NCBI GenBank assembly: GCA_015075625.1
Contig: JABTTZ010000003.1
Location: forward strand, 248,001 to 312,000
DNA: 64,000 nt
From: Anaerolineales bacterium
Lineage (GTDB): Bacteria; Chloroflexota; Anaerolineae; Aggregatilineales; UBA2796
Direction of reading: 5' to 3'
Shown here: positions 1 to 64,000 of the stretch, in pieces
Numbering within the stretch: the first letter of the stretch is position 1
Layout of the letters: each line of letters begins with the position of its first letter
The notes under the pieces: model-generated
Told to the model about the DNA's origin: nothing
Seen by the model: the letters and a program-made list of their open reading frames with translations, nothing else
The model's database searches: none
Made by a program: the position numbers and the translations under genes

Positions 1-143
1 TTCCCGCCGATTTCCCGCTTGGTGACTACTGGCTTTCTATCGGTGCGTACAGCGCCCTAGACGACAGCCGAGTCGTCGTTTATGATGGAGAGACCGTGCG
101 CGGCAGCCGCTTGTTTCTGAATAAAATCACCGTCGCACCCTAA
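1..143 (+). CDS. C-terminal fragment of an unidentified protein
   Basis: An open frame enters from the left edge (first complete codon at 3) and stops at TAA 141-143, giving the last 46 residues of a protein. The fragment is rich in Gly, Asp and Val, ends in KITVAP, and resembles a beta-sandwich tail, but no motif names a family. It ends 7 bp before rnz in the same direction, so the two may share a transcript. The function cannot be told from this piece. Confidence 0.5.
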   Translation, partial: PADFPLGDYWLSIGAYSALDDSRVVVYDGETVRGSRLFLNKITVAP

Positions 144-150
144 ACTGCTG

Positions 151-1152
151 ATGTTTGAACTGCTTTTTCTGGGGACATCCGCCTCTGCCCCTTCTGTCCA
201 TCGGGGCTTATCGGCACATCTGCTGACGGTTGAGAACTCTCACTACCGCTTCTTAATCGACTGTGGTGAGGGGACACAACGGCAAATTTTGCGCAGCGGG
301 ATCGGATTCAAGCGGCTGAACCGCGTCTTGATCACCCACAGCCACCTTGATCACATTTTGGGGCTTGCCGGGCTATTTTCAACACTGCTACGTTGGGAAG
401 AATTAAGCGAATTTGAGATTTACGGCAGCCGCTATGCGCTGGATCGTGTCCATCAATTGATATATGGGATCGTCTTGCACGGTGAACCGCCACCCGTCCC
501 CGTCCACCTGATCGACCTCAAAGAAGGGATGTTCTTTGAGGATGACCTGTTCACAGTGAGCGCCTTCCCCGTCAGTCACCGAGGACCAGGCTGTTTAGGG
601 TATGTGTTTCAAGAAAAACCACGCCGGCGCTTCCGCCAAGAAACGGCAACAGCGCTTGGTGTTCCCTTTGGTCCTGAACGGGCTCGTTTGGTGCGTGGCG
701 AGGCAGTGACTTTAACCGATGGGCGCGTCATTTATCCCAACGATGTATTAGATGCAGAAGTCCCAGGCGCTCGCTATATTCACACTGGGGATATTGGGCG
801 GGTTGAGCCGATTCTGAGTCATGTGCAAGGGGCAACAGCGCTGGTGATTGAAGCCACGTATCTTGAAGAAGATGCTCTCCTTGCTGACCAATTCGGACAT
901 ATGACCGCCGCCCGTGCCGCCCATTTTGCTCATCAAGCCGGCGTAGAGGCATTGATCCTCACCCATATTTCGCGCCGCAGCCGCGAACGGGACATCCTTG
1001 CTGAGGCGCAGGCAATTTTCCCCAATACCTATGTCGCACGCGATTTTGACCGCTTTTCGATTCGCAAGGATCGCCCCGTAGAAAAGCTCAAGCGAGAGCG
1101 TGCCACCGCCGAACTGAGTGAACCTAGTGACCCTCTTGAGGATGAAGTGTAG
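151..1152 (+). CDS. rnz: Ribonuclease Z (tRNA 3' processing endonuclease)
   Basis: This is a metallo-beta-lactamase-fold nuclease that cleaves tRNA precursors after the discriminator base so that CCA can be added. The zinc motif THSHLDH is at residues 62-68. Further likely ligands are the His in FPVSHRGPG, the Asp in HTGDIGR, the His in FGHMTAA and the His in ILTHISRRS near the end. At 333 residues it has normal length for the bacterial short form. The ATG at 151 follows the upstream stop by 7 bp with no clear ribosome site. The next gene begins directly after its stop, which indicates co-transcription. Confidence 0.93.
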   Translation: MFELLFLGTSASAPSVHRGLSAHLLTVENSHYRFLIDCGEGTQRQILRSGIGFKRLNRVLITHSHLDHILGLAGLFSTLLRWEELSEFEIYGSRYALDRVHQLIYGIVLHGEPPPVPVHLIDLKEGMFFEDDLFTVSAFPVSHRGPGCLGYVFQEKPRRRFRQETATALGVPFGPERARLVRGEAVTLTDGRVIYPNDVLDAEVPGARYIHTGDIGRVEPILSHVQGATALVIEATYLEEDALLADQFGHMTAARAAHFAHQAGVEALILTHISRRSRERDILAEAQAIFPNTYVARDFDRFSIRKDRPVEKLKRERATAELSEPSDPLEDEV

Positions 1153-1401
1153 ATGCGTGTGCCGTATTGCCATGTCTGCGAGAGCGATCCAACCGAAAAA
1201 CAAAAATATGGGGAGAGCGGATTGGCGGAAGGAGAATATTGCCCAGTCTGTTTTCGCCCCTTTTGCCGCCACCACAGCGGGATCGTCCGCTGGCGCTGGA
1301 AGGACTCCCGCGAGGCAGACAGCGCCCGTATTTGCATCGAGTGTAAGCGGGCATATAGCCACCGCAGTTGGGATGCTGTGCGGCGGGAGTGGATTAGCTG
1401 A
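1153..1401 (+). CDS. Small Cys/His-rich, probable zinc-binding protein
   Basis: The 82-residue protein has its ATG immediately after the rnz stop codon, which implies translational coupling. It carries CHVC near the start, CPVC and CRHH in the middle and CIEC near the end. The spacing suggests one or two treble-clef or ribbon-type zinc sites. No catalytic motif is visible. It may bind RNA or protein next to RNase Z, but that is inference from position only. Confidence 0.6.
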   Translation: MRVPYCHVCESDPTEKQKYGESGLAEGEYCPVCFRPFCRHHSGIVRWRWKDSREADSARICIECKRAYSHRSWDAVRREWIS

Positions 1402-1619
1402 ACGAGCCGCATTTCCCACGATATAGAGAGGGAATCTTTTTGATTTGAACATACCCTTTCTACCAGGAATGATTAAAAGACTCTATATAAGTGTTAAATC
1501 CTGTAATCACGCCAAATTCAACGCTTGCATGGAGGTTTGTGATGGAATACACTTAGAGACTGGTTGCTAGGTTTTGTCTAGAATGCAACCTCTAGGTGTT
1601 GTTGCAAGGAGTCCAAGCG

Positions 1620-2630
1620 ATGAAAAAGATGTTTCGGCTCGCCCTGCTGGTGGTGATGATGGCGTTCATGGTGATGCCCATCCTCAGCGTGAAGGCGCAA
1701 GACTGTCCCGAAGGCGTCACCGGCGCTGATTGCGACCTGTTGACGGCAGCGGGAAAAGCTCAATATACCTCGTTCACCATTGATTCCTATACAGTGGGGA
1801 TCAACGTCAAGGGTGCCCCGACAGGTGATGTCGTTGTTGATGTCAAGGGCAGCGGCGCCATTGATGGCAGCAAACTGATGCCCGGCGGCACGATGCTTAC
1901 CGACACGACAGAAATCTTGAAAGCACTGCTTATGGTGCTGACGATTGACGCGAAGGTCGATGCTAGTGGGAAGAGCCAAGCGGGTACGATTGAAGTTCGC
2001 TTTGTCGATGGCGTCGCCTACTTCAAGGCGTCTATGCAAGGCGATACATGGTTCAAGGCAGATGTTGAGAAACTGCTCGCCGCTGGTGGTGGGATGGGCA
2101 TGAACCCCGCCGATATGGTCGATATGGGCAGCAATGCCGCCCTCACCGAGGCGCTCAACGCCCTGACGAAGCTCTCCGGCGTTGCCACGACCACCGTCAC
2201 CGATGGTCCCGAAATTGGCGGCGTTAAGACCCGTCAGTTCACGACAGAAATCAATGTCGCCGCGTTGGTCAATGGCTTGCTTGGTCCGGATTTCCGCGCC
2301 CAGTTGAAGACCCTTGCCGGGCAGTTCGGCGCTCCCATTGACGATGCGGCGTTGGCGCAGCTTTCCGGTGTGGTGACGATGTTCGAGCCGCTCTTGAAGG
2401 CGACGAAGATCAGCGCTGTTCAGTACATCGGCGTCGATGACAAGCTCGTTTATGGTGCGGATTTGATGTTCGCCACAACGGTGGACGCCATGACCGGCGC
2501 CATGTTCGGCTTGACAAACGCGCTCAGTGTGGACATTAACTTCTCGATTCGGCTTTCCGGCGTGAACAAGCCGGTCACCGTTGAGCCAGTGGCAGATGCC
2601 ACCGATCTTCCCCTTCCGGGATCGAACTAA
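1620..2630 (+). CDS. Secreted or surface protein of unknown function
   Basis: An upstream GTG at 1596 would add eight residues, but AAGGAG at 1606-1611 sits 8 bp before the ATG at 1620, so that start is chosen (336 residues). Residues 1-25 form a signal peptide with a basic start, hydrophobic core and a VKA-type cleavage site before QDC. There is no lipobox. The mature part alternates short Val/Thr/Asp-rich strands, phrases such as VDGVAYFKA, and two longer helical segments, a pattern reminiscent of LolA/LppX-like lipid-binding folds. That resemblance is a guess from texture. A strong terminator follows at 2657-2691. Confidence 0.65.
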   Translation: MKKMFRLALLVVMMAFMVMPILSVKAQDCPEGVTGADCDLLTAAGKAQYTSFTIDSYTVGINVKGAPTGDVVVDVKGSGAIDGSKLMPGGTMLTDTTEILKALLMVLTIDAKVDASGKSQAGTIEVRFVDGVAYFKASMQGDTWFKADVEKLLAAGGGMGMNPADMVDMGSNAALTEALNALTKLSGVATTTVTDGPEIGGVKTRQFTTEINVAALVNGLLGPDFRAQLKTLAGQFGAPIDDAALAQLSGVVTMFEPLLKATKISAVQYIGVDDKLVYGADLMFATTVDAMTGAMFGLTNALSVDINFSIRLSGVNKPVTVEPVADATDLPLPGSN

Positions 2631-2656
2631 GCGTTAACAGGCTCATCTAGAAGGAT

Positions 2657-2691
2657 AAAAAGGGGGGCAGATGTTATGTCTGCCTCCTTTT
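2657..2691 (+). terminator. Intrinsic terminator after the secreted protein gene
   Basis: The stem AAAAGGGGGGCAGA pairs with TCTGCCTCCTTTT around the loop TGTTATG and ends in a T-run, 26 bp after the stop codon at 2630. Confidence 0.8.
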
Positions 2692-2711
2692 GATTCCCCT
2701 AGTCTCTCATC

Positions 2712-2855
2712 ATTAGGACTTACGCAGTTGAACCTGTTTTCCCTGTATTCATCGAAAGGGGCAGTTTGAGGGGGCTTCCCCTCAAAACCTCTTTTCCCCC
2801 TTCTCCCTTAGGGAGAAGGGGGTAGGGGGATAAGGGCAAGTGCGTAACTCCTAAT
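2712..2855. repeat. MITE-like dispersed element, copy 1
   Basis: The 144-bp element is bounded by inverted repeats ATTAGGACTTACGCA (2712-2726) and TGCGTAACTCCTAAT (2841-2855), which differ at one of 15 positions. The inside holds the shared phrase CCTGTATTCATCGAAAGGGG and a C/G-rich hairpin. Related copies are at 49910-50015 and, reversed, about 55801-55927. No coding potential is seen and no target duplication is certain. Confidence 0.65.
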
Positions 2856-3132
2856 CATATACCCTGATAGCATAGTTGGAATATTAGGGAAAAGTTGGCA
2901 CAACCCATGGCGAACAAAACCAATCCCCCTTCCGATGGTGTGCGAAAAAGGATGTGTGAAAGCGCCTACAGCATTTTTCAACGAGATTGTCCCCTTAGCA
3001 GTTGACAGCCCCGCTTATCACGATATACTTGCCGATGGGCAGGCGGTGGCGATCAAGGGAAACCGAACGACGCCCGTCCTTCTTGTAAGAAGGCTGGTTG
3101 CAGTTCAACCAGTGAGGGTACTGCAATCAATA
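2856..3132. other. Leader region of the FAD oxidoreductase gene
   Basis: No gene is supported here. A frame in phase with the downstream gene is open from 2935, but its translation looks non-protein-like and a promoter lies inside it at 3002-3029. The region is therefore read as promoter plus about 100 bp of untranslated leader. Confidence 0.5.
3002..3029 (+). promoter_or_regulatory. Sigma70-type promoter for the FAD oxidoreductase gene
   Basis: TTGACA at 3002-3007 and TATACT at 3024-3029 are separated by 16 bp. The position argues that translation begins at the ATG at 3133 rather than at the earlier in-frame ATG at 2935. Confidence 0.55.
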
Positions 3133-5538
3133 ATGACCACCCTAGCCGATACACTGACTACCTACGCGCCGCACCTCCCACCCGCCCTGATCACCCCCGA
3201 CGCAGCGGCAGAGATGCTGCGCATCGCTGGTTACTTCCCTCATTCGCTTGCCTCGATTTTCGTCCTTGAACATCGCCTTGCTTCTGATAATCCCCAACTA
3301 GACCTATCTTTCTGCATTCGGCGCGGGGATGATGGGCTGTCTATTCTCTCTGGAGGAATTCCCGCCGAATGGCTGATCTCCCCGGCGTGGGCAGGCGCGG
3401 CGGCATTTTGCCAACGATGGGCGGATACATCCTCAACACTCCACCGCGAGATTGGGCATGTTTGGTTTGAATTCGACGCAGCGGGTGGGGGTATCCCCCA
3501 GCCCGGACTTTATTTCGGGACACCTTTCGAGGGCGACACCATGCGCCATTGGCGGGGTGATTTGGGATGGCTTACCGACGAGGCGCTTCTTCTCTTGCGT
3601 GGAGCGGCGCTTCCCGATAGGCTTGTGGCAACCTTGCAGCGTTGTATCGGGACACTTCCCGATGTTGGCGGCGAAATTTTCGAGGTGGGGATGATGCTCT
3701 CCCGCGATCCCGATTTTGTTCGCCTGTGTCTGACGCATATCCCCTCGACGCGCATCCCTGATTATTTGGCAGCAGTGGGGTGGACGGGTGATTTTGCGGC
3801 AGTGCGCCATGCCCTTTCTCTTTTAGAGGGGGCAGATTCGGTGGAACTCTACATTGATGTCGGGACGGCGCTCCTCCCCCGTGCCGGCTTGGAGGCACGC
3901 CTGACCCCCGGCAAAAGCGCGACAGCGGAAGACGCCGCCGCCCGCTGGCAAACCCTGTTGGATCGCCTTGTGGAGGCGGGTTTGGCTGCGCCGGACAAAG
4001 GGGCGGGTATGTTGGCATGGGAGGGTGCCACCACCGGAACCCTCCCCGGCGAGACAGCCCCCGCCCGTCTGTGGCGGATGATCAGCCATATCAAGATCGT
4101 CATTGCCCCGCAGCGTCCCCTAGAGGCAAAAGGCTACCTCTCCATGTTCAGCCAGCCCCTACCCCCCCGCAAGCGCCCTCCACAGGGAATCACCATTGGC
4201 AAGGATCACCCTCTTGTGACGGCACTACGGGCGGGGGTAAACGGGGAGGTCAGCCCGCCGGGATCGCTCTACGTCCGCGATTTCAGCCGCTTACAGCGCA
4301 AACCACTTGCCGTCAGCGTAAAAACAACCGCCACCGAGGATGTAATCCATACCCTAAAAACAGCCTATGCCTCGAAGTTCCCTGTTTACGTGCGCGGGGC
4401 GGGCTACAGCGCAGCGCCCATCCCCGATCACCTGATCGCCCTGATCAACAACCGTCCCCCCGCCCCCGAATTCGATCTGACCGAAAGGGGGACGGTGATC
4501 GTCAGCGGACGAACCCGCCTGAACGACCTTGAACAGGCACTTCATGGATATGGACGCTCTCTGCCCGCCTTACCCGCCTTGCAGTTTGTCTCTGTGGGAG
4601 GCTGGCTTTCCGCCGGAGGCTATGGCTTGCGCTCTCACAAGCACGGGGCGGGCATTGATTCTGTGCGCCGCTTGCACCTGATCGGTTCGGAGGGTGTGGG
4701 GCGCTGGTGTGCGCCCGATGATCCCGATGATGGGGCTGATTTATTCCGGTACGCCCTCGGCGGTTTCGGGGCATTCGGGGTCATTGATCAGGCTGAACTG
4801 CTGACGATTCCCTATCAACCCTACACAACAATGCTCTTTTACGACGATGGAATCACCCCGGTAGCCATGTGTGAAGCATTGATTTCTCAGGCAACGGCGG
4901 GGGAAAATGCCCCTGATGTCTTGCGCGGGTGGATTCTTCCTTCCGGTGCGGCGGGCTTTGGGTTAGGTTTTGAACATGCCCAACGGGATACCCTCCCTCA
5001 GTCCCTACGCCAGCGTGATCCCCTGCCCCGCGAGGAAAAAATCGGGACGTTTGAGGACTACCAACGGATCGTTCACGAGTCCGTTGCCGAACACCTTGTG
5101 ACAACCCGTGAACACCACCACCTTTGGGCAGATTACCTTTTAAGTGCGGACGCGCTGCGGGTTGTCGTCACCGCCATTATGGGGCAGCACGCCGCGCTTG
5201 CACCCTATTTATACGTTGTCCGCGCTGCCGCTGTGAAGCGCCCCGCTGGACAATCACTACCCCTTGCCGCGCATCATCAGGGCAAGGCGACGGTGCAATA
5301 CCTTATCGGCGTCTATGCGGATGTTCCCGCTGATGATGCGGGGGGGGGGCAAACTGTCCAAACCGCCCTCCAAACCCTTCAAGAGGCAGTGATCGAGGCG
5401 GGCGGGCAGATTGGCTTATGGGGGTATCACACGCTGAATCGGGCAGCAGTTCGCACGCATTACCCTGCTGCGGGAAGTGATATCTTTAAGACACTGCGAG
5501 GGAAGTTCACCCCTCTCATCGTTTCGGGAGTATGGTAA
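3133..5538 (+). CDS. Two-part protein: unknown N-terminal domain fused to a PCMH-type FAD-linked oxidase
   Basis: With the start at 3133 the protein has 801 residues. The C-terminal half, from about residue 360, is an FAD-binding domain of the vanillyl-alcohol oxidase/cytokinin dehydrogenase type, with VYVRGAGYS, SVGGWLSAGGYG, HKHGAGIDSV and ALGGFGAFGVI. The position where many members covalently attach FAD through His reads GAGYS, so covalent attachment there is unlikely. The N-terminal 350 residues contain the phrases HVWFEFD, EVGMMLSRD and HIKIV and match no family I can name. The substrate is unknown. A promoter inside the longer open frame and the poor quality of its first 66 codons decide the start. 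The next gene begins 10 bp after the stop. Confidence 0.7.
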   Translation: MTTLADTLTTYAPHLPPALITPDAAAEMLRIAGYFPHSLASIFVLEHRLASDNPQLDLSFCIRRGDDGLSILSGGIPAEWLISPAWAGAAAFCQRWADTSSTLHREIGHVWFEFDAAGGGIPQPGLYFGTPFEGDTMRHWRGDLGWLTDEALLLLRGAALPDRLVATLQRCIGTLPDVGGEIFEVGMMLSRDPDFVRLCLTHIPSTRIPDYLAAVGWTGDFAAVRHALSLLEGADSVELYIDVGTALLPRAGLEARLTPGKSATAEDAAARWQTLLDRLVEAGLAAPDKGAGMLAWEGATTGTLPGETAPARLWRMISHIKIVIAPQRPLEAKGYLSMFSQPLPPRKRPPQGITIGKDHPLVTALRAGVNGEVSPPGSLYVRDFSRLQRKPLAVSVKTTATEDVIHTLKTAYASKFPVYVRGAGYSAAPIPDHLIALINNRPPAPEFDLTERGTVIVSGRTRLNDLEQALHGYGRSLPALPALQFVSVGGWLSAGGYGLRSHKHGAGIDSVRRLHLIGSEGVGRWCAPDDPDDGADLFRYALGGFGAFGVIDQAELLTIPYQPYTTMLFYDDGITPVAMCEALISQATAGENAPDVLRGWILPSGAAGFGLGFEHAQRDTLPQSLRQRDPLPREEKIGTFEDYQRIVHESVAEHLVTTREHHHLWADYLLSADALRVVVTAIMGQHAALAPYLYVVRAAAVKRPAGQSLPLAAHHQGKATVQYLIGVYADVPADDAGGGQTVQTALQTLQEAVIEAGGQIGLWGYHTLNRAAVRTHYPAAGSDIFKTLRGKFTPLIVSGVW

Positions 5539-5548
5539 ACTAGAAGGT

Positions 5549-5854
5549 ATGATCATTGGCGTATGTACACTTGAACTCTACCTCCCACAATCAGAGTCCC
5601 TAAAAGATAAACGGAGTGCTTTGAAAGGCTTGATCAGCCGCCTTCAGCGTGAATTTACCGTGAGTGCAGCGGAGATCGATTTCAACGATGCCCGCCGTTC
5701 GGCATTGATCGGTGTGGCGCTTGTTTCCAACAGCGCCGTTCATGTCCAGCAGTTGCTCGCCAATCTCGTCCGCTGGCTGGAAGAAAACCGTCCCGACCTT
5801 GATCTCCTTCAGCATCGTGTTGAGATCATGCATGTTACCCCAATGACCGACTAG
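5549..5854 (+). CDS. DUF503 (YlxP-like) protein
   Basis: The 101-residue protein begins MIIGVCTLELYLP and contains SLKDKRSALKGLISRLQ, the characteristic N-terminal pattern of DUF503/YlxP proteins, which in other bacteria lie in translation-related operons near rbfA. The frame is open further upstream from 5477, but that extension overlaps the previous gene and lacks family similarity, so ATG 5549 is used. Function is not established for the family; a ribosome-assembly link is inferred from gene neighbourhoods elsewhere. Confidence 0.75.
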   Translation: MIIGVCTLELYLPQSESLKDKRSALKGLISRLQREFTVSAAEIDFNDARRSALIGVALVSNSAVHVQQLLANLVRWLEENRPDLDLLQHRVEIMHVTPMTD

Positions 5855-5875
5855 CGAAAGAACAGGATGCCGACC

Positions 5876-7210
5876 ATGGCTAAAAAAGTCGAAAACGAGA
5901 AAAGCACCCTTCAGAAACTCCGCTATGAGGTGTTGGTGGATTGGGCGGCGACGGAGTGGGAACGCCTTTACCCAGGCGCACCGTTCATGGCACTATGGGC
6001 GTCGGATAACTGCGGGAACAACCGCGCCCGCGAACGAGTACAACCCGGGCGCAAACTGCGCGGCAAAGTGCGCTATACGGGGATTGAAACCCTGAACTGC
6101 CCTCACGTTGTGCCGATCAGCGATTACCGCCTGCCTGGTCCCCGCCCGCTCTTGGATGAGTCGGTTGGGGCGTGGCATTTTCAGTTCACCGGCGATGGCG
6201 GCGCTTGTTTTGGGGCGATCTACGTCAGTTCTTACTATGAGGACGGCGACAAATGCATGGTGTCTGTCGCCCTCATTCCCCCAGATCGGGTTGATCCTTG
6301 GGTGCAATTTGAAGTTCTCTGTAACCAAGCGGCGCGTCACCTTGAACGTAGTCAGCGCGTCTACATCATCGGCGGGGAGAACGGTTCCTTCAAGCCAACA
6401 GTGGAGTGGGATCAGGTGATCCTGCCGGAATCGATCAAAGCCGACCTGCGGGCGGAGATGGAAACCTTCTTCAACGAAGGCGTCGATATTTACAAGCAGT
6501 TGAACCTTGCGCCTTTCCGTAAGCTGCTCTTGGTGGGACCGCCCGGCACGGGAAAAACAACCCTCTGTGCGGCGTTGGCGAAACTCGCCCTGAATCAGAA
6601 GCGCGTTGTCGTCTACGTCTCCGGCGCGGATGATGATGGGGCGTCCTTCCGCAAGATCCACCATGCCCTCAATGTCGTCAGCGAGGCGCGTTTCCCAGTA
6701 CTATTGATTGTGGAAGAAATTGATGTCTACCTGCGTAAGGAAGACAAGGCGCAAATTTTGAACGTCTTAGACGGTCTGGAATCGCCAAACAACCCGCGCG
6801 GGGCGCTGTTGATTGCCACGACGAACTATCCAGAGGTCATTGACGAGCGCATTGCCAAACGTCCGGGGCGCGTGGATCGGATTATCCACATCCCCACCAT
6901 CCAAGATGGCGATCAGGCGGCGCGGATGCTCCAACGCTACATGGCGACCCAGTGGTCGGAAGACCACCGCGCTGTGGTGGACGATCTGATTGGGCAAACC
7001 GGCGCGTTCGTCCGCGAAGTGGCACTCTATGCGCGGATGCTTGCTGCGCACAACCGTGAGACAATCGTCTCGGTGAACATCCTTCGCCAGTCGGTGAACA
7101 GCCTCTCCAGCCAATTGGCAACGGGATACGATCTGCGCCCCAAGCGCGAGATGGGGTTTGGGGCAACTGCCGCCAGTGGACGCCGCCGCAACGGGACGGA
7201 TGGCAACTGA
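5876..7210 (+). CDS. AAA-family ATPase
   Basis: A single AAA module lies in the C-terminal half: Walker A GPPGTGKTT near residue 221 and Walker B VLLIVEEID near 277, with Glu where the usual Asp stands, followed by a sensor 1/arginine-finger stretch TTNYPE...RPGRVDRII. This layout resembles the Bcs1/FtsH-like AAA clade. The N-terminal 200 residues are unassigned, perhaps a substrate-recognition part. Two ATGs are possible, 5867 and 5876; AGGA at 5864-5867 has proper spacing only to 5876. There is no transmembrane segment and no protease domain. The end overlaps the dprA start in ATGGCAACTGA. Confidence 0.8.
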   Translation: MAKKVENEKSTLQKLRYEVLVDWAATEWERLYPGAPFMALWASDNCGNNRARERVQPGRKLRGKVRYTGIETLNCPHVVPISDYRLPGPRPLLDESVGAWHFQFTGDGGACFGAIYVSSYYEDGDKCMVSVALIPPDRVDPWVQFEVLCNQAARHLERSQRVYIIGGENGSFKPTVEWDQVILPESIKADLRAEMETFFNEGVDIYKQLNLAPFRKLLLVGPPGTGKTTLCAALAKLALNQKRVVVYVSGADDDGASFRKIHHALNVVSEARFPVLLIVEEIDVYLRKEDKAQILNVLDGLESPNNPRGALLIATTNYPEVIDERIAKRPGRVDRIIHIPTIQDGDQAARMLQRYMATQWSEDHRAVVDDLIGQTGAFVREVALYARMLAAHNRETIVSVNILRQSVNSLSSQLATGYDLRPKREMGFGATAASGRRRNGTDGN

Positions 7211-8120
7211 TCTCGCTGATGCCTTTGATCCGGCGGACGCCGAGCGCCTTCTTGCGATTGGGCTGGCGCTGACGCCAAGCGTCGGCTTGACAGTGATCAA
7301 CCGGCTGCGAGCGCATTTTGGGACATTGCTGGCTGCCCACAGCGCCGCCCTGTCTGAACTTCAGAGGGTAGCGGGTGTGGGCAGTGCCTTATCCGTGCGG
7401 ATTAAAGCGGTGAACCCCTCCGAGATCGCCACGTCTCTCCAGCGATGGGAAAAGGCGGGGATTCGTCTGATGATGATTGATGATTTTCACCTCCAACGCG
7501 CCTACCCCATTCCCCTTTTTCGCTTGAAATACCCCCCGCCAACTGTGTTCTTTCGCGGAAATCTGAGCAGTACGTTTATGATGGGGCGCGGCGTTGCCAT
7601 TGTTGGCACACGGGAATCGACAGCGCCACTGGAACACCTTGCCTATGACTATGCCACTGTCTTAGCGAAAGCAACTATCCCCATCATCAGCGGGTTGGCA
7701 TACGGCATAGATGCTGCCGCTCACAAAGGGGCGCTTGCCGAGAGGGGCTATACGGCTGCCATTCTTGGCAGTGGCATCACCGACGATACGCTCTACCCGC
7801 CAGCGCATCGCCGCTTGGGGCAGGACATCCTCGCCCAAGGTGTTCTCCTTTGCGAGGTAAATCCAGAAGCCTCTCCCGCACGGGAGACCCTTGTCTACCG
7901 CAACCGCTTGATTGCCGCCTTCAGCCGAGCGCTGATCGTTATTGCGGCGGGGGCATCTAGCGGAGCGCTTTATGCCGCCCATGCCGCCCATGACATGCAT
8001 ATTCCTGTTTTTGCCGCGCCACAGGGTGGGGAAGGCTGCCAAAAACTCTTGGCTGATTATGCCGATCCCCTTCCCGCTGATCCGACGGTATTTTTGGCAC
8101 ATCTTAATACCCGCCCATGA
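7200..8120 (+). CDS. dprA: DNA-processing protein DprA/Smf
   Basis: DprA binds incoming single-stranded DNA and loads RecA during natural transformation. The Rossmann-like core shows VAIVGTRES, SGLAYGIDAAAH, ILGSGI, and a late phrase RNRLIAAFSRALIVIAAGASSGAL, all typical. The N-terminal 80 residues resemble a helix-hairpin-helix region (LQRVAGVGSALSVRI). ATG 7200 lies within the end of the AAA ATPase gene (11-bp overlap), preferred over an upstream GTG at 7158 that would overlap more. There is no clear C-terminal winged helix, which some DprA proteins carry. The stop overlaps the next start in ATGA. Confidence 0.9.
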   Translation: MATDLADAFDPADAERLLAIGLALTPSVGLTVINRLRAHFGTLLAAHSAALSELQRVAGVGSALSVRIKAVNPSEIATSLQRWEKAGIRLMMIDDFHLQRAYPIPLFRLKYPPPTVFFRGNLSSTFMMGRGVAIVGTRESTAPLEHLAYDYATVLAKATIPIISGLAYGIDAAAHKGALAERGYTAAILGSGITDDTLYPPAHRRLGQDILAQGVLLCEVNPEASPARETLVYRNRLIAAFSRALIVIAAGASSGALYAAHAAHDMHIPVFAAPQGGEGCQKLLADYADPLPADPTVFLAHLNTRP

Positions 8121-8743
8121 TTCCTGATCGTTCCCTTGAGGTGCGCCTGTTCATCATCGCCGCGAATCCCTTAGCGCGGATCGGGATGGGCGCTATGGTG
8201 GAGCGTGTTGGCGGGGTGATCGTCGTGGGAGAGGCATCACCCGATCCCGATTTGGCTGATCTGATCGCTACCCACACACCCGATGCCCTCCTTTGGGATG
8301 CCGATGGCGGCGGGATCGACCTGCTCCCTACACTGGAGGGAATTCCACCCACCATCGCCCTTGTTGCTGATTCCAATCAGGCAGCAGAGGCATGGACGGT
8401 AGGCGTGCGCGGAATCATCACCCGCAGTACGCCTCCAGAGCGCATTGTTGCCGCGCTACGGGCGGTGGTAGAGGGCTTAGCTGTCTTTGACCCCGCTTTG
8501 GCTGCGGCGCTCTTTCCCTCCACGCCGCATGAATCCCCTACCACAGAGGGATTGACCACCCGCGAACGCGAGGTCTTAACTCTGATCGCTGAGGGCTTAC
8601 CAAACAAAACCATTGCCGGACGTTTGGGCATTAGTGAGAACACCGTGAAATTCCATGTGAATGCCGTGATGAGCAAATTAGGCGTCCAAAGCCGCACAGA
8701 GGCGGTGGTCAAAGCCGTGCGGCTAGGATGGTTCGCGCTATAA
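8117..8743 (+). CDS. NarL/LuxR-type regulator with degenerate receiver domain
   Basis: The C-terminal LuxR helix-turn-helix is intact (TTREREVLTLIAEGLPNKTIAGRL, then SENTVKFHV; residues about 145-200). The N-terminal domain has receiver proportions, with Asp61 (LLWDADGGG) at the phospho-acceptor position. However, the usual acidic pair after strand 1 reads AAN (residues 15-17), and the conserved Lys appears as Arg in GIITRST. Phosphorylation-independent action is therefore likely. It overlaps the dprA stop by 4 bp, so it is translationally coupled to a competence gene; no histidine kinase lies nearby. Confidence 0.82.
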   Translation: MIPDRSLEVRLFIIAANPLARIGMGAMVERVGGVIVVGEASPDPDLADLIATHTPDALLWDADGGGIDLLPTLEGIPPTIALVADSNQAAEAWTVGVRGIITRSTPPERIVAALRAVVEGLAVFDPALAAALFPSTPHESPTTEGLTTREREVLTLIAEGLPNKTIAGRLGISENTVKFHVNAVMSKLGVQSRTEAVVKAVRLGWFAL

Positions 8744-8744
8744 T
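8739..8744 (+). promoter_or_regulatory. Possible -10 element of the kinase gene
   Basis: TATAAT at 8739-8744 overlaps the end of the regulator gene and lies 38 bp before the kinase ATG at 8783. No convincing -35 element is present at the right distance. Confidence 0.35.
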
Positions 8745-8782
8745 GAGCGGTGGGCTTTTTTCTGCATCAACGGCGGTTCAGC

Positions 8783-11083
8783 ATGTCGGACATGATTGGG
8801 CGGCGGCTCGGTGATTATGAGATCAACGGACTCCTCGGACGGGGAGGGATGGCAACGGTCTACCGCGCCCGCCAACTGAGTGTTGAACGCGATGTAGCCA
8901 TTAAAATCATCAAACCCGATGTCTCCAGCAGTACCAGCCTCGAAGAATTCATCGCCCGCTTCAAGCGCGAGGCGCAGACGATTGCTAAACTGAGTCACCC
9001 ACACATCCTCAAACTATTTGATTACGGGCAGTCAGATGAACTCATTTACCTTGTCACCGAACTGCTGCCCGGCGGCACGCTTGCCGACCAGATCAGACAG
9101 CAGCGGCTGACTCCGGCAGAGGCAACCACATACATCGATCAGATTGCAAAGGCACTTGATTACGCCCACAAACGGGGAATTGTCCACCGCGATCTGAAAC
9201 CGCAAAATGTCCTCTTTGATGAAGATGGGAACGCCTTCCTCACCGATTTCGGCATTGCCAAAGTGTTGAATGCGGCAACATCGCTCACGAACACAGGGAC
9301 GGCAATGGGGACGCCCGCCTACATGCCGCCAGAACAGTGGCAAAACCTCGCCCTTGATGCCCGTGCCGATGTCTACGCACTAGGGATCATGGTGTTCGAG
9401 ATGTTGACTGGGAAACTCCCCTTCAACGCCGATACCCCCTTCCAGATGATGTATGCTCATGTCAACGAAACACCGCTCTCTGTACGTGGGGTGCGGGGTG
9501 ACCTCCCCGATAATATTGAGGCAGTCATTGCCAAAGCGCTCAGTAAAAATCGGGAAGATCGCTATCAAAGCGCTGGCGCCTTTGCCGAAGCGTTTCGGAT
9601 TACGCTCAGCGGAACATTTTCCATTCCCCAAGCGCCGGAGATTACCACCACGCTCCCCCCTGAAGCACAAGGGGAATCATCCTCCGCCGAGGAGGTGTTT
9701 GATTTTCCCATGCGGGGTGGGGGGCGAATTCCCTTGATTGTCGGGGTGATTGGCATCCTCGCTGTGTTTGGGATCGTTGTGATCCTCTCTGGGCGGGACG
9801 GCGGGAGTGGCGCGACGACAGCAACAGGAACGGAGCATCCCACAAGCGCGGCGAGTCTCACCATGAGGGTGGCGGCGATACAGCCTAGTGAAACTCCCAC
9901 CGCCACCCCCACTGCCACCCCAACGGAGACGGGAACACCGCTCCCCATCCCGACGGCGACGATCCTCCCAACGGTGACAGTGGATAGCACCGCACCTATC
10001 GCCACACAACAGGCAATGGCAACTCAGACGGTGGTGAATCAAACACAGACGGCAATAGGTTGGACAGCCACGCCAACGATTCTTCCCTCACTCACGGCAA
10101 CCTTCACCTTCACACACACCGCCTTGCCCACCCTAACCTCTGCGGCAACCTTCACCCCTACCTTAACGGCAACCTTCACAAGCACCTTTACGGCGACGCC
10201 CACAGAAACATTCACGGCGACTGCCACCCACACGGCAACGACGCTGGCGACGATCACGCCCCTGCCCACCGCCACGCCCTATTTTTCGGTGGGACGCAGC
10301 CATGCCGAATGGACGCCAATGCAGCGCACAGTTGGCGGTGTGCCTATGGCCTATGTTCCGGCGGGGTGTTTTCTGATGGGCAGCAGCGATGCGCAGATTG
10401 ATGCGGCAGTGGCGCTGATCAAGCCCTTTTTTCCGCGTGTTAGCCGAGAGAGTTTCACCGATGAATTACCCCACCATGAGGTGTGCTTTAACGCGCCATT
10501 TTGGATTGATCTCTATGAGGTGACCAATGCTCAATTTGCCACCTTTGGCGGAAAAGCAGGGCGGGCAAGTGCGGCAGTGGGCGACGATTTCCCCCGTGAG
10601 TCGATCACATGGCTAGAGGCGCGAGATTTTTGCGCGGCACGCGGCGCACGTCTGCCCACTGAAGCAGAATGGGAATATGCCGCACGCGGCTCGGAAGGAT
10701 GGGTTTTTCCATGGGGAGAGACCTTTGACGGGAGTCGTCTTAATTATTGTGATGCGCTTTGTGCGAATACGTGGAAGGACAGCACCGTAGACGATGGCTT
10801 TGCCGGCATTGCACCGGTGGGGCGTTATCCGAGCGGGATAAGTTGGGTGGGAACGTATGATCAAAGCGGGAATGTGTGGGAATGGGTCAGCACTATCTAC
10901 CGCCCCTATCCCTACACGCCCGCTGATGGGCGTGAAGGGTTGTTGGAACTTGTTGAGCCACGCAGCCTTCGTGGTGGATCGTGGCTGAACGCTGGCGGTG
11001 ACACCCGTGCCGCCTTACGGAATAGGGCAGCCACCCGCGAGGTCAGCGAGGATGTTGGTTTCCGCTGCGCCCGCGATTTTTAA
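8783..11083 (+). CDS. Membrane Ser/Thr protein kinase with extracytoplasmic sulfatase-modifying-factor (FGE) domain
   Basis: Residues about 8-270 form a PknB-type kinase: glycine loop GRGGMATVYRA, VAIKII lysine, HRDLKPQNVLF catalytic loop, TDFGIAK, and GTPAYMPPEQW. A transmembrane helix follows near residues 316-335 (IPLIVGVIGILAVFGIVVIL), then a Thr/Pro-rich linker to about 505. The C-terminal 250 residues are an FGE/SUMF1-type domain (VPAGCFLMGS, RLPTEAEWEYAARG, SGNVWEWVS, RGGSW, VGFRCARDF). The kinase would face the cytoplasm and the FGE-like domain the outside, where it probably acts as a ligand or carbohydrate sensor rather than making formylglycine; that role is inference. An earlier GTG at 8750 is possible, but ATG 8783 starts the family homology. 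Confidence 0.9.
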   Translation: MSDMIGRRLGDYEINGLLGRGGMATVYRARQLSVERDVAIKIIKPDVSSSTSLEEFIARFKREAQTIAKLSHPHILKLFDYGQSDELIYLVTELLPGGTLADQIRQQRLTPAEATTYIDQIAKALDYAHKRGIVHRDLKPQNVLFDEDGNAFLTDFGIAKVLNAATSLTNTGTAMGTPAYMPPEQWQNLALDARADVYALGIMVFEMLTGKLPFNADTPFQMMYAHVNETPLSVRGVRGDLPDNIEAVIAKALSKNREDRYQSAGAFAEAFRITLSGTFSIPQAPEITTTLPPEAQGESSSAEEVFDFPMRGGGRIPLIVGVIGILAVFGIVVILSGRDGGSGATTATGTEHPTSAASLTMRVAAIQPSETPTATPTATPTETGTPLPIPTATILPTVTVDSTAPIATQQAMATQTVVNQTQTAIGWTATPTILPSLTATFTFTHTALPTLTSAATFTPTLTATFTSTFTATPTETFTATATHTATTLATITPLPTATPYFSVGRSHAEWTPMQRTVGGVPMAYVPAGCFLMGSSDAQIDAAVALIKPFFPRVSRESFTDELPHHEVCFNAPFWIDLYEVTNAQFATFGGKAGRASAAVGDDFPRESITWLEARDFCAARGARLPTEAEWEYAARGSEGWVFPWGETFDGSRLNYCDALCANTWKDSTVDDGFAGIAPVGRYPSGISWVGTYDQSGNVWEWVSTIYRPYPYTPADGREGLLELVEPRSLRGGSWLNAGGDTRAALRNRAATREVSEDVGFRCARDF

Positions 11084-11384
11084 GATGGGCGATGCCATGG
11101 CTCAAAGAGCGGTTCACCCTTCTTGCCAAGCTCTGCAAGGGTGGCTGAGCGCACCCTGATGTTTCACTTTGGGGATGCGTGGCAAGGATACCCCTAGCCT
11201 TTTGATCCTCGGTTTTGCCCGCCGCCGCTGCATTTCTCTGTATTCGCCCTTGCGCGGGGAGGAAACCTCATGTACACTTTCGCCGCTCATATGCCTGACG
11301 CCTGTCAGGACGCTTTCCGCCCCCAATAGCGTGAGACAACCAACGAACAGTCGGGGCAACTCCGAGGAAAGAGGATAAATTGCT
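11084..11384. other. Leader of the rpsF operon
   Basis: No gene is supported. CACCCTT and AAGGGTG near 11111-11143 can form a hairpin that may end the kinase transcript. GAAAGAGG precedes rpsF at 11368-11375. S6 genes often carry an autoregulatory S6:S18 site in the leader, but I could not draw one with confidence. Confidence 0.35.
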
Positions 11385-11672
11385 ATGCGTCCCTATGAAT
11401 TAACGTTCATCATCGCGCCTGATGTTGACGAGCAAGGCATCACTGCCATTGTCGATCAGGTCAAGGGCTGGATCACCGCCGCCAACGGCACCCACACGAA
11501 AACCGACACCTGGGGTCGGCGGCGCTTGGAATACCCCATTGCCCGCTTCAACGAAGGTTATTATGTCTTTTTGAATTTTGACAGCGAACCTGCCGCCCTG
11601 ACGGAATTGGATCGCAACCTTCGCCTCGAACAAAAGGTGATCCGCCATTTGGTCATCCGCGCCGACGTATAA
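11385..11672 (+). CDS. rpsF: 30S ribosomal protein S6
   Basis: The 95-residue protein begins MRPYELTFII and contains WGRRRLEYPI and LRLEQKVIRHLVIR, standard S6 features. S6 binds the central domain of 16S rRNA together with S18, whose gene is two positions downstream. A purine-rich GAAAGAGGA site precedes the ATG. The order rpsF-ssb-rpsR is the classical bacterial operon, here continued by a parvulin gene instead of rplI. Confidence 0.97.
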   Translation: MRPYELTFIIAPDVDEQGITAIVDQVKGWITAANGTHTKTDTWGRRRLEYPIARFNEGYYVFLNFDSEPAALTELDRNLRLEQKVIRHLVIRADV

Positions 11673-11693
11673 CGGCTAGGGCAGAGGAACGCT

Positions 11694-12095
11694 ATGATGC
11701 TGCGAGGGTTCATCAAAGTCGAGATGCTTGGCATCCTCGGACGCGACCCCGAAATGCGTTACACCCCTAGCGGGCGTGCTGTCACCAGTTTTAGCGTTGT
11801 TGCCAGCCGAAGTTGGACAACGGCAGACGGTGAACGCCGCGAACACCACGAATGGGTGAATATTGTGGCGTGGGGAAAATTGGCGGAAATCTGCAAAACA
11901 CATCTCAAAAAAGACCAGCAAGTGTATGTCGAAGGGCGCTTGCAAACGCGCCGTTGGACGAACGATGAAGGCAAACAGCAAGTTCAGATCGAAGTTGTTG
12001 CCGATGATATGTATGTGGTGGGCGAACGGCGGATGGGCATAGAGTATGCCGATGCCGACGAGAGCGCACACGACGACGGCGATTACCCATTCTAA
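11694..12095 (+). CDS. ssb: Single-stranded DNA-binding protein
   Basis: The OB-fold region shows VEMLGILGRDPEMRYTPSG, HEWVNIVAWGKLAE and VYVEGRLQTR. The C-terminus ends DDGDYPF, a version of the acidic tip (DDDIPF in E. coli) that recruits repair and replication partners. At 133 residues it is slightly short because the disordered linker between OB fold and tip is brief. Two adjacent ATGs (11694, 11697) make the first residue uncertain. It lies 21 bp after rpsF. Confidence 0.96.
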   Translation: MMLRGFIKVEMLGILGRDPEMRYTPSGRAVTSFSVVASRSWTTADGERREHHEWVNIVAWGKLAEICKTHLKKDQQVYVEGRLQTRRWTNDEGKQQVQIEVVADDMYVVGERRMGIEYADADESAHDDGDYPF

Positions 12096-12113
12096 GCGAG
12101 GAACAACCAAATC

Positions 12114-12446
12114 ATGACCGATGATAATCGTGAACCACGCGGTCCACGCCGCTACGAAAGTGACAACAGCGAAGGTGAAGGCTACGAGAGCAGTGACCGT
12201 CCCAGTGGCGGTTATGGCGGGCGGGGTCGCCGCCGTGTCTATAACCAACGCTTGGAAAAGACGGATGTTGAACTTTACAAAGATATTGAAACGCTCCGTC
12301 GTTTCCTGACAGATCGCGGGCAGATTCGCCCCCGCCGTCAAACCGGACTGTGCGCCCGTGATCAACGGCGCTTGGCAGTGGCGGTGAAGCGGGCGCGGCA
12401 TTTGGCGCTGCTCCCCTTTGTGGCTGATGGCACACGGCACGAATAA
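12114..12446 (+). CDS. rpsR: 30S ribosomal protein S18
   Basis: The C-terminal 75 residues are S18 ([19 protein letters not shown] and [14 protein letters not shown]). The first 40 residues are a charged Gly/Arg/Ser-rich extension with no counterpart in the short S18 of E. coli, giving 110 residues in total. Extensions of this kind occur in several phyla and are probably disordered. The gene starts 18 bp after ssb. Confidence 0.95.
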
Positions 12447-12461
12447 GAAAGTAGTTCGCGC

Positions 12462-13775
12462 ATGTCTAAATCCAGAGAGAAGACGACGGCGCAGCCAACG
12501 CCGCCTAAGCCGGATGACGGACGGGTTTACAAATCCCGCGCCGAACGCGAAGCCGAGGTTGCCCGTTGGGTAATGCTCGGCATTGGCGCGTTGGTCGCCC
12601 TGATTGGCTTGATCTTGTTTGTGGCGGTTTTGGTTGACGGGGTGATTCGCCCCAACCAACCCGTTGCCTCGGTCAAAGGGGAAGGGATCAGCGCCCGCGA
12701 GTTCAACCGCCGCAACAGTTTTGAGCGCTACCTTGCTGGTATCCAGATCGCGCCCATTGCCCAAAGCCAATTTGCCTCCCAAATCCTCTCCAACCCGCAG
12801 TACGGTCCCTATGCTGATCTGTACAATGGGCTGCGCTTTCCCACCTCTGGCGGGCAGCAGACGATTGCCACTATGGTGGAGGCAAAAATCATCGCCCAAT
12901 ATGCGCGGGAAAACAATATCAGCGTGACCGAGGCGGAGATCGACGCTGAAATCTTCAAATACTTCAGCTTCGATCCGAATCCCTCCACCGCCACACCAAC
13001 CACCGAGCCGACGCTCACCCTGACGCCATTGGTTTCCCCCACGCCGACAGAAACACCGACGCCCTCCCCCGAACCTTCAGCGACGGCGACTCCGACCTTT
13101 ACCCCTTTCCCAACGGGCATACCGACAGCAACGCCCGGCGCCACTGAGCAGTTCACAACCTTTGATGACAATCGCAAGAATTACATCAAAGAGGCGACGG
13201 CGCTCTCTGGCTACGGTGAGGCGGAAATCCGCACTTACTTTGCCGAGCAAGCCCTGCGCGAAAAAGTGCGCAAGATCATCATCGGTGAGACGGCGATGAT
13301 CCAGCCCCAAGTGCAGATTCGTCATATCTTGCTGAAATCGAAAGAGGAGGCTGAGGACGTGCTGAAGGCGCTTCAAGCGGGCGAACCGTTTGCGGCGTTG
13401 GCGGCGGCGCTTAGCCAAGACCCCGGAAGCCAAAACACCGGCGGCTTTTACGATTGGACGCTGAAAGGGCAATACGTTCCCGAATTTGATGACGCCGTGT
13501 GGAACGGTGAGATCGGGGCGATCCTCGGTCCCATCGACACCAGCGCGAACGGCGCTCAGTACGGTTGGCATGTGATTCAGGTCTTGGGGCGTGAAGAGCG
13601 CCCGATCACGGAATCCCAAAAAGGGCAGATCGAGGACAAGAAATTCCAAGACTGGCTGACCGCCCAACGGACAGAACGCGGGGTGACGCAGGATGACATT
13701 TTGTGGCGGACATGGGTTGCCAGCCGCCCCACACTAGAGGAGATGGGTATTCCCTCGAATCTCGTCGGACAGTAG
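12462..13775 (+). CDS. Membrane-anchored peptidyl-prolyl isomerase (SurA/PrsA-like parvulin)
   Basis: A cytoplasmic charged start (residues 1-33) precedes one transmembrane helix (about 35-58, WVMLGIGALVALIGLILFVA), placing the rest outside. A SurA_N-like helical chaperone part follows, split by a Thr/Pro-rich insert at about residues 172-228. The parvulin domain runs from about 285 to 375 (QIRHILLKSKEEAED, LSQDPGSQNTGGFYDW, YGWHVIQVLG). It should help fold exported proteins. It is the last gene of the rpsF operon and is followed by a perfect terminator at 13849-13875. Confidence 0.88.
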   Translation: MSKSREKTTAQPTPPKPDDGRVYKSRAEREAEVARWVMLGIGALVALIGLILFVAVLVDGVIRPNQPVASVKGEGISAREFNRRNSFERYLAGIQIAPIAQSQFASQILSNPQYGPYADLYNGLRFPTSGGQQTIATMVEAKIIAQYARENNISVTEAEIDAEIFKYFSFDPNPSTATPTTEPTLTLTPLVSPTPTETPTPSPEPSATATPTFTPFPTGIPTATPGATEQFTTFDDNRKNYIKEATALSGYGEAEIRTYFAEQALREKVRKIIIGETAMIQPQVQIRHILLKSKEEAEDVLKALQAGEPFAALAAALSQDPGSQNTGGFYDWTLKGQYVPEFDDAVWNGEIGAILGPIDTSANGAQYGWHVIQVLGREERPITESQKGQIEDKKFQDWLTAQRTERGVTQDDILWRTWVASRPTLEEMGIPSNLVGQ

Positions 13776-13848
13776 CCGTCTGACTGCGGTATTCAGAGAA
13801 GTTCACAAAGCGCACTCGCCCAAAGCGAGAGAAGCGCGATAAGATCAG

Positions 13849-13875
13849 AAGGGCGGGTAGCTACCCGCCCTTTTG
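13849..13875 (+). terminator. Intrinsic terminator of the rpsF operon
   Basis: The stem AAGGGCGGGTAG is followed at once by its complement CTACCCGCCCTT and a short T-run. It lies 73 bp after the isomerase stop. Confidence 0.85.
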
Positions 13876-13929
13876 TATCTTTAGGGAAACATTATTTTGG
13901 GGTGAACTATCGGGAAAAGGCAACTTCCT

Positions 13930-15132
13930 ATGATCACCGATCTGCGCCGCCGCTATAACGCCGCGTTCACCGAGGAACGCTATAACGCCTACATTGCCGA
14001 CATCAACAGCGCCCTTCGCTACCCAATGGATTTCCACCTGTGCGAAACCCCGCTGTTTCTCCCCCGCCCACTGATGGCGGAACTTGTACAGGCATCGCTG
14101 AGCCTGACGCGCCTTGTCAGCACGCCGGACTACCTTGCCCGTGCCGAGAGCGCTATCCCGCCGGGTTTGAACGTCCCCGGCGAAATCCCTCGCAACCACT
14201 TCATTCAGTATGATTTTGCCCTATGCTATGGCGAGGACGGGCAGATTGTCCCCCGTCTGATCGAATTGCAGGGCTTTCCCACCCTGTTTGGCTTTCAATG
14301 GCTTTTGGCAACGAAAACCCGCGACCATTTCGAGATCGTCCGTGATCTACTCTATTACGCAAACGGGCATACGGAACAGAGCTACCTTGACTTGTTTCGG
14401 CGGGCGGTGGTTGCTGATCACGACCCCGAAAACGTCATTCTGATGGAGATTCACCCCGAAGAACAAAAGACGCGGATCGATTTTGCGGCAACGGAGAAGC
14501 TGCTTGGTATCCACACCGTTTGCCTCACAAAGGTGCTGAAGCGGGGGACGAAATTAGCCTATAAGGACGAAAAAGGGCGCGAGATTCCGATCACACGGAT
14601 TTACAACCGCGTCATTTTTGATGAGCTAGAGCGCCACAACCACGATGGGCAGTACCGCCTCACCGATGAGGTTGATGTCACCTGGGCGGGACACCCCAAC
14701 TGGTTTTTCAAACTGAGCAAATACTCGCTCCCACTGATCCAGTCGTCCTACGTGCCAGAGGCGCACTTCCTCAGCGATCTGACAACCCATCCTCATGATC
14801 TTTCTGATTTCGTACTGAAACCGCTCTATTCCTACTCTGGTATTGGCGTGGAGTTGGATGTCACGCCGGAACGGTTGAACGTCATTCCCCTTGATCAGCG
14901 GGGTGATTACATCCTCCAGCGGAAAATTGATTACGCTCCCGTCGTGGAAACACCCGATGATCCCGCCCGTGCCGAGATTCGGCTGATGCTGATCTGGCTT
15001 GACGATGCACCACAGCCAGAGGTGGTGGCAACCCTCGTTCGGATGAGCAAGGGGCGGATGATGGGAACGCGCTACAACAAAGATCGGCGTTGGGTTGGCT
15101 CTACATTGGCGTACTACCCCCAAGATGAATAG
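13930..15132 (+). CDS. ATP-grasp-like protein of unknown substrate
   Basis: The 400-residue protein shows ATP-grasp-like phrases toward its end: DFVLKPLYSYSGIGVELDV (a glycine-rich ATP loop after a conserved Lys), YILQRKIDYAPVV, AEIRLMLIW and RMSKGRMMGTRYNKDRRWVG. The strand order suggests a relative of the circularly permuted ATP-grasp/glutathionylspermidine-synthase-like proteins, which join a carboxylate to an amine or thiol. The exact reaction is unknown. It stands alone behind a terminator and in front of a repeat-bearing spacer, so it is probably its own transcription unit; AAAAGG at 13915-13920 is a possible ribosome site. Confidence 0.6.
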   Translation: MITDLRRRYNAAFTEERYNAYIADINSALRYPMDFHLCETPLFLPRPLMAELVQASLSLTRLVSTPDYLARAESAIPPGLNVPGEIPRNHFIQYDFALCYGEDGQIVPRLIELQGFPTLFGFQWLLATKTRDHFEIVRDLLYYANGHTEQSYLDLFRRAVVADHDPENVILMEIHPEEQKTRIDFAATEKLLGIHTVCLTKVLKRGTKLAYKDEKGREIPITRIYNRVIFDELERHNHDGQYRLTDEVDVTWAGHPNWFFKLSKYSLPLIQSSYVPEAHFLSDLTTHPHDLSDFVLKPLYSYSGIGVELDVTPERLNVIPLDQRGDYILQRKIDYAPVVETPDDPARAEIRLMLIWLDDAPQPEVVATLVRMSKGRMMGTRYNKDRRWVGSTLAYYPQDE

Positions 15133-15174
15133 ACGTCACTTCAAAATTTGAATTTGTCACTTGGCTCCCCTCAC

Positions 15175-15209
15175 CTCTCCCTCTCCCACGCAAGCGGGGA
15201 GAGGGAGGG
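15175..15209. repeat. C/G-rich hairpin repeat
   Basis: CCCTCTCCC (15179-15187) pairs perfectly with GGGAGAGGG (15197-15205) around a 9-base loop, extended by weaker pairs. It belongs to a scattered set of similar hairpins in the spacers of this window (also near 18660, 44390, 45346, 51270 and 51400). Confidence 0.6.
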
Positions 15210-15334
15210 AATGAAGCCCCTCAACCCCTTGTGGAAGAGCGGGTACACGCCGAAGATGGTACACAGGGGGTACGGGCAACTCCGTAACGCTTAACAGTTA
15301 GAAGGTTAAAGATCGTTCAAGGAATAAGGAGCTT

Positions 15335-16123
15335 ATGTCCCAATCAATCGTACAAGTGGATGCTTTCACGGATACTCCTTTCGCCGGAAACCCAGCAGCG
15401 GTGTGCTTGTTAACCGCCCCCCGCGATGCGGAATGGATGCAACATGTTGCCCGCGAGATGAATCTCTCGGAGACGGCATTTTTGTATCCAGAGGATGATG
15501 GATTTCGGTTGCGCTGGTTTACGCCTATTGTTGAGGTGCCACTTTGTGGTCATGCGACGCTGGCGAGCGCCCACGTCCTCTATGAGACGAAGGCGTTAGA
15601 CGCCGCCGTCACCGCTCGCTTTTTTACACTCAGTGGCGAATTGCGTGCCACAAAAAACGGCGATTGGATCACCCTTGATTTTCCCTCTCGTCCGGTCACG
15701 CCCCGACGTTCCCCTTTCGATATTGCCGCTGCATTGGGGGCGCCCGTCCTCAATATAGCCGGCAATGACCATCAGCGATGGCTTGCCGAGGTTGAATCGG
15801 AAGAAGTGCTGCGAGCGCTGACACCGAATTTTGCCGCCATGATGGGCGTCTACGGCGTCATTGCCACTTGCCGGGCGACAACGCCCGGCTTCGACTTTAT
15901 GTCGCGCTTCTTTGCGCCGAGCATTGGCATTAATGAGGACCCCGTCACTGGCGGGGCGCACTGCTCATTGACGCCCTACTGGGCTGAGGCGTTGGGCAAA
16001 ACGGAGATGGTTGGCTACCAAGCCTCAGCACGGGTCGGTGTGGTACGGGTGCGTTTAGCCGACGAGCGCGTTTACCTCAGTGGACAAGCCCTTACCGTGC
16101 TGCGCGGGGAGCTTACTCTATAG
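15335..16123 (+). CDS. PhzF family isomerase/epimerase-like protein
   Basis: The 262-residue protein has the family start VQVDAFTDTPFAGNPAAVC, the catalytic glutamate segment MNLSETAFL (Glu near residue 46), FTPIVEVPLCGHATLASA, and the second-half signature EDPVTGGAHCSLTPYW. PhzF proteins have a two-lobed diaminopimelate-epimerase fold and carry out acid/base isomerisations; most members have no known substrate. No phenazine genes are near, so a role in phenazine synthesis is not implied. Confidence 0.9.
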   Translation: MSQSIVQVDAFTDTPFAGNPAAVCLLTAPRDAEWMQHVAREMNLSETAFLYPEDDGFRLRWFTPIVEVPLCGHATLASAHVLYETKALDAAVTARFFTLSGELRATKNGDWITLDFPSRPVTPRRSPFDIAAALGAPVLNIAGNDHQRWLAEVESEEVLRALTPNFAAMMGVYGVIATCRATTPGFDFMSRFFAPSIGINEDPVTGGAHCSLTPYWAEALGKTEMVGYQASARVGVVRVRLADERVYLSGQALTVLRGELTL

Positions 16124-16354
16124 CATGATCTGCTATCAATGCCGAATACTTATATGTTCCATGAGAATGTATGCCTCGTTTGGGTGGTAGTGGCACTTCC
16201 CATTTTGGCTAACATTCCTCCTGTTTACGGACAACCCGTAACGCCTTGCAAGGCAAGGTCTTTCGCCCTGCCCGACGCTGTGCGAACCTACCATTGACGT
16301 AGTCCCCTTCTCTCGCCACAATTCCTGAACGAATTTCCAAAAGGAGTTACGCTC

Positions 16355-17689
16355 GTGACGACCCTCTCGGTTTCGACCAACACACCAATATTTACTGTGC
16401 CGGACTCAGCCCTTGTCCCCGTCAACAGCTTCCCGGCGTCCCAAGTGCCGATTCCCCAATCGCGGATGTTTGTGATCAAACAACTTCTCGCCAAGTATCG
16501 GGAGACACATCCGGGCGTTCCCGCCTACGATGCCTCGCAAGGCGATGGGGGGGCAAGCCTGCCCGGTGTCCCAACCCATCTGTTGGAACGCGCTTTTGAA
16601 CTGCTAAAACAAAATGGCACCGCCTACGATCCGCCGGTGGGGATCATGCCCTTTCGGAAGGCGACAGCAGAACAGTATTGGCGCTTTGAGGGGCAAACGG
16701 GCTACAGCGCTGAGAATATCGCCGCAGTGGACGGCGGGCGCGATGGCTTGGAAAAAATTTACGAGGCGATGATCTGGCTTGGGACGGGGCGCATCGGTGA
16801 TGTGCTGCTCGTCTCCCGCGTTCCCTGGATCAGCTATAACTGGGGATCGTATGGCATCGGCTTGAATGTGCTGCTCGCCCCGGGTGATCCGGCGCACGGT
16901 TGGGAGTATACTGAGGACGGTTTGGCAGCAAGCGTTGAGTTTTGCCAAACGCACGGCGATGGGCGGCGGATTGCTGGTGTCGTGATCACCTCCCCCGATA
17001 ACCCAACGGGGCGCTGCCTCACCCCCGAACGTCAGATTGCTTTGGCAAAAAAGGCGATTTCGTTGGGTATTCCCTTCGTCCTTTTCGATTGGATTTACAA
17101 CCAAGTGACGGAAGGCGAACCCGCCGACATTAACAAGGTGCTGCTTGCCTTTGACGAGGCAGACCGCAAAAAGCTGATCTTCCTCGATGGCATCACCAAA
17201 TCACTGGGCGGCTCGAACATCCGCAATGCCCACATTGTCGCCTCGAAAGAGGTGATCGCCTTCGTCACCAGCCGCGCCTCACACGGCGTTATGCCCAACT
17301 ATTTTGGGCAAGCGGTGGCAATTGCCGCCTATGAATATGGTTTTCGCAAGGCGGCAGAGCCAATCATCGGGACAACGAATGCCAGCCGAAAAGTTGTTCG
17401 GGAGTTTCTGAAGGCGAATGGCTACCACGCCATCATTGGCGATGGCGGGTACTATGCCTTCATCGACTGCGGCGAGGCAATGGCAGCCGGAAATATCCCC
17501 GACTCGCCAGAGCTGATTGAATACATGGCAGAAAACTACGGAATCACCGCCATTGCCGGAAGTTACTTCTCCGACGCCGGACGGAATTGGATTCGGTTTT
17601 CCTACGCGCTCCCCGTCGAAACAACAAAGGCAGCGCTAGAACACTTTGATCAGGCGCTCAAGGCACTTAAGACAGGGGCACGGGCGTAA
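16355..17689 (+). CDS. PLP-dependent class I/II aminotransferase
   Basis: GTG 16355 is preceded by AAAAGGAG at 16339-16346. The fold-type I signature is present: SPDNPTGRCL, FVLFDWIYNQ (PLP-ring Asp) and the Schiff-base Lys in DGITKSLGGSNIRNAH, with a late Arg in NWIRFSYALP. At 444 residues it matches aspartate/aromatic-type enzymes with a longer N-terminus. The amino donor cannot be read from sequence. It is separated from its neighbours and probably has its own promoter. Confidence 0.85.
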   Translation: MTTLSVSTNTPIFTVPDSALVPVNSFPASQVPIPQSRMFVIKQLLAKYRETHPGVPAYDASQGDGGASLPGVPTHLLERAFELLKQNGTAYDPPVGIMPFRKATAEQYWRFEGQTGYSAENIAAVDGGRDGLEKIYEAMIWLGTGRIGDVLLVSRVPWISYNWGSYGIGLNVLLAPGDPAHGWEYTEDGLAASVEFCQTHGDGRRIAGVVITSPDNPTGRCLTPERQIALAKKAISLGIPFVLFDWIYNQVTEGEPADINKVLLAFDEADRKKLIFLDGITKSLGGSNIRNAHIVASKEVIAFVTSRASHGVMPNYFGQAVAIAAYEYGFRKAAEPIIGTTNASRKVVREFLKANGYHAIIGDGGYYAFIDCGEAMAAGNIPDSPELIEYMAENYGITAIAGSYFSDAGRNWIRFSYALPVETTKAALEHFDQALKALKTGARA

Positions 17690-17703
17690 GCGTAAAGCAG
17701 ACC

Positions 17704-18531
17704 TTACCGTTTCCAGACTACGGCAAACACTTCCCGCTGAAAAAACCATCGGAAGGGCGGCACCTTGAACGCCGCCCGTCTGACCATATCAATCACTAGT
17801 GGGTTTTGCCTTCCCTGTGGGGGAGAGTCCAACCAGACACGCCCCACAAACCCCGCCTTTGCCAATATTCGTCGCATACTCAGGATGGACTGCTCGTTAA
17901 CATGGACATGTTGATTATGATCGACAAGGAAAGCGCGGGGGTCTGCCGGATAGTTTTGCCCCTGCCCAATGACGCGCCGGAATGCCCTCACAACAGGGTA
18001 GGCGTAGCGGTCATACCAGACGTTTGGTGCGGTGTGAATGATTAATTTTCCGTCTGCCTTCAAGCAGCGGCGAATTTCTAAGAGCGCGGCATGAAGTTCC
18101 CAGGGGTGGAGGTGTTCCACAACATCAAAGAGCAAAGCCCGGTCAAAGGCGGCGGTGGGAAAGGGGAGCGCTTTTGCATCTGCCTGCCCGACGCCGGTCC
18201 CCCCCACTGCGCCGCTTGTGTTGTCGATCACATCACGGCTAAGCTGGACAGCAACAGGGGCATAATCAATGCCATAGGCGTTTGCCCCTAGCCGTGCGCA
18301 GTGGCGCAAAATTTCTCCGCGCCCGCAGCCCACGTCAAGGATGTTCATCCCCGGCGCAATGCTGGCAATGGCAAAGGCAGCGCTCAGGCGGCGGGAGAGG
18401 TGTTCGCCCTCACTGGCGACAAATTCATCATACCCTTCGCAGGCGGTGAGGAAATAATCCTCTGTGTAGAGATCGGGCGAAACTGGCTTTTCGAGTTTTT
18501 GATTGAGGTCATGGTGCGTCATGGCGTCCAT
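17704..18531 (-). CDS. Class I SAM-dependent methyltransferase
   Basis: Motif I is ILDVGCGRGEILRHCARLG near residues 63-82, motif II YGIDYAPVAV, and motif IV ALLFDVVEHLHP with a following ADGKLIIHTAP strand. This is a Methyltransf_11/23-type domain of 275 residues. Substrates in this group range from quinones and lipids to sugars, and nothing nearby narrows it. It converges on the aminotransferase gene with 14 bp between stops. Confidence 0.85.
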   Translation of the reverse strand: MDAMTHHDLNQKLEKPVSPDLYTEDYFLTACEGYDEFVASEGEHLSRRLSAAFAIASIAPGMNILDVGCGRGEILRHCARLGANAYGIDYAPVAVQLSRDVIDNTSGAVGGTGVGQADAKALPFPTAAFDRALLFDVVEHLHPWELHAALLEIRRCLKADGKLIIHTAPNVWYDRYAYPVVRAFRRVIGQGQNYPADPRAFLVDHNQHVHVNEQSILSMRRILAKAGFVGRVWLDSPPQGRQNPLVIDMVRRAAFKVPPFRWFFQREVFAVVWKR

Positions 18532-18955
18532 TGTACCGCACCGCAGACATTCCCTTCACCAATCATTTTCGCCGCAGGGCATATGTGATAAATGGCGATA
18601 GAACGTAACGTTTTAACGCCAGGCGATGCGTAGAAGCCGTTTCAAACTTTAGGGTTGTCGTTTGGCTCCCCTGACCCCTTTCCCCGTAGACAACTGAGAC
18701 GGGTCGCAGGGGGATGAGAGGGCTGTTCGTATCGTCTATAAGATCGTGTCGCCCTCAGCGCAAAAAGCGGAGGGAGCAGGGTGAGAGGAAACCCCTTTGA
18801 AAATCTTGATTACTCTTTACTCCTTGCACAAGTAAGGGGTTAGAGAACGGAGGGTTCGGGGATAGCAAGATAACGCAAGGTTCATCAAGGTAACGCAAGA
18901 TTAATTTTGCAAAACTGAGGCTATAATTAAAATTATAGTTTGGAGTATATGCGTT
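18532..18955. other. Divergent spacer between methyltransferase and rel
   Basis: No gene is supported. The left part holds a member of the TTGGCTCCCCT...C/G-rich repeat set at about 18660-18730. The right part holds TAACGCAAG twice, 20 bp apart (18871-18879, 18891-18899), and the palindrome CTATAATTAAAATTATAG at 18921-18938 just before rel. Confidence 0.5.
18871..18938 (+). promoter_or_regulatory. Putative promoter-operator of rel
   Basis: The palindrome at 18921-18938 contains TATAAT (18922-18927), a good -10 element. It is preceded by two TAACGCAAG repeats exactly 20 bp apart. Repeats on one face of the helix upstream of a palindromic -10 suggest binding of a regulator. No good -35 is visible, which would fit an activator-dependent promoter. 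Confidence 0.45.
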
Positions 18956-21157
18956 ATGATCCACACTGGCGTAGAAACCTATCCCGCTGAACTCGACAAA
19001 ATCTTCAAGAACGTCCCCGCTCTCACGCCTGTAGATAGGCAGTTCATTTTCAAAGCCTACGAACGGGCAGAAAAAGCCCACACTGGGGCAGTCCGTGCCT
19101 CTGGTGAACCTTTCATCAGCCACCCAATGGAAGTGGCACGCATCCTCTCCGAACTAAAAATGGATGCGCCGACCCTTGCCGCCGCCATTCTTCATGATGT
19201 TGTTGAAGATACACCCGTTGAACTCACCGCCCTTGAACATGAATTTGGCTTGGAAACTGCCCAATTGGTGAACGGGGTGACCAAGCTGGATAAGCTCCCT
19301 ACCGATACGCAAGGGATGCGTGGTGGGAAAGCGGGTGATCGGGATATTGAAACGCTCCGCAAGATTTTTCTGGCAATGAGCAACGACATTCGCGTCGTTC
19401 TGATCAAATTGGCAGATCGCCTCCATAACATGCGCACGCTTGGTCACCTGAAGCCAGAAAAGCAGCAGCGCATGGCAAAAGAGACGATGGATATTTTTGC
19501 GCCGCTGGCAAACCGTCTGGGTATGTGGCAGATCAAATGGGAATTGGAAGACCTTTCCTTTCGCTACCTTTATCCCGAAGCCTACAAGATGATTGCCGAT
19601 CACCTTGCCGAACGGCGGGTTGACCGCGAAAAGTATATGGAGCGCGTTAAGGCGCGTTTGAATGCGGAACTGCTGAAAGAAGGGATTACCGCCACGATTA
19701 GCGCCCGCCCCAAACATATTTACTCCATTTGGAAAAAGATGGAGCGCAAAAAGACGGGCTTTGACGAAATTTACGATGTGCGTGCTGTCCGCGTGATTGT
19801 GGAAGATCAAGCCACCTGTTATCAGGTTTTGGGCGTTGTCCACAATCTGTGGAAGCCGATTCCTAAAGAGTTTGATGATTACATCGCCGCTCCCAAAGAC
19901 AACTTCTACCGCAGCTTACACACAGCCGTCTTTGATGATGAGATCGGCAGAAAGCCTCTCGAAATCCAGATTCGCACGCGAGAAATGCACGAACACGCCG
20001 AATATGGCATTGCCGCTCACTGGCGCTACAAAGAAGGGGCGCGGCACGATGAAGAATTTGAAAAGCGCCTTGAATACATGCGCCGCATGATGGATTTTGA
20101 CGATGCAGAGACCAACAATAACGCGGCGGAATATGTCAACGCCATGAAATCGGATGTGTTCCGAAGCCGTGTGTATGTTTTTTCGCCAAAGGGTGATATT
20201 TTTGACCTTCCTGCTGGCTCGACACCGGTTGATTTTGCCTACCATGTCCATACTGAGATTGGGCATCGCTGCCGAGGGGCAAAAGTGAATGGGGCGCTGG
20301 TGGGCTTGGATTACGAATTAAAACCCGGAGATCGTGTTGAGATTAACACCACTAAACGGGGCGGTCCTAGCCTTGATTGGTTGAATCCAGACCTTGCCTA
20401 CATTGCCACCAACCGCGCACGGAGTAAGATACGCGAGTGGTTCAAGCACCAAGGCATTGATAAGAACATCGCCAATGGACGCAGCATTGTTGATAAAGAA
20501 TTAAAACGGCTTGGCTTGGGGGCAACCTCACAGGAGTCTGTCGCTAGCTTGTTCAATTTCAACCGCATGGAGGATTTTCTTGCGGCAGTGGGGCGCGGTG
20601 ATATTACAGGGGCGCAGATCGCCTCCCGTGTTTTGGAAGCAGAACGGCAAGCAAAAGCGGCAAACCCGCCGGATATGCTCTCTCCCAATGCCGAACCCCG
20701 CCGCTATCCCGTCAACGATCCTGAGGGTATTCATGTTGATGGGAATCACGGCATGGCGATCAATTTGGCGCGTTGTTGTAACCCGGTGCGTGGCGATGCG
20801 ATCATCGGCTATGTAACACGTGGACGCGGGGTGACTATTCACCGCTACGATTGCCCAAATAGTCCCATTAGGACAGAGGCGGAACGCTTGATCAAGGTGA
20901 ATTGGGGTCCGGCAAACGGAAAAACTTACCCCGTCCCGATCATTGTCACCGCCTATGACCGGGACGGGCTTATGGGCGATGTGGGAAGCGTCGTCGCCGC
21001 TGAGGGCATTAATATGTCCTCGGTGAGCATCACCACCCGTAACAGCGTCGCCACCTTCTTCCTTACCCTAGAGTTGGAAGATATTGGAAGGGTTTCGCGC
21101 ATCCTCGCCAAAATTGAACAACTCCCCAATGTTATTGAGGCGCGGCGGCGGCTATAG
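18956..21157 (+). CDS. rel: Bifunctional (p)ppGpp synthetase/hydrolase
   Basis: The 733-residue protein has the full long RSH layout. The HD hydrolase domain is at about residues 45-150 (SHPMEVARIL, ILHDVVEDTP, KLADRLHNMRTL). The synthetase domain is at about 235-345 (RPKHIYSIWKKM, DEIYDVRAVRVIV, NFYRSLHTAVF, QIRTREMHEHAEYGIAAHW). A TGS domain follows near 400-460 (VYVFSPKGDIFDLPAGST), then a Cys-containing region (LARCCNPVRGD) and a C-terminal ACT domain. The intact HD motif HDVVED predicts ppGpp hydrolysis as well as synthesis. Its end overlaps the convergent uspA-like gene by 26 bp. Confidence 0.95.
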   Translation: MIHTGVETYPAELDKIFKNVPALTPVDRQFIFKAYERAEKAHTGAVRASGEPFISHPMEVARILSELKMDAPTLAAAILHDVVEDTPVELTALEHEFGLETAQLVNGVTKLDKLPTDTQGMRGGKAGDRDIETLRKIFLAMSNDIRVVLIKLADRLHNMRTLGHLKPEKQQRMAKETMDIFAPLANRLGMWQIKWELEDLSFRYLYPEAYKMIADHLAERRVDREKYMERVKARLNAELLKEGITATISARPKHIYSIWKKMERKKTGFDEIYDVRAVRVIVEDQATCYQVLGVVHNLWKPIPKEFDDYIAAPKDNFYRSLHTAVFDDEIGRKPLEIQIRTREMHEHAEYGIAAHWRYKEGARHDEEFEKRLEYMRRMMDFDDAETNNNAAEYVNAMKSDVFRSRVYVFSPKGDIFDLPAGSTPVDFAYHVHTEIGHRCRGAKVNGALVGLDYELKPGDRVEINTTKRGGPSLDWLNPDLAYIATNRARSKIREWFKHQGIDKNIANGRSIVDKELKRLGLGATSQESVASLFNFNRMEDFLAAVGRGDITGAQIASRVLEAERQAKAANPPDMLSPNAEPRRYPVNDPEGIHVDGNHGMAINLARCCNPVRGDAIIGYVTRGRGVTIHRYDCPNSPIRTEAERLIKVNWGPANGKTYPVPIIVTAYDRDGLMGDVGSVVAAEGINMSSVSITTRNSVATFFLTLELEDIGRVSRILAKIEQLPNVIEARRRL

Positions 21158-21620
21158 GGATAATCAACACTGGGCAAGGCGCACGGCGCAGCACTCCTTC
21201 TGCCACGCTCCCTAACGCCAAGCGGCTGAACCCTGTGCGCCCGTGTGACGCCATGATAACAATCTCCATGCCTCCTTCGGCAACGGTCACAATCTCGTCA
21301 ATCGGGTTGCCAGCGCGTACCTCAGTGATCACCTCATAGCCTTTGCTCTGGAGCATCTCCGCCAATTGGGTGAGATAATCTCGCCGTGCAGCAACATATT
21401 CCTGATGTTTTGCCAGTGCATCCGGGGTGAACTGAACATCGATCATCCCAAAGGGCTGCGCCAATGCTGTTGCCAACGCCGAAACTTCGCTCACGGGGTC
21501 TTCGGTGACGACAGAGAGTAAATGAATCCGCCCGCCCGGTGTGGTAACCCTTGTGGCATGCTGGATGGCACTCTCGGCAAACTGTGATCCATCTAGGGTA
21601 ACAAGCACTCGTTCATACAT
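21132..21620 (-). CDS. Universal stress protein (UspA family)
   Basis: The single Usp domain begins YERVLVTLDGSQFAESA and ends with the nucleotide-binding signature IVIMASHGRTGFSRLALGSVAEGVLRR in the C-terminal half (G-2x-G-9x-G-S/T type), so ATP binding is likely. An upstream GTG at 21635 is in frame, but GAGGAGG places the start at ATG 21620. The 3' end lies inside the end of rel on the other strand; tail-to-tail overlap may cause antisense effects between two stress genes. Confidence 0.9.
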   Translation of the reverse strand: MYERVLVTLDGSQFAESAIQHATRVTTPGGRIHLLSVVTEDPVSEVSALATALAQPFGMIDVQFTPDALAKHQEYVAARRDYLTQLAEMLQSKGYEVITEVRAGNPIDEIVTVAEGGMEIVIMASHGRTGFSRLALGSVAEGVLRRAPCPVLIIPIAAAAPQ

Positions 21621-21824
21621 ATGCCGCCTCCTCACCGTCCACTATCCTTGTGAACATTATAGTCCTAGAGATACCCGTTGTTGGTCATACGCTCATGATG
21701 ACATTCGTCACCTGTGAAAGGGAAACCCCTCTTTTCCTTAATCCTTCAACCTTTTAGGTTTCCCTCTTTTCATTTGGGGGTGATCCCCCTATGATCAGCC
21801 CAAGCGTTTAGAGGAATTTTGCTG

Positions 21825-22925
21825 ATGGGTACAAAGCGTACACGGGTGGTTGTCGCCATGAGCGGCGGCGTTGATAGCTCTGTTGCGGCAGCGCTTCTGG
21901 TGGAGCAGGGCTACGAAGTGATCGGGATCATGATGCGCCTTTGGGCAGAGGACGGTGACAAGGCTCACGGGCATAACCGCTGCTGTACGCCCGACCAAAT
22001 GTCCGATGCCAACCTGATTGCCGATGCCTTAAACATTCCATTCTATGTGCTGGATACCCGCTCAGTTTTTAAGAGCGCCATTGTTCAGTTTTGGGTGGAA
22101 GGCTATGCGAAGGGTGTTACGCCAAATCCTTGCTTGGAGTGCAATCGCCATATTCGCTTTGAATGGCTACTGAACAACGCCCTTGCCCTGAACGCCGATT
22201 TTCTGGCGACGGGGCATTACGCCCGTATTCGACGCGATGACTATGGGCGTGCGTCTCTTTTAAAGGGACTGGATGAGACAAAAGATCAGAGTTATGTCCT
22301 CAGTGTAATGGGACAGACACAGCTTTCTCGCGTCATGTTTCCTATTGGGGAGTATGCTAAGCCCGCCGTCCGTGAGCTTGCGGCTAAGTATGGGTTATCT
22401 GTCGCCTCGAAGGGGGATAGCCAGGACTTGTGTTTCCTTGCTGATGGCGATTATCGACGCTTTCTGCGCGACCATAGTACAGCGTTCGTCGGTGAGCAGA
22501 TCAGTACACCCGGTCCAATTCGTACCCGCGATGGGCGCGTGCTTGGGCAGCACAGCGGACTCCCCGATTATACGATTGGGCAGCGCAAGGGGTTAGGGCT
22601 TGCCACTGCCGAGCCGCTCTATGTCATTGGGATGGACAGCACTCAGAACACTCTAATCGTTGGCGAAAAGAGCGAATTAGGACGCGATCACCTCACGGCG
22701 GCGCGGGTGAATTGGATCAGCGGCGAACCACCCACCGAATCGATTCGCGCTGAGGTCAAAATTCGCTACAAAGCAGCCCCTGCTCCAGTGACGATAATGC
22801 CCCTTCCCAACGCCCGCGCCGAGGTGCGCTTTGATCACCCCGTGCGGGATATTACACCCGGTCAGGGGGCAGTCTTTTATCAGGGGGATGTTTGTTTGGG
22901 GGGTGGAATCATTGAACGCGGCTAA
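21825..22925 (+). CDS. mnmA: tRNA-specific 2-thiouridylase MnmA
   Basis: MnmA puts sulfur on U34 of tRNA-Lys, -Glu and -Gln. The PP-loop [15 protein letters not shown] is at the start, the first catalytic Cys is in TPNPCLECN near residue 106, and the second is in [16 protein letters not shown] near 200, so the disulfide pair is intact. The C-terminal beta-barrel parts are present ([26 protein letters not shown]). A TTG at 21819 could add two residues, but GAGGA at 21811-21815 fits ATG 21825. The length of 366 is normal. Confidence 0.95.
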
Positions 22926-22991
22926 AACTGTGGCTAAACCTATTGACAAATAGCTTGTTCGTGGTTCGCCCTGTCCCTTCCGCTCAGCCCC

Positions 22992-23000
22992 TGCTATAAT
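22992..23000 (+). promoter_or_regulatory. Extended -10 promoter for rplS
   Basis: TGCTATAAT at 22992-23000 is an extended -10 element, 46 bp before the rplS ATG. The -35 region is weak. It lets rplS be transcribed independently of mnmA. Confidence 0.5.
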
Positions 23001-23045
23001 GCCGCTTTTGCACTAGCCAAAGAAGTCTCAGAGGGTCTAACCATC

Positions 23046-23429
23046 ATGTCTGACACGTTGTTAAAAGCATTCGATGCCCCAGAGCGGGGCTTTCCCAAAA
23101 TCGCCTCTGGCGATACGGTGCGCGTCCATGTAAAGATCATCGAAGGGGATAAATCCCGTATTCAGGTCTTTCAAGGGGTGATCATTCGCCATCACGGTGG
23201 TGGGCAGAATGAATTGTTCACCGTCCGGCGCGTTGCCAGTCACGGCGTTGGCGTGGAACGTACCTTCCTCTACCGCAGCCCGCGTATTGATAAGATTGAA
23301 GTTCTCCGTCACGGTAAAGTCCGTCGCGCCCAGTTGTACTACATGCGCAATCTAAGCGGCAAGGCGGCACGCCTGAAAGAACGTCGTTCCGACATCGTAG
23401 TAAGCACAGACGCTGGCGAGGATAGCTAA
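23046..23429 (+). CDS. rplS: 50S ribosomal protein L19
   Basis: The 127-residue protein has the L19 core: [52 protein letters not shown] and [23 protein letters not shown]19 sits at the interface of the two ribosomal subunits. It is not next to trmD or rpsP here, unlike in many bacteria. The following gene starts 8 bp after its stop, so the two are co-transcribed. Confidence 0.97.
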
Positions 23430-23437
23430 ACGCTTCT

Positions 23438-24196
23438 ATGGTTGTGCCTGTCTCAAAACGCCCGCTTATCGGGATTATTGCGGCGCTCCACCATGAACAT
23501 GGGGTGGCGTTTTACGGGTTGTTGCCCGCCTATGCAAACGCAGTAGCGCGGGCAGGTGGACTACCACTGCTCATCGTCCCGACCATTGATGAGGCATCCT
23601 TACGGGCAACCTATGAACGCCTTGATGGGGTTCTCATGGCGGGCGGCGCGGATGTTGATCCAGCGCTCTATGGAATGCCCCAAAACCCCTCGGCATTTCG
23701 TGTTTATGGAGTAGATACTGCCCGCGACAGCGCCGAATCAGAGGTGGTGAAGTGGGCGTTTCGGGATGACAAACCCTTTTTGGGTATTTGCCGAGGGGCG
23801 CAGATTGCCAATGTCGCCCTCGGTGGCTCGCTCTATCGGGATATTGAACGGGAATTCCCCGGTGGTGGTGGGGTAAAACACGATTTATGGGGCGTTTTTC
23901 CCCGCGATCATTACGGACATACCATCACCCTAAACGCTGAAAGTCGCTTGGCAGAAGTCCTTGACGGGGCGACCACCCTCCCCGTGAACAGCCTTCACCA
24001 TCAGGCATTGCGTGATGTCGCTGCCCCGCTGCGGGTGGTGGCGCTTGCCGAAGATGGTGTCATTGAAGGCGTTGAATCGGCAACCTCACGATTTTTCCTC
24101 GCCGTTCAGTGGCATCCCGAAGAACTGACTGAGAAAAGTGAGCCGATGCTTGGTCTGTTCAAGGCATTTGTCACCGCTGCTGGATCAGCCAGATAG
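23438..24196 (+). CDS. Class I glutamine amidotransferase, gamma-glutamyl-GABA hydrolase type (peptidase C26)
   Basis: The 252-residue protein has the nucleophile elbow FLGICRGAQIANVALGG (Cys near residue 118) and the late QWHPEEL with His and Glu of the triad. VLMAGGADVDPALYG is characteristic of PuuD-like hydrolases, which split gamma-glutamyl conjugates of polyamines or GABA. No putrescine pathway genes are present, so the substrate is open. It lies between rplS and murI with tight spacing. Confidence 0.87.
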   Translation: MVVPVSKRPLIGIIAALHHEHGVAFYGLLPAYANAVARAGGLPLLIVPTIDEASLRATYERLDGVLMAGGADVDPALYGMPQNPSAFRVYGVDTARDSAESEVVKWAFRDDKPFLGICRGAQIANVALGGSLYRDIEREFPGGGGVKHDLWGVFPRDHYGHTITLNAESRLAEVLDGATTLPVNSLHHQALRDVAAPLRVVALAEDGVIEGVESATSRFFLAVQWHPEELTEKSEPMLGLFKAFVTAAGSAR

Positions 24197-24212
24197 GGAG
24201 TCAACATTCATC

Positions 24213-25067
24213 ATGAGTGACCCACGTCCGATTGGTTTACTTGATTCCGGCGTGGGTGGACTTTCTGTTCTGCGGGAAGTGCGCCGCGAACTCCCCGCAG
24301 AAACACTGATCTACATTGCGGATCAGGCACATCTTCCCTATGGCATACGCCCCCTCGCTGAGATTCGCGCCCTTGTTGCCCCACTTGCTGAGCGCCTGAT
24401 TGTCCACTGTGACTGCAAACTTCTCATTGTCGCTTGCAACGCGGCGAACACCGCTGCCTTGCACAGCCTTCGGGCGATGTATCCTGAGACACCTATCGTG
24501 GGTATGGAAGTTGCCGTGAAACCCGCCGCCGAACAAACCCAAACGGGAGTGATCGGCGTCATCACCACGCAAGCGACGGCGGAAGGGGAACTGCTCTCGG
24601 CGGTGGTGGATCGTTTCGCCCGCCATGTGCAGGTACTCGTAGCGGCTTGCCCAGAATTCGTCACCCTTGCCGAAGACGGCGCACCGGACACCCCCGCCAG
24701 CCGCGCCCTCATTGAGCGCACGCTTGCTCCCTTGAAAGCCGCTGGCATCGATCAACTGGTCATGGGCTGTACTCATTTTCCCTTCTTGATGCCGCTCTTG
24801 CGCACCAGTTTAGGGGAGAGCGTGAGGATAGTCGATCCTGCCCCTGCGGTGGCACGGCAAACCCAACGTGTTTTAGCGAGTTTGGAGCGCCTTTGCGACA
24901 GCGACACACCCGGAAGGACACACTACAGCACGACGGGCGACCCCACCCGTTTCGCGGCGCTCATTACCACCCTCATTGGCGAGCCACATCCTATTGTACA
25001 AGCCACCCAAACGCTCTCTCTTTCCCCCTATGGTTCACCTATATCATCCCCATCTAATTCGGGTTAA
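24213..25067 (+). CDS. murI: Glutamate racemase
   Basis: MurI supplies D-glutamate for peptidoglycan. Signatures are IGLLDSGVGGLSVLRE, LPYGIRP, the first catalytic Cys in LLIVACNAANTAAL, and the second in QLVMGCTHFPFLMPLL. A frame opens upstream at 24138 inside the previous gene, but ATG 24213, 16 bp after that gene's stop and preceded by AGGGAG, begins the family homology. The last 20 residues are a variable tail. A 9-bp hairpin follows at 25087-25115. Confidence 0.95.
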   Translation: MSDPRPIGLLDSGVGGLSVLREVRRELPAETLIYIADQAHLPYGIRPLAEIRALVAPLAERLIVHCDCKLLIVACNAANTAALHSLRAMYPETPIVGMEVAVKPAAEQTQTGVIGVITTQATAEGELLSAVVDRFARHVQVLVAACPEFVTLAEDGAPDTPASRALIERTLAPLKAAGIDQLVMGCTHFPFLMPLLRTSLGESVRIVDPAPAVARQTQRVLASLERLCDSDTPGRTHYSTTGDPTRFAALITTLIGEPHPIVQATQTLSLSPYGSPISSPSNSG

Positions 25068-25086
25068 AATGAGCAGATAGGTGGGT

Positions 25087-25115
25087 GTTTCTGTGTCGGT
25101 TTTTCCCACAGAAAC
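25087..25115. other. Hairpin after murI
   Basis: GTTTCTGTG and CACAGAAAC pair perfectly around an 11-base loop that contains a T-run. It may slow or end transcription from murI, but no T-run follows the stem, so it is not called a terminator. Confidence 0.45.
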
Positions 25116-25130
25116 GCTGTTGACGGCATT

Positions 25131-25159
25131 TTGACACTTTTTGGGGGACGTGTTATCCT
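25131..25159 (+). promoter_or_regulatory. Promoter of the complex I (nuo) operon
   Basis: TTGACA at 25131-25136 and TATCCT at 25154-25159 are 17 bp apart, with TGT directly before the -10 (extended -10). It is 64 bp upstream of the nuoA start and is the best-formed promoter in the window. Confidence 0.7.
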
Positions 25160-25222
25160 CGTTGATAACTTGCTCCGAATTTCTCAATCAACGAATTTAC
25201 CGACCAGTCCGGGAGCGAAACC

Positions 25223-25579
25223 GTGCTAGATCAATACGCACCCGTAGCGGTGCTGCTTATCCTCACTACTGTTGTGGCGATTATCGTTCTCTTTATCTCG
25301 CGCACACTCGGTCCATTCAAACCCAATTCCCGCAAACTTGAACCCTATGAGTCGGGGATGGTGCCGATTGGTCCGGCGATGCGCCGGATGCCTGTCAAGT
25401 TCTACCTGATTGCCGTCCTGTTCATCCTCTTTGATATTGAAGTGATGTTCTTTCTGCCCTTTGCCATTGCCCTGCGTGAATTAGGGCTGCTGGCGCTACT
25501 GGCAATGACCATCTTTATTGTGATCCTCGAAATCGGGCATTTTTATGCGTGGAAGAAAGGGGCGTTGGAATGGGAGTAA
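25223..25579 (+). CDS. nuoA: NADH-quinone oxidoreductase subunit A
   Basis: This is a 118-residue membrane subunit of complex I with three transmembrane helices (about 6-28, 63-82, 90-108). The conserved loop [15 protein letters not shown] and helix [22 protein letters not shown] carry the family acidic residues. The start codon is GTG, with GGGAG a few bases upstream. It overlaps nuoB by 10 bp, as usual in compact nuo operons. It is the first gene after the promoter at 25131-25159. Confidence 0.95.
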
Positions 25580-26055
25580 CAGCAAAGCTAGGCAATCTCG
25601 GCGTGGTCACTACCACGTTGGAATCGGTGATTAATTGGGGGCGCACAAACTCCATGTGGCCCATGCTCTTTGGCTTGGCGTGCTGCGCTATTGAGATGAT
25701 GAGTACACAAGCCCCTAGCTACGACGCTTCGCGCTTTGGGATGGAATTGATGCGCCCTAGCCCACGCCAAAGCGATTTGATGATCGTTGCTGGGCGTGTC
25801 ACCCGCAAAATGGCGCCCGTCTTGCGCCAACTCTACGACCAAATGCCTAGCCCAAAGTGGGTTGTGGCAATGGGCGACTGTGCCTCGTGCGGGGGTATCT
25901 TTAACAATTACGCAGTTGTACAAGGCGTTGATGAGATCGTCCCTGTCGATGTTTATGTGGCGGGCTGCCCGCCGCGCCCGGAACAATTGATTCACGGCTT
26001 GATGACCCTTCACGAGAAGATCAAGGGCGAGCGGATTTTGGATTGGGCAAAGTAA
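25570..26055 (+). CDS. nuoB: NADH-quinone oxidoreductase subunit B
   Basis: NuoB carries iron-sulfur cluster N2, the last electron carrier before quinone. The four ligands are visible: the Cys pair in LACCAIEMM, one Cys in GDCASCGG and one in [11 protein letters not shown] 25570 overlaps the end of nuoA; an earlier in-frame GTG at 25549 would only lengthen the overlap. The length of 161 residues is normal. Confidence 0.96.
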
Positions 26056-26062
26056 CCGAACA

Positions 26063-26599
26063 ATGACCACACAAAAGGCACTTGACCCTGTAGAATTGGC
26101 ACGTCTGACCTTAAAAGAGGCGGTGCTGGACGTTATTGAATTTCGCGGGGAGACGACGATTGTCATTGACCGCGATCACATCGTAGACGCTTGCGCTTTC
26201 TTCAAAGAGACCGAAGGCTTGGAGTACATCTACCTTTCGGATATCGCCGGAATCGATTACTACCAACAAGAGCCATCGGAACGGCGTTTTGCGGCAAATT
26301 ACCACCTCTATTCGTTCGCCTATAACCGCCGCCTGCGCCTGAAGGTCTACGCTCCCGAAGATGATCCGCGCATCCCCAGTGTGTCCAGCGTTTACCCCGC
26401 TGCCGATTGGGAAGAACGCGAGGCATACGATATGTTTGGGATTCTCTTTGAGGGGCATCCCAGTTTGCGGCGCGTTCTCATGCCCGATGATTGGGATGGG
26501 CATCCACAGCGGAAAGATTACCCGCTTGGCTACGAACAAGTTCAGTTCTCCTTCAATTTCGATGATATTGACCGCCTGAAGCCCTACGCGAAGGAATAA
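26063..26599 (+). CDS. nuoC: NADH-quinone oxidoreductase subunit C
   Basis: This peripheral-arm subunit of 178 residues has the 30-kDa subunit signature near its end: ADWEEREAYDMFGILFEGHPSLRRVLMPDDW followed by HPQRKDYPL. The N-terminal part is the usual variable alpha/beta region. It is separate from NuoD, not fused as in enterobacteria. Spacing to nuoB is 7 bp and to nuoD 5 bp. Confidence 0.95.
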   Translation: MTTQKALDPVELARLTLKEAVLDVIEFRGETTIVIDRDHIVDACAFFKETEGLEYIYLSDIAGIDYYQQEPSERRFAANYHLYSFAYNRRLRLKVYAPEDDPRIPSVSSVYPAADWEEREAYDMFGILFEGHPSLRRVLMPDDWDGHPQRKDYPLGYEQVQFSFNFDDIDRLKPYAKE

Positions 26600-26604
26600 C
26601 CCGT

Positions 26605-27873
26605 ATGGTACAGAAACCCCAAATCGCCAGCGGTCATGAAGGCTACACCGAATGGCAAGGGACAGTTGCCGAATTAAAGGGACTGGTTTCCGAACGCGCC
26701 ATGACCGGCGAGACAATGCTGCTGAACATGGGACCGCAGCACCCTAGCACGCACGGCGTCTTACGCTTGCTCCTTGAGCTTGATGGGGAGATCGTCGTCT
26801 CGTGCATTCCCGATGTGGGCTTTCTCCACACGGGCATCGAGAAATCGATGGAATCGAAAACGTGGGAACAAGCAATCACCATGACGGATCGCATGGATTA
26901 CCTGAATCCGATGGGGAATAACCTGACCTACTGCTTGGCAATGGAAAAAATTGCCGAGTTGGACGTTCCCGAACGGGCGCAGGTCATTCGGGTGATCCTT
27001 GCTGAACTGACGCGCATCAACAGCCACCTTGTTTGGTTGGGGACTCACTGCCTCGATATGGGAGCGATGTCCGTGTTCCTTTACGCCATGCGCGAACGGG
27101 AAATGATCCTCGATATGTTCGAGATGGTCAGCGGGCAGCGGATGATGAGTACTTACTTCCGCCCCGGTGGGTTGTGGCGGGATATTCCCGCCGAGTTTGT
27201 CCCCGCGTTGGAGAAGTTCCTTGCTTATTTCCCCGCCAAAGTTGGTGAATATGAGACGCTGTTGGTCGAAAATCCGTTGTGGATTGACCGCACACAAGGG
27301 ATCGGCGTCCTAACGCCCGAAGATGCCATTGCCTTTGGCTGTTCGGGTCCAACCCTGCGCGGCAGCGGGGTGAACTGGGATTTGCGCAAGGTGCAGCCTT
27401 ACATGGGCTACGAAACCTACGATTTCGATATTCCCCTTGGCGAACACGGCGATGTCTATGATCGCTTCTACATTCGCGTGCAGGAACTCTATCAATGTGT
27501 GCGGATCATCAAGCAGGCGTTGGCGCGGCTGAAACCGGGACCCTTCCGCAGCAACAATCGGAAGTATGTACCGCCCCCGCGTGCCGAACTAGGGCGCAGC
27601 ATGGAGGCGGTGATCCATCACTTCAAACTGTGGACAGAGGGCTTCAGCCTCCCGAAGGGGGAAGTCTACGTTGCTATCGAAAGTCCGCGTGGGGAGTTGG
27701 GTTGTTTCCTTTCCAGTGATGGGGGAAACCGTCCCTATCGCGTCCATTTCCGCACACCGTCCTACGTCCATGTCATGGGCGTGCTGCCTTTCCTTGCCAA
27801 ACAGGGCTTTCTTGCCGATCTGGTCGGGATCATCGGCAGCACGGATATTGTGTTGGGGGATTGTGATCGATAG
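26605..27873 (+). CDS. nuoD: NADH-quinone oxidoreductase subunit D
   Basis: This 49-kDa-type subunit of 422 residues helps form the quinone site together with NuoB. Seen are MLLNMGPQHPSTHGVLRLLLELDGE, VGFLHTGIEKSME, YLNPMGNNLTYC, and the ending FLADLVGIIGSTDIVLGDCDR with the terminal Arg. The first 35 residues before the conserved GPQHPSTHG region are an extension of ordinary size. The gap to nuoE is 42 bp. Confidence 0.96.
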   Translation: MVQKPQIASGHEGYTEWQGTVAELKGLVSERAMTGETMLLNMGPQHPSTHGVLRLLLELDGEIVVSCIPDVGFLHTGIEKSMESKTWEQAITMTDRMDYLNPMGNNLTYCLAMEKIAELDVPERAQVIRVILAELTRINSHLVWLGTHCLDMGAMSVFLYAMREREMILDMFEMVSGQRMMSTYFRPGGLWRDIPAEFVPALEKFLAYFPAKVGEYETLLVENPLWIDRTQGIGVLTPEDAIAFGCSGPTLRGSGVNWDLRKVQPYMGYETYDFDIPLGEHGDVYDRFYIRVQELYQCVRIIKQALARLKPGPFRSNNRKYVPPPRAELGRSMEAVIHHFKLWTEGFSLPKGEVYVAIESPRGELGCFLSSDGGNRPYRVHFRTPSYVHVMGVLPFLAKQGFLADLVGIIGSTDIVLGDCDR

Positions 27874-27915
27874 GCATTGATCGGTCTTATCTAGGGCAAA
27901 CAAGGGAATACCGCT

Positions 27916-28434
27916 TTGTTGAAAGAAAAATATCAGGCGCGAATCGACGCCATTTTCGCCAAATATCCAGATAAACGCTCAGCGATCATGCCACTGCTGT
28001 ACGTTGCCCAACAGGAATACGGTTGGGTGACGCCGGAATCGATTGTCGAGGTTGCCGATCTGTGTGAGATCGACCCAACCCAGGTGAAATCGATTGCGGG
28101 CTTTTACAGCATGTACCGCGAATCGCCCAAGGGGGCGTATTGGTTGCAGGTGTGTACCGATTTACCCTGCGCGCTGCTCGGTGCGGATAAATTTCACCAT
28201 GATTTGCTTGACCATCTGGGGATTCACGAGGGCGAAACAACCGCCGATGGGCTGTTCACCGTTGAGCATGTCATGTGCCTTGCCGCCTGTGACCGCGCCC
28301 CCATGCTCCAGTGTAATTTCCATTTCCATGAACATTTAGATATGGAAAAGATGAAGGCACTCCTTGATCAGTGGCGCTCTGACGCAGCCGGTGAACCCGC
28401 CGCTGAGAACAAACCCGCCAAAAAGAAAAAGTAG
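27916..28434 (+). CDS. nuoE: NADH-quinone oxidoreductase subunit E
   Basis: This thioredoxin-like 2Fe-2S subunit has four Cys in VCTDLPC and MCLAACDRAP. Upstream sequence includes SAIMPLLYVAQQEYGWVTPE, typical of the family. The start is TTG at 27916, with AAGGGA at 27902-27907. The last 20 residues are Lys/Ala/Pro-rich and specific to this protein. A GNAT gene follows after 9 bp. Confidence 0.93.
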   Translation: MLKEKYQARIDAIFAKYPDKRSAIMPLLYVAQQEYGWVTPESIVEVADLCEIDPTQVKSIAGFYSMYRESPKGAYWLQVCTDLPCALLGADKFHHDLLDHLGIHEGETTADGLFTVEHVMCLAACDRAPMLQCNFHFHEHLDMEKMKALLDQWRSDAAGEPAAENKPAKKKK

Positions 28435-28443
28435 CACTTGGCT

Positions 28444-28881
28444 ATGAACGATCCGATCACCATTCGCCATCTAAGCACCGCTGATTATGAGGCGATTTGC
28501 GAGGTGTGGGCTGCCTCTGGCTTGCCCTACAAACCCACCGGACGCGAAAGCCGCGAGGCGTTCACGACACAAATGGCATCCGACGTTCAGGATGCGCTCG
28601 GCGCAGAGATAGCGGGTGAACTTGTTGGCGTCGTCCTTGCCACCCACGACAGCCGCAAGGGATGGATCAACCGCCTTGCGGTGGCAAAGAGGCATCAACG
28701 CAAGGGCGTTGGACGAGCATTGATCGAGGCAGCAGAGGCAGCGCTACGGGCAAAAGGGCTGACGGTGATTGCCGCCCTTGTCGAGCATTACAACGAGGCA
28801 AGTTTTGCCCTTTTCCAAGCGGCGGGGTTTCACGTACACGAGACGTATTACCTGAGCAAGCGCGACAGTCAGGACGTGTGA
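28444..28881 (+). CDS. GNAT-family N-acetyltransferase
   Basis: Acetyl-CoA binding motif A is NRLAVAKRHQRKGVGRALIEAAEA, followed by NEASFALFQAAGFHV, all standard for the fold (145 residues). It could acetylate a protein N-terminus, Lys side chain or small molecule. It sits inside the nuo operon with 9 bp to nuoE and 6 bp to the next gene, so it is co-expressed with complex I; acetylation of a complex I subunit is only a suggestion. Confidence 0.85.
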   Translation: MNDPITIRHLSTADYEAICEVWAASGLPYKPTGRESREAFTTQMASDVQDALGAEIAGELVGVVLATHDSRKGWINRLAVAKRHQRKGVGRALIEAAEAALRAKGLTVIAALVEHYNEASFALFQAAGFHVHETYYLSKRDSQDV

Positions 28882-28887
28882 GTAGCG

Positions 28888-29358
28888 GTGGATGAGCAAG
28901 AAATCAGCCGAGAGGTCGTGCGGGGAACACTCGTCATCGCCCTCATCGGTGCAGCCGTGACGATTATTACCTTGCTTTTGCTGCCCTTTCCCACGGCGGC
29001 AACAGACGATATGCCGCTGACGACAATGCCCCTGTTGCAGCGCATTGGAGAGCAGGTGATAAAAGGGCAAGTCTCACCCGTCACGGCACTTGATGTAACA
29101 GCGTTTCTGGGGATTCTGGCTGCCTTAGCTTGTGCAATGGTGGCGTGGTTGAATGGCTCACGCCTTGCCCTCTTTGGTTTGGTGGCGGTGGGGGCGCTTG
29201 GCTTGGCATATGTGGCGGGCATGTCTATCCCCTTTGTGGGACCCTTGGCGGGTGTTTGTGGCTATGCGCTGATTCTGATTGGCGGAGCGCTTGGATTGGC
29301 TGTGACCGGGGACGGAAAAGACAAGGTTGAGCAACAGGAAAAACAGTATGCCGAATAA
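28888..29358 (+). CDS. Small integral membrane protein in the nuo operon
   Basis: From a GTG start, 156 residues hold about four hydrophobic segments (around 14-35, 70-92, 97-118, 122-143) and a charged C-terminal tail (GDGKDKVEQQEKQYAE). The region between the first two segments probably forms an outside loop. No family is recognised. Its stop lies inside the nuoF start, giving coupling to a complex I subunit; a role in assembly is possible but unproven. Confidence 0.6.
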   Translation: MDEQEISREVVRGTLVIALIGAAVTIITLLLLPFPTAATDDMPLTTMPLLQRIGEQVIKGQVSPVTALDVTAFLGILAALACAMVAWLNGSRLALFGLVAVGALGLAYVAGMSIPFVGPLAGVCGYALILIGGALGLAVTGDGKDKVEQQEKQYAE

Positions 29359-30640
29359 TCTACTGCGCGAAAAAGACATCCCCGGCATCGGGACGTATGA
29401 AACGTATATCAAGCACGGCGGCTATGACGGGCTGAAAAAAGCACTGAGCATGAAACCCGATGAGGTGATCGCCCTCGTCAAGGATTCCAACCTGCGTGGG
29501 CGGGGAGGGGCGGGCTTTTCCACTGGGATGAAATGGAGTTTCGTCCCCAAAACGGAGGGTCCGAAATACATCACCGTGAACGCCGATGAATCAGAACCCG
29601 GGACGTTCAAAGACCGTCAAATTCTTGAATTCAACTTTCAACAGATGTTGGAAGGGACACTGATCGCCGCCTATGCTGTCCAGGCGACGGCAATCTACAT
29701 CTACGCACGGGGAGAGTTCTGGGATATTGCCCCTCATATGGAGGCGGAGATCGAGAAGGCGCGGGCGGGCGGGATGCTTGGCAAGAATATTGGCGGCGGG
29801 AATTGGAGTTGCGAGGTTTACGTCCATCTCGGCGCGGGGGCGTATATTTGTGGCGAGGAAAGCGCCCTCCTTAACAGCATTGAGGGAAAACTTGGGCAGC
29901 CGCGCCCCCGCCCACCCTTCCCCGCCGTTGCTGGTTTGTACAATAAACCAACGGTGATCAACAATGTGGAGACATTGGCAAACGTTCCCCTCATCCTCGT
30001 CAATGGGGCAGTATGGTTTAAGGGCATTGGCACGGAAAAAAGCCCCGGCACGAAGATTTTCTGCATGAGTGGGCATGTGGAAAAACCCGGCAACTATGAG
30101 TTCCCCTTAGGGATCACGTTCCGCCAACTTCTAGAGGCGGCAGGTGGCGTGAAGGGCGGCAAAAAGCTGAAGGCGATCCTCCCTTCTGGGGCGTCCGGTC
30201 CGCTTCTTCCGGCGACGGATAAAGTGTTGGACACTCCCCTGACCTATGAAGATGTTGCTGCGCTAGGATCAGTGTTGGGGTCAGCCTCGGTGATCATCCT
30301 TGACGAAGATACCGATATGGTCTGGGCAGCGCTCAAGATGATCCGCTTTTTCAAGCATGAAAGCTGCGGGAAATGCACACCCTGTCGAGAGGGGACATAC
30401 TGGCTGGAAAAACGCATGAGCGCTCTCTATAACCATCAGGCAGCCTCGGAGGATGTGACACTCATCGAGAGTGTCGCCACCCAAATGATGGGCAAAAGCC
30501 TGTGTGCCTTAGGTGATTTCGCCACCAGCCCAATTTTGAGCGCCTTAAAGCATTGGCGTGAAGAATTTGTTGCCTATGCCAAAGCAACAACGCCCGCCAA
30601 ACCACCTGCCAAAGAGAAGGTCGTTGCCGGGCGGGGTTAA
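29348..30640 (+). CDS. nuoF: NADH-quinone oxidoreductase subunit F (NADH/FMN-binding)
   Basis: NuoF is the NADH-oxidising subunit. The glycine-rich NADH/FMN segment is LRGRGGAGFSTGMKWSF, followed by NADESEPGTFKDR and GAGAYICGEESALLNSIEG. The 4Fe-4S (N3) ligands are in ESCGKCTPCREG and SLCALG. An upstream in-frame start at 29327 would place extra residues inside the previous gene; ATG 29348 is preferred. The length of 430 is standard, with a short Lys/Ala/Pro tail. Confidence 0.96.
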   Translation: MPNNLLREKDIPGIGTYETYIKHGGYDGLKKALSMKPDEVIALVKDSNLRGRGGAGFSTGMKWSFVPKTEGPKYITVNADESEPGTFKDRQILEFNFQQMLEGTLIAAYAVQATAIYIYARGEFWDIAPHMEAEIEKARAGGMLGKNIGGGNWSCEVYVHLGAGAYICGEESALLNSIEGKLGQPRPRPPFPAVAGLYNKPTVINNVETLANVPLILVNGAVWFKGIGTEKSPGTKIFCMSGHVEKPGNYEFPLGITFRQLLEAAGGVKGGKKLKAILPSGASGPLLPATDKVLDTPLTYEDVAALGSVLGSASVIILDEDTDMVWAALKMIRFFKHESCGKCTPCREGTYWLEKRMSALYNHQAASEDVTLIESVATQMMGKSLCALGDFATSPILSALKHWREEFVAYAKATTPAKPPAKEKVVAGRG

Positions 30641-30678
30641 CGTTCAGTCCACAGCCCATCGAAGGCATAGAAACGATC

Positions 30679-31260
30679 ATGGATGATCCATCACCACCCC
30701 AGACGCCGAAGGTCGTCGCCGGGACGCCATATCACCAGCCGACACACACCTCGGAGATGGAGACGCGCCCGCTGAAGGCCGAAGCCCTTGCACGGGAAGT
30801 GCGTTTGATCGATGTTGAACCGCTGCCCGGGGGGGATGAGAGCGATATTATCCTTCAAGAGGATGATCAGGCAGCCCCGCAGGCTGAGCTTGAGGATTTA
30901 CTGCGGTTGAGCGAACCGCGCCCTGAAGCCGACGACACAGGGAAATACCTCCCCACCGAGCGCCTGCGGAAGCCAGAATCTCCCCTGAAGGCGCGGGTGC
31001 GGACGCTCACCGAGGGAATAGCAACCCACCCCGACGCGCCTGCCAATTACGTCATTCGCGGCGAACTTCTTCTTGAGGCGGGGGATGATGAGGCGGCAGC
31101 GGCAGATTTTACGAACGCCTTGACCCGTATTGAAAAGGCTGAAAAGAGCCTCAATTGGGGGTATATTTATCAGCACCTTGCCGAACGCGCAGCGGCGGGG
31201 TTGCGGGAAATTGCCTATGGGCAGCAGCGCAGCAACAGAACAACCAAAGCAAAGCGATAA
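30679..31260 (+). CDS. Accessory protein with a TPR-like C-terminus, between nuoF and nuoG
   Basis: The 193-residue protein has a charged, probably disordered first half (acidic stretch GGDESDIILQEDDQ) and a helical second half where NYVIRGELLLEAGDDEAAAADFTNAL resembles a tetratricopeptide repeat. No signal peptide or membrane segment is seen. It is unknown to me as a complex I component. Position (38 bp after nuoF, 36 bp before nuoG) suggests a scaffold for assembly of the NADH module. Confidence 0.55.
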   Translation: MDDPSPPQTPKVVAGTPYHQPTHTSEMETRPLKAEALAREVRLIDVEPLPGGDESDIILQEDDQAAPQAELEDLLRLSEPRPEADDTGKYLPTERLRKPESPLKARVRTLTEGIATHPDAPANYVIRGELLLEAGDDEAAAADFTNALTRIEKAEKSLNWGYIYQHLAERAAAGLREIAYGQQRSNRTTKAKR

Positions 31261-31296
31261 CGTTCACAGGATTCCGACGGAGCGAAGCAAACACCT

Positions 31297-33786
31297 ATGT
31301 CCGAGACCGTCAGGTTATACATCGACGGCGTTGAACACCGCGTGCCGAAGGGGGCGAATCTGGTGGACGCCGCAAAAATGGTCGGGAATGATGTTCCCGT
31401 TTTCTGCTACCATCCCAAACTTGCCCCGGTGGGTATGTGCCGGATGTGCCTTGTCGAATTGGGTGGGGCAGATTTTGATAAGGAAAAGGGTGATTTCAAG
31501 CGCACAGAGAGCGGCGAAATTGCTTTCCGCTGGCAGCCTCGCCTTGCGACGGCGTGTACCACTTTTGTCACTGATGGCATGGCGATTCGCACGACGACGG
31601 ATCAGGTACAAACCGCCCGCGACGACATCATTGAATTCTTGCTGACCAGCCATCCGCTGGATTGTCCTGTTTGCGATAAGGGGGGGGAATGTCCCCTCCA
31701 AAATCTGACGATGCAGCACGGCGCGGGTGAAAGCCGCTTTGTTTTTGACGAAAAGCAGCACCTTGCCAAACATTATCCGCTTGGCGACCTGATCTACCTC
31801 GATAGGGAGCGCTGCATCCAATGCGCCCGCTGCACACGCTTTCAGGAAGAACTTGTTGGCGATGCGGTGCTGGCGTTCCATGAGCGTGGACGTCGCTTGC
31901 AGATCGTCACCACAAGTACACCGGCTTTCGACACCTATTTCAGCGGCAACACAACGGATATTTGCCCTGTTGGGGCGCTGACAACGGCGGACTTCCGCTT
32001 CGGGGCGCGTCCGTGGGAACTGACCGAAGTGCCAAGTATCTGCCCGCATTGTGCAGTAGGTTGCAACACAAGCGCCAGCACGCGGTTGGATCGGGAGGCA
32101 GGCGGTAAGACGATTGTCAAGCGCATCATGCCCCGCCAAAACGAAGGCGTCAACGAGATATGGATTTGTGATAAAGGGCGCTTTGGACACCATCACAGCC
32201 GCCATGCCGAGCGGCTTACAAAACCGCTGATCCGGCAGGGCGGGAAACTTATCCCCACAACATGGGAAAAGGCGCTCAGCGCGATTGCTGAACGCCTTGC
32301 CGCCGCCGATGGGAACGTAGGGGCAATTGCTGGAGCAACACTTTCCAACGAAGACCTCTGGGAACTGCGTGGCTTAGTCGAAGGCGTTGGTGGCACACAA
32401 CTAGGCGTTTACCCCTACCGCATGACAGGCGCAGAGATCGTCTGCAAGGTCGGTTTGGGCGTTGGCTCAAACTTCAAAGATATGGGCAAGGGGACAACGA
32501 TCCTCGTCATTGCCTCTGATCTTTCTGAAGAAGCCCCCGTCTGGTATCTGCGGGTGAAAACGGCAGGAGATCGCGGGGCGCAAATCATCACGGTGAATGC
32601 CCGCCCAACAGAACTGGATCGCTTTGCCAAGAAGCAAATTCGCTACAGCTATGGCGGTGAGATCGCAGCGGTGAAAGCACTGCTCGATGAAAGCGCCATA
32701 AAAGAGGCGACAAACCTCGTCATCCTCGTTGGTGGTGAGGGGCTGGATCGGGCTGGACATGCCGGTGTAATGCAGGCGGCGGGAAACGTCCTCCTCAGCA
32801 CGGGGCATGTGGGGAAGGCAAACAATGGACTCCTCGCGGTGTGGGCAGGGGCGAACACGCAAGGCGCGTTTGACCTCGGCTATAGCAGCGAGGCGACGGA
32901 AGCACTCCTCAGCAATCCTCCGTCGGTGCTGTTCCTTGCTGATGCTGATATTCTCGGTGAGGATGCCGCCCATGCAGGCTTTTTAAGCGGTGCGGAGGGG
33001 GCGTTCACTGTCGTTAGCGAGTTGTTCCTCACCAAGACGGCAGCGGCGGCGGATGTCGTTTTGCCCCGTCAGAGTTTTGCCGAGCGGGACGGGACGTTCA
33101 CGAATGGCGAACGTCGTGTTCAGCGCTTCTATACAGCGCAGCCTGCCCTTGACGGCACACGCCCAGATTGGAAGGTCTTTGCCGAGATCAGCAAACTTCG
33201 TCACGGGGCAAAGCCAAAACTCTCCACCGCAGCGGTTATGAAAGCAATCAGCGAGGCACTTCCGCTCTATGCCGGAATGACCTACGGCAAATTGGGAGAG
33301 GTGACAAAACAGTACCCTGATGTGGGCGGCGAGAATTTATACTACGGCGGCACAGCCTACGAGAACACGGGCGGTTTGGGCGTCCAATGGCAAACGGATG
33401 CCGATAAGGGCGAAAAGATCAGTATTGCCATGCCCGCCGTTGGGAAACTGACAAAACTGAAGGACGGCGAAACGCTGATTGTGCCGGTTACCGAACTCTA
33501 TGATCGTAAGCCGACCTTCGCCGCCAGCAGCGCTCTGATGCACTCGCATATCCCCGCGCCCTATATTGTGATCAACAAGGCGACGGCTGAGGCGCTTGGT
33601 GTCACAGAGGGTGAGAGCCTGAGCCTAAGCTGTGGCAGCGTGACGGGCGAGTATGCCGTCCGTGTGGACGATGCCACACCGAAGCAAGTTGCCTATGTTG
33701 CCCGTCATTTGAACCCGAATACCCCCGCCCCTGCCACCCCGATGGTGGGCGCTCTGCGGAAAGTTGAGGTCGCGCAGCCCGCATGA
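31297..33786 (+). CDS. nuoG: NADH-quinone oxidoreductase subunit G
   Basis: The 829-residue iron-sulfur subunit starts with a ferredoxin-like 2Fe-2S domain (VFCYHPKLAPVGMCRMCLVE), then a second Cys set HPLDCPVCDKGGECPLQN, and 4Fe-4S ligands in RCIQCARCTRFQEE and DICPVGALT. A molybdopterin-oxidoreductase-like domain follows, with ICPHCAVGCN as a Mo/W-bis-PGD-type 4Fe-4S motif; no cofactor is expected in complex I. The end overlaps nuoH by 4 bp. Confidence 0.95.
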   Translation: MSETVRLYIDGVEHRVPKGANLVDAAKMVGNDVPVFCYHPKLAPVGMCRMCLVELGGADFDKEKGDFKRTESGEIAFRWQPRLATACTTFVTDGMAIRTTTDQVQTARDDIIEFLLTSHPLDCPVCDKGGECPLQNLTMQHGAGESRFVFDEKQHLAKHYPLGDLIYLDRERCIQCARCTRFQEELVGDAVLAFHERGRRLQIVTTSTPAFDTYFSGNTTDICPVGALTTADFRFGARPWELTEVPSICPHCAVGCNTSASTRLDREAGGKTIVKRIMPRQNEGVNEIWICDKGRFGHHHSRHAERLTKPLIRQGGKLIPTTWEKALSAIAERLAAADGNVGAIAGATLSNEDLWELRGLVEGVGGTQLGVYPYRMTGAEIVCKVGLGVGSNFKDMGKGTTILVIASDLSEEAPVWYLRVKTAGDRGAQIITVNARPTELDRFAKKQIRYSYGGEIAAVKALLDESAIKEATNLVILVGGEGLDRAGHAGVMQAAGNVLLSTGHVGKANNGLLAVWAGANTQGAFDLGYSSEATEALLSNPPSVLFLADADILGEDAAHAGFLSGAEGAFTVVSELFLTKTAAAADVVLPRQSFAERDGTFTNGERRVQRFYTAQPALDGTRPDWKVFAEISKLRHGAKPKLSTAAVMKAISEALPLYAGMTYGKLGEVTKQYPDVGGENLYYGGTAYENTGGLGVQWQTDADKGEKISIAMPAVGKLTKLKDGETLIVPVTELYDRKPTFAASSALMHSHIPAPYIVINKATAEALGVTEGESLSLSCGSVTGEYAVRVDDATPKQVAYVARHLNPNTPAPATPMVGALRKVEVAQPA

Positions 33787-35105
33787 TTGACGCAAACCTG
33801 ATCATTGAGTGTTCAGCCGCCGCCGGGTGTGGCACGCTCCGCGCCATTATCCTGAGCGTGTTGATTTTCTTCACGCTGCTGACCGGCTTTGCTTATACCA
33901 CCCTTCTAGAGCGGCGCTTTATCGCGTGGATTCAACACCGTGTTGGACCGAACCGCGCCGGTCCCGGTGGGCTGTTGTTCCCGCTGGCAGATGCCGTGAA
34001 ATTGTTCTTCAAAGAAGATGTGACCCCCACTGGCGCAGATCGTGTCGTTTATCTGATCGCTCCGGCGCTGAAGGTCATTCCCTCAATCTTGGTCGTCGCT
34101 GTGATTCCCTTGGGTCCGCCCATCCTCATCCCATGGTTTGATGGCTTGTGGTATCGCGTTCCCTTGCACTTGATCGATGTCAATGTGGGGGTGTTGTTCA
34201 TCCTGGCGTGGCTCAGTTTGGGGACGTATGGCATCGTCCTTGCCGGGTGGGCAAGCAACAACAAGTACAGCATGTTGGGCGGGCTGCGTGCCACTGCCCA
34301 AATGTTGAGCTACGAACTGAGCATGGGAACGGCAATGGCTGTCCCCATCCTCATCACCAGTTCAATGAAGATGTCTACGATCATCGAGGCGCAAAATAAC
34401 CCGCAAGTCTTTGGTTGGTTCGTCTTTCAAAACCCTGTCGCCGCCATCATCCTGATCATTGCGCTGCTGGCGGAGGTCAACCGCGCTCCCTTTGACCTTC
34501 CCGAAGCCGAACAAGAACTGACCGCTGGCTACCATACGGAATACAGCGGGATGAAATTCGCCTTGTTCTTCATGGCGGAATACATCAGCATGATCTCCGT
34601 GAGCATGATTGCGGTGGCATTCTTCTTCGGCGGCTACCACTTCTTCTTGGTCGATCAAGTGCCGATCCTGGGTCCGCTGGTCTTTATCGTCAAGGTAATC
34701 TTGTTCCTGTGCGGGATGATCTGGATTCGGGCGACCTTGCCGCGCATCCGCTATGACCGTCTGATGAGTCTCGGTTGGAAAGTCCTCTTTCCGTTGGCGC
34801 TGGCGGCGGTGGCGTGGACGGCAGTGGCACTCGTCCTCGGTGATGCACTTGGCAGCCCCGCTGTTTATATCCTGATCATGCTTGGCGCCTCAGGAATCAC
34901 GTTGGGCGTGCTGTTCTCGCTGCTCAATCGATCCAAAGCAATGGACGAAGGCGAGTATGTCGTTTTGGGCAAGCGCGGTGCCGGCTGGGCAATCATGAGC
35001 ATCATCGGCGGGTTAGTGGCAATTCCTGTCGGAATTTTCAAATTCCTCGGTCAGCAAGTGAGCAATGCCCAGGTTGTTCTAAAGGATGAAAAGCCTGTCA
35101 ATTAA
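33783..35105 (+). CDS. nuoH: NADH-quinone oxidoreductase subunit H
   Basis: NuoH links the peripheral arm to the membrane arm and lines the quinone tunnel. Conserved stretches are LLERRFIAWIQHRVGPNRAGP, PLADAVKLFFKED, AEVNRAPFDLPEAEQELTAGY and YHTEYSGMKFALFFMAEY. At 440 residues it is longer than the usual 330-350; the surplus is a C-terminal region with one or two extra hydrophobic segments and the tail NAQVVLKDEKPVN. It is the last nuo gene here: nuoI to nuoN do not follow. Confidence 0.95.
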   Translation: MIDANLIIECSAAAGCGTLRAIILSVLIFFTLLTGFAYTTLLERRFIAWIQHRVGPNRAGPGGLLFPLADAVKLFFKEDVTPTGADRVVYLIAPALKVIPSILVVAVIPLGPPILIPWFDGLWYRVPLHLIDVNVGVLFILAWLSLGTYGIVLAGWASNNKYSMLGGLRATAQMLSYELSMGTAMAVPILITSSMKMSTIIEAQNNPQVFGWFVFQNPVAAIILIIALLAEVNRAPFDLPEAEQELTAGYHTEYSGMKFALFFMAEYISMISVSMIAVAFFFGGYHFFLVDQVPILGPLVFIVKVILFLCGMIWIRATLPRIRYDRLMSLGWKVLFPLALAAVAWTAVALVLGDALGSPAVYILIMLGASGITLGVLFSLLNRSKAMDEGEYVVLGKRGAGWAIMSIIGGLVAIPVGIFKFLGQQVSNAQVVLKDEKPVN

Positions 35106-35124
35106 CCTATTATTCGTTGAGATG

Positions 35125-35144
35125 GGTGACCCTGCGGGGTCGCC
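35125..35144. terminator. Hairpin between the convergent nuoH and TIR genes
   Basis: GGTGACCC pairs with GGGTCGCC around a short loop. It lies 20 bp after the nuoH stop and 50 bp before the TIR gene stop on the other strand. It lacks a clear T-run and could act as a weak bidirectional terminator. Confidence 0.4.
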
Positions 35145-35194
35145 CCGACGCCCCCAACCGCAACCTCGGATCACTAAACCCTTTTCCCTCTGGC

Positions 35195-36256
35195 TTATGT
35201 CTGGCTCAGGATAAAGAGCAGAAACAGCACCCCCACCAAGCCCACCGCAACAATGATTGGCACCCAACGGGGCAGCGAATGTTCGGGGGGGAAAGGGATT
35301 GTGTCTGAGGAGAGCAGTGGCTTCGGGCGGGTTTTGTCCGAACGTCGTAACACAAGCATTGCTTTTGTTCGCCCATCAAGGGAACTGCGCGTCTCAACAA
35401 GGTGCGGGGGGAGGGTTTTTGCTCCGGCGGTTGTCCCGATTGCCGTCTCAATCAGGCTGACGGGGACGGGGCGCTTGAGAATCCCCTCGGCTGGGGTGCG
35501 TTCAGAGGGAAACTGCTGCGCATACCCGTTTGGGTCGTAGGTCAGCCCAAAAAGCGCTCGATAGGCACGCCACGCGGCGCGGAGGGTTGCCTCGTTCGCC
35601 GTCGATTCAAGGGCGATGATCTTATCATAGGCGGCGGTGCGTTCAAAGTCTCGACGTGTCTCCGCCATCCGTTCTATGGCAATCTTCCCCGCCCCTTCAG
35701 GGTCTACCTTAATCACTTGTTGAAAGAGCTTCTCTGCCGAGGTGAGATCGCTGGCGGCAATCGCTTCTTCGGCAGCAGCAAGGACTTCAAAGACGTGTAT
35801 GGGAGCGCGGGCTTCTGGTTGGGAGGGGCGTGGCGGAAGGGGTGTTGTTGGGGGAAATTCACCGCGCAGCGCACGTACCTCAACACGCCCTAAGACGTTC
35901 AACACCCGTGCGAGGGCAAGATCAAGAGAGATATTCATAATATCGGTGAACTGAATCGGGCGCAAGACAGGGTGAATCTCGCATGGCTTCAGCAAAAGGG
36001 GCAACACAGGTTTGTTCAAGGCAAGGGCGTAGTGCATCTCTGCTGCGCAGTAGATCGATTCTGCGCTGCGTGGGGTAAGGGCGATCACGAAACAATCAGA
36101 TCGTTCAATTTCGCTCAGAATCACTCGCCACCATAAATCCGCCCCAACCAGACGGCGATCAAACCAAATTGTATGGGGCGACTCGCTGTGGAGGCGATCC
36201 ACAAGGTCGGCAATCAGTGTTCTGTCGTCACGCGAGTAGCTAATGAAAATGTTCAC
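35195..36256 (-). CDS. TIR-domain protein with TPR-like middle and C-terminal membrane anchor
   Basis: Residues 1-130 form a TIR domain (NIFISYSRDDRTLIADLVDRL, WWRVILSEIERSDCFVIAL, SAESIYCAAEMHYALAL). Glu73 lies where TIR NAD-hydrolases have their catalytic Glu. A Pro-rich hinge is followed by a helical region near 155-245 (AAEEAIAASDLTSAEKLFQQVI, one TPR-like unit). A hydrophobic helix at about 331-350 is followed by two polar residues only, so this is a tail-anchored protein facing the cytoplasm. Defence or signalling by NAD cleavage is possible; no partner gene is adjacent. Confidence 0.8.
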   Translation of the reverse strand: MNIFISYSRDDRTLIADLVDRLHSESPHTIWFDRRLVGADLWWRVILSEIERSDCFVIALTPRSAESIYCAAEMHYALALNKPVLPLLLKPCEIHPVLRPIQFTDIMNISLDLALARVLNVLGRVEVRALRGEFPPTTPLPPRPSQPEARAPIHVFEVLAAAEEAIAASDLTSAEKLFQQVIKVDPEGAGKIAIERMAETRRDFERTAAYDKIIALESTANEATLRAAWRAYRALFGLTYDPNGYAQQFPSERTPAEGILKRPVPVSLIETAIGTTAGAKTLPPHLVETRSSLDGRTKAMLVLRRSDKTRPKPLLSSDTIPFPPEHSLPRWVPIIVAVGLVGVLFLLFILSQT

Positions 36257-36408
36257 TGTGTATCCGGTCTTGCCCTAAACCGGATTCTAACCGAATTCAG
36301 CAAAAACGGGTGTAATGAATTGAGGTGTAGTTAACGAGAGAAGAAATTAAGCCGTAAGCCGTACACGCCAGACCCTTCTCCCAATCCTTCCTGTGCCTTA
36401 ATCCTTGC

Positions 36409-37536
36409 TCAGGAACGCCGCTCAAAGCGCCGGTACACTTCACGGAGTTGCTTGGCAGCAGCATCCCATGTGAAGCGGCTGGCTTGGGCATAGCCGCGCT
36501 CAATCAGCCCCGCCCGTAGGGTGTCATCGCGCAGGAGAACCTCTAACCCTGCCCGGATGGAGTCCACCTGAAGGGGATCGACCAACAGAGCCGCATCACC
36601 GGCAACCTCCCCCAGTGAGGACACCCCCGCCGTGAGAACGGGTGTCCCGCAGGCGAATGCCTCTAGAATAGGCAGCCCGAATCCTTCATAAAGGGAAGGG
36701 AATGCCAATAGCCGCGCCCCCGTATAGAGCGCCGGAAGGTCGGCATCCTCGGCAAAGCCGATGAAGTGGACGCGCTCCGTCAACCCTTGTGCAGCCACTG
36801 TCGCATAAATCGGGTCTTGCAGCCAGCCGCGCCCTCCGGCAATGACAAGATGCACATCGGCAAGATCAGGCGGCAGCGCGGCAAGGGCTTCAATCAGACG
36901 GGCATAGTTTTTGCGCGGCTGAACCGTCCCCACCGCCAAGATGTAAGGCGACGCCCCGATGCGATATTTTTCGCGCAGCGCTGCCTCAAGCGCTGTTGGG
37001 CAAAATCGGGGATTCACCCCTGAATACAACACTTCAATTTTTGCTTCCGGCAGTTTGTAGAGGTCAATCAAATCATCTTTGGTGGCGTGCGAATCGGCAA
37101 GAACGTAATCAGCACGGCGGGCAGAACGCGGCACAACGACATCAAGGTAGGCTTTTAGACTTGGTGGGGCGGCTTCTGGCACGCGAACAAACGATAGATC
37201 GTGAACTGTGAGGACGGTAGGTGTGCTAGGGAGGGTGGGGGGGAGGACAAAATCGGTAGCATGGTAGAGGCGCACCCTACCAACCCATGTTTCCACAGGA
37301 ATCGGCAAGCGAAGGCGATGCCAAAAGCGGAAAAACCATTCCGGCGTGATGCGCGTTGCCGCCCATCGAAAATTACCGCCAGGAAGGGTGGGGAGGGGCT
37401 TTCGACCTGCTCCCTGTACATACAAGCGATAGGTTGTTTCGCTATCCTGATGAGCAAGGGCAGTGATTAACTCGCGAACATACCGTCCAATTCCCGCCCC
37501 CTGTTCGTAGGCGGCGGTGTAATCAATCCCGATCAT
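36409..37536 (-). CDS. Glycosyltransferase family 4
   Basis: The 375-residue GT-B protein begins MIGIDYTAAYEQGAGIGRYVREL with the acceptor-side glycine loop and has the donor-side signature YILAVGTVQPRKNYARLIEAL, VHFIGFAEDADLPALYTGARLLAFPSLYEGFGLPILEAFACGTPV (conserved Glu pair). It probably transfers mannose or another sugar to a lipid-linked surface glycan. It is the last of a minus-strand set with GtrA and an O-antigen ligase-like protein. Confidence 0.9.
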   Translation of the reverse strand: MIGIDYTAAYEQGAGIGRYVRELITALAHQDSETTYRLYVQGAGRKPLPTLPGGNFRWAATRITPEWFFRFWHRLRLPIPVETWVGRVRLYHATDFVLPPTLPSTPTVLTVHDLSFVRVPEAAPPSLKAYLDVVVPRSARRADYVLADSHATKDDLIDLYKLPEAKIEVLYSGVNPRFCPTALEAALREKYRIGASPYILAVGTVQPRKNYARLIEALAALPPDLADVHLVIAGGRGWLQDPIYATVAAQGLTERVHFIGFAEDADLPALYTGARLLAFPSLYEGFGLPILEAFACGTPVLTAGVSSLGEVAGDAALLVDPLQVDSIRAGLEVLLRDDTLRAGLIERGYAQASRFTWDAAAKQLREVYRRFERRS

Positions 37537-37572
37537 GGAAGGGAGTCCGTTTGGTGGCTACTGTGGACGTTT

Positions 37573-38196
37573 CTAGGGGGTGTCAGTCGTTGTATTTACC
37601 TTGTCCACATCGCTGTAGGTGATCTTGCGATTGGCGGCGAAGTTCCACGCAGCAACAATGACTAACGAGAGCATCACCGCCCCATTTGCTCCAATTTTGA
37701 ATAAGGTTTTGTCTTCAATCGCCCATTTCATGCTGTGGGAAAAGTTCGTCACCGCATTGGCAAAGGGAACGGTCAAATTCGCCACAATGAAGGCGCGAAT
37801 CGCCAACCCAATCACACTCAAAATGAAGAACATCACCAGTTGGTGAACAATGGCACGGGAACGCGAATCAGGGTATGTCCAATAGCGATTCCAAAAGAAG
37901 TTGCTGCATACAGCAACCGTAAAGCCTACCGAGCTTGCCAAGAGAACTTTGTTCGTCTCGCCATCCTGCACATGAAAAATAATCATGAGAAGGTTCGTCA
38001 GACCCAGATCGATCACCGCCCCTAAGGCGCCGACAAACAAGAATTTGATGAACCGCTCAATATCCGCTGCCCACACCCCGCCAATGCGACGGCTAAATTT
38101 GCGAATGTAGCCGTCCCGGTCATTCAGGCGGGTTAAAAAGCCGCCCTGTTTGGGTTGTGGTGAAAGGTGGGAATCATGTGCCATCGTATTCGTCAC
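37573..38196 (-). CDS. GtrA-family membrane protein
   Basis: This 207-residue protein has four transmembrane segments and the GtrA pattern RFIKFLFVGALGAVIDLGLTNLLM and CSNFFWNRYWTYPDS. GtrA proteins are thought to flip or position polyprenyl-linked sugars. The GTG at 38196 overlaps the end of the ligase gene by 23 bp and has GGGAGAG 9 bp upstream; ATG 38184 is the alternative. The first 40 residues are an unusual charged cytoplasmic extension. Confidence 0.85.
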   Translation of the reverse strand: MTNTMAHDSHLSPQPKQGGFLTRLNDRDGYIRKFSRRIGGVWAADIERFIKFLFVGALGAVIDLGLTNLLMIIFHVQDGETNKVLLASSVGFTVAVCSNFFWNRYWTYPDSRSRAIVHQLVMFFILSVIGLAIRAFIVANLTVPFANAVTNFSHSMKWAIEDKTLFKIGANGAVMLSLVIVAAWNFAANRKITYSDVDKVNTTTDTP

Positions 38197-39622
38197 GTTC
38201 TAGAACTCTCCCGCTGTGCAGCAAGACTGTAATTAAACCAAGCATTGCCCCGATATGCAAGAATAAATTATTGACAAACAGCTTGTCGAATAGACTATGG
38301 ACGGCAAGATGGACCCAAACCCCCAACAAACCGAGAGCAATGCCGCGCTCAGGGTCAGCCAAGCGAAGCGCCCGCAGCGTCAGCATGAGGTAGGCAAGCC
38401 ACATCCCCACATAAGCTGCTAACCCAACGATCCCTGTCTCTGCCAAAACGTTCAGGTAGTAATTATGGGCATGACCAAGCGCCATGCTCCAATTCATGAG
38501 GGCATAGGCGGGGTAGGCTGCCTCATAGCCGCCAAAACCCACCCCCACCAGCGGATGATCATTTGCCATGCCGAGCGCTGCTTGCCAATGCGCCAAGCGT
38601 TCGATCACGGCATAATTATCATCGTTGATCGCCCGTCCGCGCACATCCTCAATGCCCGTTAGGTCTTGGGCAAAGTCGGTAATCCGCGCCACCAACGAGG
38701 CGGGCGCAAGCCCACTGACGACGCTTAGCGCAACGCCACCAATTACAAACACAAGGAGTAAAACCCCCATCCAGCGTTTTCGTGGCGCACAAAGTAATAA
38801 CATGAGTATTGCAGAAGCAAAACCGAGCCACGCCCCACGACTCCACGAGACGATTAACCCGCCGCCGATGAATGCCGCCGCCGCCAATGTCAGGGCTGCC
38901 CATGCCGCAAAACGGGCATTGCGTTTTCGCCACGCCGCCGCCGCCAAACCATAGCTCATTCCTAAGGCAAGCGGGAGCGTTAGCCCCATGAATGCACCAA
39001 AGGGGTTTGGCTGCCCGAACGTTCCAAAGGCGCGAAAGTAGCGAAATTCCAAAATCCACAGATGCGGCGCACCCGACCCACCGCGAAATTGGTAAATGCC
39101 GAGCAGCGCCTGCCCTGATGCGGCGATGAGCAGCGTCCCCGCCACCCACCACCCCCCCCCCGACGAGCCAACGAGCGCCATGACGAGCAGAATTTCCACC
39201 CATTTGATCAGTTCGTTCACCGTCGCTGAGGGGGAAACCGCCCCCCACAGGCTGAGCGCCGCAGCAAACAGGAAGGCGCAGAGTGGAAGATAGACGCCCG
39301 ACCAGCGCAGTCCGATGCGCCGCTGATCGGCAATGCTGCGCATAAGCCATGCGGCAAGGGTGATGAGGAGGGCAATCTGCCCCACATCAAGGGGGAGTTT
39401 CAACGCCGCTTCAGTTTCGATGAGTGTTTTGAGGGGGGCAACGATCAAGGTGACTGTCAGACCGATGCGCGGGTCAATGAGCGTGACAATCAGCAGCCCC
39501 ATACCACCGATTAGGACAAGGGCGGGCAAGGGCGGAAGGAGTCCGGCGATCAGCCCAAGCCCTATGGCGGGAAGCAGCCATAGGAATGAAACCGGTGGGC
39601 GAGGGAAGTTGAGGGTTCGCAT
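38174..39622 (-). CDS. O-antigen ligase/polymerase-like membrane protein (Wzy_C)
   Basis: The 482-residue protein has about ten to twelve hydrophobic segments. The large periplasmic loop late in the protein carries the typical HAHNYYLNVLAETGIVG motif preceded by HPLVGVGFGGYEAAYP. The family attaches or polymerises surface glycans using polyprenyl-diphosphate donors. It begins 150 bp from glnA in the same direction but behind the glnA terminator, so the polysaccharide set is a separate unit. Confidence 0.85.
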   Translation of the reverse strand: MRTLNFPRPPVSFLWLLPAIGLGLIAGLLPPLPALVLIGGMGLLIVTLIDPRIGLTVTLIVAPLKTLIETEAALKLPLDVGQIALLITLAAWLMRSIADQRRIGLRWSGVYLPLCAFLFAAALSLWGAVSPSATVNELIKWVEILLVMALVGSSGGGWWVAGTLLIAASGQALLGIYQFRGGSGAPHLWILEFRYFRAFGTFGQPNPFGAFMGLTLPLALGMSYGLAAAAWRKRNARFAAWAALTLAAAAFIGGGLIVSWSRGAWLGFASAILMLLLCAPRKRWMGVLLLVFVIGGVALSVVSGLAPASLVARITDFAQDLTGIEDVRGRAINDDNYAVIERLAHWQAALGMANDHPLVGVGFGGYEAAYPAYALMNWSMALGHAHNYYLNVLAETGIVGLAAYVGMWLAYLMLTLRALRLADPERGIALGLLGVWVHLAVHSLFDKLFVNNLFLHIGAMLGLITVLLHSGRVLERDEYDGT

Positions 39623-39680
39623 GGTTGTTCCCTAGCGTAAGTTAGATTTCTGCACAGTCCTTTCCTATCCTAACAGAAAT

Positions 39681-39713
39681 AAAAATCCCGCCCAGTGTTG
39701 AACCACTGGACGG
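39681..39713 (-). terminator. Intrinsic terminator of glnA
   Basis: Read on the minus strand, CCGTCCAGTG pairs with CACTGGGCGG (one mismatch) around a 6-base loop and is followed by GATTTTTATTT. It lies about 60 bp after the glnA stop. Confidence 0.85.
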
Positions 39714-39775
39714 CGATAACAGACACCCCAAACTCTGCGTTCAACCCGGCGCGTTGGCGTCGGGGCAGGTGTGAC

Positions 39776-41212
39776 CTAGAACTGATTCCAGAGCAGCTGA
39801 TTTGCCACTTCGTGGTGGTACTGCACCTCAGGAATCTTGACCAGCGTCCCTAAGCGGCGGGCGCAGCGATCCGCTGAGGCTTCCTTAAGCGCAGTAAACT
39901 TATCCTGAAGTTCCGCGCCCAACAGTTCGCGGACGTACTTGCTGGCACGGAAGTTATCAATCGCATCATAGATGTTATCGGGCAAAATGGCGTTGCGGGC
40001 AACCTTGCCTTCTTTTCCATCCAGCCCCGTCTTGAAGAACGTATAGATCGCCAGATAGGGGTTTGCATCGGGAGCGATAGAACGCACTTCCACGCGGGCA
40101 GAACGCTCATTCCCAATCGGGATGCGCACCATCGAGCCGCGATCCACTGGCGAAGACTTGATCTGGTTCGGCGCTTCAAAATGCGGATCAAGACGGCGGT
40201 AGCTGTTCACGCTGCTGTTTAAGATCAGGCAAATGTCATTCCCAACGGTCAGAATCCGCTGGATGAAGGCGTGCGCCATTGCCGAGATTTTGTGTTCCCC
40301 ATGAGCATCCCAAAACAGGTTTTCCTTGCCTTTACTCACCGACATGTTCGTGTGCATTCCACTCCCATTGATCCCGACGACGGGCTTGGGGAGGAAACTG
40401 GCGGTCATATCCAGTTTGTGGGCAACCTGCCGGCACAACAGCTTGTATAGCTGAATCTGATCAGCGGCAATGCTTGCCTCGCTGTAGCCATAGTTCATCT
40501 CGAACTGGGAAGGGGCAACCTCTGGATGGTCTTTCTCGTTGGCAAAGCCCATCGCCCGCTGAACTTCGGCGGCGGTGTCGATGAACAAGCGCAGCGGATC
40601 GCTTGGCAGCGAGTGGTAGTACCCGCCCTGTGCCACAAACTCAAACGCGCCGGTTGTGGCATATGCCTGTTCCGCATTGCGTCCCTTGAACAAGAAGCCT
40701 TCAATTTCATTGGCAGCGTTACAGGTGTAGCCATCCCGATCATAAAGTTCCTTCAGATAGCGCTTGAGGCGGGAACGCATATCCGCCGCGTAGGGTGTGC
40801 CATCTTTTTCCAAGACTTCGCTAAAGACCAACACCTTACCGGGTCCAAAGAAATCGGAAGGCAGCCAGTAAAATGCCGACCAATCCACCGCCAAACGCAG
40901 GTCGGATTCGCTCTGCGCCGAAAAGCCCCGGATGGACGATCCATCAAAGGTCAGATTGTCCGCCGACTTCAGAAGGAACTTCTTGTCGTAATCCAGCATG
41001 TGCAGCCGCCCTTCAAGGTCGGTGAAGCACAAGGTCACGGCTTTGATGCCCTTTGTATCAGCAAGGTACTTCATCCGCGAATCGCGCAGATCATCTGCCG
41101 TTTTGCGGGCAAGGCGCTCCGCTTTCGCTGCCAGATTCAGTTCTTCGAGTTCGTCGTAGGGGATTTCGAGAAAATTACGGAGAGTCATGGCGTTTTTGCT
41201 CATTTCATCCAT
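39776..41212 (-). CDS. glnA: Glutamine synthetase (type I-like)
   Basis: The enzyme makes glutamine from glutamate, ammonia and ATP. Seen are the beta-grasp LTFDGSSIRGFSAQSESDL, NEIEGFLF metal Glu, HPEVAPSQFEMNYGYSEA, GINGSGMHTNMSVSKG, and RVEVRSIAPDANPYLA. The FDGSSIRGFSAQ form (instead of IEGF) and the ending NQLLWNQF mark a divergent type I branch. The Tyr in DNIYDAI is at the place of the adenylylation Tyr, but regulation is not shown. The first eight residues are uncertain because ATG also occurs a few codons in. Confidence 0.92.
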   Translation of the reverse strand: MDEMSKNAMTLRNFLEIPYDELEELNLAAKAERLARKTADDLRDSRMKYLADTKGIKAVTLCFTDLEGRLHMLDYDKKFLLKSADNLTFDGSSIRGFSAQSESDLRLAVDWSAFYWLPSDFFGPGKVLVFSEVLEKDGTPYAADMRSRLKRYLKELYDRDGYTCNAANEIEGFLFKGRNAEQAYATTGAFEFVAQGGYYHSLPSDPLRLFIDTAAEVQRAMGFANEKDHPEVAPSQFEMNYGYSEASIAADQIQLYKLLCRQVAHKLDMTASFLPKPVVGINGSGMHTNMSVSKGKENLFWDAHGEHKISAMAHAFIQRILTVGNDICLILNSSVNSYRRLDPHFEAPNQIKSSPVDRGSMVRIPIGNERSARVEVRSIAPDANPYLAIYTFFKTGLDGKEGKVARNAILPDNIYDAIDNFRASKYVRELLGAELQDKFTALKEASADRCARRLGTLVKIPEVQYHHEVANQLLWNQF

Positions 41213-41528
41213 GTCTGAGTGTGAAAAACGTCACGAGTCTACCATTGTAGAGGGTAAAGGAGTTTGGTCAGGTTGCATGAATTTCTATCGTCATTTTGCC
41301 CGAATTTTCTCCGTCAAGTTACCGAAATGGGCAAAAATGGCATAAAAGATATGCTCAAAGAGGGATATCGAAGGACGTTGTGTCAAAAACAGGGGGTGTC
41401 GCCATTATTTTTTTGATACACACAACTCCTCGGTGCATCATGGATTATGTCTTGCCCCACCATGTTGGCTGACCATCGTGTTCGTGGCGGGGGCAAACGA
41501 CGCTAAATGAATGAATTCCCCCCATTTT
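41213..41528. other. Spacer upstream of glnA
   Basis: No gene is supported. CATTTTGCCC (41292-41301) and GGGCAAAAATG (41329-41339) form an imperfect inverted repeat about 80-130 bp upstream of glnA; it could be an operator or a hairpin in the leader. CCCC/GGGG at about 41519-41536 makes a short stem at the end of ligA. Confidence 0.4.
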
Positions 41529-43571
<2,043 letters not shown>

Positions 43572-43593
43572 TCAGAATGGTTTGTGGCAATGG

Positions 43594-43607
43594 TACAATG
43601 AATTGTA
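43594..43607. promoter_or_regulatory. Dyad overlapping both -10 regions between ligA and the dtxR-like gene
   Basis: TACAATGAATTGTA has 6-bp inverted arms. Each arm reads TACAAT on its own strand, a plausible -10 for divergent transcription. The dyad could be an operator for the adjacent DtxR-type repressor, though it does not resemble the known DtxR or MntR boxes. Confidence 0.4.
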
Positions 43608-43644
43608 ACCCAATTCAAAACAGGCGTTCGGAAGGACAATCCCT

Positions 43645-44379
43645 GTGAACGACGATATGCGCGGTGCGTGGCGCACAAAAGCCGTTGAGGACTTTCTGAA
43701 ACAGGTCTATCTGCTTGAGCAGCAGATTGCCCCTGTGCCGACAACGCTTCTAGCCGAGGCATTGAACATTGCCGCTCCCTCCGTCACCGATATGATCAAG
43801 CGCTTATCCGGCGCGGCGGACGACAAGGAGAAAAAAGAAGGGAAAAAGCCAGAGGCAATCCCCCCACAACTGCTGATCTATACGCCCTATCAAGGCGTGC
43901 AGTTGACCGATTTGGGAAAACGGATTGCCCTCGAAATGGTGCGTCACCACCGCTTGTTAGAACTTTACCTGACCCAAAAATTAGGCTATGCGTGGGATGA
44001 AGTCCATGAAGAAGCAGACCGGCTGGAACACCATATTTCGGAGCGGCTGGAAGCGCGGATTGACGATGCGCTTGGCAACCCGCAGATTGACCCACACGGC
44101 GACCCGATTCCGGCGTTGGACGGGACGATCTCAACCCAAACGCTGATCCTTCTTTCTGATATGTCCCTCAGCCGCCCCTGTGAGGTGAGCCGCATCATCG
44201 ACCAAACGCCAGAAGTCCTCCGCTATTTTGCCGATCTGGGTTTGGTCATTGGGGTTGCCGTTACGCTCCACGAGCGGGCGCCGCTCAACGACACGCTCCG
44301 CATTCAGATCGGTGGGGGCGATGAACGGGTGACGATCAGCACCCAAGTGGCACGAAAAGTGTTGGTCATTTGCGGGTAG
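43645..44379 (+). CDS. DtxR/MntR-type metal-dependent transcriptional repressor
   Basis: The 244-residue protein has the N-terminal winged helix (EDFLKQVYLLEQ, LLAEALNIAAPSVTDMIKRL), the dimerisation/metal region (RHHRLLELYLTQKLGYAWDEVHEEADRLEHHISERLEARIDD) with family His and Glu ligands, and an SH3-like C-terminal domain. A Lys/Glu-rich insert lies in the wing (about residues 53-66). The GTG at 43645 is preceded by GGAAGGA with 8-bp spacing. It probably controls iron or manganese genes elsewhere and perhaps itself. Confidence 0.88.
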   Translation: MNDDMRGAWRTKAVEDFLKQVYLLEQQIAPVPTTLLAEALNIAAPSVTDMIKRLSGAADDKEKKEGKKPEAIPPQLLIYTPYQGVQLTDLGKRIALEMVRHHRLLELYLTQKLGYAWDEVHEEADRLEHHISERLEARIDDALGNPQIDPHGDPIPALDGTISTQTLILLSDMSLSRPCEVSRIIDQTPEVLRYFADLGLVIGVAVTLHERAPLNDTLRIQIGGGDERVTISTQVARKVLVICG

Positions 44380-44386
44380 GCGTGAT

Positions 44387-44454
44387 CCTCACCCCCCTGC
44401 TCCCTTTGCCGTACACAGGGAAAAGGGAGAAATGCTGCGGGCGGGGGGGTGAGG
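44387..44454. repeat. Large C/G-rich inverted repeat
   Basis: CCTCACCCCCC (44387-44397) pairs with GGGGGGTGAGG (44444-44454), and inside it CTCCCTTT pairs with AAAGGGAG. It lies just after the repressor stop and may serve as its terminator, although no T-run of note follows. Confidence 0.6.
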
Positions 44455-44475
44455 GCTGTCTCTTTCTATAGTTAC

Positions 44476-45237
44476 CGTGATTGCTAGTCAGAGATGATGT
44501 TAGTCAAAGCCAGCGCAAGCAAGGTAGCGTGGGCTTTCAAGTCAAAGCCGTGGTTGGTACGAGCATGAAGATGTTGGATGCCCATCGCCTCCATTTGAGT
44601 GTAGACCGTTTCAATGCGCTTGCGATACAGCCGCAGGTCATACTCGTCGGCCCAAGAATTGGGGGTCAAATCCTGCTCCGACGCGGGCAACAGGTCAAAA
44701 CTGACCGGAACCCCGTCGGAAATACAAATCAGGTGCAAGCGCCAGCCAAAGAACTTCTCCTTCTTGGTGGCGCAATAGCCACAGAAAGCCTTCCTGCGAA
44801 CCTTCTTGCCGTGCGACGCTCGCGCCCGTTTGCATACCGGCAGGGGCATACTATCAATGATAAAGGCTTCGCCTTGGGTGTAGATGGCAGTCACCACGCT
44901 GATGATCCCATACAGCCAGTCTCGCAGCGCGTGCAAGCGGCGGTTGAACCGTGACACACTCAGACCATGCACATACCCCAAACGGGTTAAGACGCACAAA
45001 CTCCATTCATGATGATTCCGGAAATACTTCGCTGCGATCACGCCCACCGTCAAAATCTCCGCTGCCGTGCCGGTGGCTCGGCAGTCATCGGCATATCCAT
45101 ACGCTTTCAGAATATCATCGATCACCACATATATCGTTACAATATACCTGTCGTTCATGTCGCTCCCTCGTTTCATGGTTGTCTGGTAACTTCCATTCTA
45201 ACGAGTCCGCCATGAACGACTTCAACTAGCAATCACG
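44476..45237 (-). mobile_element. IS982-family insertion sequence, internally deleted
   Basis: Perfect 13-bp terminal inverted repeats CGTGATTGCTAGT (44476-44488) and ACTAGCAATCACG (45225-45237) enclose one transposase gene. The span of about 760 bp is shorter than the usual 950-1,000 bp because part of the transposase is missing. No clear target duplication is seen in the flanks. Confidence 0.85.
44484..45158 (-). pseudogene. IS982 transposase with in-frame internal deletion
   Basis: The protein begins MNDRYIVTIYVVIDDIL and has the first catalytic block FIIDSMPLPVCKRARASHGKK (first Asp) and FFGWRLHLI. It then runs from LLPASEQDLTP directly into NSWADEYDLRLYRKRIETV (last Glu block). The roughly 50-60 residues that normally lie between, including the second catalytic Asp of the GDKAY-like motif, are absent although the frame is kept. 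The enzyme should be inactive. The stop codon lies within the terminal repeat. An alternative start at 45176 adds six residues. Confidence 0.85.
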
Positions 45238-45304
45238 ATGTATGCTATAAACGGCAAGCTTCCGCAGGTTTACTGGTTAGGAAAGGTCACATTAGAAGCA
45301 TAGG

Positions 45305-45318
45305 AGTAGTCCACCACA
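45305..45318. repeat. AGTAGTCCACCACA repeat, copy 1
   Basis: This exact 14-mer recurs at 51077-51090 and 51227-51240. Here it is followed by the hairpin CCCCTCTCC-GTTT-GGAGAGGGG at 45346-45367, downstream of the pullulanase gene on the minus strand. Confidence 0.55.
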
Positions 45319-45381
45319 AAGGTAGATAGTGGTTTCACCCCAAGCCCCCTCTCCGTTTGGAGAGGGGACTCACGAATTCTC

Positions 45382-48300
45382 TTACTTCTTCATCACAAAG
45401 ACCGCCGCCGTCCGTGCTGGCACGGTTAGGGTGGCGCTCTCCGCGTTGAAGTTGCTGCCCTTCACAACCTCATCTGTGCTGGCGGCTAAGATCGGGTGAA
45501 GCTCTAGCGAGAGCGCACCGAATGCCGTGTTTGTGTAGGATTTTTCCGCTTTCGTCACGTTGATCATAATGACCAGCGCCGCATACGGATCGTCCAAACT
45601 GCCATCGGTGTTATCCAAAACGACGACCAACACACCGGGGATTTGCTCCGTCCCTGTGTTCAAGAATTTCACATGCTTTTGGATTTCTTCTGCCGTGCGC
45701 AGCCGGAACAGGCGCGAACTCTGACGAACCGCCAGCGTCTCGCGGAAGTGATCCGCCGCCCGCAGAATGTCCGCTTTCGCCGGTTTTAGGGCGGAGTTGC
45801 CCAAAAGCGGCTGCACAATATCCCACATCTCTTTGTTCTTATCGGCAGTCGGCAAGCCCGCCCCAAAGTTGTTTGTCTCATAGGTGAAATCGAGGCGGTT
45901 AAACCAATCGCCGGAATCGTAGCTATCCCGATCCATCGACTTCGAGCGCAGCAAGTCCATCCCCGCATGGACAAACGGCACACCCTGACTGTAAAGGACG
46001 ATGCTCACACCGAGGTTTTGCATCCGCACACGGTCTGCCATGCTCGTTTCGACGGGCGCTTTGTAGGCGATCATGTCCCAGAGCGTCTCGTTATCGTGCT
46101 TTTCGGCATAAACGATGTTTTCTTGGGGATCGTCGGCGTATCCGGCAGGCGCTCCGTTGTAGTCAATCTCCGCGCCGGTGACGGTCTTTCCTTCGCGGTT
46201 TTCAAACGTATAGCCGCGCAGATTGCCCGCCATGCCCACCCGAATTTGATCGGCAAAGAGCAGCAAACGGGCGAGTTGTTCGTCTGGCGTCCCCTGATCG
46301 GTGGTCGCGTTTGGATCATCCCACAAGCCGTTCACAAAGCCTTGCTTTTGCCGATCCCCAAAGGGTGATCCGCCTCGCACGGCATCCCGCAGGCGATCAT
46401 TGAACGTCCCAATGCCCGTCCCCGCCATATTGATTTGGGTGGCGTTTTCACCGCGCTGGTTGTTCCCCACCTCCCCAAAGTTCCAGCCCTCACCATAGAC
46501 GTAAATGGCTTTGCCGTCTACACCGCTGTTTTCGATGGTCAGCCCGTCCAGCCGTTCGCGGAGTTTGACCATGTTCGCCTTCATGTGGTGCCCCATCAGG
46601 TCAAAACGGAAGGCGTCAATTTTGTATTCCGTCGCCCAGAAAAGCACCGAATCGATCAGCAGTTTTTCCATCATCAGATGTTCAGAGGCGGTGTTTTCGC
46701 AGCAGGTGGAACGCTCGACCTTCCCCTCGAAGTTGAGGCGGTGGTAGTAGCCGGGGACGATTTTATCGAGGACGGATTTTTCGTTTTGCCCGCTGGCATT
46801 TGTGTGGTTGTAGACGACATCCATCACCACCCGTAAGCCCGTCGCGTTGATCGCCTTCACCGCCTCGCGCAGTTCAAGAATGCGCGTGGTCCCATCTGGG
46901 TTTGTGCTATAACTGCCTTCCGGCGTATTGTAATGGTAGGGATCGTAGCCCCAGTTGAAGCCATCCAACGCCCGATTGTTATTCACCAATTCTTGCTGCC
47001 GCGCCGAATCGGGCGGGAAACGCTGCAAGAGTTGGAACAAGACTTCTTGCCGTTTTGTCTTGTCTTCCTCAACAGTGGCAATATCAAAGAAGGGCAGCAG
47101 GTGAAGGTGCGTCAAGCCCGCCTTCGCCAAACCTGCCAGGTGTTTCATCCCGTTCGACTCGCTCACCGTGAAGGCGGCGAATGTCCCCCTCAGCGCCTCT
47201 GGGACGGTTTCATCAAAGATGCTGAAATCGCGGATATGGAGTTCGTAGATCACGCTGTCTTCGGGGGCGGCAAGGGCGGGCTTCACCACGCTTGCCCACC
47301 CTTCCGGCTGAAGATCGGCGTCGTTGAGGTTCACCATCTGCGAACGACGGCTGTTCATACTCAGGCTGACCGTATAGGGGTCGGTGACGCGGTTCACCTC
47401 TACCGCGTTCGTGGCGGGTGTAAAGACCGTCACCTCATAGAGAAAGTAGTGTCCCTTCCAATCGGCATCGCCCATCACCGACCAAACGCCCGTCGCTTCG
47501 TCACGGGCAAGCGAAGTGGCAATTTCGACATCGCCTGTCGAATCGGGGTAGATCAGGAGTGACACATTCCGTGCGGTGGGCGCCCACAGGCGGAGCGTTG
47601 GCACATCACCATCCCACGTCACCCCAAGCGGCACATCGGCAGCGGCGCTGTAAAGATCGTCCAAGACGCCGGGGATTTGCAATCCACTGACATCGAGGAG
47701 CGTTCCATCGGGGGCGGTGGCGGAAACGTATAACTGCCCCATCAGCAGCGGCGCGACAATCCCCCGATCTGCGCCGGGGAGGATGAGCGGCGTCAGGGCT
47801 GCCAAGTGGGGGAATTTCGCGGCGGTTTCGGCGCTCACACCCGCCTCACTGAGGACGAGGGGGAAGGTTTGCCCGCCAGCGACTTTATCCGGCTCAAGGG
47901 TCATGGCAGCGTTGGCATCGTAATGGAGCGTGTAGATTGTATCCTCTGCCGCGCCCTTTGCCTTCCAAAGGATTGTATCAAGGCTCACCCAGTGAGCTTG
48001 GTAGGTGCGCTGGCGGGGTGCGCCCTCCACATTGACAGTGATGATTTTCGTCTCTTTGTCCCACTCAAAAAAAACAGGCTTGTTATCGGTGGGGACGGTG
48101 AAGCTGATGTTTGAGCCATCTCGCGCACCGTTTGAGCCGTAATTCTCCCCCCACGACTCATTGATAGCGACTTTCATCTCGTAATCGCCCGCCTTCAAGC
48201 CCGACACAGAAAGGGTGTATTTGCCATCCCCGTCGGGGTCTTGCAACCACGAGCGTAGGCAGGAAGGATCCCAATCGCCAGCGACGCCGCTTTTGGAGCA

Positions 48301-48750
48301 GCCGATCTCGCTCTGATAGCTTCCCGGCGCAGTGGCAATGATGCTGTTGACATTATCGGTGATCCAGTGGGTTTTGTGGTCATAGTAGAAACTGACTTTG
48401 CTATCGCGGCTGAGGCTGAGCGTGATATTTGCCCCACCTGCCGCCGCGCCCGCACCGTAGTTTTCGTCCCATGTTTTGTTCAGGGCGGCTTTGTATTCGT
48501 AATCGCCCGCTTTCAAGTTGAACGCGGCATACCACACATCATCTTCCTCATCGTATTTAAGAAAGGTTGCTTCACACTCCGGCTGCCAATCGCCTGGGCA
48601 GCCAAGCTGTGCTTGGATCGTGCCAGCAATGGTGACGCTGGTTGGGGCGTCGCCCTGCGCGGTGACCATCCGTGCGGCGGGGGAAAACAGCCCCGCTGCC
48701 GCAAGGGATACGATCAGGAGCAGAAGGAGACCATTAAGGTAACGTTTCAT
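45382..48750 (-). CDS. Secreted pullulanase-type alpha-1,6-glucosidase (GH13)
   Basis: A signal peptide (residues 1-31, cleavage after VTA) leads to two tandem X25/pullulanase-type starch-binding-like modules at about 38-125 and 138-235, each with GDW, KAGDYE and (E)NYG features. A CBM48-like part precedes the GH13 barrel, where VMDVVYNHT, IDAFRFDLMGHH (nucleophile Asp), IYVYGEGWNFGE (acid/base Glu) and YAEKHDNETLWD (third acid) are intact. It hydrolyses alpha-1,6 branches of pullulan and starch outside the cell. The 1,122-residue length is normal for multi-module enzymes. It is a single-gene unit beside a dead IS. Confidence 0.93.
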   Translation of the reverse strand: MKRYLNGLLLLLIVSLAAAGLFSPAARMVTAQGDAPTSVTIAGTIQAQLGCPGDWQPECEATFLKYDEEDDVWYAAFNLKAGDYEYKAALNKTWDENYGAGAAAGGANITLSLSRDSKVSFYYDHKTHWITDNVNSIIATAPGSYQSEIGCSKSGVAGDWDPSCLRSWLQDPDGDGKYTLSVSGLKAGDYEMKVAINESWGENYGSNGARDGSNISFTVPTDNKPVFFEWDKETKIITVNVEGAPRQRTYQAHWVSLDTILWKAKGAAEDTIYTLHYDANAAMTLEPDKVAGGQTFPLVLSEAGVSAETAAKFPHLAALTPLILPGADRGIVAPLLMGQLYVSATAPDGTLLDVSGLQIPGVLDDLYSAAADVPLGVTWDGDVPTLRLWAPTARNVSLLIYPDSTGDVEIATSLARDEATGVWSVMGDADWKGHYFLYEVTVFTPATNAVEVNRVTDPYTVSLSMNSRRSQMVNLNDADLQPEGWASVVKPALAAPEDSVIYELHIRDFSIFDETVPEALRGTFAAFTVSESNGMKHLAGLAKAGLTHLHLLPFFDIATVEEDKTKRQEVLFQLLQRFPPDSARQQELVNNNRALDGFNWGYDPYHYNTPEGSYSTNPDGTTRILELREAVKAINATGLRVVMDVVYNHTNASGQNEKSVLDKIVPGYYHRLNFEGKVERSTCCENTASEHLMMEKLLIDSVLFWATEYKIDAFRFDLMGHHMKANMVKLRERLDGLTIENSGVDGKAIYVYGEGWNFGEVGNNQRGENATQINMAGTGIGTFNDRLRDAVRGGSPFGDRQKQGFVNGLWDDPNATTDQGTPDEQLARLLLFADQIRVGMAGNLRGYTFENREGKTVTGAEIDYNGAPAGYADDPQENIVYAEKHDNETLWDMIAYKAPVETSMADRVRMQNLGVSIVLYSQGVPFVHAGMDLLRSKSMDRDSYDSGDWFNRLDFTYETNNFGAGLPTADKNKEMWDIVQPLLGNSALKPAKADILRAADHFRETLAVRQSSRLFRLRTAEEIQKHVKFLNTGTEQIPGVLVVVLDNTDGSLDDPYAALVIMINVTKAEKSYTNTAFGALSLELHPILAASTDEVVKGSNFNAESATLTVPARTAAVFVMKK

Positions 48751-48944
48751 GCGCTAAACTCCACCGTGTAAGAAACTGTTCGTTTGGCGTGCTGACACAG
48801 GCACGCACGCTGATCATAGCGCATGAGTGGCGTCCCGGACGAACATGGAGAAGGGGATTTAGGCATTTTTCCAGTACTTTGGGACTGAGGGAATTCTGGG
48901 CGCATGATCATGCGCCCATGAAGTCACTGAGAAGGTGGGGATCG

Positions 48945-49508
48945 TTACGATGCGGGCAGACGCAAACACGCTCCCATATAAAGGGCTACGCCCGGCGGGG
49001 GATTAATCCACACCAGATCGACACTGTTCGCCCCCACCAACCTTACAGCATACCAACCCTTGCTCCGCTGTGCGGCGACAAGGTGCGTTCCGGCGCTGAA
49101 TATGCCGCCCTCCGTCCCATTGGGAGCATCGTAATAGGCAACGGAACGATACAGCGTGATGGCACAAGCCAGCTTATCTCCGTTTGGCGTAGGCTGCGGC
49201 GCGGCGGGTGATCCCAAACCGGGGATTGTCAAGCGCCGTCCGACGACGAGGACATTCGCATTCGTGATCCTGTTTGTGCTTTGCAAGGTGCTGAGGGTGA
49301 CCCCAAAGCGGGCGGCAATGGCACTCAGGTAATCCCCTGCCGCCACCGTGTAGACATTGCCCACAAGCGCCCCTGTGGCGTTGCGACGCACCCCGCGATC
49401 ATAAATGTCTGTCGGGGTAGGTGCGTTTCCACCATCCTGAGCGGCAGCGGGCAGGGGTGTCAGCGCAAGGCTGACGATGATGAATAAGGCGAGGATAAAA
49501 CGAGCCAT
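48945..49508 (-). CDS. Secreted LysM-domain protein with an SH3-like C-terminus
   Basis: ATG 49508 begins a signal peptide (MARFILALFIIVSLALTPLP, then AAAQDGG); an upstream in-frame start at 49544 lacks merit. One LysM domain lies near residues 53-97 (YTVAAGDYLSAIAARFGVTL, NVLVVGRRLTIPG), expected to bind peptidoglycan or chitin-like sugars. The C-terminal 80 residues (ITLYRSVAYYDAPNGTEGG, GWYAVRLVG) resemble a bacterial SH3 unit. There is no catalytic domain; a cell-wall-binding role is likely. Confidence 0.8.
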   Translation of the reverse strand: MARFILALFIIVSLALTPLPAAAQDGGNAPTPTDIYDRGVRRNATGALVGNVYTVAAGDYLSAIAARFGVTLSTLQSTNRITNANVLVVGRRLTIPGLGSPAAPQPTPNGDKLACAITLYRSVAYYDAPNGTEGGIFSAGTHLVAAQRSKGWYAVRLVGANSVDLVWINPPPGVALYMGACLRLPAS

Positions 49509-50098
49509 AGGTAAACCCGCGCTCCGTAGATTGCTTGTGATCATTCTATAGGAAAGACGATCTTGGCTAGGAAAAAGTTTCCCAAGCGTTGGGTGGGCGT
49601 AGGGCGTTAGTCGAAGAGGGGGAGTTGGGTGGTGGAAGGCTCACGGCGTTTTGGGGAATAGAAAACACCCAAAACAACCCATGTGTTATAGGGGAAAATT
49701 GTTCCCATAAAAAATCGGGTATCTTTTTTAGGTGAACAAGGGAAGTTTGCGGAGCGGTTTTTGTGGTTCGCCAAACAATTTGAGTTGATCAAAGAGGTTT
49801 TGCCACTCTGGTTTCCATTCTGGATCACTTGGCGTGATTTCCTATCCGGAATTCGGGTTGGGCGCACAATGCCTAAGGAGGTTTATCAACTTCATAGCGA
49901 CGTTTCCACATTAGGACTTACGCAGTTGAACGTGTTTCCCCTGTATTCATCGAAAGGGGTAGTTTGAGGGAAAGCCCCTCCCCCCTTCTCCCCAAAGGGT
50001 AAGCGTGTAAATCCTACCCTTCTTTGCCCCCTCTTTTCCTATCTGCGCTACACTTCCCCTATGAAATAAGCCTTTTTAAGTGAGTATTAACCATCCTT
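49509..50098. other. Spacer between the LysM and hydrolase genes
   Basis: No gene is firmly supported. A plus-strand frame is open from about 49693 to 49967 with protein-like content in its middle (TTG at 49761) but no good start or ribosome site; it may be a gene remnant. A minus-strand frame at 49607-49867 overlaps it. The right part contains MITE-like copy 2. Confidence 0.4.
49910..50015. repeat. MITE-like dispersed element, copy 2
   Basis: It shares with copy 1 the left end ATTAGGACTTACGCAGTTGA and the phrase CCTGTATTCATCGAAAGGGG. The inside is shorter (106 bp total) and the right end is degenerate (GTGTAAATCCTA). Confidence 0.6.
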
Positions 50099-51040
50099 AT
50101 GAAAACGTTGCGGCGCATCGCCCTTCTGTTCGTTGTCCTTGTCGTCTTTGTTGGCTACCCTATTGTCTCGCTGCTTGGCTACAACACGCTCTCAATCAGC
50201 AACCGCAAATATCCCCCCCTAACGCCAGACATTCCTTACGAGGATGTCACCTTCCCCACACGGGAAGGCGGCTACAACGTTCACGCTTTTTATATGCCGG
50301 GTAAGCCCGATTTTCCGGCGATCATTGCCGTGCATGGCTGGCGGGGGTCGCGCCATTCCGAGAACGATATAAAACGGAACACAGCACTGGCGGGCGAGGG
50401 CTATACTGTCCTTGCCGTTGACCTTGCCGACAGCGGCGGGGACACGGTAGGCAATGGGCGACTGGCTATGGGCTATGAGGAACGTTACGATGTCCTCGGC
50501 GCGTTCGATTACCTCTTGAGTCGTGGCTTTGCCCCAGATCGGATAGGGCTGTGGGGCGTTTCGATGGGCGCTTCCACAAGCCTTCTTGCCGCACAGATTG
50601 AACCGCGCCTTCGTGCCGTGATTGCCGACAGCGGCTATACCCGCGCCGATACGATTGCCTCTGAACAGGCGGAATCCTTTGGCTTTCCCCGTATCATCGT
50701 CCCCGGCGGGATGCTGTGGGGGGTGGTCCTAACCGGAAAAGCCATCTGGACGACGGCGGCAATCGAGGCGGGGAAAGATTTCGCTGCAAACAAGCAGGCT
50801 ATTCAGTTGGTGCATTGCACAACCGATAGCTTCATTGTCGTCCGCCATGCCGATGATCTGCTGGCAGCCTATCAAGCGGCGGGTGTTGACGTTGATCTTT
50901 GGAAAATTGACTGTGTAGGGCAGCAGAATCCTCCCCCCGGAACGACAAATAATCGGCACGGGATCGGCTACTTTGAGCAGCCTGAAGAATATATGCGGCG
51001 GCTGAATGCCTTCTTCGCCGCCCATCTGGGAAAAGGCTAA
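50099..51040 (+). CDS. Membrane-anchored alpha/beta hydrolase
   Basis: A single N-terminal helix (residues about 8-30) anchors or exports the protein. The hydrolase core shows AIIAVHGWRGSRHS (oxyanion region), GLWGVSMGASTSLLAA with nucleophile Ser, and a late HGIGYF with the catalytic His; the acid is probably the Asp in CTTDSFIV. It belongs to the broad BAAT/FrsA-like serine hydrolase group of 313 residues; the substrate is unknown. It is transcribed alone. Confidence 0.83.
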   Translation: MKTLRRIALLFVVLVVFVGYPIVSLLGYNTLSISNRKYPPLTPDIPYEDVTFPTREGGYNVHAFYMPGKPDFPAIIAVHGWRGSRHSENDIKRNTALAGEGYTVLAVDLADSGGDTVGNGRLAMGYEERYDVLGAFDYLLSRGFAPDRIGLWGVSMGASTSLLAAQIEPRLRAVIADSGYTRADTIASEQAESFGFPRIIVPGGMLWGVVLTGKAIWTTAAIEAGKDFAANKQAIQLVHCTTDSFIVVRHADDLLAAYQAAGVDVDLWKIDCVGQQNPPPGTTNNRHGIGYFEQPEEYMRRLNAFFAAHLGKG

Positions 51041-51076
51041 ACCATATAGGCGGTACACGCTTTCCCTCATTTCCCT

Positions 51077-51240
51077 AGTAGTCCACCACATTGAAAAGGC
51101 GGGCTGACGTATGATCCCGCCGCTAAAGCAGCGGGCTGAAAACAGCCACCCCTTCGGGGCTTAAAAGGCATATCCGTATGGACTTTTCCGTCGCCCCCAC
51201 CCCAAAGGGCTTTTTTGTTTGTACTTAGTAGTCCACCACA
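51077..51240. repeat. Hairpin cluster bounded by direct AGTAGTCCACCACA repeats
   Basis: The 14-mer occurs at 51077-51090 and 51227-51240, 150 bp apart. Between them lie CCCGC...GCGGG (51116-51135), GGCTG-AAAA-CAGCC (51134-51147), CCCC-TTC-GGGG (51149-51159) and a GCCC/GGGC stem followed by six T (to about 51216), the last a likely terminator of the hydrolase gene. Confidence 0.55.
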
Positions 51241-51445
51241 CAGATAAGGAGAGATAGACTGACCCAACAACCCCACCCCTCGCCCTTCCCCGTAAACGGA
51301 GAGGAGGAAGGAATTCTCTCCCTTTCCCCGTAGACAGGGAAAGGGGGCGGGGGGCTAGGGGTTCTGAATTAAAAACGTCAACAGAACCTAACCCCCTTCT
51401 CCCGTTGGGAAAAGGGGGCAGTACCCCCACCAACCTAACCTCACT

Positions 51446-51473
51446 TTGCCTCAGCATGGCAATCCATTATAAT
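51446..51473 (+). promoter_or_regulatory. Promoter of the tandem cyclase operon
   Basis: TTGCCT (51446-51451) and TATAAT (51468-51473) are 16 bp apart. The -10 covers an in-frame ATG at 51472, which therefore cannot be the start of the message-encoded protein. Confidence 0.55.
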
Positions 51474-51507
51474 GAGAGTTGCCCATCGCTTGGAGCAATC
51501 TTTCGCC

Positions 51508-53262
51508 ATGACCGACACAACCACTACCATCACTCCGTTTGAGGTAGAGACCCTTCGCACCCTCTTGAAAGATGTCAGCGGGTTAGAGGGCATTTTGCGG
51601 GCAGAACGCTCGAAACTGCAAAAACTGGGGATGAGCCTCCCCCCGGGTACACTGGCTGGTTTGCAAGCCGTCCGTGCCGAATTTGAGGCGCTTCTAAAAC
51701 ACCACGAAACAAACCTTGTCGAACTCAGCCGCCTGCGTGAATTAAGCCGTACAGCCGCCCTGATCAATTCCACCCTCGATCTGAACGATGTCCTCAACGA
51801 AGTCATGGACACAGTGATCTCTTTGACCCGTGCCGAGCGCGGCTATGTCGTTCTAAAAAACCCCGAAACAGGCGAGTTGGAATTTCGCGTGGCGCGGGAT
51901 GTGGAACACCGCACTATGAGCGCCGACGAACTGATCGTCAGCAAGACGGTGATCGGCGGTGTTGCCAAGACGGGGATTCCGGTCGTCACCACCAACGCCG
52001 AACACGACCCCCGCTTTGAAAACGAGAAAAGCATCGTCAACTATGCCCTGCGCAGCATCCTGTGTGTACCGCTCATCCTGAAAGGGACGATCACGGGCGT
52101 TGTCTATACCGATAACCGTGTCAAACAGGGGTTGTTTGGCGAACAAGAGATGACCATGCTTCAGACCTTTGCCAACCAAGCGGCGGTTGCCATTGAAAAC
52201 GCCCGCTTGTATGAGCGCCTTCAGGCAAACATCGGGGAGATCACGGCGATCAACAACCTGCTCGATAATGTCTTTGCCTCTATCAGCAGCGGGATCATCA
52301 CCGTTGATGCCGAGGGCATTATCAGCCAAGTAAACGACGCCGCCTGCCATATTCTAGCGCTGTCGTCCGCCTGTGTGGGGCAGCCAATCTGGTCGCAGTG
52401 GGAGATGATCCATGCCGAAACGCTGCGGACGATCTTGGAAGATGGCATCGATGAATCGATTGAGATCGAGGCAGAGATTGCCGGACGTGGGCTGGTCAGC
52501 CTTGCCCTTCGCCTTAGCCCTCTCTATGGCTCTGGCGAGGCGATTGAGGGTGTGGTTATCGTTGTGGACGATCTCACCGAAAGCAAACAACGCGAGGCAA
52601 AGCTAGAGGTTGTGCGCCGTTACCTTCCTCCGGCAATGGTCGATAATATCCACAGCATTGATCGGCTTGGTTTGGGTGGGGAACGCCGTTATATCACAAC
52701 GATCTATGTCGATGTGCGCAATTTCAACCAACTTTCGCGGGAACTCTCTCCACAAGACTTCATGAACGTCCTGAACCGCTACCTCACCGTTGCTTCCGAT
52801 GAGATCATCAAACAAACCGGCGTCATTGATAAATACATGGGGAGCGAGGTCATGGGTTTATTCAACACCCAATTGAACCCCGCCGAAACCGATCACCCCT
52901 GGCGTGGGCTGCACGCCGCCCTTAATGCGGCAGATGAGTATGTCAAGTTCTACCGTCAGCAAGGCGAACCAGATGATGCCCTTTATTTTCGGATCGGTAT
53001 TCATGCCGGCATTGCTACATTGGGGAATGTGGGGAGCGAAGAACGCCGCGAATTTACCGCCATTGGGGATGCCATTAACCTCACCCACCGCCTTCTCGAA
53101 AACGCCAACACGGGTGAGATCATGATCAGCGACGAAACATGGGAGGCGTGCCGCGAACACCACCGCGCCCTGCCGCCTTATTTTAAGGTGGGCGACCCCG
53201 AACAGCTTTACGTGAAAGGACGCCGCGAACCGATCACTGTCCGGCGGATCAAGCGGCTTTAA
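51508..53262 (+). CDS. GAF-PAS-class III nucleotidyl cyclase, C2-like half (second metal Asp replaced by Ser)
   Basis: The start at ATG 51508 (584 residues) is set by the promoter that overlaps an earlier ATG. Order: helical N-terminus, GAF domain at about 85-245 (RAERGYVVLKNPETGELEF, LRSILCVPLILKG, NQAAVAIENARLYERL), PAS domain at about 250-370, cyclase domain at about 390-584. In the cyclase, Asp402 (first metal Asp) is present, but the second is Ser446 (KYMGSEVMGLF). Lys442 sits where the purine-binding Lys lies, and the transition-state pair Asn524/Arg528 (AINLTHRL) is intact, with Thr517 at the second purine-selecting position as in class IIIb enzymes. It should not be active as a homodimer. 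The next gene, a paralogue with the complementary set, starts 5 bp after the stop. Confidence 0.85.
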   Translation: MTDTTTTITPFEVETLRTLLKDVSGLEGILRAERSKLQKLGMSLPPGTLAGLQAVRAEFEALLKHHETNLVELSRLRELSRTAALINSTLDLNDVLNEVMDTVISLTRAERGYVVLKNPETGELEFRVARDVEHRTMSADELIVSKTVIGGVAKTGIPVVTTNAEHDPRFENEKSIVNYALRSILCVPLILKGTITGVVYTDNRVKQGLFGEQEMTMLQTFANQAAVAIENARLYERLQANIGEITAINNLLDNVFASISSGIITVDAEGIISQVNDAACHILALSSACVGQPIWSQWEMIHAETLRTILEDGIDESIEIEAEIAGRGLVSLALRLSPLYGSGEAIEGVVIVVDDLTESKQREAKLEVVRRYLPPAMVDNIHSIDRLGLGGERRYITTIYVDVRNFNQLSRELSPQDFMNVLNRYLTVASDEIIKQTGVIDKYMGSEVMGLFNTQLNPAETDHPWRGLHAALNAADEYVKFYRQQGEPDDALYFRIGIHAGIATLGNVGSEERREFTAIGDAINLTHRLLENANTGEIMISDETWEACREHHRALPPYFKVGDPEQLYVKGRREPITVRRIKRL

Positions 53263-53267
53263 ACGCT

Positions 53268-55004
53268 ATGCCAACCACACTAAACCTTAACATCAACGAA
53301 TCCTATTCACGGATCGGGACGAATGTTCGCACTCTTGCCGGAATGCTGCGGGCGCAGCGCGACCTCCTTGCCCAACGTGGGCTTGATATTGGCAAGGAGG
53401 CTATGGAAGGGCTAAACGCCTTTGCCGCCGATCTGGACAAAGTAACCCCCGACTTGATCAAATCCATGACCGAGCTAGATCAACTGCGCGAATTGGCGCG
53501 GACGACTCAAGTGACGAGTTCTGGAATGGATGTTAATCAAGTCCTCTCCGATGTGATCGATACCGTGATCACCCTCACAAAGGCAGAGCGCGGCTATATT
53601 GTCCTCAAAAACCCCGAAACTGAGGAGTTGGAGTTCAAATTTGCCCGCAACATGCGCCAAGCTGATCTCACCGAGGACGAACTGATCGTCAGCCGGACTG
53701 TCGTCGCCCGCGTTGCCGAATCTGGGCAGGCGATTGTCTCCACAAATGCCCAAGAAGACCCTCGCTTTGCCGGATCGTTGAGCATCGCTGGCTACATGCT
53801 GCGCAGCATCCTCTGCGTGCCGCTCATCCGTAAGGGGCTGGTCATTGGCGTTATCTATGCCGATAACCGCCTCCATCAGGGTATTTTCGGGGCGCATGAG
53901 GAACAGCTTGTCAGCGCCTTTGCCAACCAAGCGGCAATTGCCATTGAAAACGTTCGCCTCTTTGAACAACTGCGGGCAACACTCGCGGATATTACGGCAA
54001 TCCGTGACTTTATGGATAACGTCTTCGCCTCCATCGGCAGCGGCGTGATCACCACAGACCGCCAAGATGCGATCCAAACATTGAACCGGGCGGCGGCAAA
54101 AATACTCGATGTGCTAGAGGGCGAAGCGGCGCGTGGGCAGCCGCTCATGACCGTTTTCCCCCCTATGTACGATGGCTTTGAACGCCTGATTCACGAGGTG
54201 CGCGATTACAACCGCACCCAAGCGGTAGAAGTTGAACCTGTCTTGAGTGGACGGGGGCAGGTGAATCTCAATTTGAAACTCAGCCCCTTTAAGGATTCCC
54301 ACGCCGAAACACAAGGGGTCGCCATTGTGCTGGATGACCTGACCGCTGTGAAGCAGCAGCAGGCACAGTTGAGCGTCCTCCGCCGCTATCTAACCCCTGC
54401 CATGTTGGACAACATCCAGACCATTGCCGAGTTGGAATTGGGCGGTGTGGAGCGCGAAATCTCGGTCATTTCGTGCGATGTGCGCGGCTTCACCTCCTTT
54501 AGCGAGCGTATTCCCCCCGAACAGGTCATGGCGATTGTCAACCGCTACATGACGGTGAGCAGTGATGCCATTCACGAATATTCCGGAATCATTGATAAAT
54601 TCATGGGTGATGCAGTGGTGGGACTTTTTAACACGCAGTTAAATACCCTTGAGGATCACGCCGAACGGGCTGTCCTAACCGCCTTGCGGATGGTGGAAAA
54701 AGTCCGCGCCCTCCACGAGTCGCTGCCCCCCGAACAGCGCCTCAGCTATGGGATCGGCGTCCATACGGGCTTGGCAATTTTGGGCAATGTTGGCAGCCCT
54801 AGCCGTAAGGAATTTACCGCCATTGGGGAGACGCTGGAATTTGCCAAACTGCTGCAAGAAAACTGTCAGGGCGGCGAGATCATGATCAGCACCGTCACCT
54901 ATGAGCGGGTGAGCAAGGTTATCAAGGCTGAGCCAGCTCTGCCGCGCAAAATGAAGGAAACGCTCGAATTTTCCATGATGTATCAGGTCAAGGGGCGTGC
55001 CTGA
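53268..55004 (+). CDS. GAF-PAS-class III nucleotidyl cyclase, C1-like half (Asn/Arg pair lost)
   Basis: This 578-residue paralogue of the preceding protein has the same order of parts: N-terminal helices, GAF (AERGYIVLKNPETEELEF, LRSILCVPLIRKGL), PAS, and cyclase from about 390. Both metal Asp residues are kept, Asp404 (SCDVRGFTSFS) and Asp448 (KFMGDAVVGLF). The positions of the transition-state Asn and Arg are Glu524 and Leu528 (GETLEFAKLLQ). By class III rules it can bind metal-ATP but cannot finish the reaction alone. Tight linkage and opposite defects predict a heterodimer with its neighbour. Ligands of the GAF domains are unknown. Its stop overlaps the start of the glycosyltransferase gene. 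Confidence 0.85.
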   Translation: MPTTLNLNINESYSRIGTNVRTLAGMLRAQRDLLAQRGLDIGKEAMEGLNAFAADLDKVTPDLIKSMTELDQLRELARTTQVTSSGMDVNQVLSDVIDTVITLTKAERGYIVLKNPETEELEFKFARNMRQADLTEDELIVSRTVVARVAESGQAIVSTNAQEDPRFAGSLSIAGYMLRSILCVPLIRKGLVIGVIYADNRLHQGIFGAHEEQLVSAFANQAAIAIENVRLFEQLRATLADITAIRDFMDNVFASIGSGVITTDRQDAIQTLNRAAAKILDVLEGEAARGQPLMTVFPPMYDGFERLIHEVRDYNRTQAVEVEPVLSGRGQVNLNLKLSPFKDSHAETQGVAIVLDDLTAVKQQQAQLSVLRRYLTPAMLDNIQTIAELELGGVEREISVISCDVRGFTSFSERIPPEQVMAIVNRYMTVSSDAIHEYSGIIDKFMGDAVVGLFNTQLNTLEDHAERAVLTALRMVEKVRALHESLPPEQRLSYGIGVHTGLAILGNVGSPSRKEFTAIGETLEFAKLLQENCQGGEIMISTVTYERVSKVIKAEPALPRKMKETLEFSMMYQVKGRA

Positions 55005-55746
55005 TTCAGTGTGGGTGACTATCTTTGGCATCCGCACCACAGCGCAGACCTTTGCCGACGCCCTCAGCCAACTGACAACATGGAGCGCCGACCCCATTGG
55101 ACGGCGTTATGTATGCACCTGTCCGGTCTATACCTTGATGCGCGGCGTAGACGACCCCGCCGTTGGTGCGGCGCTGCGCCACGCCGACATGGTGACTGCC
55201 GATGGTATGCCCCTTGTTTGGGTGCAGCGCCATCGGGGATTTCCCCACGCTGAACGTGTGTATGGACCCGATCTGGTCTGGGGACTCTGCGAACGGACGG
55301 CGGAATCACCCCTTCGGCACGCTTTTTGGGGCGGCTTGCCGGGGATTCCTGAACGGATGGCGGCAGTGCTGGTGAAAACCTATCCCGGACTGCATGTCGC
55401 TGGTGCGGTCTCCCCTCCGGTACGCCCCCTTGAAAACCAGCCCGATGCAGCAGTCATTACACAACTTAACGCCCTAAATGCTGATGTTCTATGGGTGGGT
55501 TTGGGGTCGCCCAAGCAAGATCAATTCATGGCGCTCTACCGCCCCTATTTAACCGCCCCCCTGCTCATTGGAGTGGGCGCGGCGTTTGATCTGATCGCTG
55601 GTGTACGCCGCCAAGCCCCCCGTTGGATGCAGCGCAGCGGCTTAGAGTGGGTATTTCGCTTGGGACAGGAACCGCGCCGCTTGTGGCGGCGCTACCTGCT
55701 CTACAATGTGCGCTTTGTGTGGCGGCTGTGGCGAGAAAAGCCCTAA
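54997..55746 (+). CDS. WecG/TagA/CpsF-family glycosyltransferase
   Basis: The family signature is clear: TADGMPLVWVQRHRGF with a following ERVYGPDL, HAFWGGLPGIPERMAAVL, DVLWVGLGSPKQDQFMA, and GVGAAFDLIAGVRRQAPRWMQRSGLEWVFRLGQEPRRL. These enzymes add N-acetylmannosamine-type sugars to polyprenyl-linked GlcNAc for surface polymers. GTG 54997 overlaps the cyclase stop (GTGCCTGA), so translation is coupled to the cyclase pair; the link between them is unexplained. A 6-bp stem follows at 55750-55768. Confidence 0.9.
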   Translation: MPDSVWVTIFGIRTTAQTFADALSQLTTWSADPIGRRYVCTCPVYTLMRGVDDPAVGAALRHADMVTADGMPLVWVQRHRGFPHAERVYGPDLVWGLCERTAESPLRHAFWGGLPGIPERMAAVLVKTYPGLHVAGAVSPPVRPLENQPDAAVITQLNALNADVLWVGLGSPKQDQFMALYRPYLTAPLLIGVGAAFDLIAGVRRQAPRWMQRSGLEWVFRLGQEPRRLWRRYLLYNVRFVWRLWREKP

Positions 55747-55800
55747 ATTGGCAGCTAAAACCGCTGCCTGTGTCAATTCGTAATCAACATAGATGGTATG

Positions 55801-55927
55801 CAGTTGCCCTCACCCCCTAGCCCCTTGTGAGGAGAGGGGGAATCAGGTTTTTGAGGGAGCTTCCCCCTCACACGACCTCTTTTGATGAATACAAGGCAAA
55901 CCCCTTCAACCGCGTAAGCCCTACAAC
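55801..55927. repeat. MITE-like dispersed element, copy 3 (reverse orientation)
   Basis: On the minus strand it reads GTAGGGCTTACGCGGTTGAA and then TTGTATTCATCAAAAG, matching copies 1 and 2 with several changes. The other end is not well defined. Confidence 0.5.
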
Positions 55928-55961
55928 ATATTCCCCCCTTCTATCTCGTCCTTTTTTCTGT

Positions 55962-55995
55962 TATACTGTAAAAATTGACCTCTTATGACCTCTTG
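55962..55995 (+). promoter_or_regulatory. Promoter with tandem operator-like repeat
   Basis: TATACT (55962-55967) is followed at 55976-55995 by TGACCTCTTATGACCTCTTG, two near-identical 10-bp units in tandem. The position around the expected transcription start suggests a binding site for a repressor, possibly the HTH protein encoded at 56083. Confidence 0.4.
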
Positions 55996-56082
55996 TTAGT
56001 CGTAGAGAGGTGTTCGCACGAAAAATTGGTGCTTGACACCAAGGTTAGAGCCGTGTTAGAGTCACGGAGGTTGGAGTAACCC

Positions 56083-56298
56083 ATGGCGGAAGGCAAAGAT
56101 CGTAAGCAGCCTATCAACCCTCAAGCGGTGTACAGCCGTCAAGAGGCAGCGGAGGCGCTAGGGGTCAGCCTGAGTACGCTGAAGAAACTCATCAACGCGG
56201 GGCATCTCCGCGTGAGCCAACCAGACGGTATCAGGCGAATCTTCATCCGGGGCGAGAGTATTCTCGCTATGTTGGAGCAAACCGTTCTCGAACGGTAA
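56083..56298 (+). CDS. Small excisionase/MerR-type helix-turn-helix protein
   Basis: The 71-residue protein has a single DNA-binding unit (YSRQEAAEALGVSLSTLKKLINAGHLR, then a wing GIRRIFIRGESILAMLE), typical of the HTH_17 excisionase family. These proteins bind att sites or act as small regulators. A ribosome site (CGGAGG/GGAG) precedes the ATG. No integrase is present in the window. It opens an island that ends in a restriction-modification pair and could regulate it, though it is not a classical C protein. Confidence 0.75.
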   Translation: MAEGKDRKQPINPQAVYSRQEAAEALGVSLSTLKKLINAGHLRVSQPDGIRRIFIRGESILAMLEQTVLER

Positions 56299-56421
56299 AT
56301 CCTGAAGATCGTTTTGTCCGCTGAGATCAATTCATCACTCGTAAATAGTCCCGTCAGACACTGACGAGGAACAAGCGCTAAAGAGGTAGACCAATGTTAG
56401 ATAGCATGAGAGGAGGTCACG

Positions 56422-56823
56422 GTGGTTCGCAACATTAACACAGTTGTCACGCTTCGTGGCGACTCGCTCATGAATGTTGGTCTTATCGCCCGTCCGTTGC
56501 CCGCCAATGCCGAGGGCGGAGTCCGCCAAGAACCCACCGTCAGTGGCTTCATGGGTGGCTCGTTGATGAGTTTGCGCTCCTTCACCCCCAACGATGGAAT
56601 CATCCGGTGGAATGTGGGGATGGCAAATGGCACAAGCGCCAACGCAGGCAAGACAGCAAAGACGCGCTTACCGATAAGCGACGACGATCCAAAACCAATC
56701 GTCAAGGGGTACACAAAAAAGGCATTTTGCCAGACGTACCCAGAGTTCCTTACCAATCAGCGATCCGACGTTCCGGCGACAGACCGGATGAAACGAGGGA
56801 GGCGCACACAAAGCGTGTGCTAG
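56422..56823 (+). CDS. Hypothetical protein of the HTH/R-M island
   Basis: GTG 56422 is preceded by GAGGAGG at 56409-56415, and codon use in the frame is even and protein-like over 133 residues. No family is recognised. The first 90 residues are balanced and neutral (TVVTLRGDSLMNVGLIARPL); the end is basic (MKRGRRTQSVC). A minus-strand frame of similar length mirrors it and is regarded as its shadow. A strong terminator lies 46 bp after the stop, so 56083-56823 may be one two-gene unit. Confidence 0.45.
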   Translation: MVRNINTVVTLRGDSLMNVGLIARPLPANAEGGVRQEPTVSGFMGGSLMSLRSFTPNDGIIRWNVGMANGTSANAGKTAKTRLPISDDDPKPIVKGYTKKAFCQTYPEFLTNQRSDVPATDRMKRGRRTQSVC

Positions 56824-56868
56824 GGCGCTTCTCCCAGTTTCTACCCGCCGCTTCATGAGATGCAAGCA

Positions 56869-56910
56869 ACGGGGACGTAGGATCGATGAGACCTACGTCC
56901 CCGTTTTTGT
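56869..56910 (+). terminator. Strong intrinsic terminator in the island
   Basis: ACGGGGACGTAGG pairs perfectly with CCTACGTCCCCGT around a 10-base loop and is followed by TTTTGTTT. Confidence 0.9.
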
Positions 56911-56998
56911 TTCTGGTCATGGGGACGTGTCAAGGCAGTGAAGACAGATACTTTCACCCGACAAGCAGCGGTGTGCAAAAACAGGGAGCAACCCAACC

Positions 56999-57265
56999 AT
57001 GATGACGAATAGCTTAGACATTCGAGTCTTCCAAACGCTTTTCACCGAAGACCGTTTCGCCTCCCTTTTTCGGACGGTAGATCGGCTGCACGATGTCGTT
57101 TCAGAAGGCAAGCTGGAGCAGGTAACCAACCTCTCCCCAGAGGAGGTGCTAGGGTGGTTAAGAGATATCACCTATACCCTCAACGAAACCATACGCGAGT
57201 TAGAGGAAGGCGAACACCATGAGGCAGATAATCTCTACCAACGGTTGTTCAACCTTGTACCGTAG
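56999..57265 (+). CDS. Small acidic hypothetical protein
   Basis: The 88-residue protein has an ATG at 56999 (or 57002) behind ACAGGGAG. It is predicted to be helical and acidic (RDITYTLNETIRELEEGEHHEADNLY), without Cys or a membrane segment. The size and acidity recall small phage-like or anti-restriction proteins, but there is no motif to support this. It follows the terminator at 56869-56910 and begins a second unit of the island. Confidence 0.55.
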   Translation: MMTNSLDIRVFQTLFTEDRFASLFRTVDRLHDVVSEGKLEQVTNLSPEEVLGWLRDITYTLNETIRELEEGEHHEADNLYQRLFNLVP

Positions 57266-57311
57266 ACCCACCGATAGGTGCTTTGGTTTACGGAGAGATG
57301 GAGTAAAGGTC

Positions 57312-57557
57312 ATGCAGTTCGGTAGTCAGCAATCAAAGGAAACCCCAAGCAATATTGGCGACGGCGATGAAGGGGCTGATGAGGTGGGGCTGTGGTTTAT
57401 TGAAAACCGCGCCACCGTATGCAAAGGCAATCAACGCGCCAGTCATTACATAGGGGAACGGTTGTACGGCTATCGTGCGGTGGGCAAAACAGGTTCGCAG
57501 CGGGAAAACAGTCCTCGCCAAACCAATGCCCAACCTCCTCGCAAGGAACGTCACTAG
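57312..57557 (+). CDS. Small hypothetical protein, uncertain
   Basis: An 81-residue frame starts at ATG 57312 behind GGAGTAAAGG, 46 bp after the previous gene. It is polar and basic at the end (QPPRKERH), with no recognised domain. A longer version would begin at 57219 inside the preceding gene. The minus strand over the same bases has a hydrophobic frame that looks like an antisense shadow. Coding status is doubtful. Confidence 0.35.
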   Translation: MQFGSQQSKETPSNIGDGDEGADEVGLWFIENRATVCKGNQRASHYIGERLYGYRAVGKTGSQRENSPRQTNAQPPRKERH

Positions 57558-58015
57558 GCAAGACTATTGCCAACGTCGCAAGGCAACACGCGGCGGGTGC
57601 GTTCCAAAACGAGGCAGCACGAGACACTGTGTTAACCGTTTATCGGAACCACCCGCAGCCTGTAAAGGCGGAAACGCCCGACAGACTGCCTTGCGAACGA
57701 ACAATCTCATATCATAGTCGCTTGGCGGCGACGCACCTTAATGGTAGACCCGCAGATGTGCGCTTGGGACGCGATGAACTGGTAGTATTCGCGCCCATCT
57801 GCCCGTGACGACACACGGCAACAACAGCAGCGTCAACGCCCTCCCGACCACTCAACGGGAGAGAAACAATTTGAGCCACAATGTACTCTGTTTCACGAAC
57901 GACATCTGTAAACGATATAACCGGAACACCTCCGGTGGTCTGCCGAGACTTCGGGTGCGACAGCAGGGGTGTTGGCGAGCCAACGGCGGATCGCCTCCCC
58001 GGAGGTGAGCTTGGC

Positions 58016-58051
58016 GGGGACAGGGCGCGTGCGTCCCTGTCCCCTTTTTTT
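58016..58051 (+). terminator. Strong intrinsic terminator before the methyltransferase gene
   Basis: GGGGACAGGG pairs with CCCTGTCCCC around a 9-base loop and is followed by seven T. It isolates the methyltransferase from upstream transcription. Confidence 0.9.
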
Positions 58052-58061
58052 CGGGTTGCGC

Positions 58062-58067
58062 TATACT
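58062..58067 (+). promoter_or_regulatory. -10 element giving a probably leaderless methyltransferase message
   Basis: TATACT at 58062-58067 ends 6 bp before the ATG at 58074. Transcription would start at or very near the ATG. No ribosome site precedes it, which agrees with leaderless translation. The -35 area falls in the terminator stem and is poor. Confidence 0.45.
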
Positions 58068-58073
58068 TCGTAT

Positions 58074-59096
58074 ATGAATGCTTCCACGCCTTTACCCTAT
58101 TGTGATCAAATCATCTGTGGCGATAGTTACCAGTTGTTGGGCGATCTTCCCTCTGGCAGCATCGATTTAGTGATTACCTCGCCACCTTACTACCAACAAC
58201 GTGATTATGGTGGCGGGGTGGGTAACGAGGCAACGCCAGAGGCATATATTCAGGCGCTTATGATGATCTTTGAAGCCTGTGTGCGCGTGATCAAACCAAC
58301 GGGAAGCATCGTTTGGAATCTGGGTGATAAGTACGAAAAAAGCAGCTTGCTCCTCATGCCTTATCGCTTTGCCCAACGCGCAGTGGCACACACCGGGGTT
58401 AGGTTGGTGAATACAATTACATGGGTGAAGGCAAATCCAACTCCGCGCCAATTCAAACGCCGGCTTGTCAGCAGTACAGAACCCTTTTTCCATTTTGTCA
58501 AAACGGATCAGTATCAGTATTTCCCAGAAGCGTTCCAAACCAGCGCCCCAAACCCTACAATGCCCAAAAAGAATCACAACGCAGGACGCCGTATTGGGCA
58601 AAAGTATAAGGCATTGATTGAGGGATCAGACCTAACCCCGGCGCAAAAAGCAATGGCTGAAGACGAATTGGCAAAAGTCATTTCTGAGGTGCATCAGGGG
58701 GAAATTGAAGGGTTTCGGATGAAAATTCGGGGAATTCATGCTGAACCCTTTGGTGGGCAGGAAGGCGGACGGAAAATTCAATTGGAGCGGAATGGATTCA
58801 CGATTATTCGTATCTATGGTGAGCCGCTCAAGCGTGATGTGATTATGACCCCTGTCGAGTCGCTTAAGGGTAACCCTCACCCGGCAACCTTCCCTACCCT
58901 CCTTGTGGAAGAATTTTTGAGGCTGCTGACAAACCCGGATGACATTGTTCTTGACCCCTTTATGGGGTCGGGAACAACCGGTGTGGCGGCTATCCAAACC
59001 CGACGACACTATCTTGGGTTCGACATTAACCCTGATTATTGTGCCTATGCAACCACGCGTATTGAAGAAACTGGGCAGCAAATTCGTCTATGGTAA
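58074..59096 (+). CDS. Type II DNA methyltransferase, beta class, probably N4-cytosine
   Basis: Catalytic motif IV TSPPY lies at residues 35-39 and the SAM-binding motif I DPFMGSGTTG near 294-303; this order defines the beta class, and SPPY favours N4-cytosine methylation. The target recognition part lies between (residues about 120-270). The 340-residue enzyme protects host DNA from the nuclease encoded next, whose start overlaps its stop. The DNA here is visibly more AT-rich at third codon positions than nearby genes, which suggests acquisition by transfer. An upstream in-frame start at 57969 would run through the terminator and is rejected. Confidence 0.88.
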   Translation: MNASTPLPYCDQIICGDSYQLLGDLPSGSIDLVITSPPYYQQRDYGGGVGNEATPEAYIQALMMIFEACVRVIKPTGSIVWNLGDKYEKSSLLLMPYRFAQRAVAHTGVRLVNTITWVKANPTPRQFKRRLVSSTEPFFHFVKTDQYQYFPEAFQTSAPNPTMPKKNHNAGRRIGQKYKALIEGSDLTPAQKAMAEDELAKVISEVHQGEIEGFRMKIRGIHAEPFGGQEGGRKIQLERNGFTIIRIYGEPLKRDVIMTPVESLKGNPHPATFPTLLVEEFLRLLTNPDDIVLDPFMGSGTTGVAAIQTRRHYLGFDINPDYCAYATTRIEETGQQIRLW

Positions 59097-60229
59097 GTGA
59101 TGTCCCCACTCCTGAGGAGATTCTCATGGCAGCCCTTCAGCAAGCTCGTTCGGATGGGGAGAGAATGCTTGCTGCCCTGCCCTCCCCTGTTGGTGATAAT
59201 CTCCGTACCCTTACCGCACATGCCGAGAGTCAAAAGGCAGTTTTGGGAGTGCTGCTTACCTCAGCAACTTACAAAAGCCTTTATCCCACGCAAGATATTC
59301 GCTACCATCAAGAGAAACTACTCAATGGCTATTCGGGGCGGACATTTGACACACGCTATACTACCCCATTCTTAAAAACATATTTTCCCCGCTATGCGAT
59401 GTCCGAGTCAGCATGGTTAACTCGATCCCTTGAACAACCACACCCATTTACCATGGATTTTCCGGGGCGCATCCAACAATCCGCTGTCAAAGCTGCTTTT
59501 TTGGCATTGATCGATTATCTTGAACAGGTCCCGTCTGATGCTTTCCCCATTATTGTTGGGTTATTTGTCCTTTTGATCCGAGAGCAAGTCGCAGATGTCA
59601 TGTTATCGCCAGCCGCCATTCCCACGCAGATTGGCATCAACGATATTGTTCATGTGGTTAATCAACATATTCATGCCCCTTACAAAGGTAGGGGCGCCTC
59701 ACGTTTGCCTGTTTTAGCCCTTTATGCCCTGTACCGTTTAATTGTCATCGACGTAAAAAGGTATGAAGGTGTCCTTGTCCACCCCCTAACACAGCATACC
59801 GCACCGGATACGCAATCACATACACTAGGAGATATAGAACTCATTCGCCCCGATTCAACATGTTTTGAGGCGGTAGAAGTTAAACATAGAAAACCTATCA
59901 CAGCCGATATGGTGAAAGCCGCATCTCAGAAGATTGGAACTCAGCGTATTGAACGGTATTACATTCTCACCACCCATACGCCCGATGTTATAGATACCGA
60001 GTCGGTGCAGCACGCGCTTGAGGAAGCAAAACGTTATAGCGTATGCCAGATTATCGTTAATGGGGTGATTCCAACCCTAAAATATGCCTTACGACTCGTT
60101 CGTGATCCAGCGCAGTTTTTACCGCACTATTCAGCCATCCTTGTCGAGGAATTTCAACGCGGTAGCACCATTAAACGTCAGCATATTGTCACATGGCAGG
60201 ATATTCAACGAGGTATCATAGCCCGATAG
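59090..60229 (+). CDS. Type II restriction endonuclease, possibly SacI-like
   Basis: A PD-(D/E)xK-type site is visible: Asp248 in LGDIELI and Glu263-Val-Lys265 in FEAVEVKH, spaced as usual. The N-terminal half contains GYSGRTFDTRYTTPFLK and SAWLTRSLEQPHPFTMDF, phrases I associate with SacI-family enzymes; that assignment is from memory and uncertain. ATG 59090 overlaps the methyltransferase stop (ATGGTAA), so nuclease synthesis follows methyltransferase synthesis. The sequence specificity cannot be predicted. Base composition matches its partner. Confidence 0.75.
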   Translation: MVSDVPTPEEILMAALQQARSDGERMLAALPSPVGDNLRTLTAHAESQKAVLGVLLTSATYKSLYPTQDIRYHQEKLLNGYSGRTFDTRYTTPFLKTYFPRYAMSESAWLTRSLEQPHPFTMDFPGRIQQSAVKAAFLALIDYLEQVPSDAFPIIVGLFVLLIREQVADVMLSPAAIPTQIGINDIVHVVNQHIHAPYKGRGASRLPVLALYALYRLIVIDVKRYEGVLVHPLTQHTAPDTQSHTLGDIELIRPDSTCFEAVEVKHRKPITADMVKAASQKIGTQRIERYYILTTHTPDVIDTESVQHALEEAKRYSVCQIIVNGVIPTLKYALRLVRDPAQFLPHYSAILVEEFQRGSTIKRQHIVTWQDIQRGIIAR

Positions 60230-60236
60230 GACATTC

Positions 60237-61388
60237 TCAACGTTGGGATAGGGCGTCGGTGAGCATCCCCACCTGCGCTGCTGCTGATTCTAACCATACT
60301 GCCGCCTGTGCCATCGATTCCTTCAGGGCTGCCGGATGAGGTGCAATGCCAAAGGCAGCGGCAATGCCTAGCTTCCGTAGCGCCTCTGGGGTCATGTTGA
60401 GCGCCCCACAAAAGGCGATCACAGGGACGCCAACCGCTGCTGCGGCTGACGCCACTGCCTGAACCGCTTTTCCCCCCGCTGTTTGCCCGTCCAGCTTTCC
60501 CTCACCGGTGATCACCAACGCGGCGCGGGCAATCCGTTCGGCGTATCCCAAGCGACGAAGGATCGCCATCCCGCCCGGCTCAAGCGCCGCACCAACCCCC
60601 GCCAGCCCGCCCCCAAAACCACCCGCTGCCCCACCGCCGGAGAGCATGGCAATCTCTGCGCCGAGATCACGCTGCACTATGGCTGCGAAATGGCGTAGGT
60701 TCAGTTCCAACTCGGCGCAGAGCGTTGGAGAGGCGCCCTTCTGCGGGGCAAAGGTGAACGATGCGCCGCGCTCTCCGATAAGCGGGTTATCCACATCGCA
60801 CAAGATGGTGATCGACATGCCCGCCAGCCGCGCCCGTAAATCGTCCGCCTCAATCCGTGCCAGTCGCCCCAACCCACCCCCACCCAATGCAATCGAATTC
60901 CCCTCGGCATCAAGCAACCGCGCCCCCAACGCCATGAGCGCCCCCGCCCCGCCATCATTTGTGGCGCTTCCGCCAATCCCAATCAAGAGCGAACGGCAGC
61001 CCCGTTCGAGAGCGGCACGGATGAGTTCCCCCGTCCCGTAGGTTGTTGTTTGGGCGGGATCGCGTCGTGCCGGGGGGAGGATTTCCAAGCCCGACGCCCG
61101 TGCCAACTCGATGATCGCCGTTGTGCCATCGGCGACTATCCCAATCTCAGCCTCGGCAGCCTCGCCATCAGCGCGGGTGCAAGGGAGGGTGATTCGCTCC
61201 CCGCCTAACCCGTGCAGCAAGACATCCAATGTGCCATCGCCGCCATCCGCCATCGGCAACAGGTCGATCTCAAAGGGCGTCCCCGTCAGGCGGGCGGCAC
61301 GTTCCAATCCGGCACGGATTGCCTCACAAGCGGCGAAGGCACTCAGGCTTCCGCGAAAGGCGTTGGGAGCAGCGGCAATCCTGATCAT
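60237..61388 (-). CDS. Glycerate kinase (GarK/GlxK type)
   Basis: The enzyme phosphorylates glycerate. Typical stretches are RIAAAPNAFRGSLSAFAACEAI, LPMADGGDGTLDVLL, IGIGGSATNDGGAGALMALG, LCDVDNPLIGERGA, SGGGAAGGFGGGLAG and ITGEGKLDGQTAGGKA. An ATG at 61400 is possible but AAAGGA fits ATG 61388 better. The length of about 383 is normal. The C-terminus ends 7 bp from the restriction gene stop on the other strand, so the island ends here. Confidence 0.93.
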   Translation of the reverse strand: MIRIAAAPNAFRGSLSAFAACEAIRAGLERAARLTGTPFEIDLLPMADGGDGTLDVLLHGLGGERITLPCTRADGEAAEAEIGIVADGTTAIIELARASGLEILPPARRDPAQTTTYGTGELIRAALERGCRSLLIGIGGSATNDGGAGALMALGARLLDAEGNSIALGGGGLGRLARIEADDLRARLAGMSITILCDVDNPLIGERGASFTFAPQKGASPTLCAELELNLRHFAAIVQRDLGAEIAMLSGGGAAGGFGGGLAGVGAALEPGGMAILRRLGYAERIARAALVITGEGKLDGQTAGGKAVQAVASAAAAVGVPVIAFCGALNMTPEALRKLGIAAAFGIAPHPAALKESMAQAAVWLESAAAQVGMLTDALSQR

Positions 61389-61451
61389 AGCGGCGTACAT
61401 CCTTTCGTGGCTTTGTTTTGCCCACCGAAGTTCGGAGAGCAGACAAGCGCC

Positions 61452-62816
61452 TTAACGTGGAGCATCCTTCATGTGTTCCCATACCGCATCGGCAATGCGC
61501 CGCAGTGACTCCACGCCGCCCGCCGCCATTGCCCGCGTTGTATGGGCGCTTGGGATGTCCAGCGGGCGACGGGCGCTGATCCATGCCCACAGCGCCGCTT
61601 CGTCAGTCAAAAGCGGCTGATCGCCAAGCAGTTCTGCATAATGGACGGGGTAAGGCGGATCAAGGGGCAAACATGCCGTTGGAATACCCGCATACTCAGG
61701 AAACTGCATCGAACTGTAATCGTGGAGCGCCCCATCGGCAAAGGCACAGGTCGTTTCAAACGATTCATCGGCTGGAATCGGCTCGGCAGCACCTTCATAG
61801 GCGGCGCGGCTGGCGGGGTTTGTCGTTGAGGGGTGAAAGCGGACGAACCAACGCCGTCCTTCCGCAGCCGCTGCCCGTAGCCACCCCGCTGCTCGTTCGT
61901 GATAGGCGGGCGAGAGGTTCGGGGCAAAAAAGACGAGGGCAACTTCCCCTTCTCGTATATGGTGGCGCTCTCGGCTCTCACGGCGCTGTTCGGCGCTGAT
62001 GGTGAAGGCGCGTGGCGAACCGCTGAGCGCGATTCGCTCTGCCACCACCCCTTGCCCCTTATACCATACCTGATCCACCTCTCCCCACACACAGATCGTT
62101 TTCGCCATAAGCGGATGGTGCAGCCACCCCTGCCCCAAAAAGCCGTGCTGGACAACAATGACGGGAATCTTTAGCCGTTGGGCAGCCGCCGCGAACGCCC
62201 GACTGCGCGGGTGATATTCGCTGTCCATGACGATAGCACGGGGGCGGGTCTGCATTGCCCGAAGCGCATTCTCGGCGGTGCGGAACATCCCCCACGCAAT
62301 GGCGGCTTGGCTCCACAACCAACGCTGGAAGGGGCGCTGCTCCAAGCCGAAGGCGGTGGCGATGCGATCCGCACTAGGGCGTAGGTTTGTTCGCAGCAGG
62401 GCAGCGCCGTTTCGTGGGGTCAAGGCACGCAGAATGTCACGTTTTTGTGGAGGACGAAGCGTGGCTTTCTCAGTGGCGATTCCCCTTTGGCGAATCGTGT
62501 CCAGAAGGGGCGCATGTTGGGCGACGATCCGCGCATGATCCCATTCCACAATGAGCAGCGCCTCGGCGGGGGGCATCTGCGCCTGATAGGACATGCCAAT
62601 GAGCGCCGTTCGGAACGCCGCCCATCGAGAAGCATGCCGATAATTGTGCGTATTTAGGCACTCTGAGAAAAACGGAAGGCGCAACGCCCCGGAAACATCA
62701 TAGCCATCATACCTCCCTAGCACAATGCTCCCCGCCGCAGCGATAAACCGCGCCATGAGGTCATCCGCTTGGCGGTCATTGGGAAATTGAGGGGGTGTTG
62801 GTAAGGGTGTGGTCAT
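61452..62816 (-). CDS. GT-B-like surface polysaccharide protein
   Basis: The C-terminal half resembles the nucleotide-binding half of polysaccharide GT-B or CDP-glycerol transferase-like enzymes: KIPVIVVQHGFLGQGWLHH, VALSGSPR-like strand, RWFVRFHPSTTN and a late DYSSMQFPEYAGIPTACL. The N-terminal part is unassigned. The 454-residue protein is soluble. Its start overlaps the stop of the upstream gene in ATGA, and both are of similar type, so a common glycan pathway is likely; substrates are unknown. Confidence 0.6.
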   Translation of the reverse strand: MTTPLPTPPQFPNDRQADDLMARFIAAAGSIVLGRYDGYDVSGALRLPFFSECLNTHNYRHASRWAAFRTALIGMSYQAQMPPAEALLIVEWDHARIVAQHAPLLDTIRQRGIATEKATLRPPQKRDILRALTPRNGAALLRTNLRPSADRIATAFGLEQRPFQRWLWSQAAIAWGMFRTAENALRAMQTRPRAIVMDSEYHPRSRAFAAAAQRLKIPVIVVQHGFLGQGWLHHPLMAKTICVWGEVDQVWYKGQGVVAERIALSGSPRAFTISAEQRRESRERHHIREGEVALVFFAPNLSPAYHERAAGWLRAAAAEGRRWFVRFHPSTTNPASRAAYEGAAEPIPADESFETTCAFADGALHDYSSMQFPEYAGIPTACLPLDPPYPVHYAELLGDQPLLTDEAALWAWISARRPLDIPSAHTTRAMAAGGVESLRRIADAVWEHMKDAPR

Positions 62817-64000
62817 AGGTAGCTGCCGATGATCCTTGCGATGCGCTCTCCGGCGCTGCCATCCAGCCTCCCCGCTTCGCGCTCGCGAATGGTGCGGCGT
62901 CCGGCGGCATCCAGCGAGGGGTTTTCCAAATAGGCGTTGATCTGGGCAATTGCCTGATCGGGCGTGTGTGCCAATCGGACGCCCCCACTGGCAACAATCG
63001 GGCGCATGTCGGAGCGATCATAGTAACGGCGGGCGGATAACCCCGCTGGCGTCTCGGCGGGCAGATCGTAATAAATCCCGACAGAGGGTTTATCGAGGAT
63101 CGCTGAATCAACGAACATGGTTCCCGAAATGTTCACTTGCACATCTTGATAGGCAAGCGTTGCCAAGTGAAGGGGTTCATCCTCAAGGATCAAGCGGATC
63201 ACATTTGCCTCGTGTTCGGGGCTGTTCACTGGATAGCTTGTTGGCGGCGGGTAAATGGCTACGCCCGGGTAGGTATGATGGAGCAGGGGGACATTTGCCC
63301 CAAAGCCACGCGGATGCCCCCGTACAAGCATCTGCGCTCCGCGCACGAACGTACCATCGCGCAGCGCATCGGCAAGATGCTGGACGATATGAATTTCATG
63401 GCGAATCAAGCCCGGCGTTGCCGTCGTATAGACGATCAAGGGGCGGGCGGGATCAAGCCCCACGTGCTGAAAAAACGCATCGCGGCTCAGACGGTAGGCA
63501 GGGTTCAGGTGGCGATCAAACTGCGGCGATCCGGTCACATGAATCGGCTTCCCGCGTAGTTCGGGGTACATATGGCAGAGGAACTCTCGCGTTGTCTCCG
63601 CCCAAACAAGGTAGGCGTCGGCATCGGGGAGGTGCATGATCTTTGCCGCAAGGTTATCGCGGCTGCGAATCATGAGGATCGTTGGGATAGACAGCCGCCG
63701 CGCCGCTGCCATGAGCGCCATTTCCCGCCACCCGTCCTGAGAAAACGAGACAACCACCCGCGCATCGAGGTCACGCAGAAGGCGCTCGTAATCCGCCATG
63801 ATCGGGTGCGCAGAGAGCGCCGCCATAAGCGCCCGCCGCCCCGCTTGTGCCTGCCCCAAACGTCCGGCTGCCCAATAGCCCGCCATCCGCATGGCGGCGC
63901 GGGCAAGGCTGGCACGGCGGCGGAGGGGGTTCGTCAGGTTGGCGGTGGTGCTGCTTTTGCGAAAGTCTTGCCACTGAGTCGCCGGATCGTAGTAGCATTT
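62813..64000 (-). CDS. GT-B-like surface polysaccharide protein, 5' end outside the window
   Basis: The frame stays open through the right edge, so the gene is cut there; an internal Met at 63892 is not taken as the start, since the 36 codons before it look coding. Visible features are VVVSFSQDGWREMALMAAARRL, IPTILMIRSRDNLA, IHVTGSPQFDRHL, IVYTTATPGLIRHE, LVRGHPRGF and VQVNISGTMFVDSAILDKPSVGI. This is the UDP-GlcNAc-epimerase/CDP-glycerol-transferase-like GT-B pattern seen in capsule enzymes. It is coupled to the next gene by a 4-bp overlap. Confidence 0.65.
   Translation of the reverse strand, partial: KCYYDPATQWQDFRKSSTTANLTNPLRRRASLARAAMRMAGYWAAGRLGQAQAGRRALMAALSAHPIMADYERLLRDLDARVVVSFSQDGWREMALMAAARRLSIPTILMIRSRDNLAAKIMHLPDADAYLVWAETTREFLCHMYPELRGKPIHVTGSPQFDRHLNPAYRLSRDAFFQHVGLDPARPLIVYTTATPGLIRHEIHIVQHLADALRDGTFVRGAQMLVRGHPRGFGANVPLLHHTYPGVAIYPPPTSYPVNSPEHEANVIRLILEDEPLHLATLAYQDVQVNISGTMFVDSAILDKPSVGIYYDLPAETPAGLSARRYYDRSDMRPIVASGGVRLAHTPDQAIAQINAYLENPSLDAAGRRTIREREAGRLDGSAGERIARIIGSYL

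Follow-up and report, generated by a model that had tools for sequence, protein, structure and literature searches.

We describe a pair of adjacent genes, A and B, whose products very likely assemble into a class IIIb adenylyl cyclase that is an obligate heterodimer, with a single working site and one dead pocket. They lie in the window, the stretch of 64,000 nt analyzed here. In animals, class III cyclases with a split site (tmAC, sAC, and sGC) are textbook knowledge, and the A/B pair suggests that a bacterial lineage reached this animal-type design independently, as two separate genes. As in animals, activity very probably requires the mixed A:B pair, and a two-part cyclase of this kind would be expected to be off unless both halves meet. 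Throughout one order of Chloroflexota, the division into half-sites shows no exception, and the single-gene relatives keep a complete site. Sister families still preserve the intact single-gene state as well as numerous stages of decay, and the origin of obligate heterodimers after duplication, whether adaptive or through a neutral ratchet, is testable here by ordinary enzyme assays. The initial annotation had proposed complementary half-sites, an obligate heterodimer with one live and one dead pocket, and an operon pair; this reading is borne out as far as 83 pairs of relatives, intact single copies, a duplication that occurred once, and a predicted assembly resembling C1/C2 can speak for it.

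Adjacent cyclase genes with complementary catalytic residues

A and B are class III cyclase open reading frames (ORFs) arranged head to tail on the plus strand (Table 1), and both ORFs, their spacer, and the order of GAF, PAS, and cyclase domains, identical in the two proteins (Pfam), agree with the earlier description of adjacent genes of the same architecture 5 bp apart. An in-frame ATG upstream at 51472 offers gene A an alternative start, and GGAG precedes 51508. With PF00211 scores of 50.3 bits for A and 50.2 bits for B, against a curated cutoff of 21.9, both are class III cyclases. Read codon by codon, A carries D402, K442, S446, T517, N524, and R528, and B carries D404, K444, D448, T517, E524, and L528. 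The residues previously assigned to the metal, Lys, and Asn/Arg positions were thus all correct, and the phmmer alignments of both proteins to CyaB, CyaC, and Cya2 are gap free across the catalytic motifs. The window's A retains the first metal Asp402, and its B retains Lys444 and Thr517, only the transition-state pair being missing. The description of A as exactly the mammalian C2 pattern stands for the Ser in place of the second Asp and for the retained Lys, Asn, and Arg; it is slightly overstated because the first Asp is kept in about half of the A proteins and a conserved Glu follows the lost Asp.

In the mechanism that we propose, A and B would form a parallel dimer through the N-terminal coil, GAF, PAS, and signaling helix, with the catalytic domains paired head to tail. 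In the working site, two metal ions would be held by Asp404 and Asp448 of B, adenine would be read by Lys442 and Thr517 of A, and the transition state would be stabilized by Asn524 and Arg528 of A. The dead pocket would bring together A without its second Asp and B without Asn/Arg, so that the complementary half-sites yield exactly one complete site. Given the Lys/Thr pair in the working site, the substrate would be ATP. We likewise expect the two proteins to meet physically in the cell and to have a signaling output, with A:A and B:B homodimers predicted to be inactive from their residues. We assume that the dimer helices relay the input from GAF and PAS, and the cAMP produced would act via CRP-like proteins of the genome.

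Table 1. Features of the A/B cyclase locus (window positions)
Feature	Position	Strand	Evidence or conservation
Gene A: GAF-PAS-class III cyclase, predicted C2-like subunit, 584 aa	51508..53262	+	
A GAF domain, residues 91-229	51778..52194	+	Pfam PF01590, E 2e-17
A PAS domain, residues 261-358	52288..52581	+	Pfam PF13426, E 6.4e-7
A class III cyclase domain, residues 396-577	52693..53238	+	Pfam PF00211, E 2.8e-13; Foldseek to CyaC, Cya2, CyaB
A first metal Asp402 (Me1)	52711..52713	+	altered in 40/82 A relatives
A Lys442, adenine-recognition Lys	52831..52833	+	83/83 A
A Ser446 replacing second metal Asp, then Glu447	52843..52848	+	Asp 0/83 A; E/D 80/83 A
A Thr517, class IIIb adenine-recognition position	53056..53058	+	T/S 83/83 A
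A Asn524 and Arg528, transition-state pair	53077..53091	+	83/83 A
5-bp spacer, A stop to B ATG	53263..53267	+	
Gene B: GAF-PAS-class III cyclase, predicted C1-like subunit, 578 aa	53268..55004	+	
B GAF domain, residues 88-226	53529..53945	+	Pfam PF01590, E 1.4e-17
B PAS domain, residues 254-362	54027..54353	+	Pfam PF08448, E 6.1e-8
B class III cyclase domain, residues 397-550	54456..54917	+	Pfam PF00211, E 2.9e-13; phmmer to Cya2
B first metal Asp404	54477..54479	+	83/83 B
B Lys444, dispensable for the predicted A:B site	54597..54599	+	Gln instead in 12/83 B
B second metal Asp448	54609..54611	+	83/83 B
B Glu524 and Leu528 replacing Asn and Arg	54837..54851	+	Arg 0/83 B; Asn 12/83 B

Conservation and origin of the split

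Relatives were gathered from the order, the class, and a named genome collection, and the six catalytic positions were read from one profile alignment. Removal of duplicates left 83 distinct pairs of neighboring genes and 61 complete single-copy genes, the latter from other orders of the class and from one sister family within the order. A precedes B in every pair, always as two ORFs, and the most frequent stop/start spacings are −4 bp (31 pairs) and a −1 bp overlap (16 pairs). The second metal Asp is absent from all 83 A proteins, which have Asn (42), Thr (19), Ser (18), Gly (2), Glu (1), or His (1) instead, and the first metal position is Asp in 42/82, Asp or Glu in 73/82, and nonacidic in 9. 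Lys, Thr/Ser, Asn, and Arg are each invariant in A (83/83), with Lys and Thr/Ser at the adenine-reading positions as in class IIIb. On the B side, both Asp residues are universal (83/83) and Arg is never found (0/83), with Asn in 12, Lys in 71, and Thr/Ser in 58 of the 83 proteins. The six residues per chain of a CyaC-like homodimer are therefore found in neither A nor B, A always lacking the second Asp and B the Arg; all six are present in 61/61 single copies (Thr in 52, Ser in 9). This residue split, seen in 83/83 pairs versus 0/61 complete single-copy relatives, is far beyond chance.

The search for conserved pairs with complementary losses thus succeeded in every distinct adjacent pair, and its converse, relatives in which the two genes do not co-occur, turned up no genome with a truly solitary A or B among those collected, every incomplete single copy lying at a contig end. 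Eight lone copies with a half-pattern (L052, L061, L090, L097, L158, L176, L204, and L209) are all of this kind and are not exceptions. An apparent fused A-B protein of 1,144 aa (L057) proved to be merely the open frame of B extended upstream across A in another frame.

Could one of the two proteins be a catalytic homodimer and the other a pseudoenzyme regulator, with B working without Arg, or A with Glu447 in place of the lost Asp? The presence of Glu or Asp immediately after the lost Asp in 80/83 A proteins would fit this reading, as would the acidic first metal position in 73/82 A and the Lys and Thr/Ser kept by 71 and 58 of the B proteins, respectively. Nevertheless, we consider it quite improbable: Arg is gone from all 83 B proteins and Asn from 71 of them, both being present in all 83 A, and the second Asp is missing from every A. 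Moreover, 12 B proteins have also lost the adenine Lys and 9 A proteins have a nonacidic first metal position, so neither protein is a general homodimeric enzyme, and retention of precisely the half-site that the partner lacks is not what one expects of a pseudoenzyme. Residual homodimer activity is possible in the 12 pairs whose B keeps Asn and, to judge from its sequence, lacks Arg alone.

Outside the order, a phylum-wide search gave one strong match per genome, a few genomes having a second, weaker match elsewhere. Among 12 homologues from other Chloroflexota classes, six have the full residue set and six differ solely at Lys, which is replaced by Met or Ala. Base specificity of class III cyclases shifts at the Lys and Thr positions, and these replacements might be taken to favor a heterodimeric cyclase making a different cyclic nucleotide, e.g., cGMP; for the pairs themselves, this is very improbable, as the ATP-reading Lys and Thr/Ser are intact in 83/83 A proteins each.

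With other classes of Chloroflexota as the root, the tree unites A and B in one clade (SH-aLRT 100) made up of an A clade (99) and a B clade (99). Its sister is the group of intact single copies of a family of the same order (f3; SH-aLRT 93), with other Chloroflexota falling outside, and a constraint placing f3 with the other single copies was rejected (AU p 0.0014). This topology points to a single tandem duplication inside the order, after f3 had split off. The reciprocal loss falls after the duplication and before the sampled families diverged. The ancestor would have been an ordinary homodimeric GAF-PAS cyclase, and one tandem duplication followed by reciprocal loss would have made the copies mutually dependent. 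The replacement of a homodimer by a heterodimer after duplication has been modeled in general terms (PMC11066126).

Later losses were counted on trees built without the six catalytic columns. Parsimony gave 15 changes at the first Asp in A, 4 at Lys and 8 at Thr in B, and none at the required positions; all 27 of 27 changes thus fall on the unneeded side (sign test, p 1.5e-8), a figure to be read as indicative, since some of the parsimony changes may be regains. If one pocket is live and the other dead, relaxation is expected at the metal loop of A and at the Asn/Arg helix of B, and this is what we found. The columns conserved in single copies and relaxed in A are 22, 25, 26, 31, 36, 66, and 70, around the metal/phosphate loop, and those relaxed in B are 141, 143, 144, and 148, in the Asn/Arg helix, together with position 69.

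Predicted assembly and the proposed dead pocket

The model of A (pLDDT 80.8) matches CyaC, Cya2, and CyaB with a TM of about 0.8 of the target (Foldseek). A few relatives have A and B in one reading frame, separated by a single stop codon. For one of these (L040), the stop (TAG) was read as a residue, and the A catalytic domain plus all of B (828 aa) were folded as one chain with AlphaFold2, from an alignment that excluded A-only rows. The resulting model (pLDDT 80.6, pTM 0.53) aligns with AC9 (9u3u) over 381 residues at 3.1 Å, spanning model residues 11 to 823, and with sAC over 365 (4clf) and 368 (8coj) residues, both at 3.1 Å (VIA-align); one-domain structures align over only ∼185 residues. 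These two-domain matches suggest that the predicted arrangement of the A and B catalytic domains is that of C1/C2. They play a supportive part in the case for a C1:C2-like pseudo-heterodimer, since a linked chain forces proximity, AlphaFold2 knows this assembly, and such a fold does not separate A:B from A:A or B:B. The least probable reading makes the pair an interface sensor of ATP or another nucleotide that has lost cAMP synthesis, like 6yii of P. aeruginosa, a solved bacterial two-domain cyclase-like protein titled an ATP-binding protein; the dead pocket could offer such a site, but the six catalytic residues are jointly conserved, including the Asn/Arg that serve the transition state and not binding.

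Under the preferred reading, that of an A:B heterodimer with a single working site, the dead pocket has features of its own. The residue after the lost Asp, acidic in most A proteins, is Ala in nearly all B proteins and single copies, and Arg at position 495, frequent in A, is absent from B and single copies. The Glu/Asp of A may bind a metal ion from a shifted position, seal the dead pocket through a salt bridge, or belong to a new ligand site. Retention of Lys and Thr/Ser in most B proteins (71/83 and 58/83) would be unexpected if the pocket had no role. Because B mostly keeps this unneeded Lys/Thr and a new Glu has become fixed in A beside the lost Asp, we tentatively raise the possibility, which we regard as rather unlikely, that the dead pocket, with the metal side of A facing the Lys/Thr side of B, is an allosteric ligand site like the mammalian forskolin site. 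If so, this would be a bacterial two-gene cyclase controlled via a degenerate site, evolved independently of eukaryotes.

Relation to known cyclases, sensors, and possible output

Half-site mutants of mycobacterial Rv1625c reportedly show mutual complementation in vitro, and bacteria also have fused cyclases of the sAC-like type; together, these make a split-site mechanism credible. The A/B pair is a class III cyclase (IIIb to judge from its residues) that is predicted to work like mammalian C1/C2 and lies outside the tmAC, sAC, and sGC families. As in mammalian C1/C2 (AC5 and AC9), the Asp pair is on one domain and Lys, Asn, and Arg are on the other, one pocket is dead, and the second Asp is replaced (Ser in C2 and in the window's A). 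Unlike the mammalian enzymes, A and B are encoded by two adjacent bacterial genes of independent origin and carry GAF-PAS instead of membrane bundles, and A, unlike C2, has a Glu after the lost Asp. sAC (ADCY10) and bacterial sAC-like bicyclases also combine complementary C1/C2 domains into a single active site, but sAC does so on one chain and A:B would do so on two. A stop codon and 5 bp between the ORFs set the pair apart from tmAC and sAC, in which both catalytic domains are on one polypeptide; a fused bicyclase (L003) is present in the same genome.

The nearest solved catalytic domains in sequence and fold, those of CyaC (Spirulina), CyaB (P. aeruginosa), and Cya2 (Synechocystis), share the class IIIb Thr at the purine position with A/B, but these enzymes are homodimers in which each chain carries every residue and two sites are formed. 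The single-copy GAF-PAS cyclase of other Anaerolineae has the architecture of A/B and belongs to the orthologous family, yet it carries the six residues on one chain and is expected to be a homodimer. The α and β subunits of soluble guanylyl cyclase are, like A and B, paralogues with a sensor, a PAS-like domain, a coiled coil, and a cyclase domain, and they form a heterodimer as predicted for A:B (PMC2576301); that eukaryotic enzyme differs in having a heme H-NOX sensor and using GTP, whereas A/B have GAF domains and ATP-reading residues. Pfam finds GAF and PAS only, with no H-NOX heme domain among the A and B domains, so the pair is not a soluble guanylyl cyclase. Chytrid NeoR/RGC rhodopsin guanylyl cyclases are, as proposed for A:B, obligate heterodimers of paralogous sensor-cyclases, but RGC1 and RGC2 retain all catalytic residues (PMC8815786), and their obligate pairing thus does not come from split half-sites. 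The same review describes heterodimeric class III cyclases particularly for higher eukaryotes, and in the open-access literature we found no report of a bacterial two-gene split-site or heterodimeric class III cyclase, or of Chloroflexi cyclases, which is a weak absence.

The suggestion that two different GAF/PAS sensors meet on one enzyme finds no support in the sequences: no GAF or PAS column is fixed differently between the A and B clades, and the two GAF domains of the window are 59% identical. Mean GAF identity is 0.52 for A-B, similar to the 0.55 for A-A and 0.51 for B-B. The window's neighboring genes (encoding an alpha/beta hydrolase, WecG, a LysM protein, a DNA methylase, and others) had no BLAST match, even at 1e-5, in the flanks of any other locus (some flanks were short); as the neighbors do not recur, gene context is uninformative on output. 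The adjacency of A and B is kept although these flanking genes were not found at the other loci. The genome has eleven cNMP-binding loci, which are possible cAMP receptors.

Residues around the split site

Two residues of the C2-like subunit A, Glu447, which directly follows the position of the lost second metal Asp (Ser446 in the window), and Arg495, recur across the A proteins of the 83 distinct pairs and are almost missing both from the C1-like subunit B and from the single copies, that is, the one-gene homologues with all six catalytic residues. Losses in B go further in one subclade (loci L109, L118, L207, L212-L215, L217, L220, and L221), where the adenine-reading Lys is replaced by Gln and the Thr by Ala or Gly; judged by these residues, B of this subclade is the most C1-like state. 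Homologues from other Chloroflexota classes (L236, L237, L241, L242, L244, and L246) carry Met or Ala at the adenine-reading Lys with the remaining five residues intact, and their base specificity may differ.

Split and degenerate cyclases in the same genome

The genome that harbors the pair also encodes a 542-aa protein (L003) whose catalytic residues are split between two cyclase domains on one chain: the first retains the second-metal Asp and has Gln/His at the Asn/Arg positions, and the second retains Lys, Asn, and Arg and has Ser at the Asp position. L003 looks like an sAC-like fused bicyclase, so that one design would be present in this genome in fused as well as in two-gene form. A further cyclase, L002, has a degenerate site: Asn stands in place of Lys, Ser in place of the second Asp, and Gly in place of Asn, with Arg retained.

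Coordinates of residues, genes, and proteins discussed in this section
Feature	Location	Strand	Remark
Glu447 of A	window 52846-52848		directly after the lost Asp; E/D in 80/83 A
Arg495 of A	window 52990-52992		R in 64/83 A
WecG/TagA-type glycosyltransferase gene	window 54997-55746		overlaps end of B
L003, two-domain cyclase protein	1195-2820; own genome contig C2 about 1003254-1004558	+	
L002, receiver-GAF-cyclase protein	328-2049; own genome contig C1	+	
Stand-alone coil-GAF protein	G000 contig C1 777606-778313		

Neighboring genes and irregular loci

No WecG/TagA-type glycosyltransferase gene like the one downstream of B was seen beside the pair in relatives, some of whose compared flanks were short. 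The stand-alone protein of genome G000 matches B at ~40% identity over the N-terminal coil and the GAF region alone, and relatives have similar frames of ~300 aa with the same restricted match at ~40% identity. The record of locus L173 is titled Pleurocapsa minor, a cyanobacterium; its contig is identical to that of G018, which the genome collection assigns to the window's order, and L173 is probably a mislabelled MAG. At L059 (genome G022), A and B are each fragmented into several frames, either because the contig is misassembled or because the pair is decaying.
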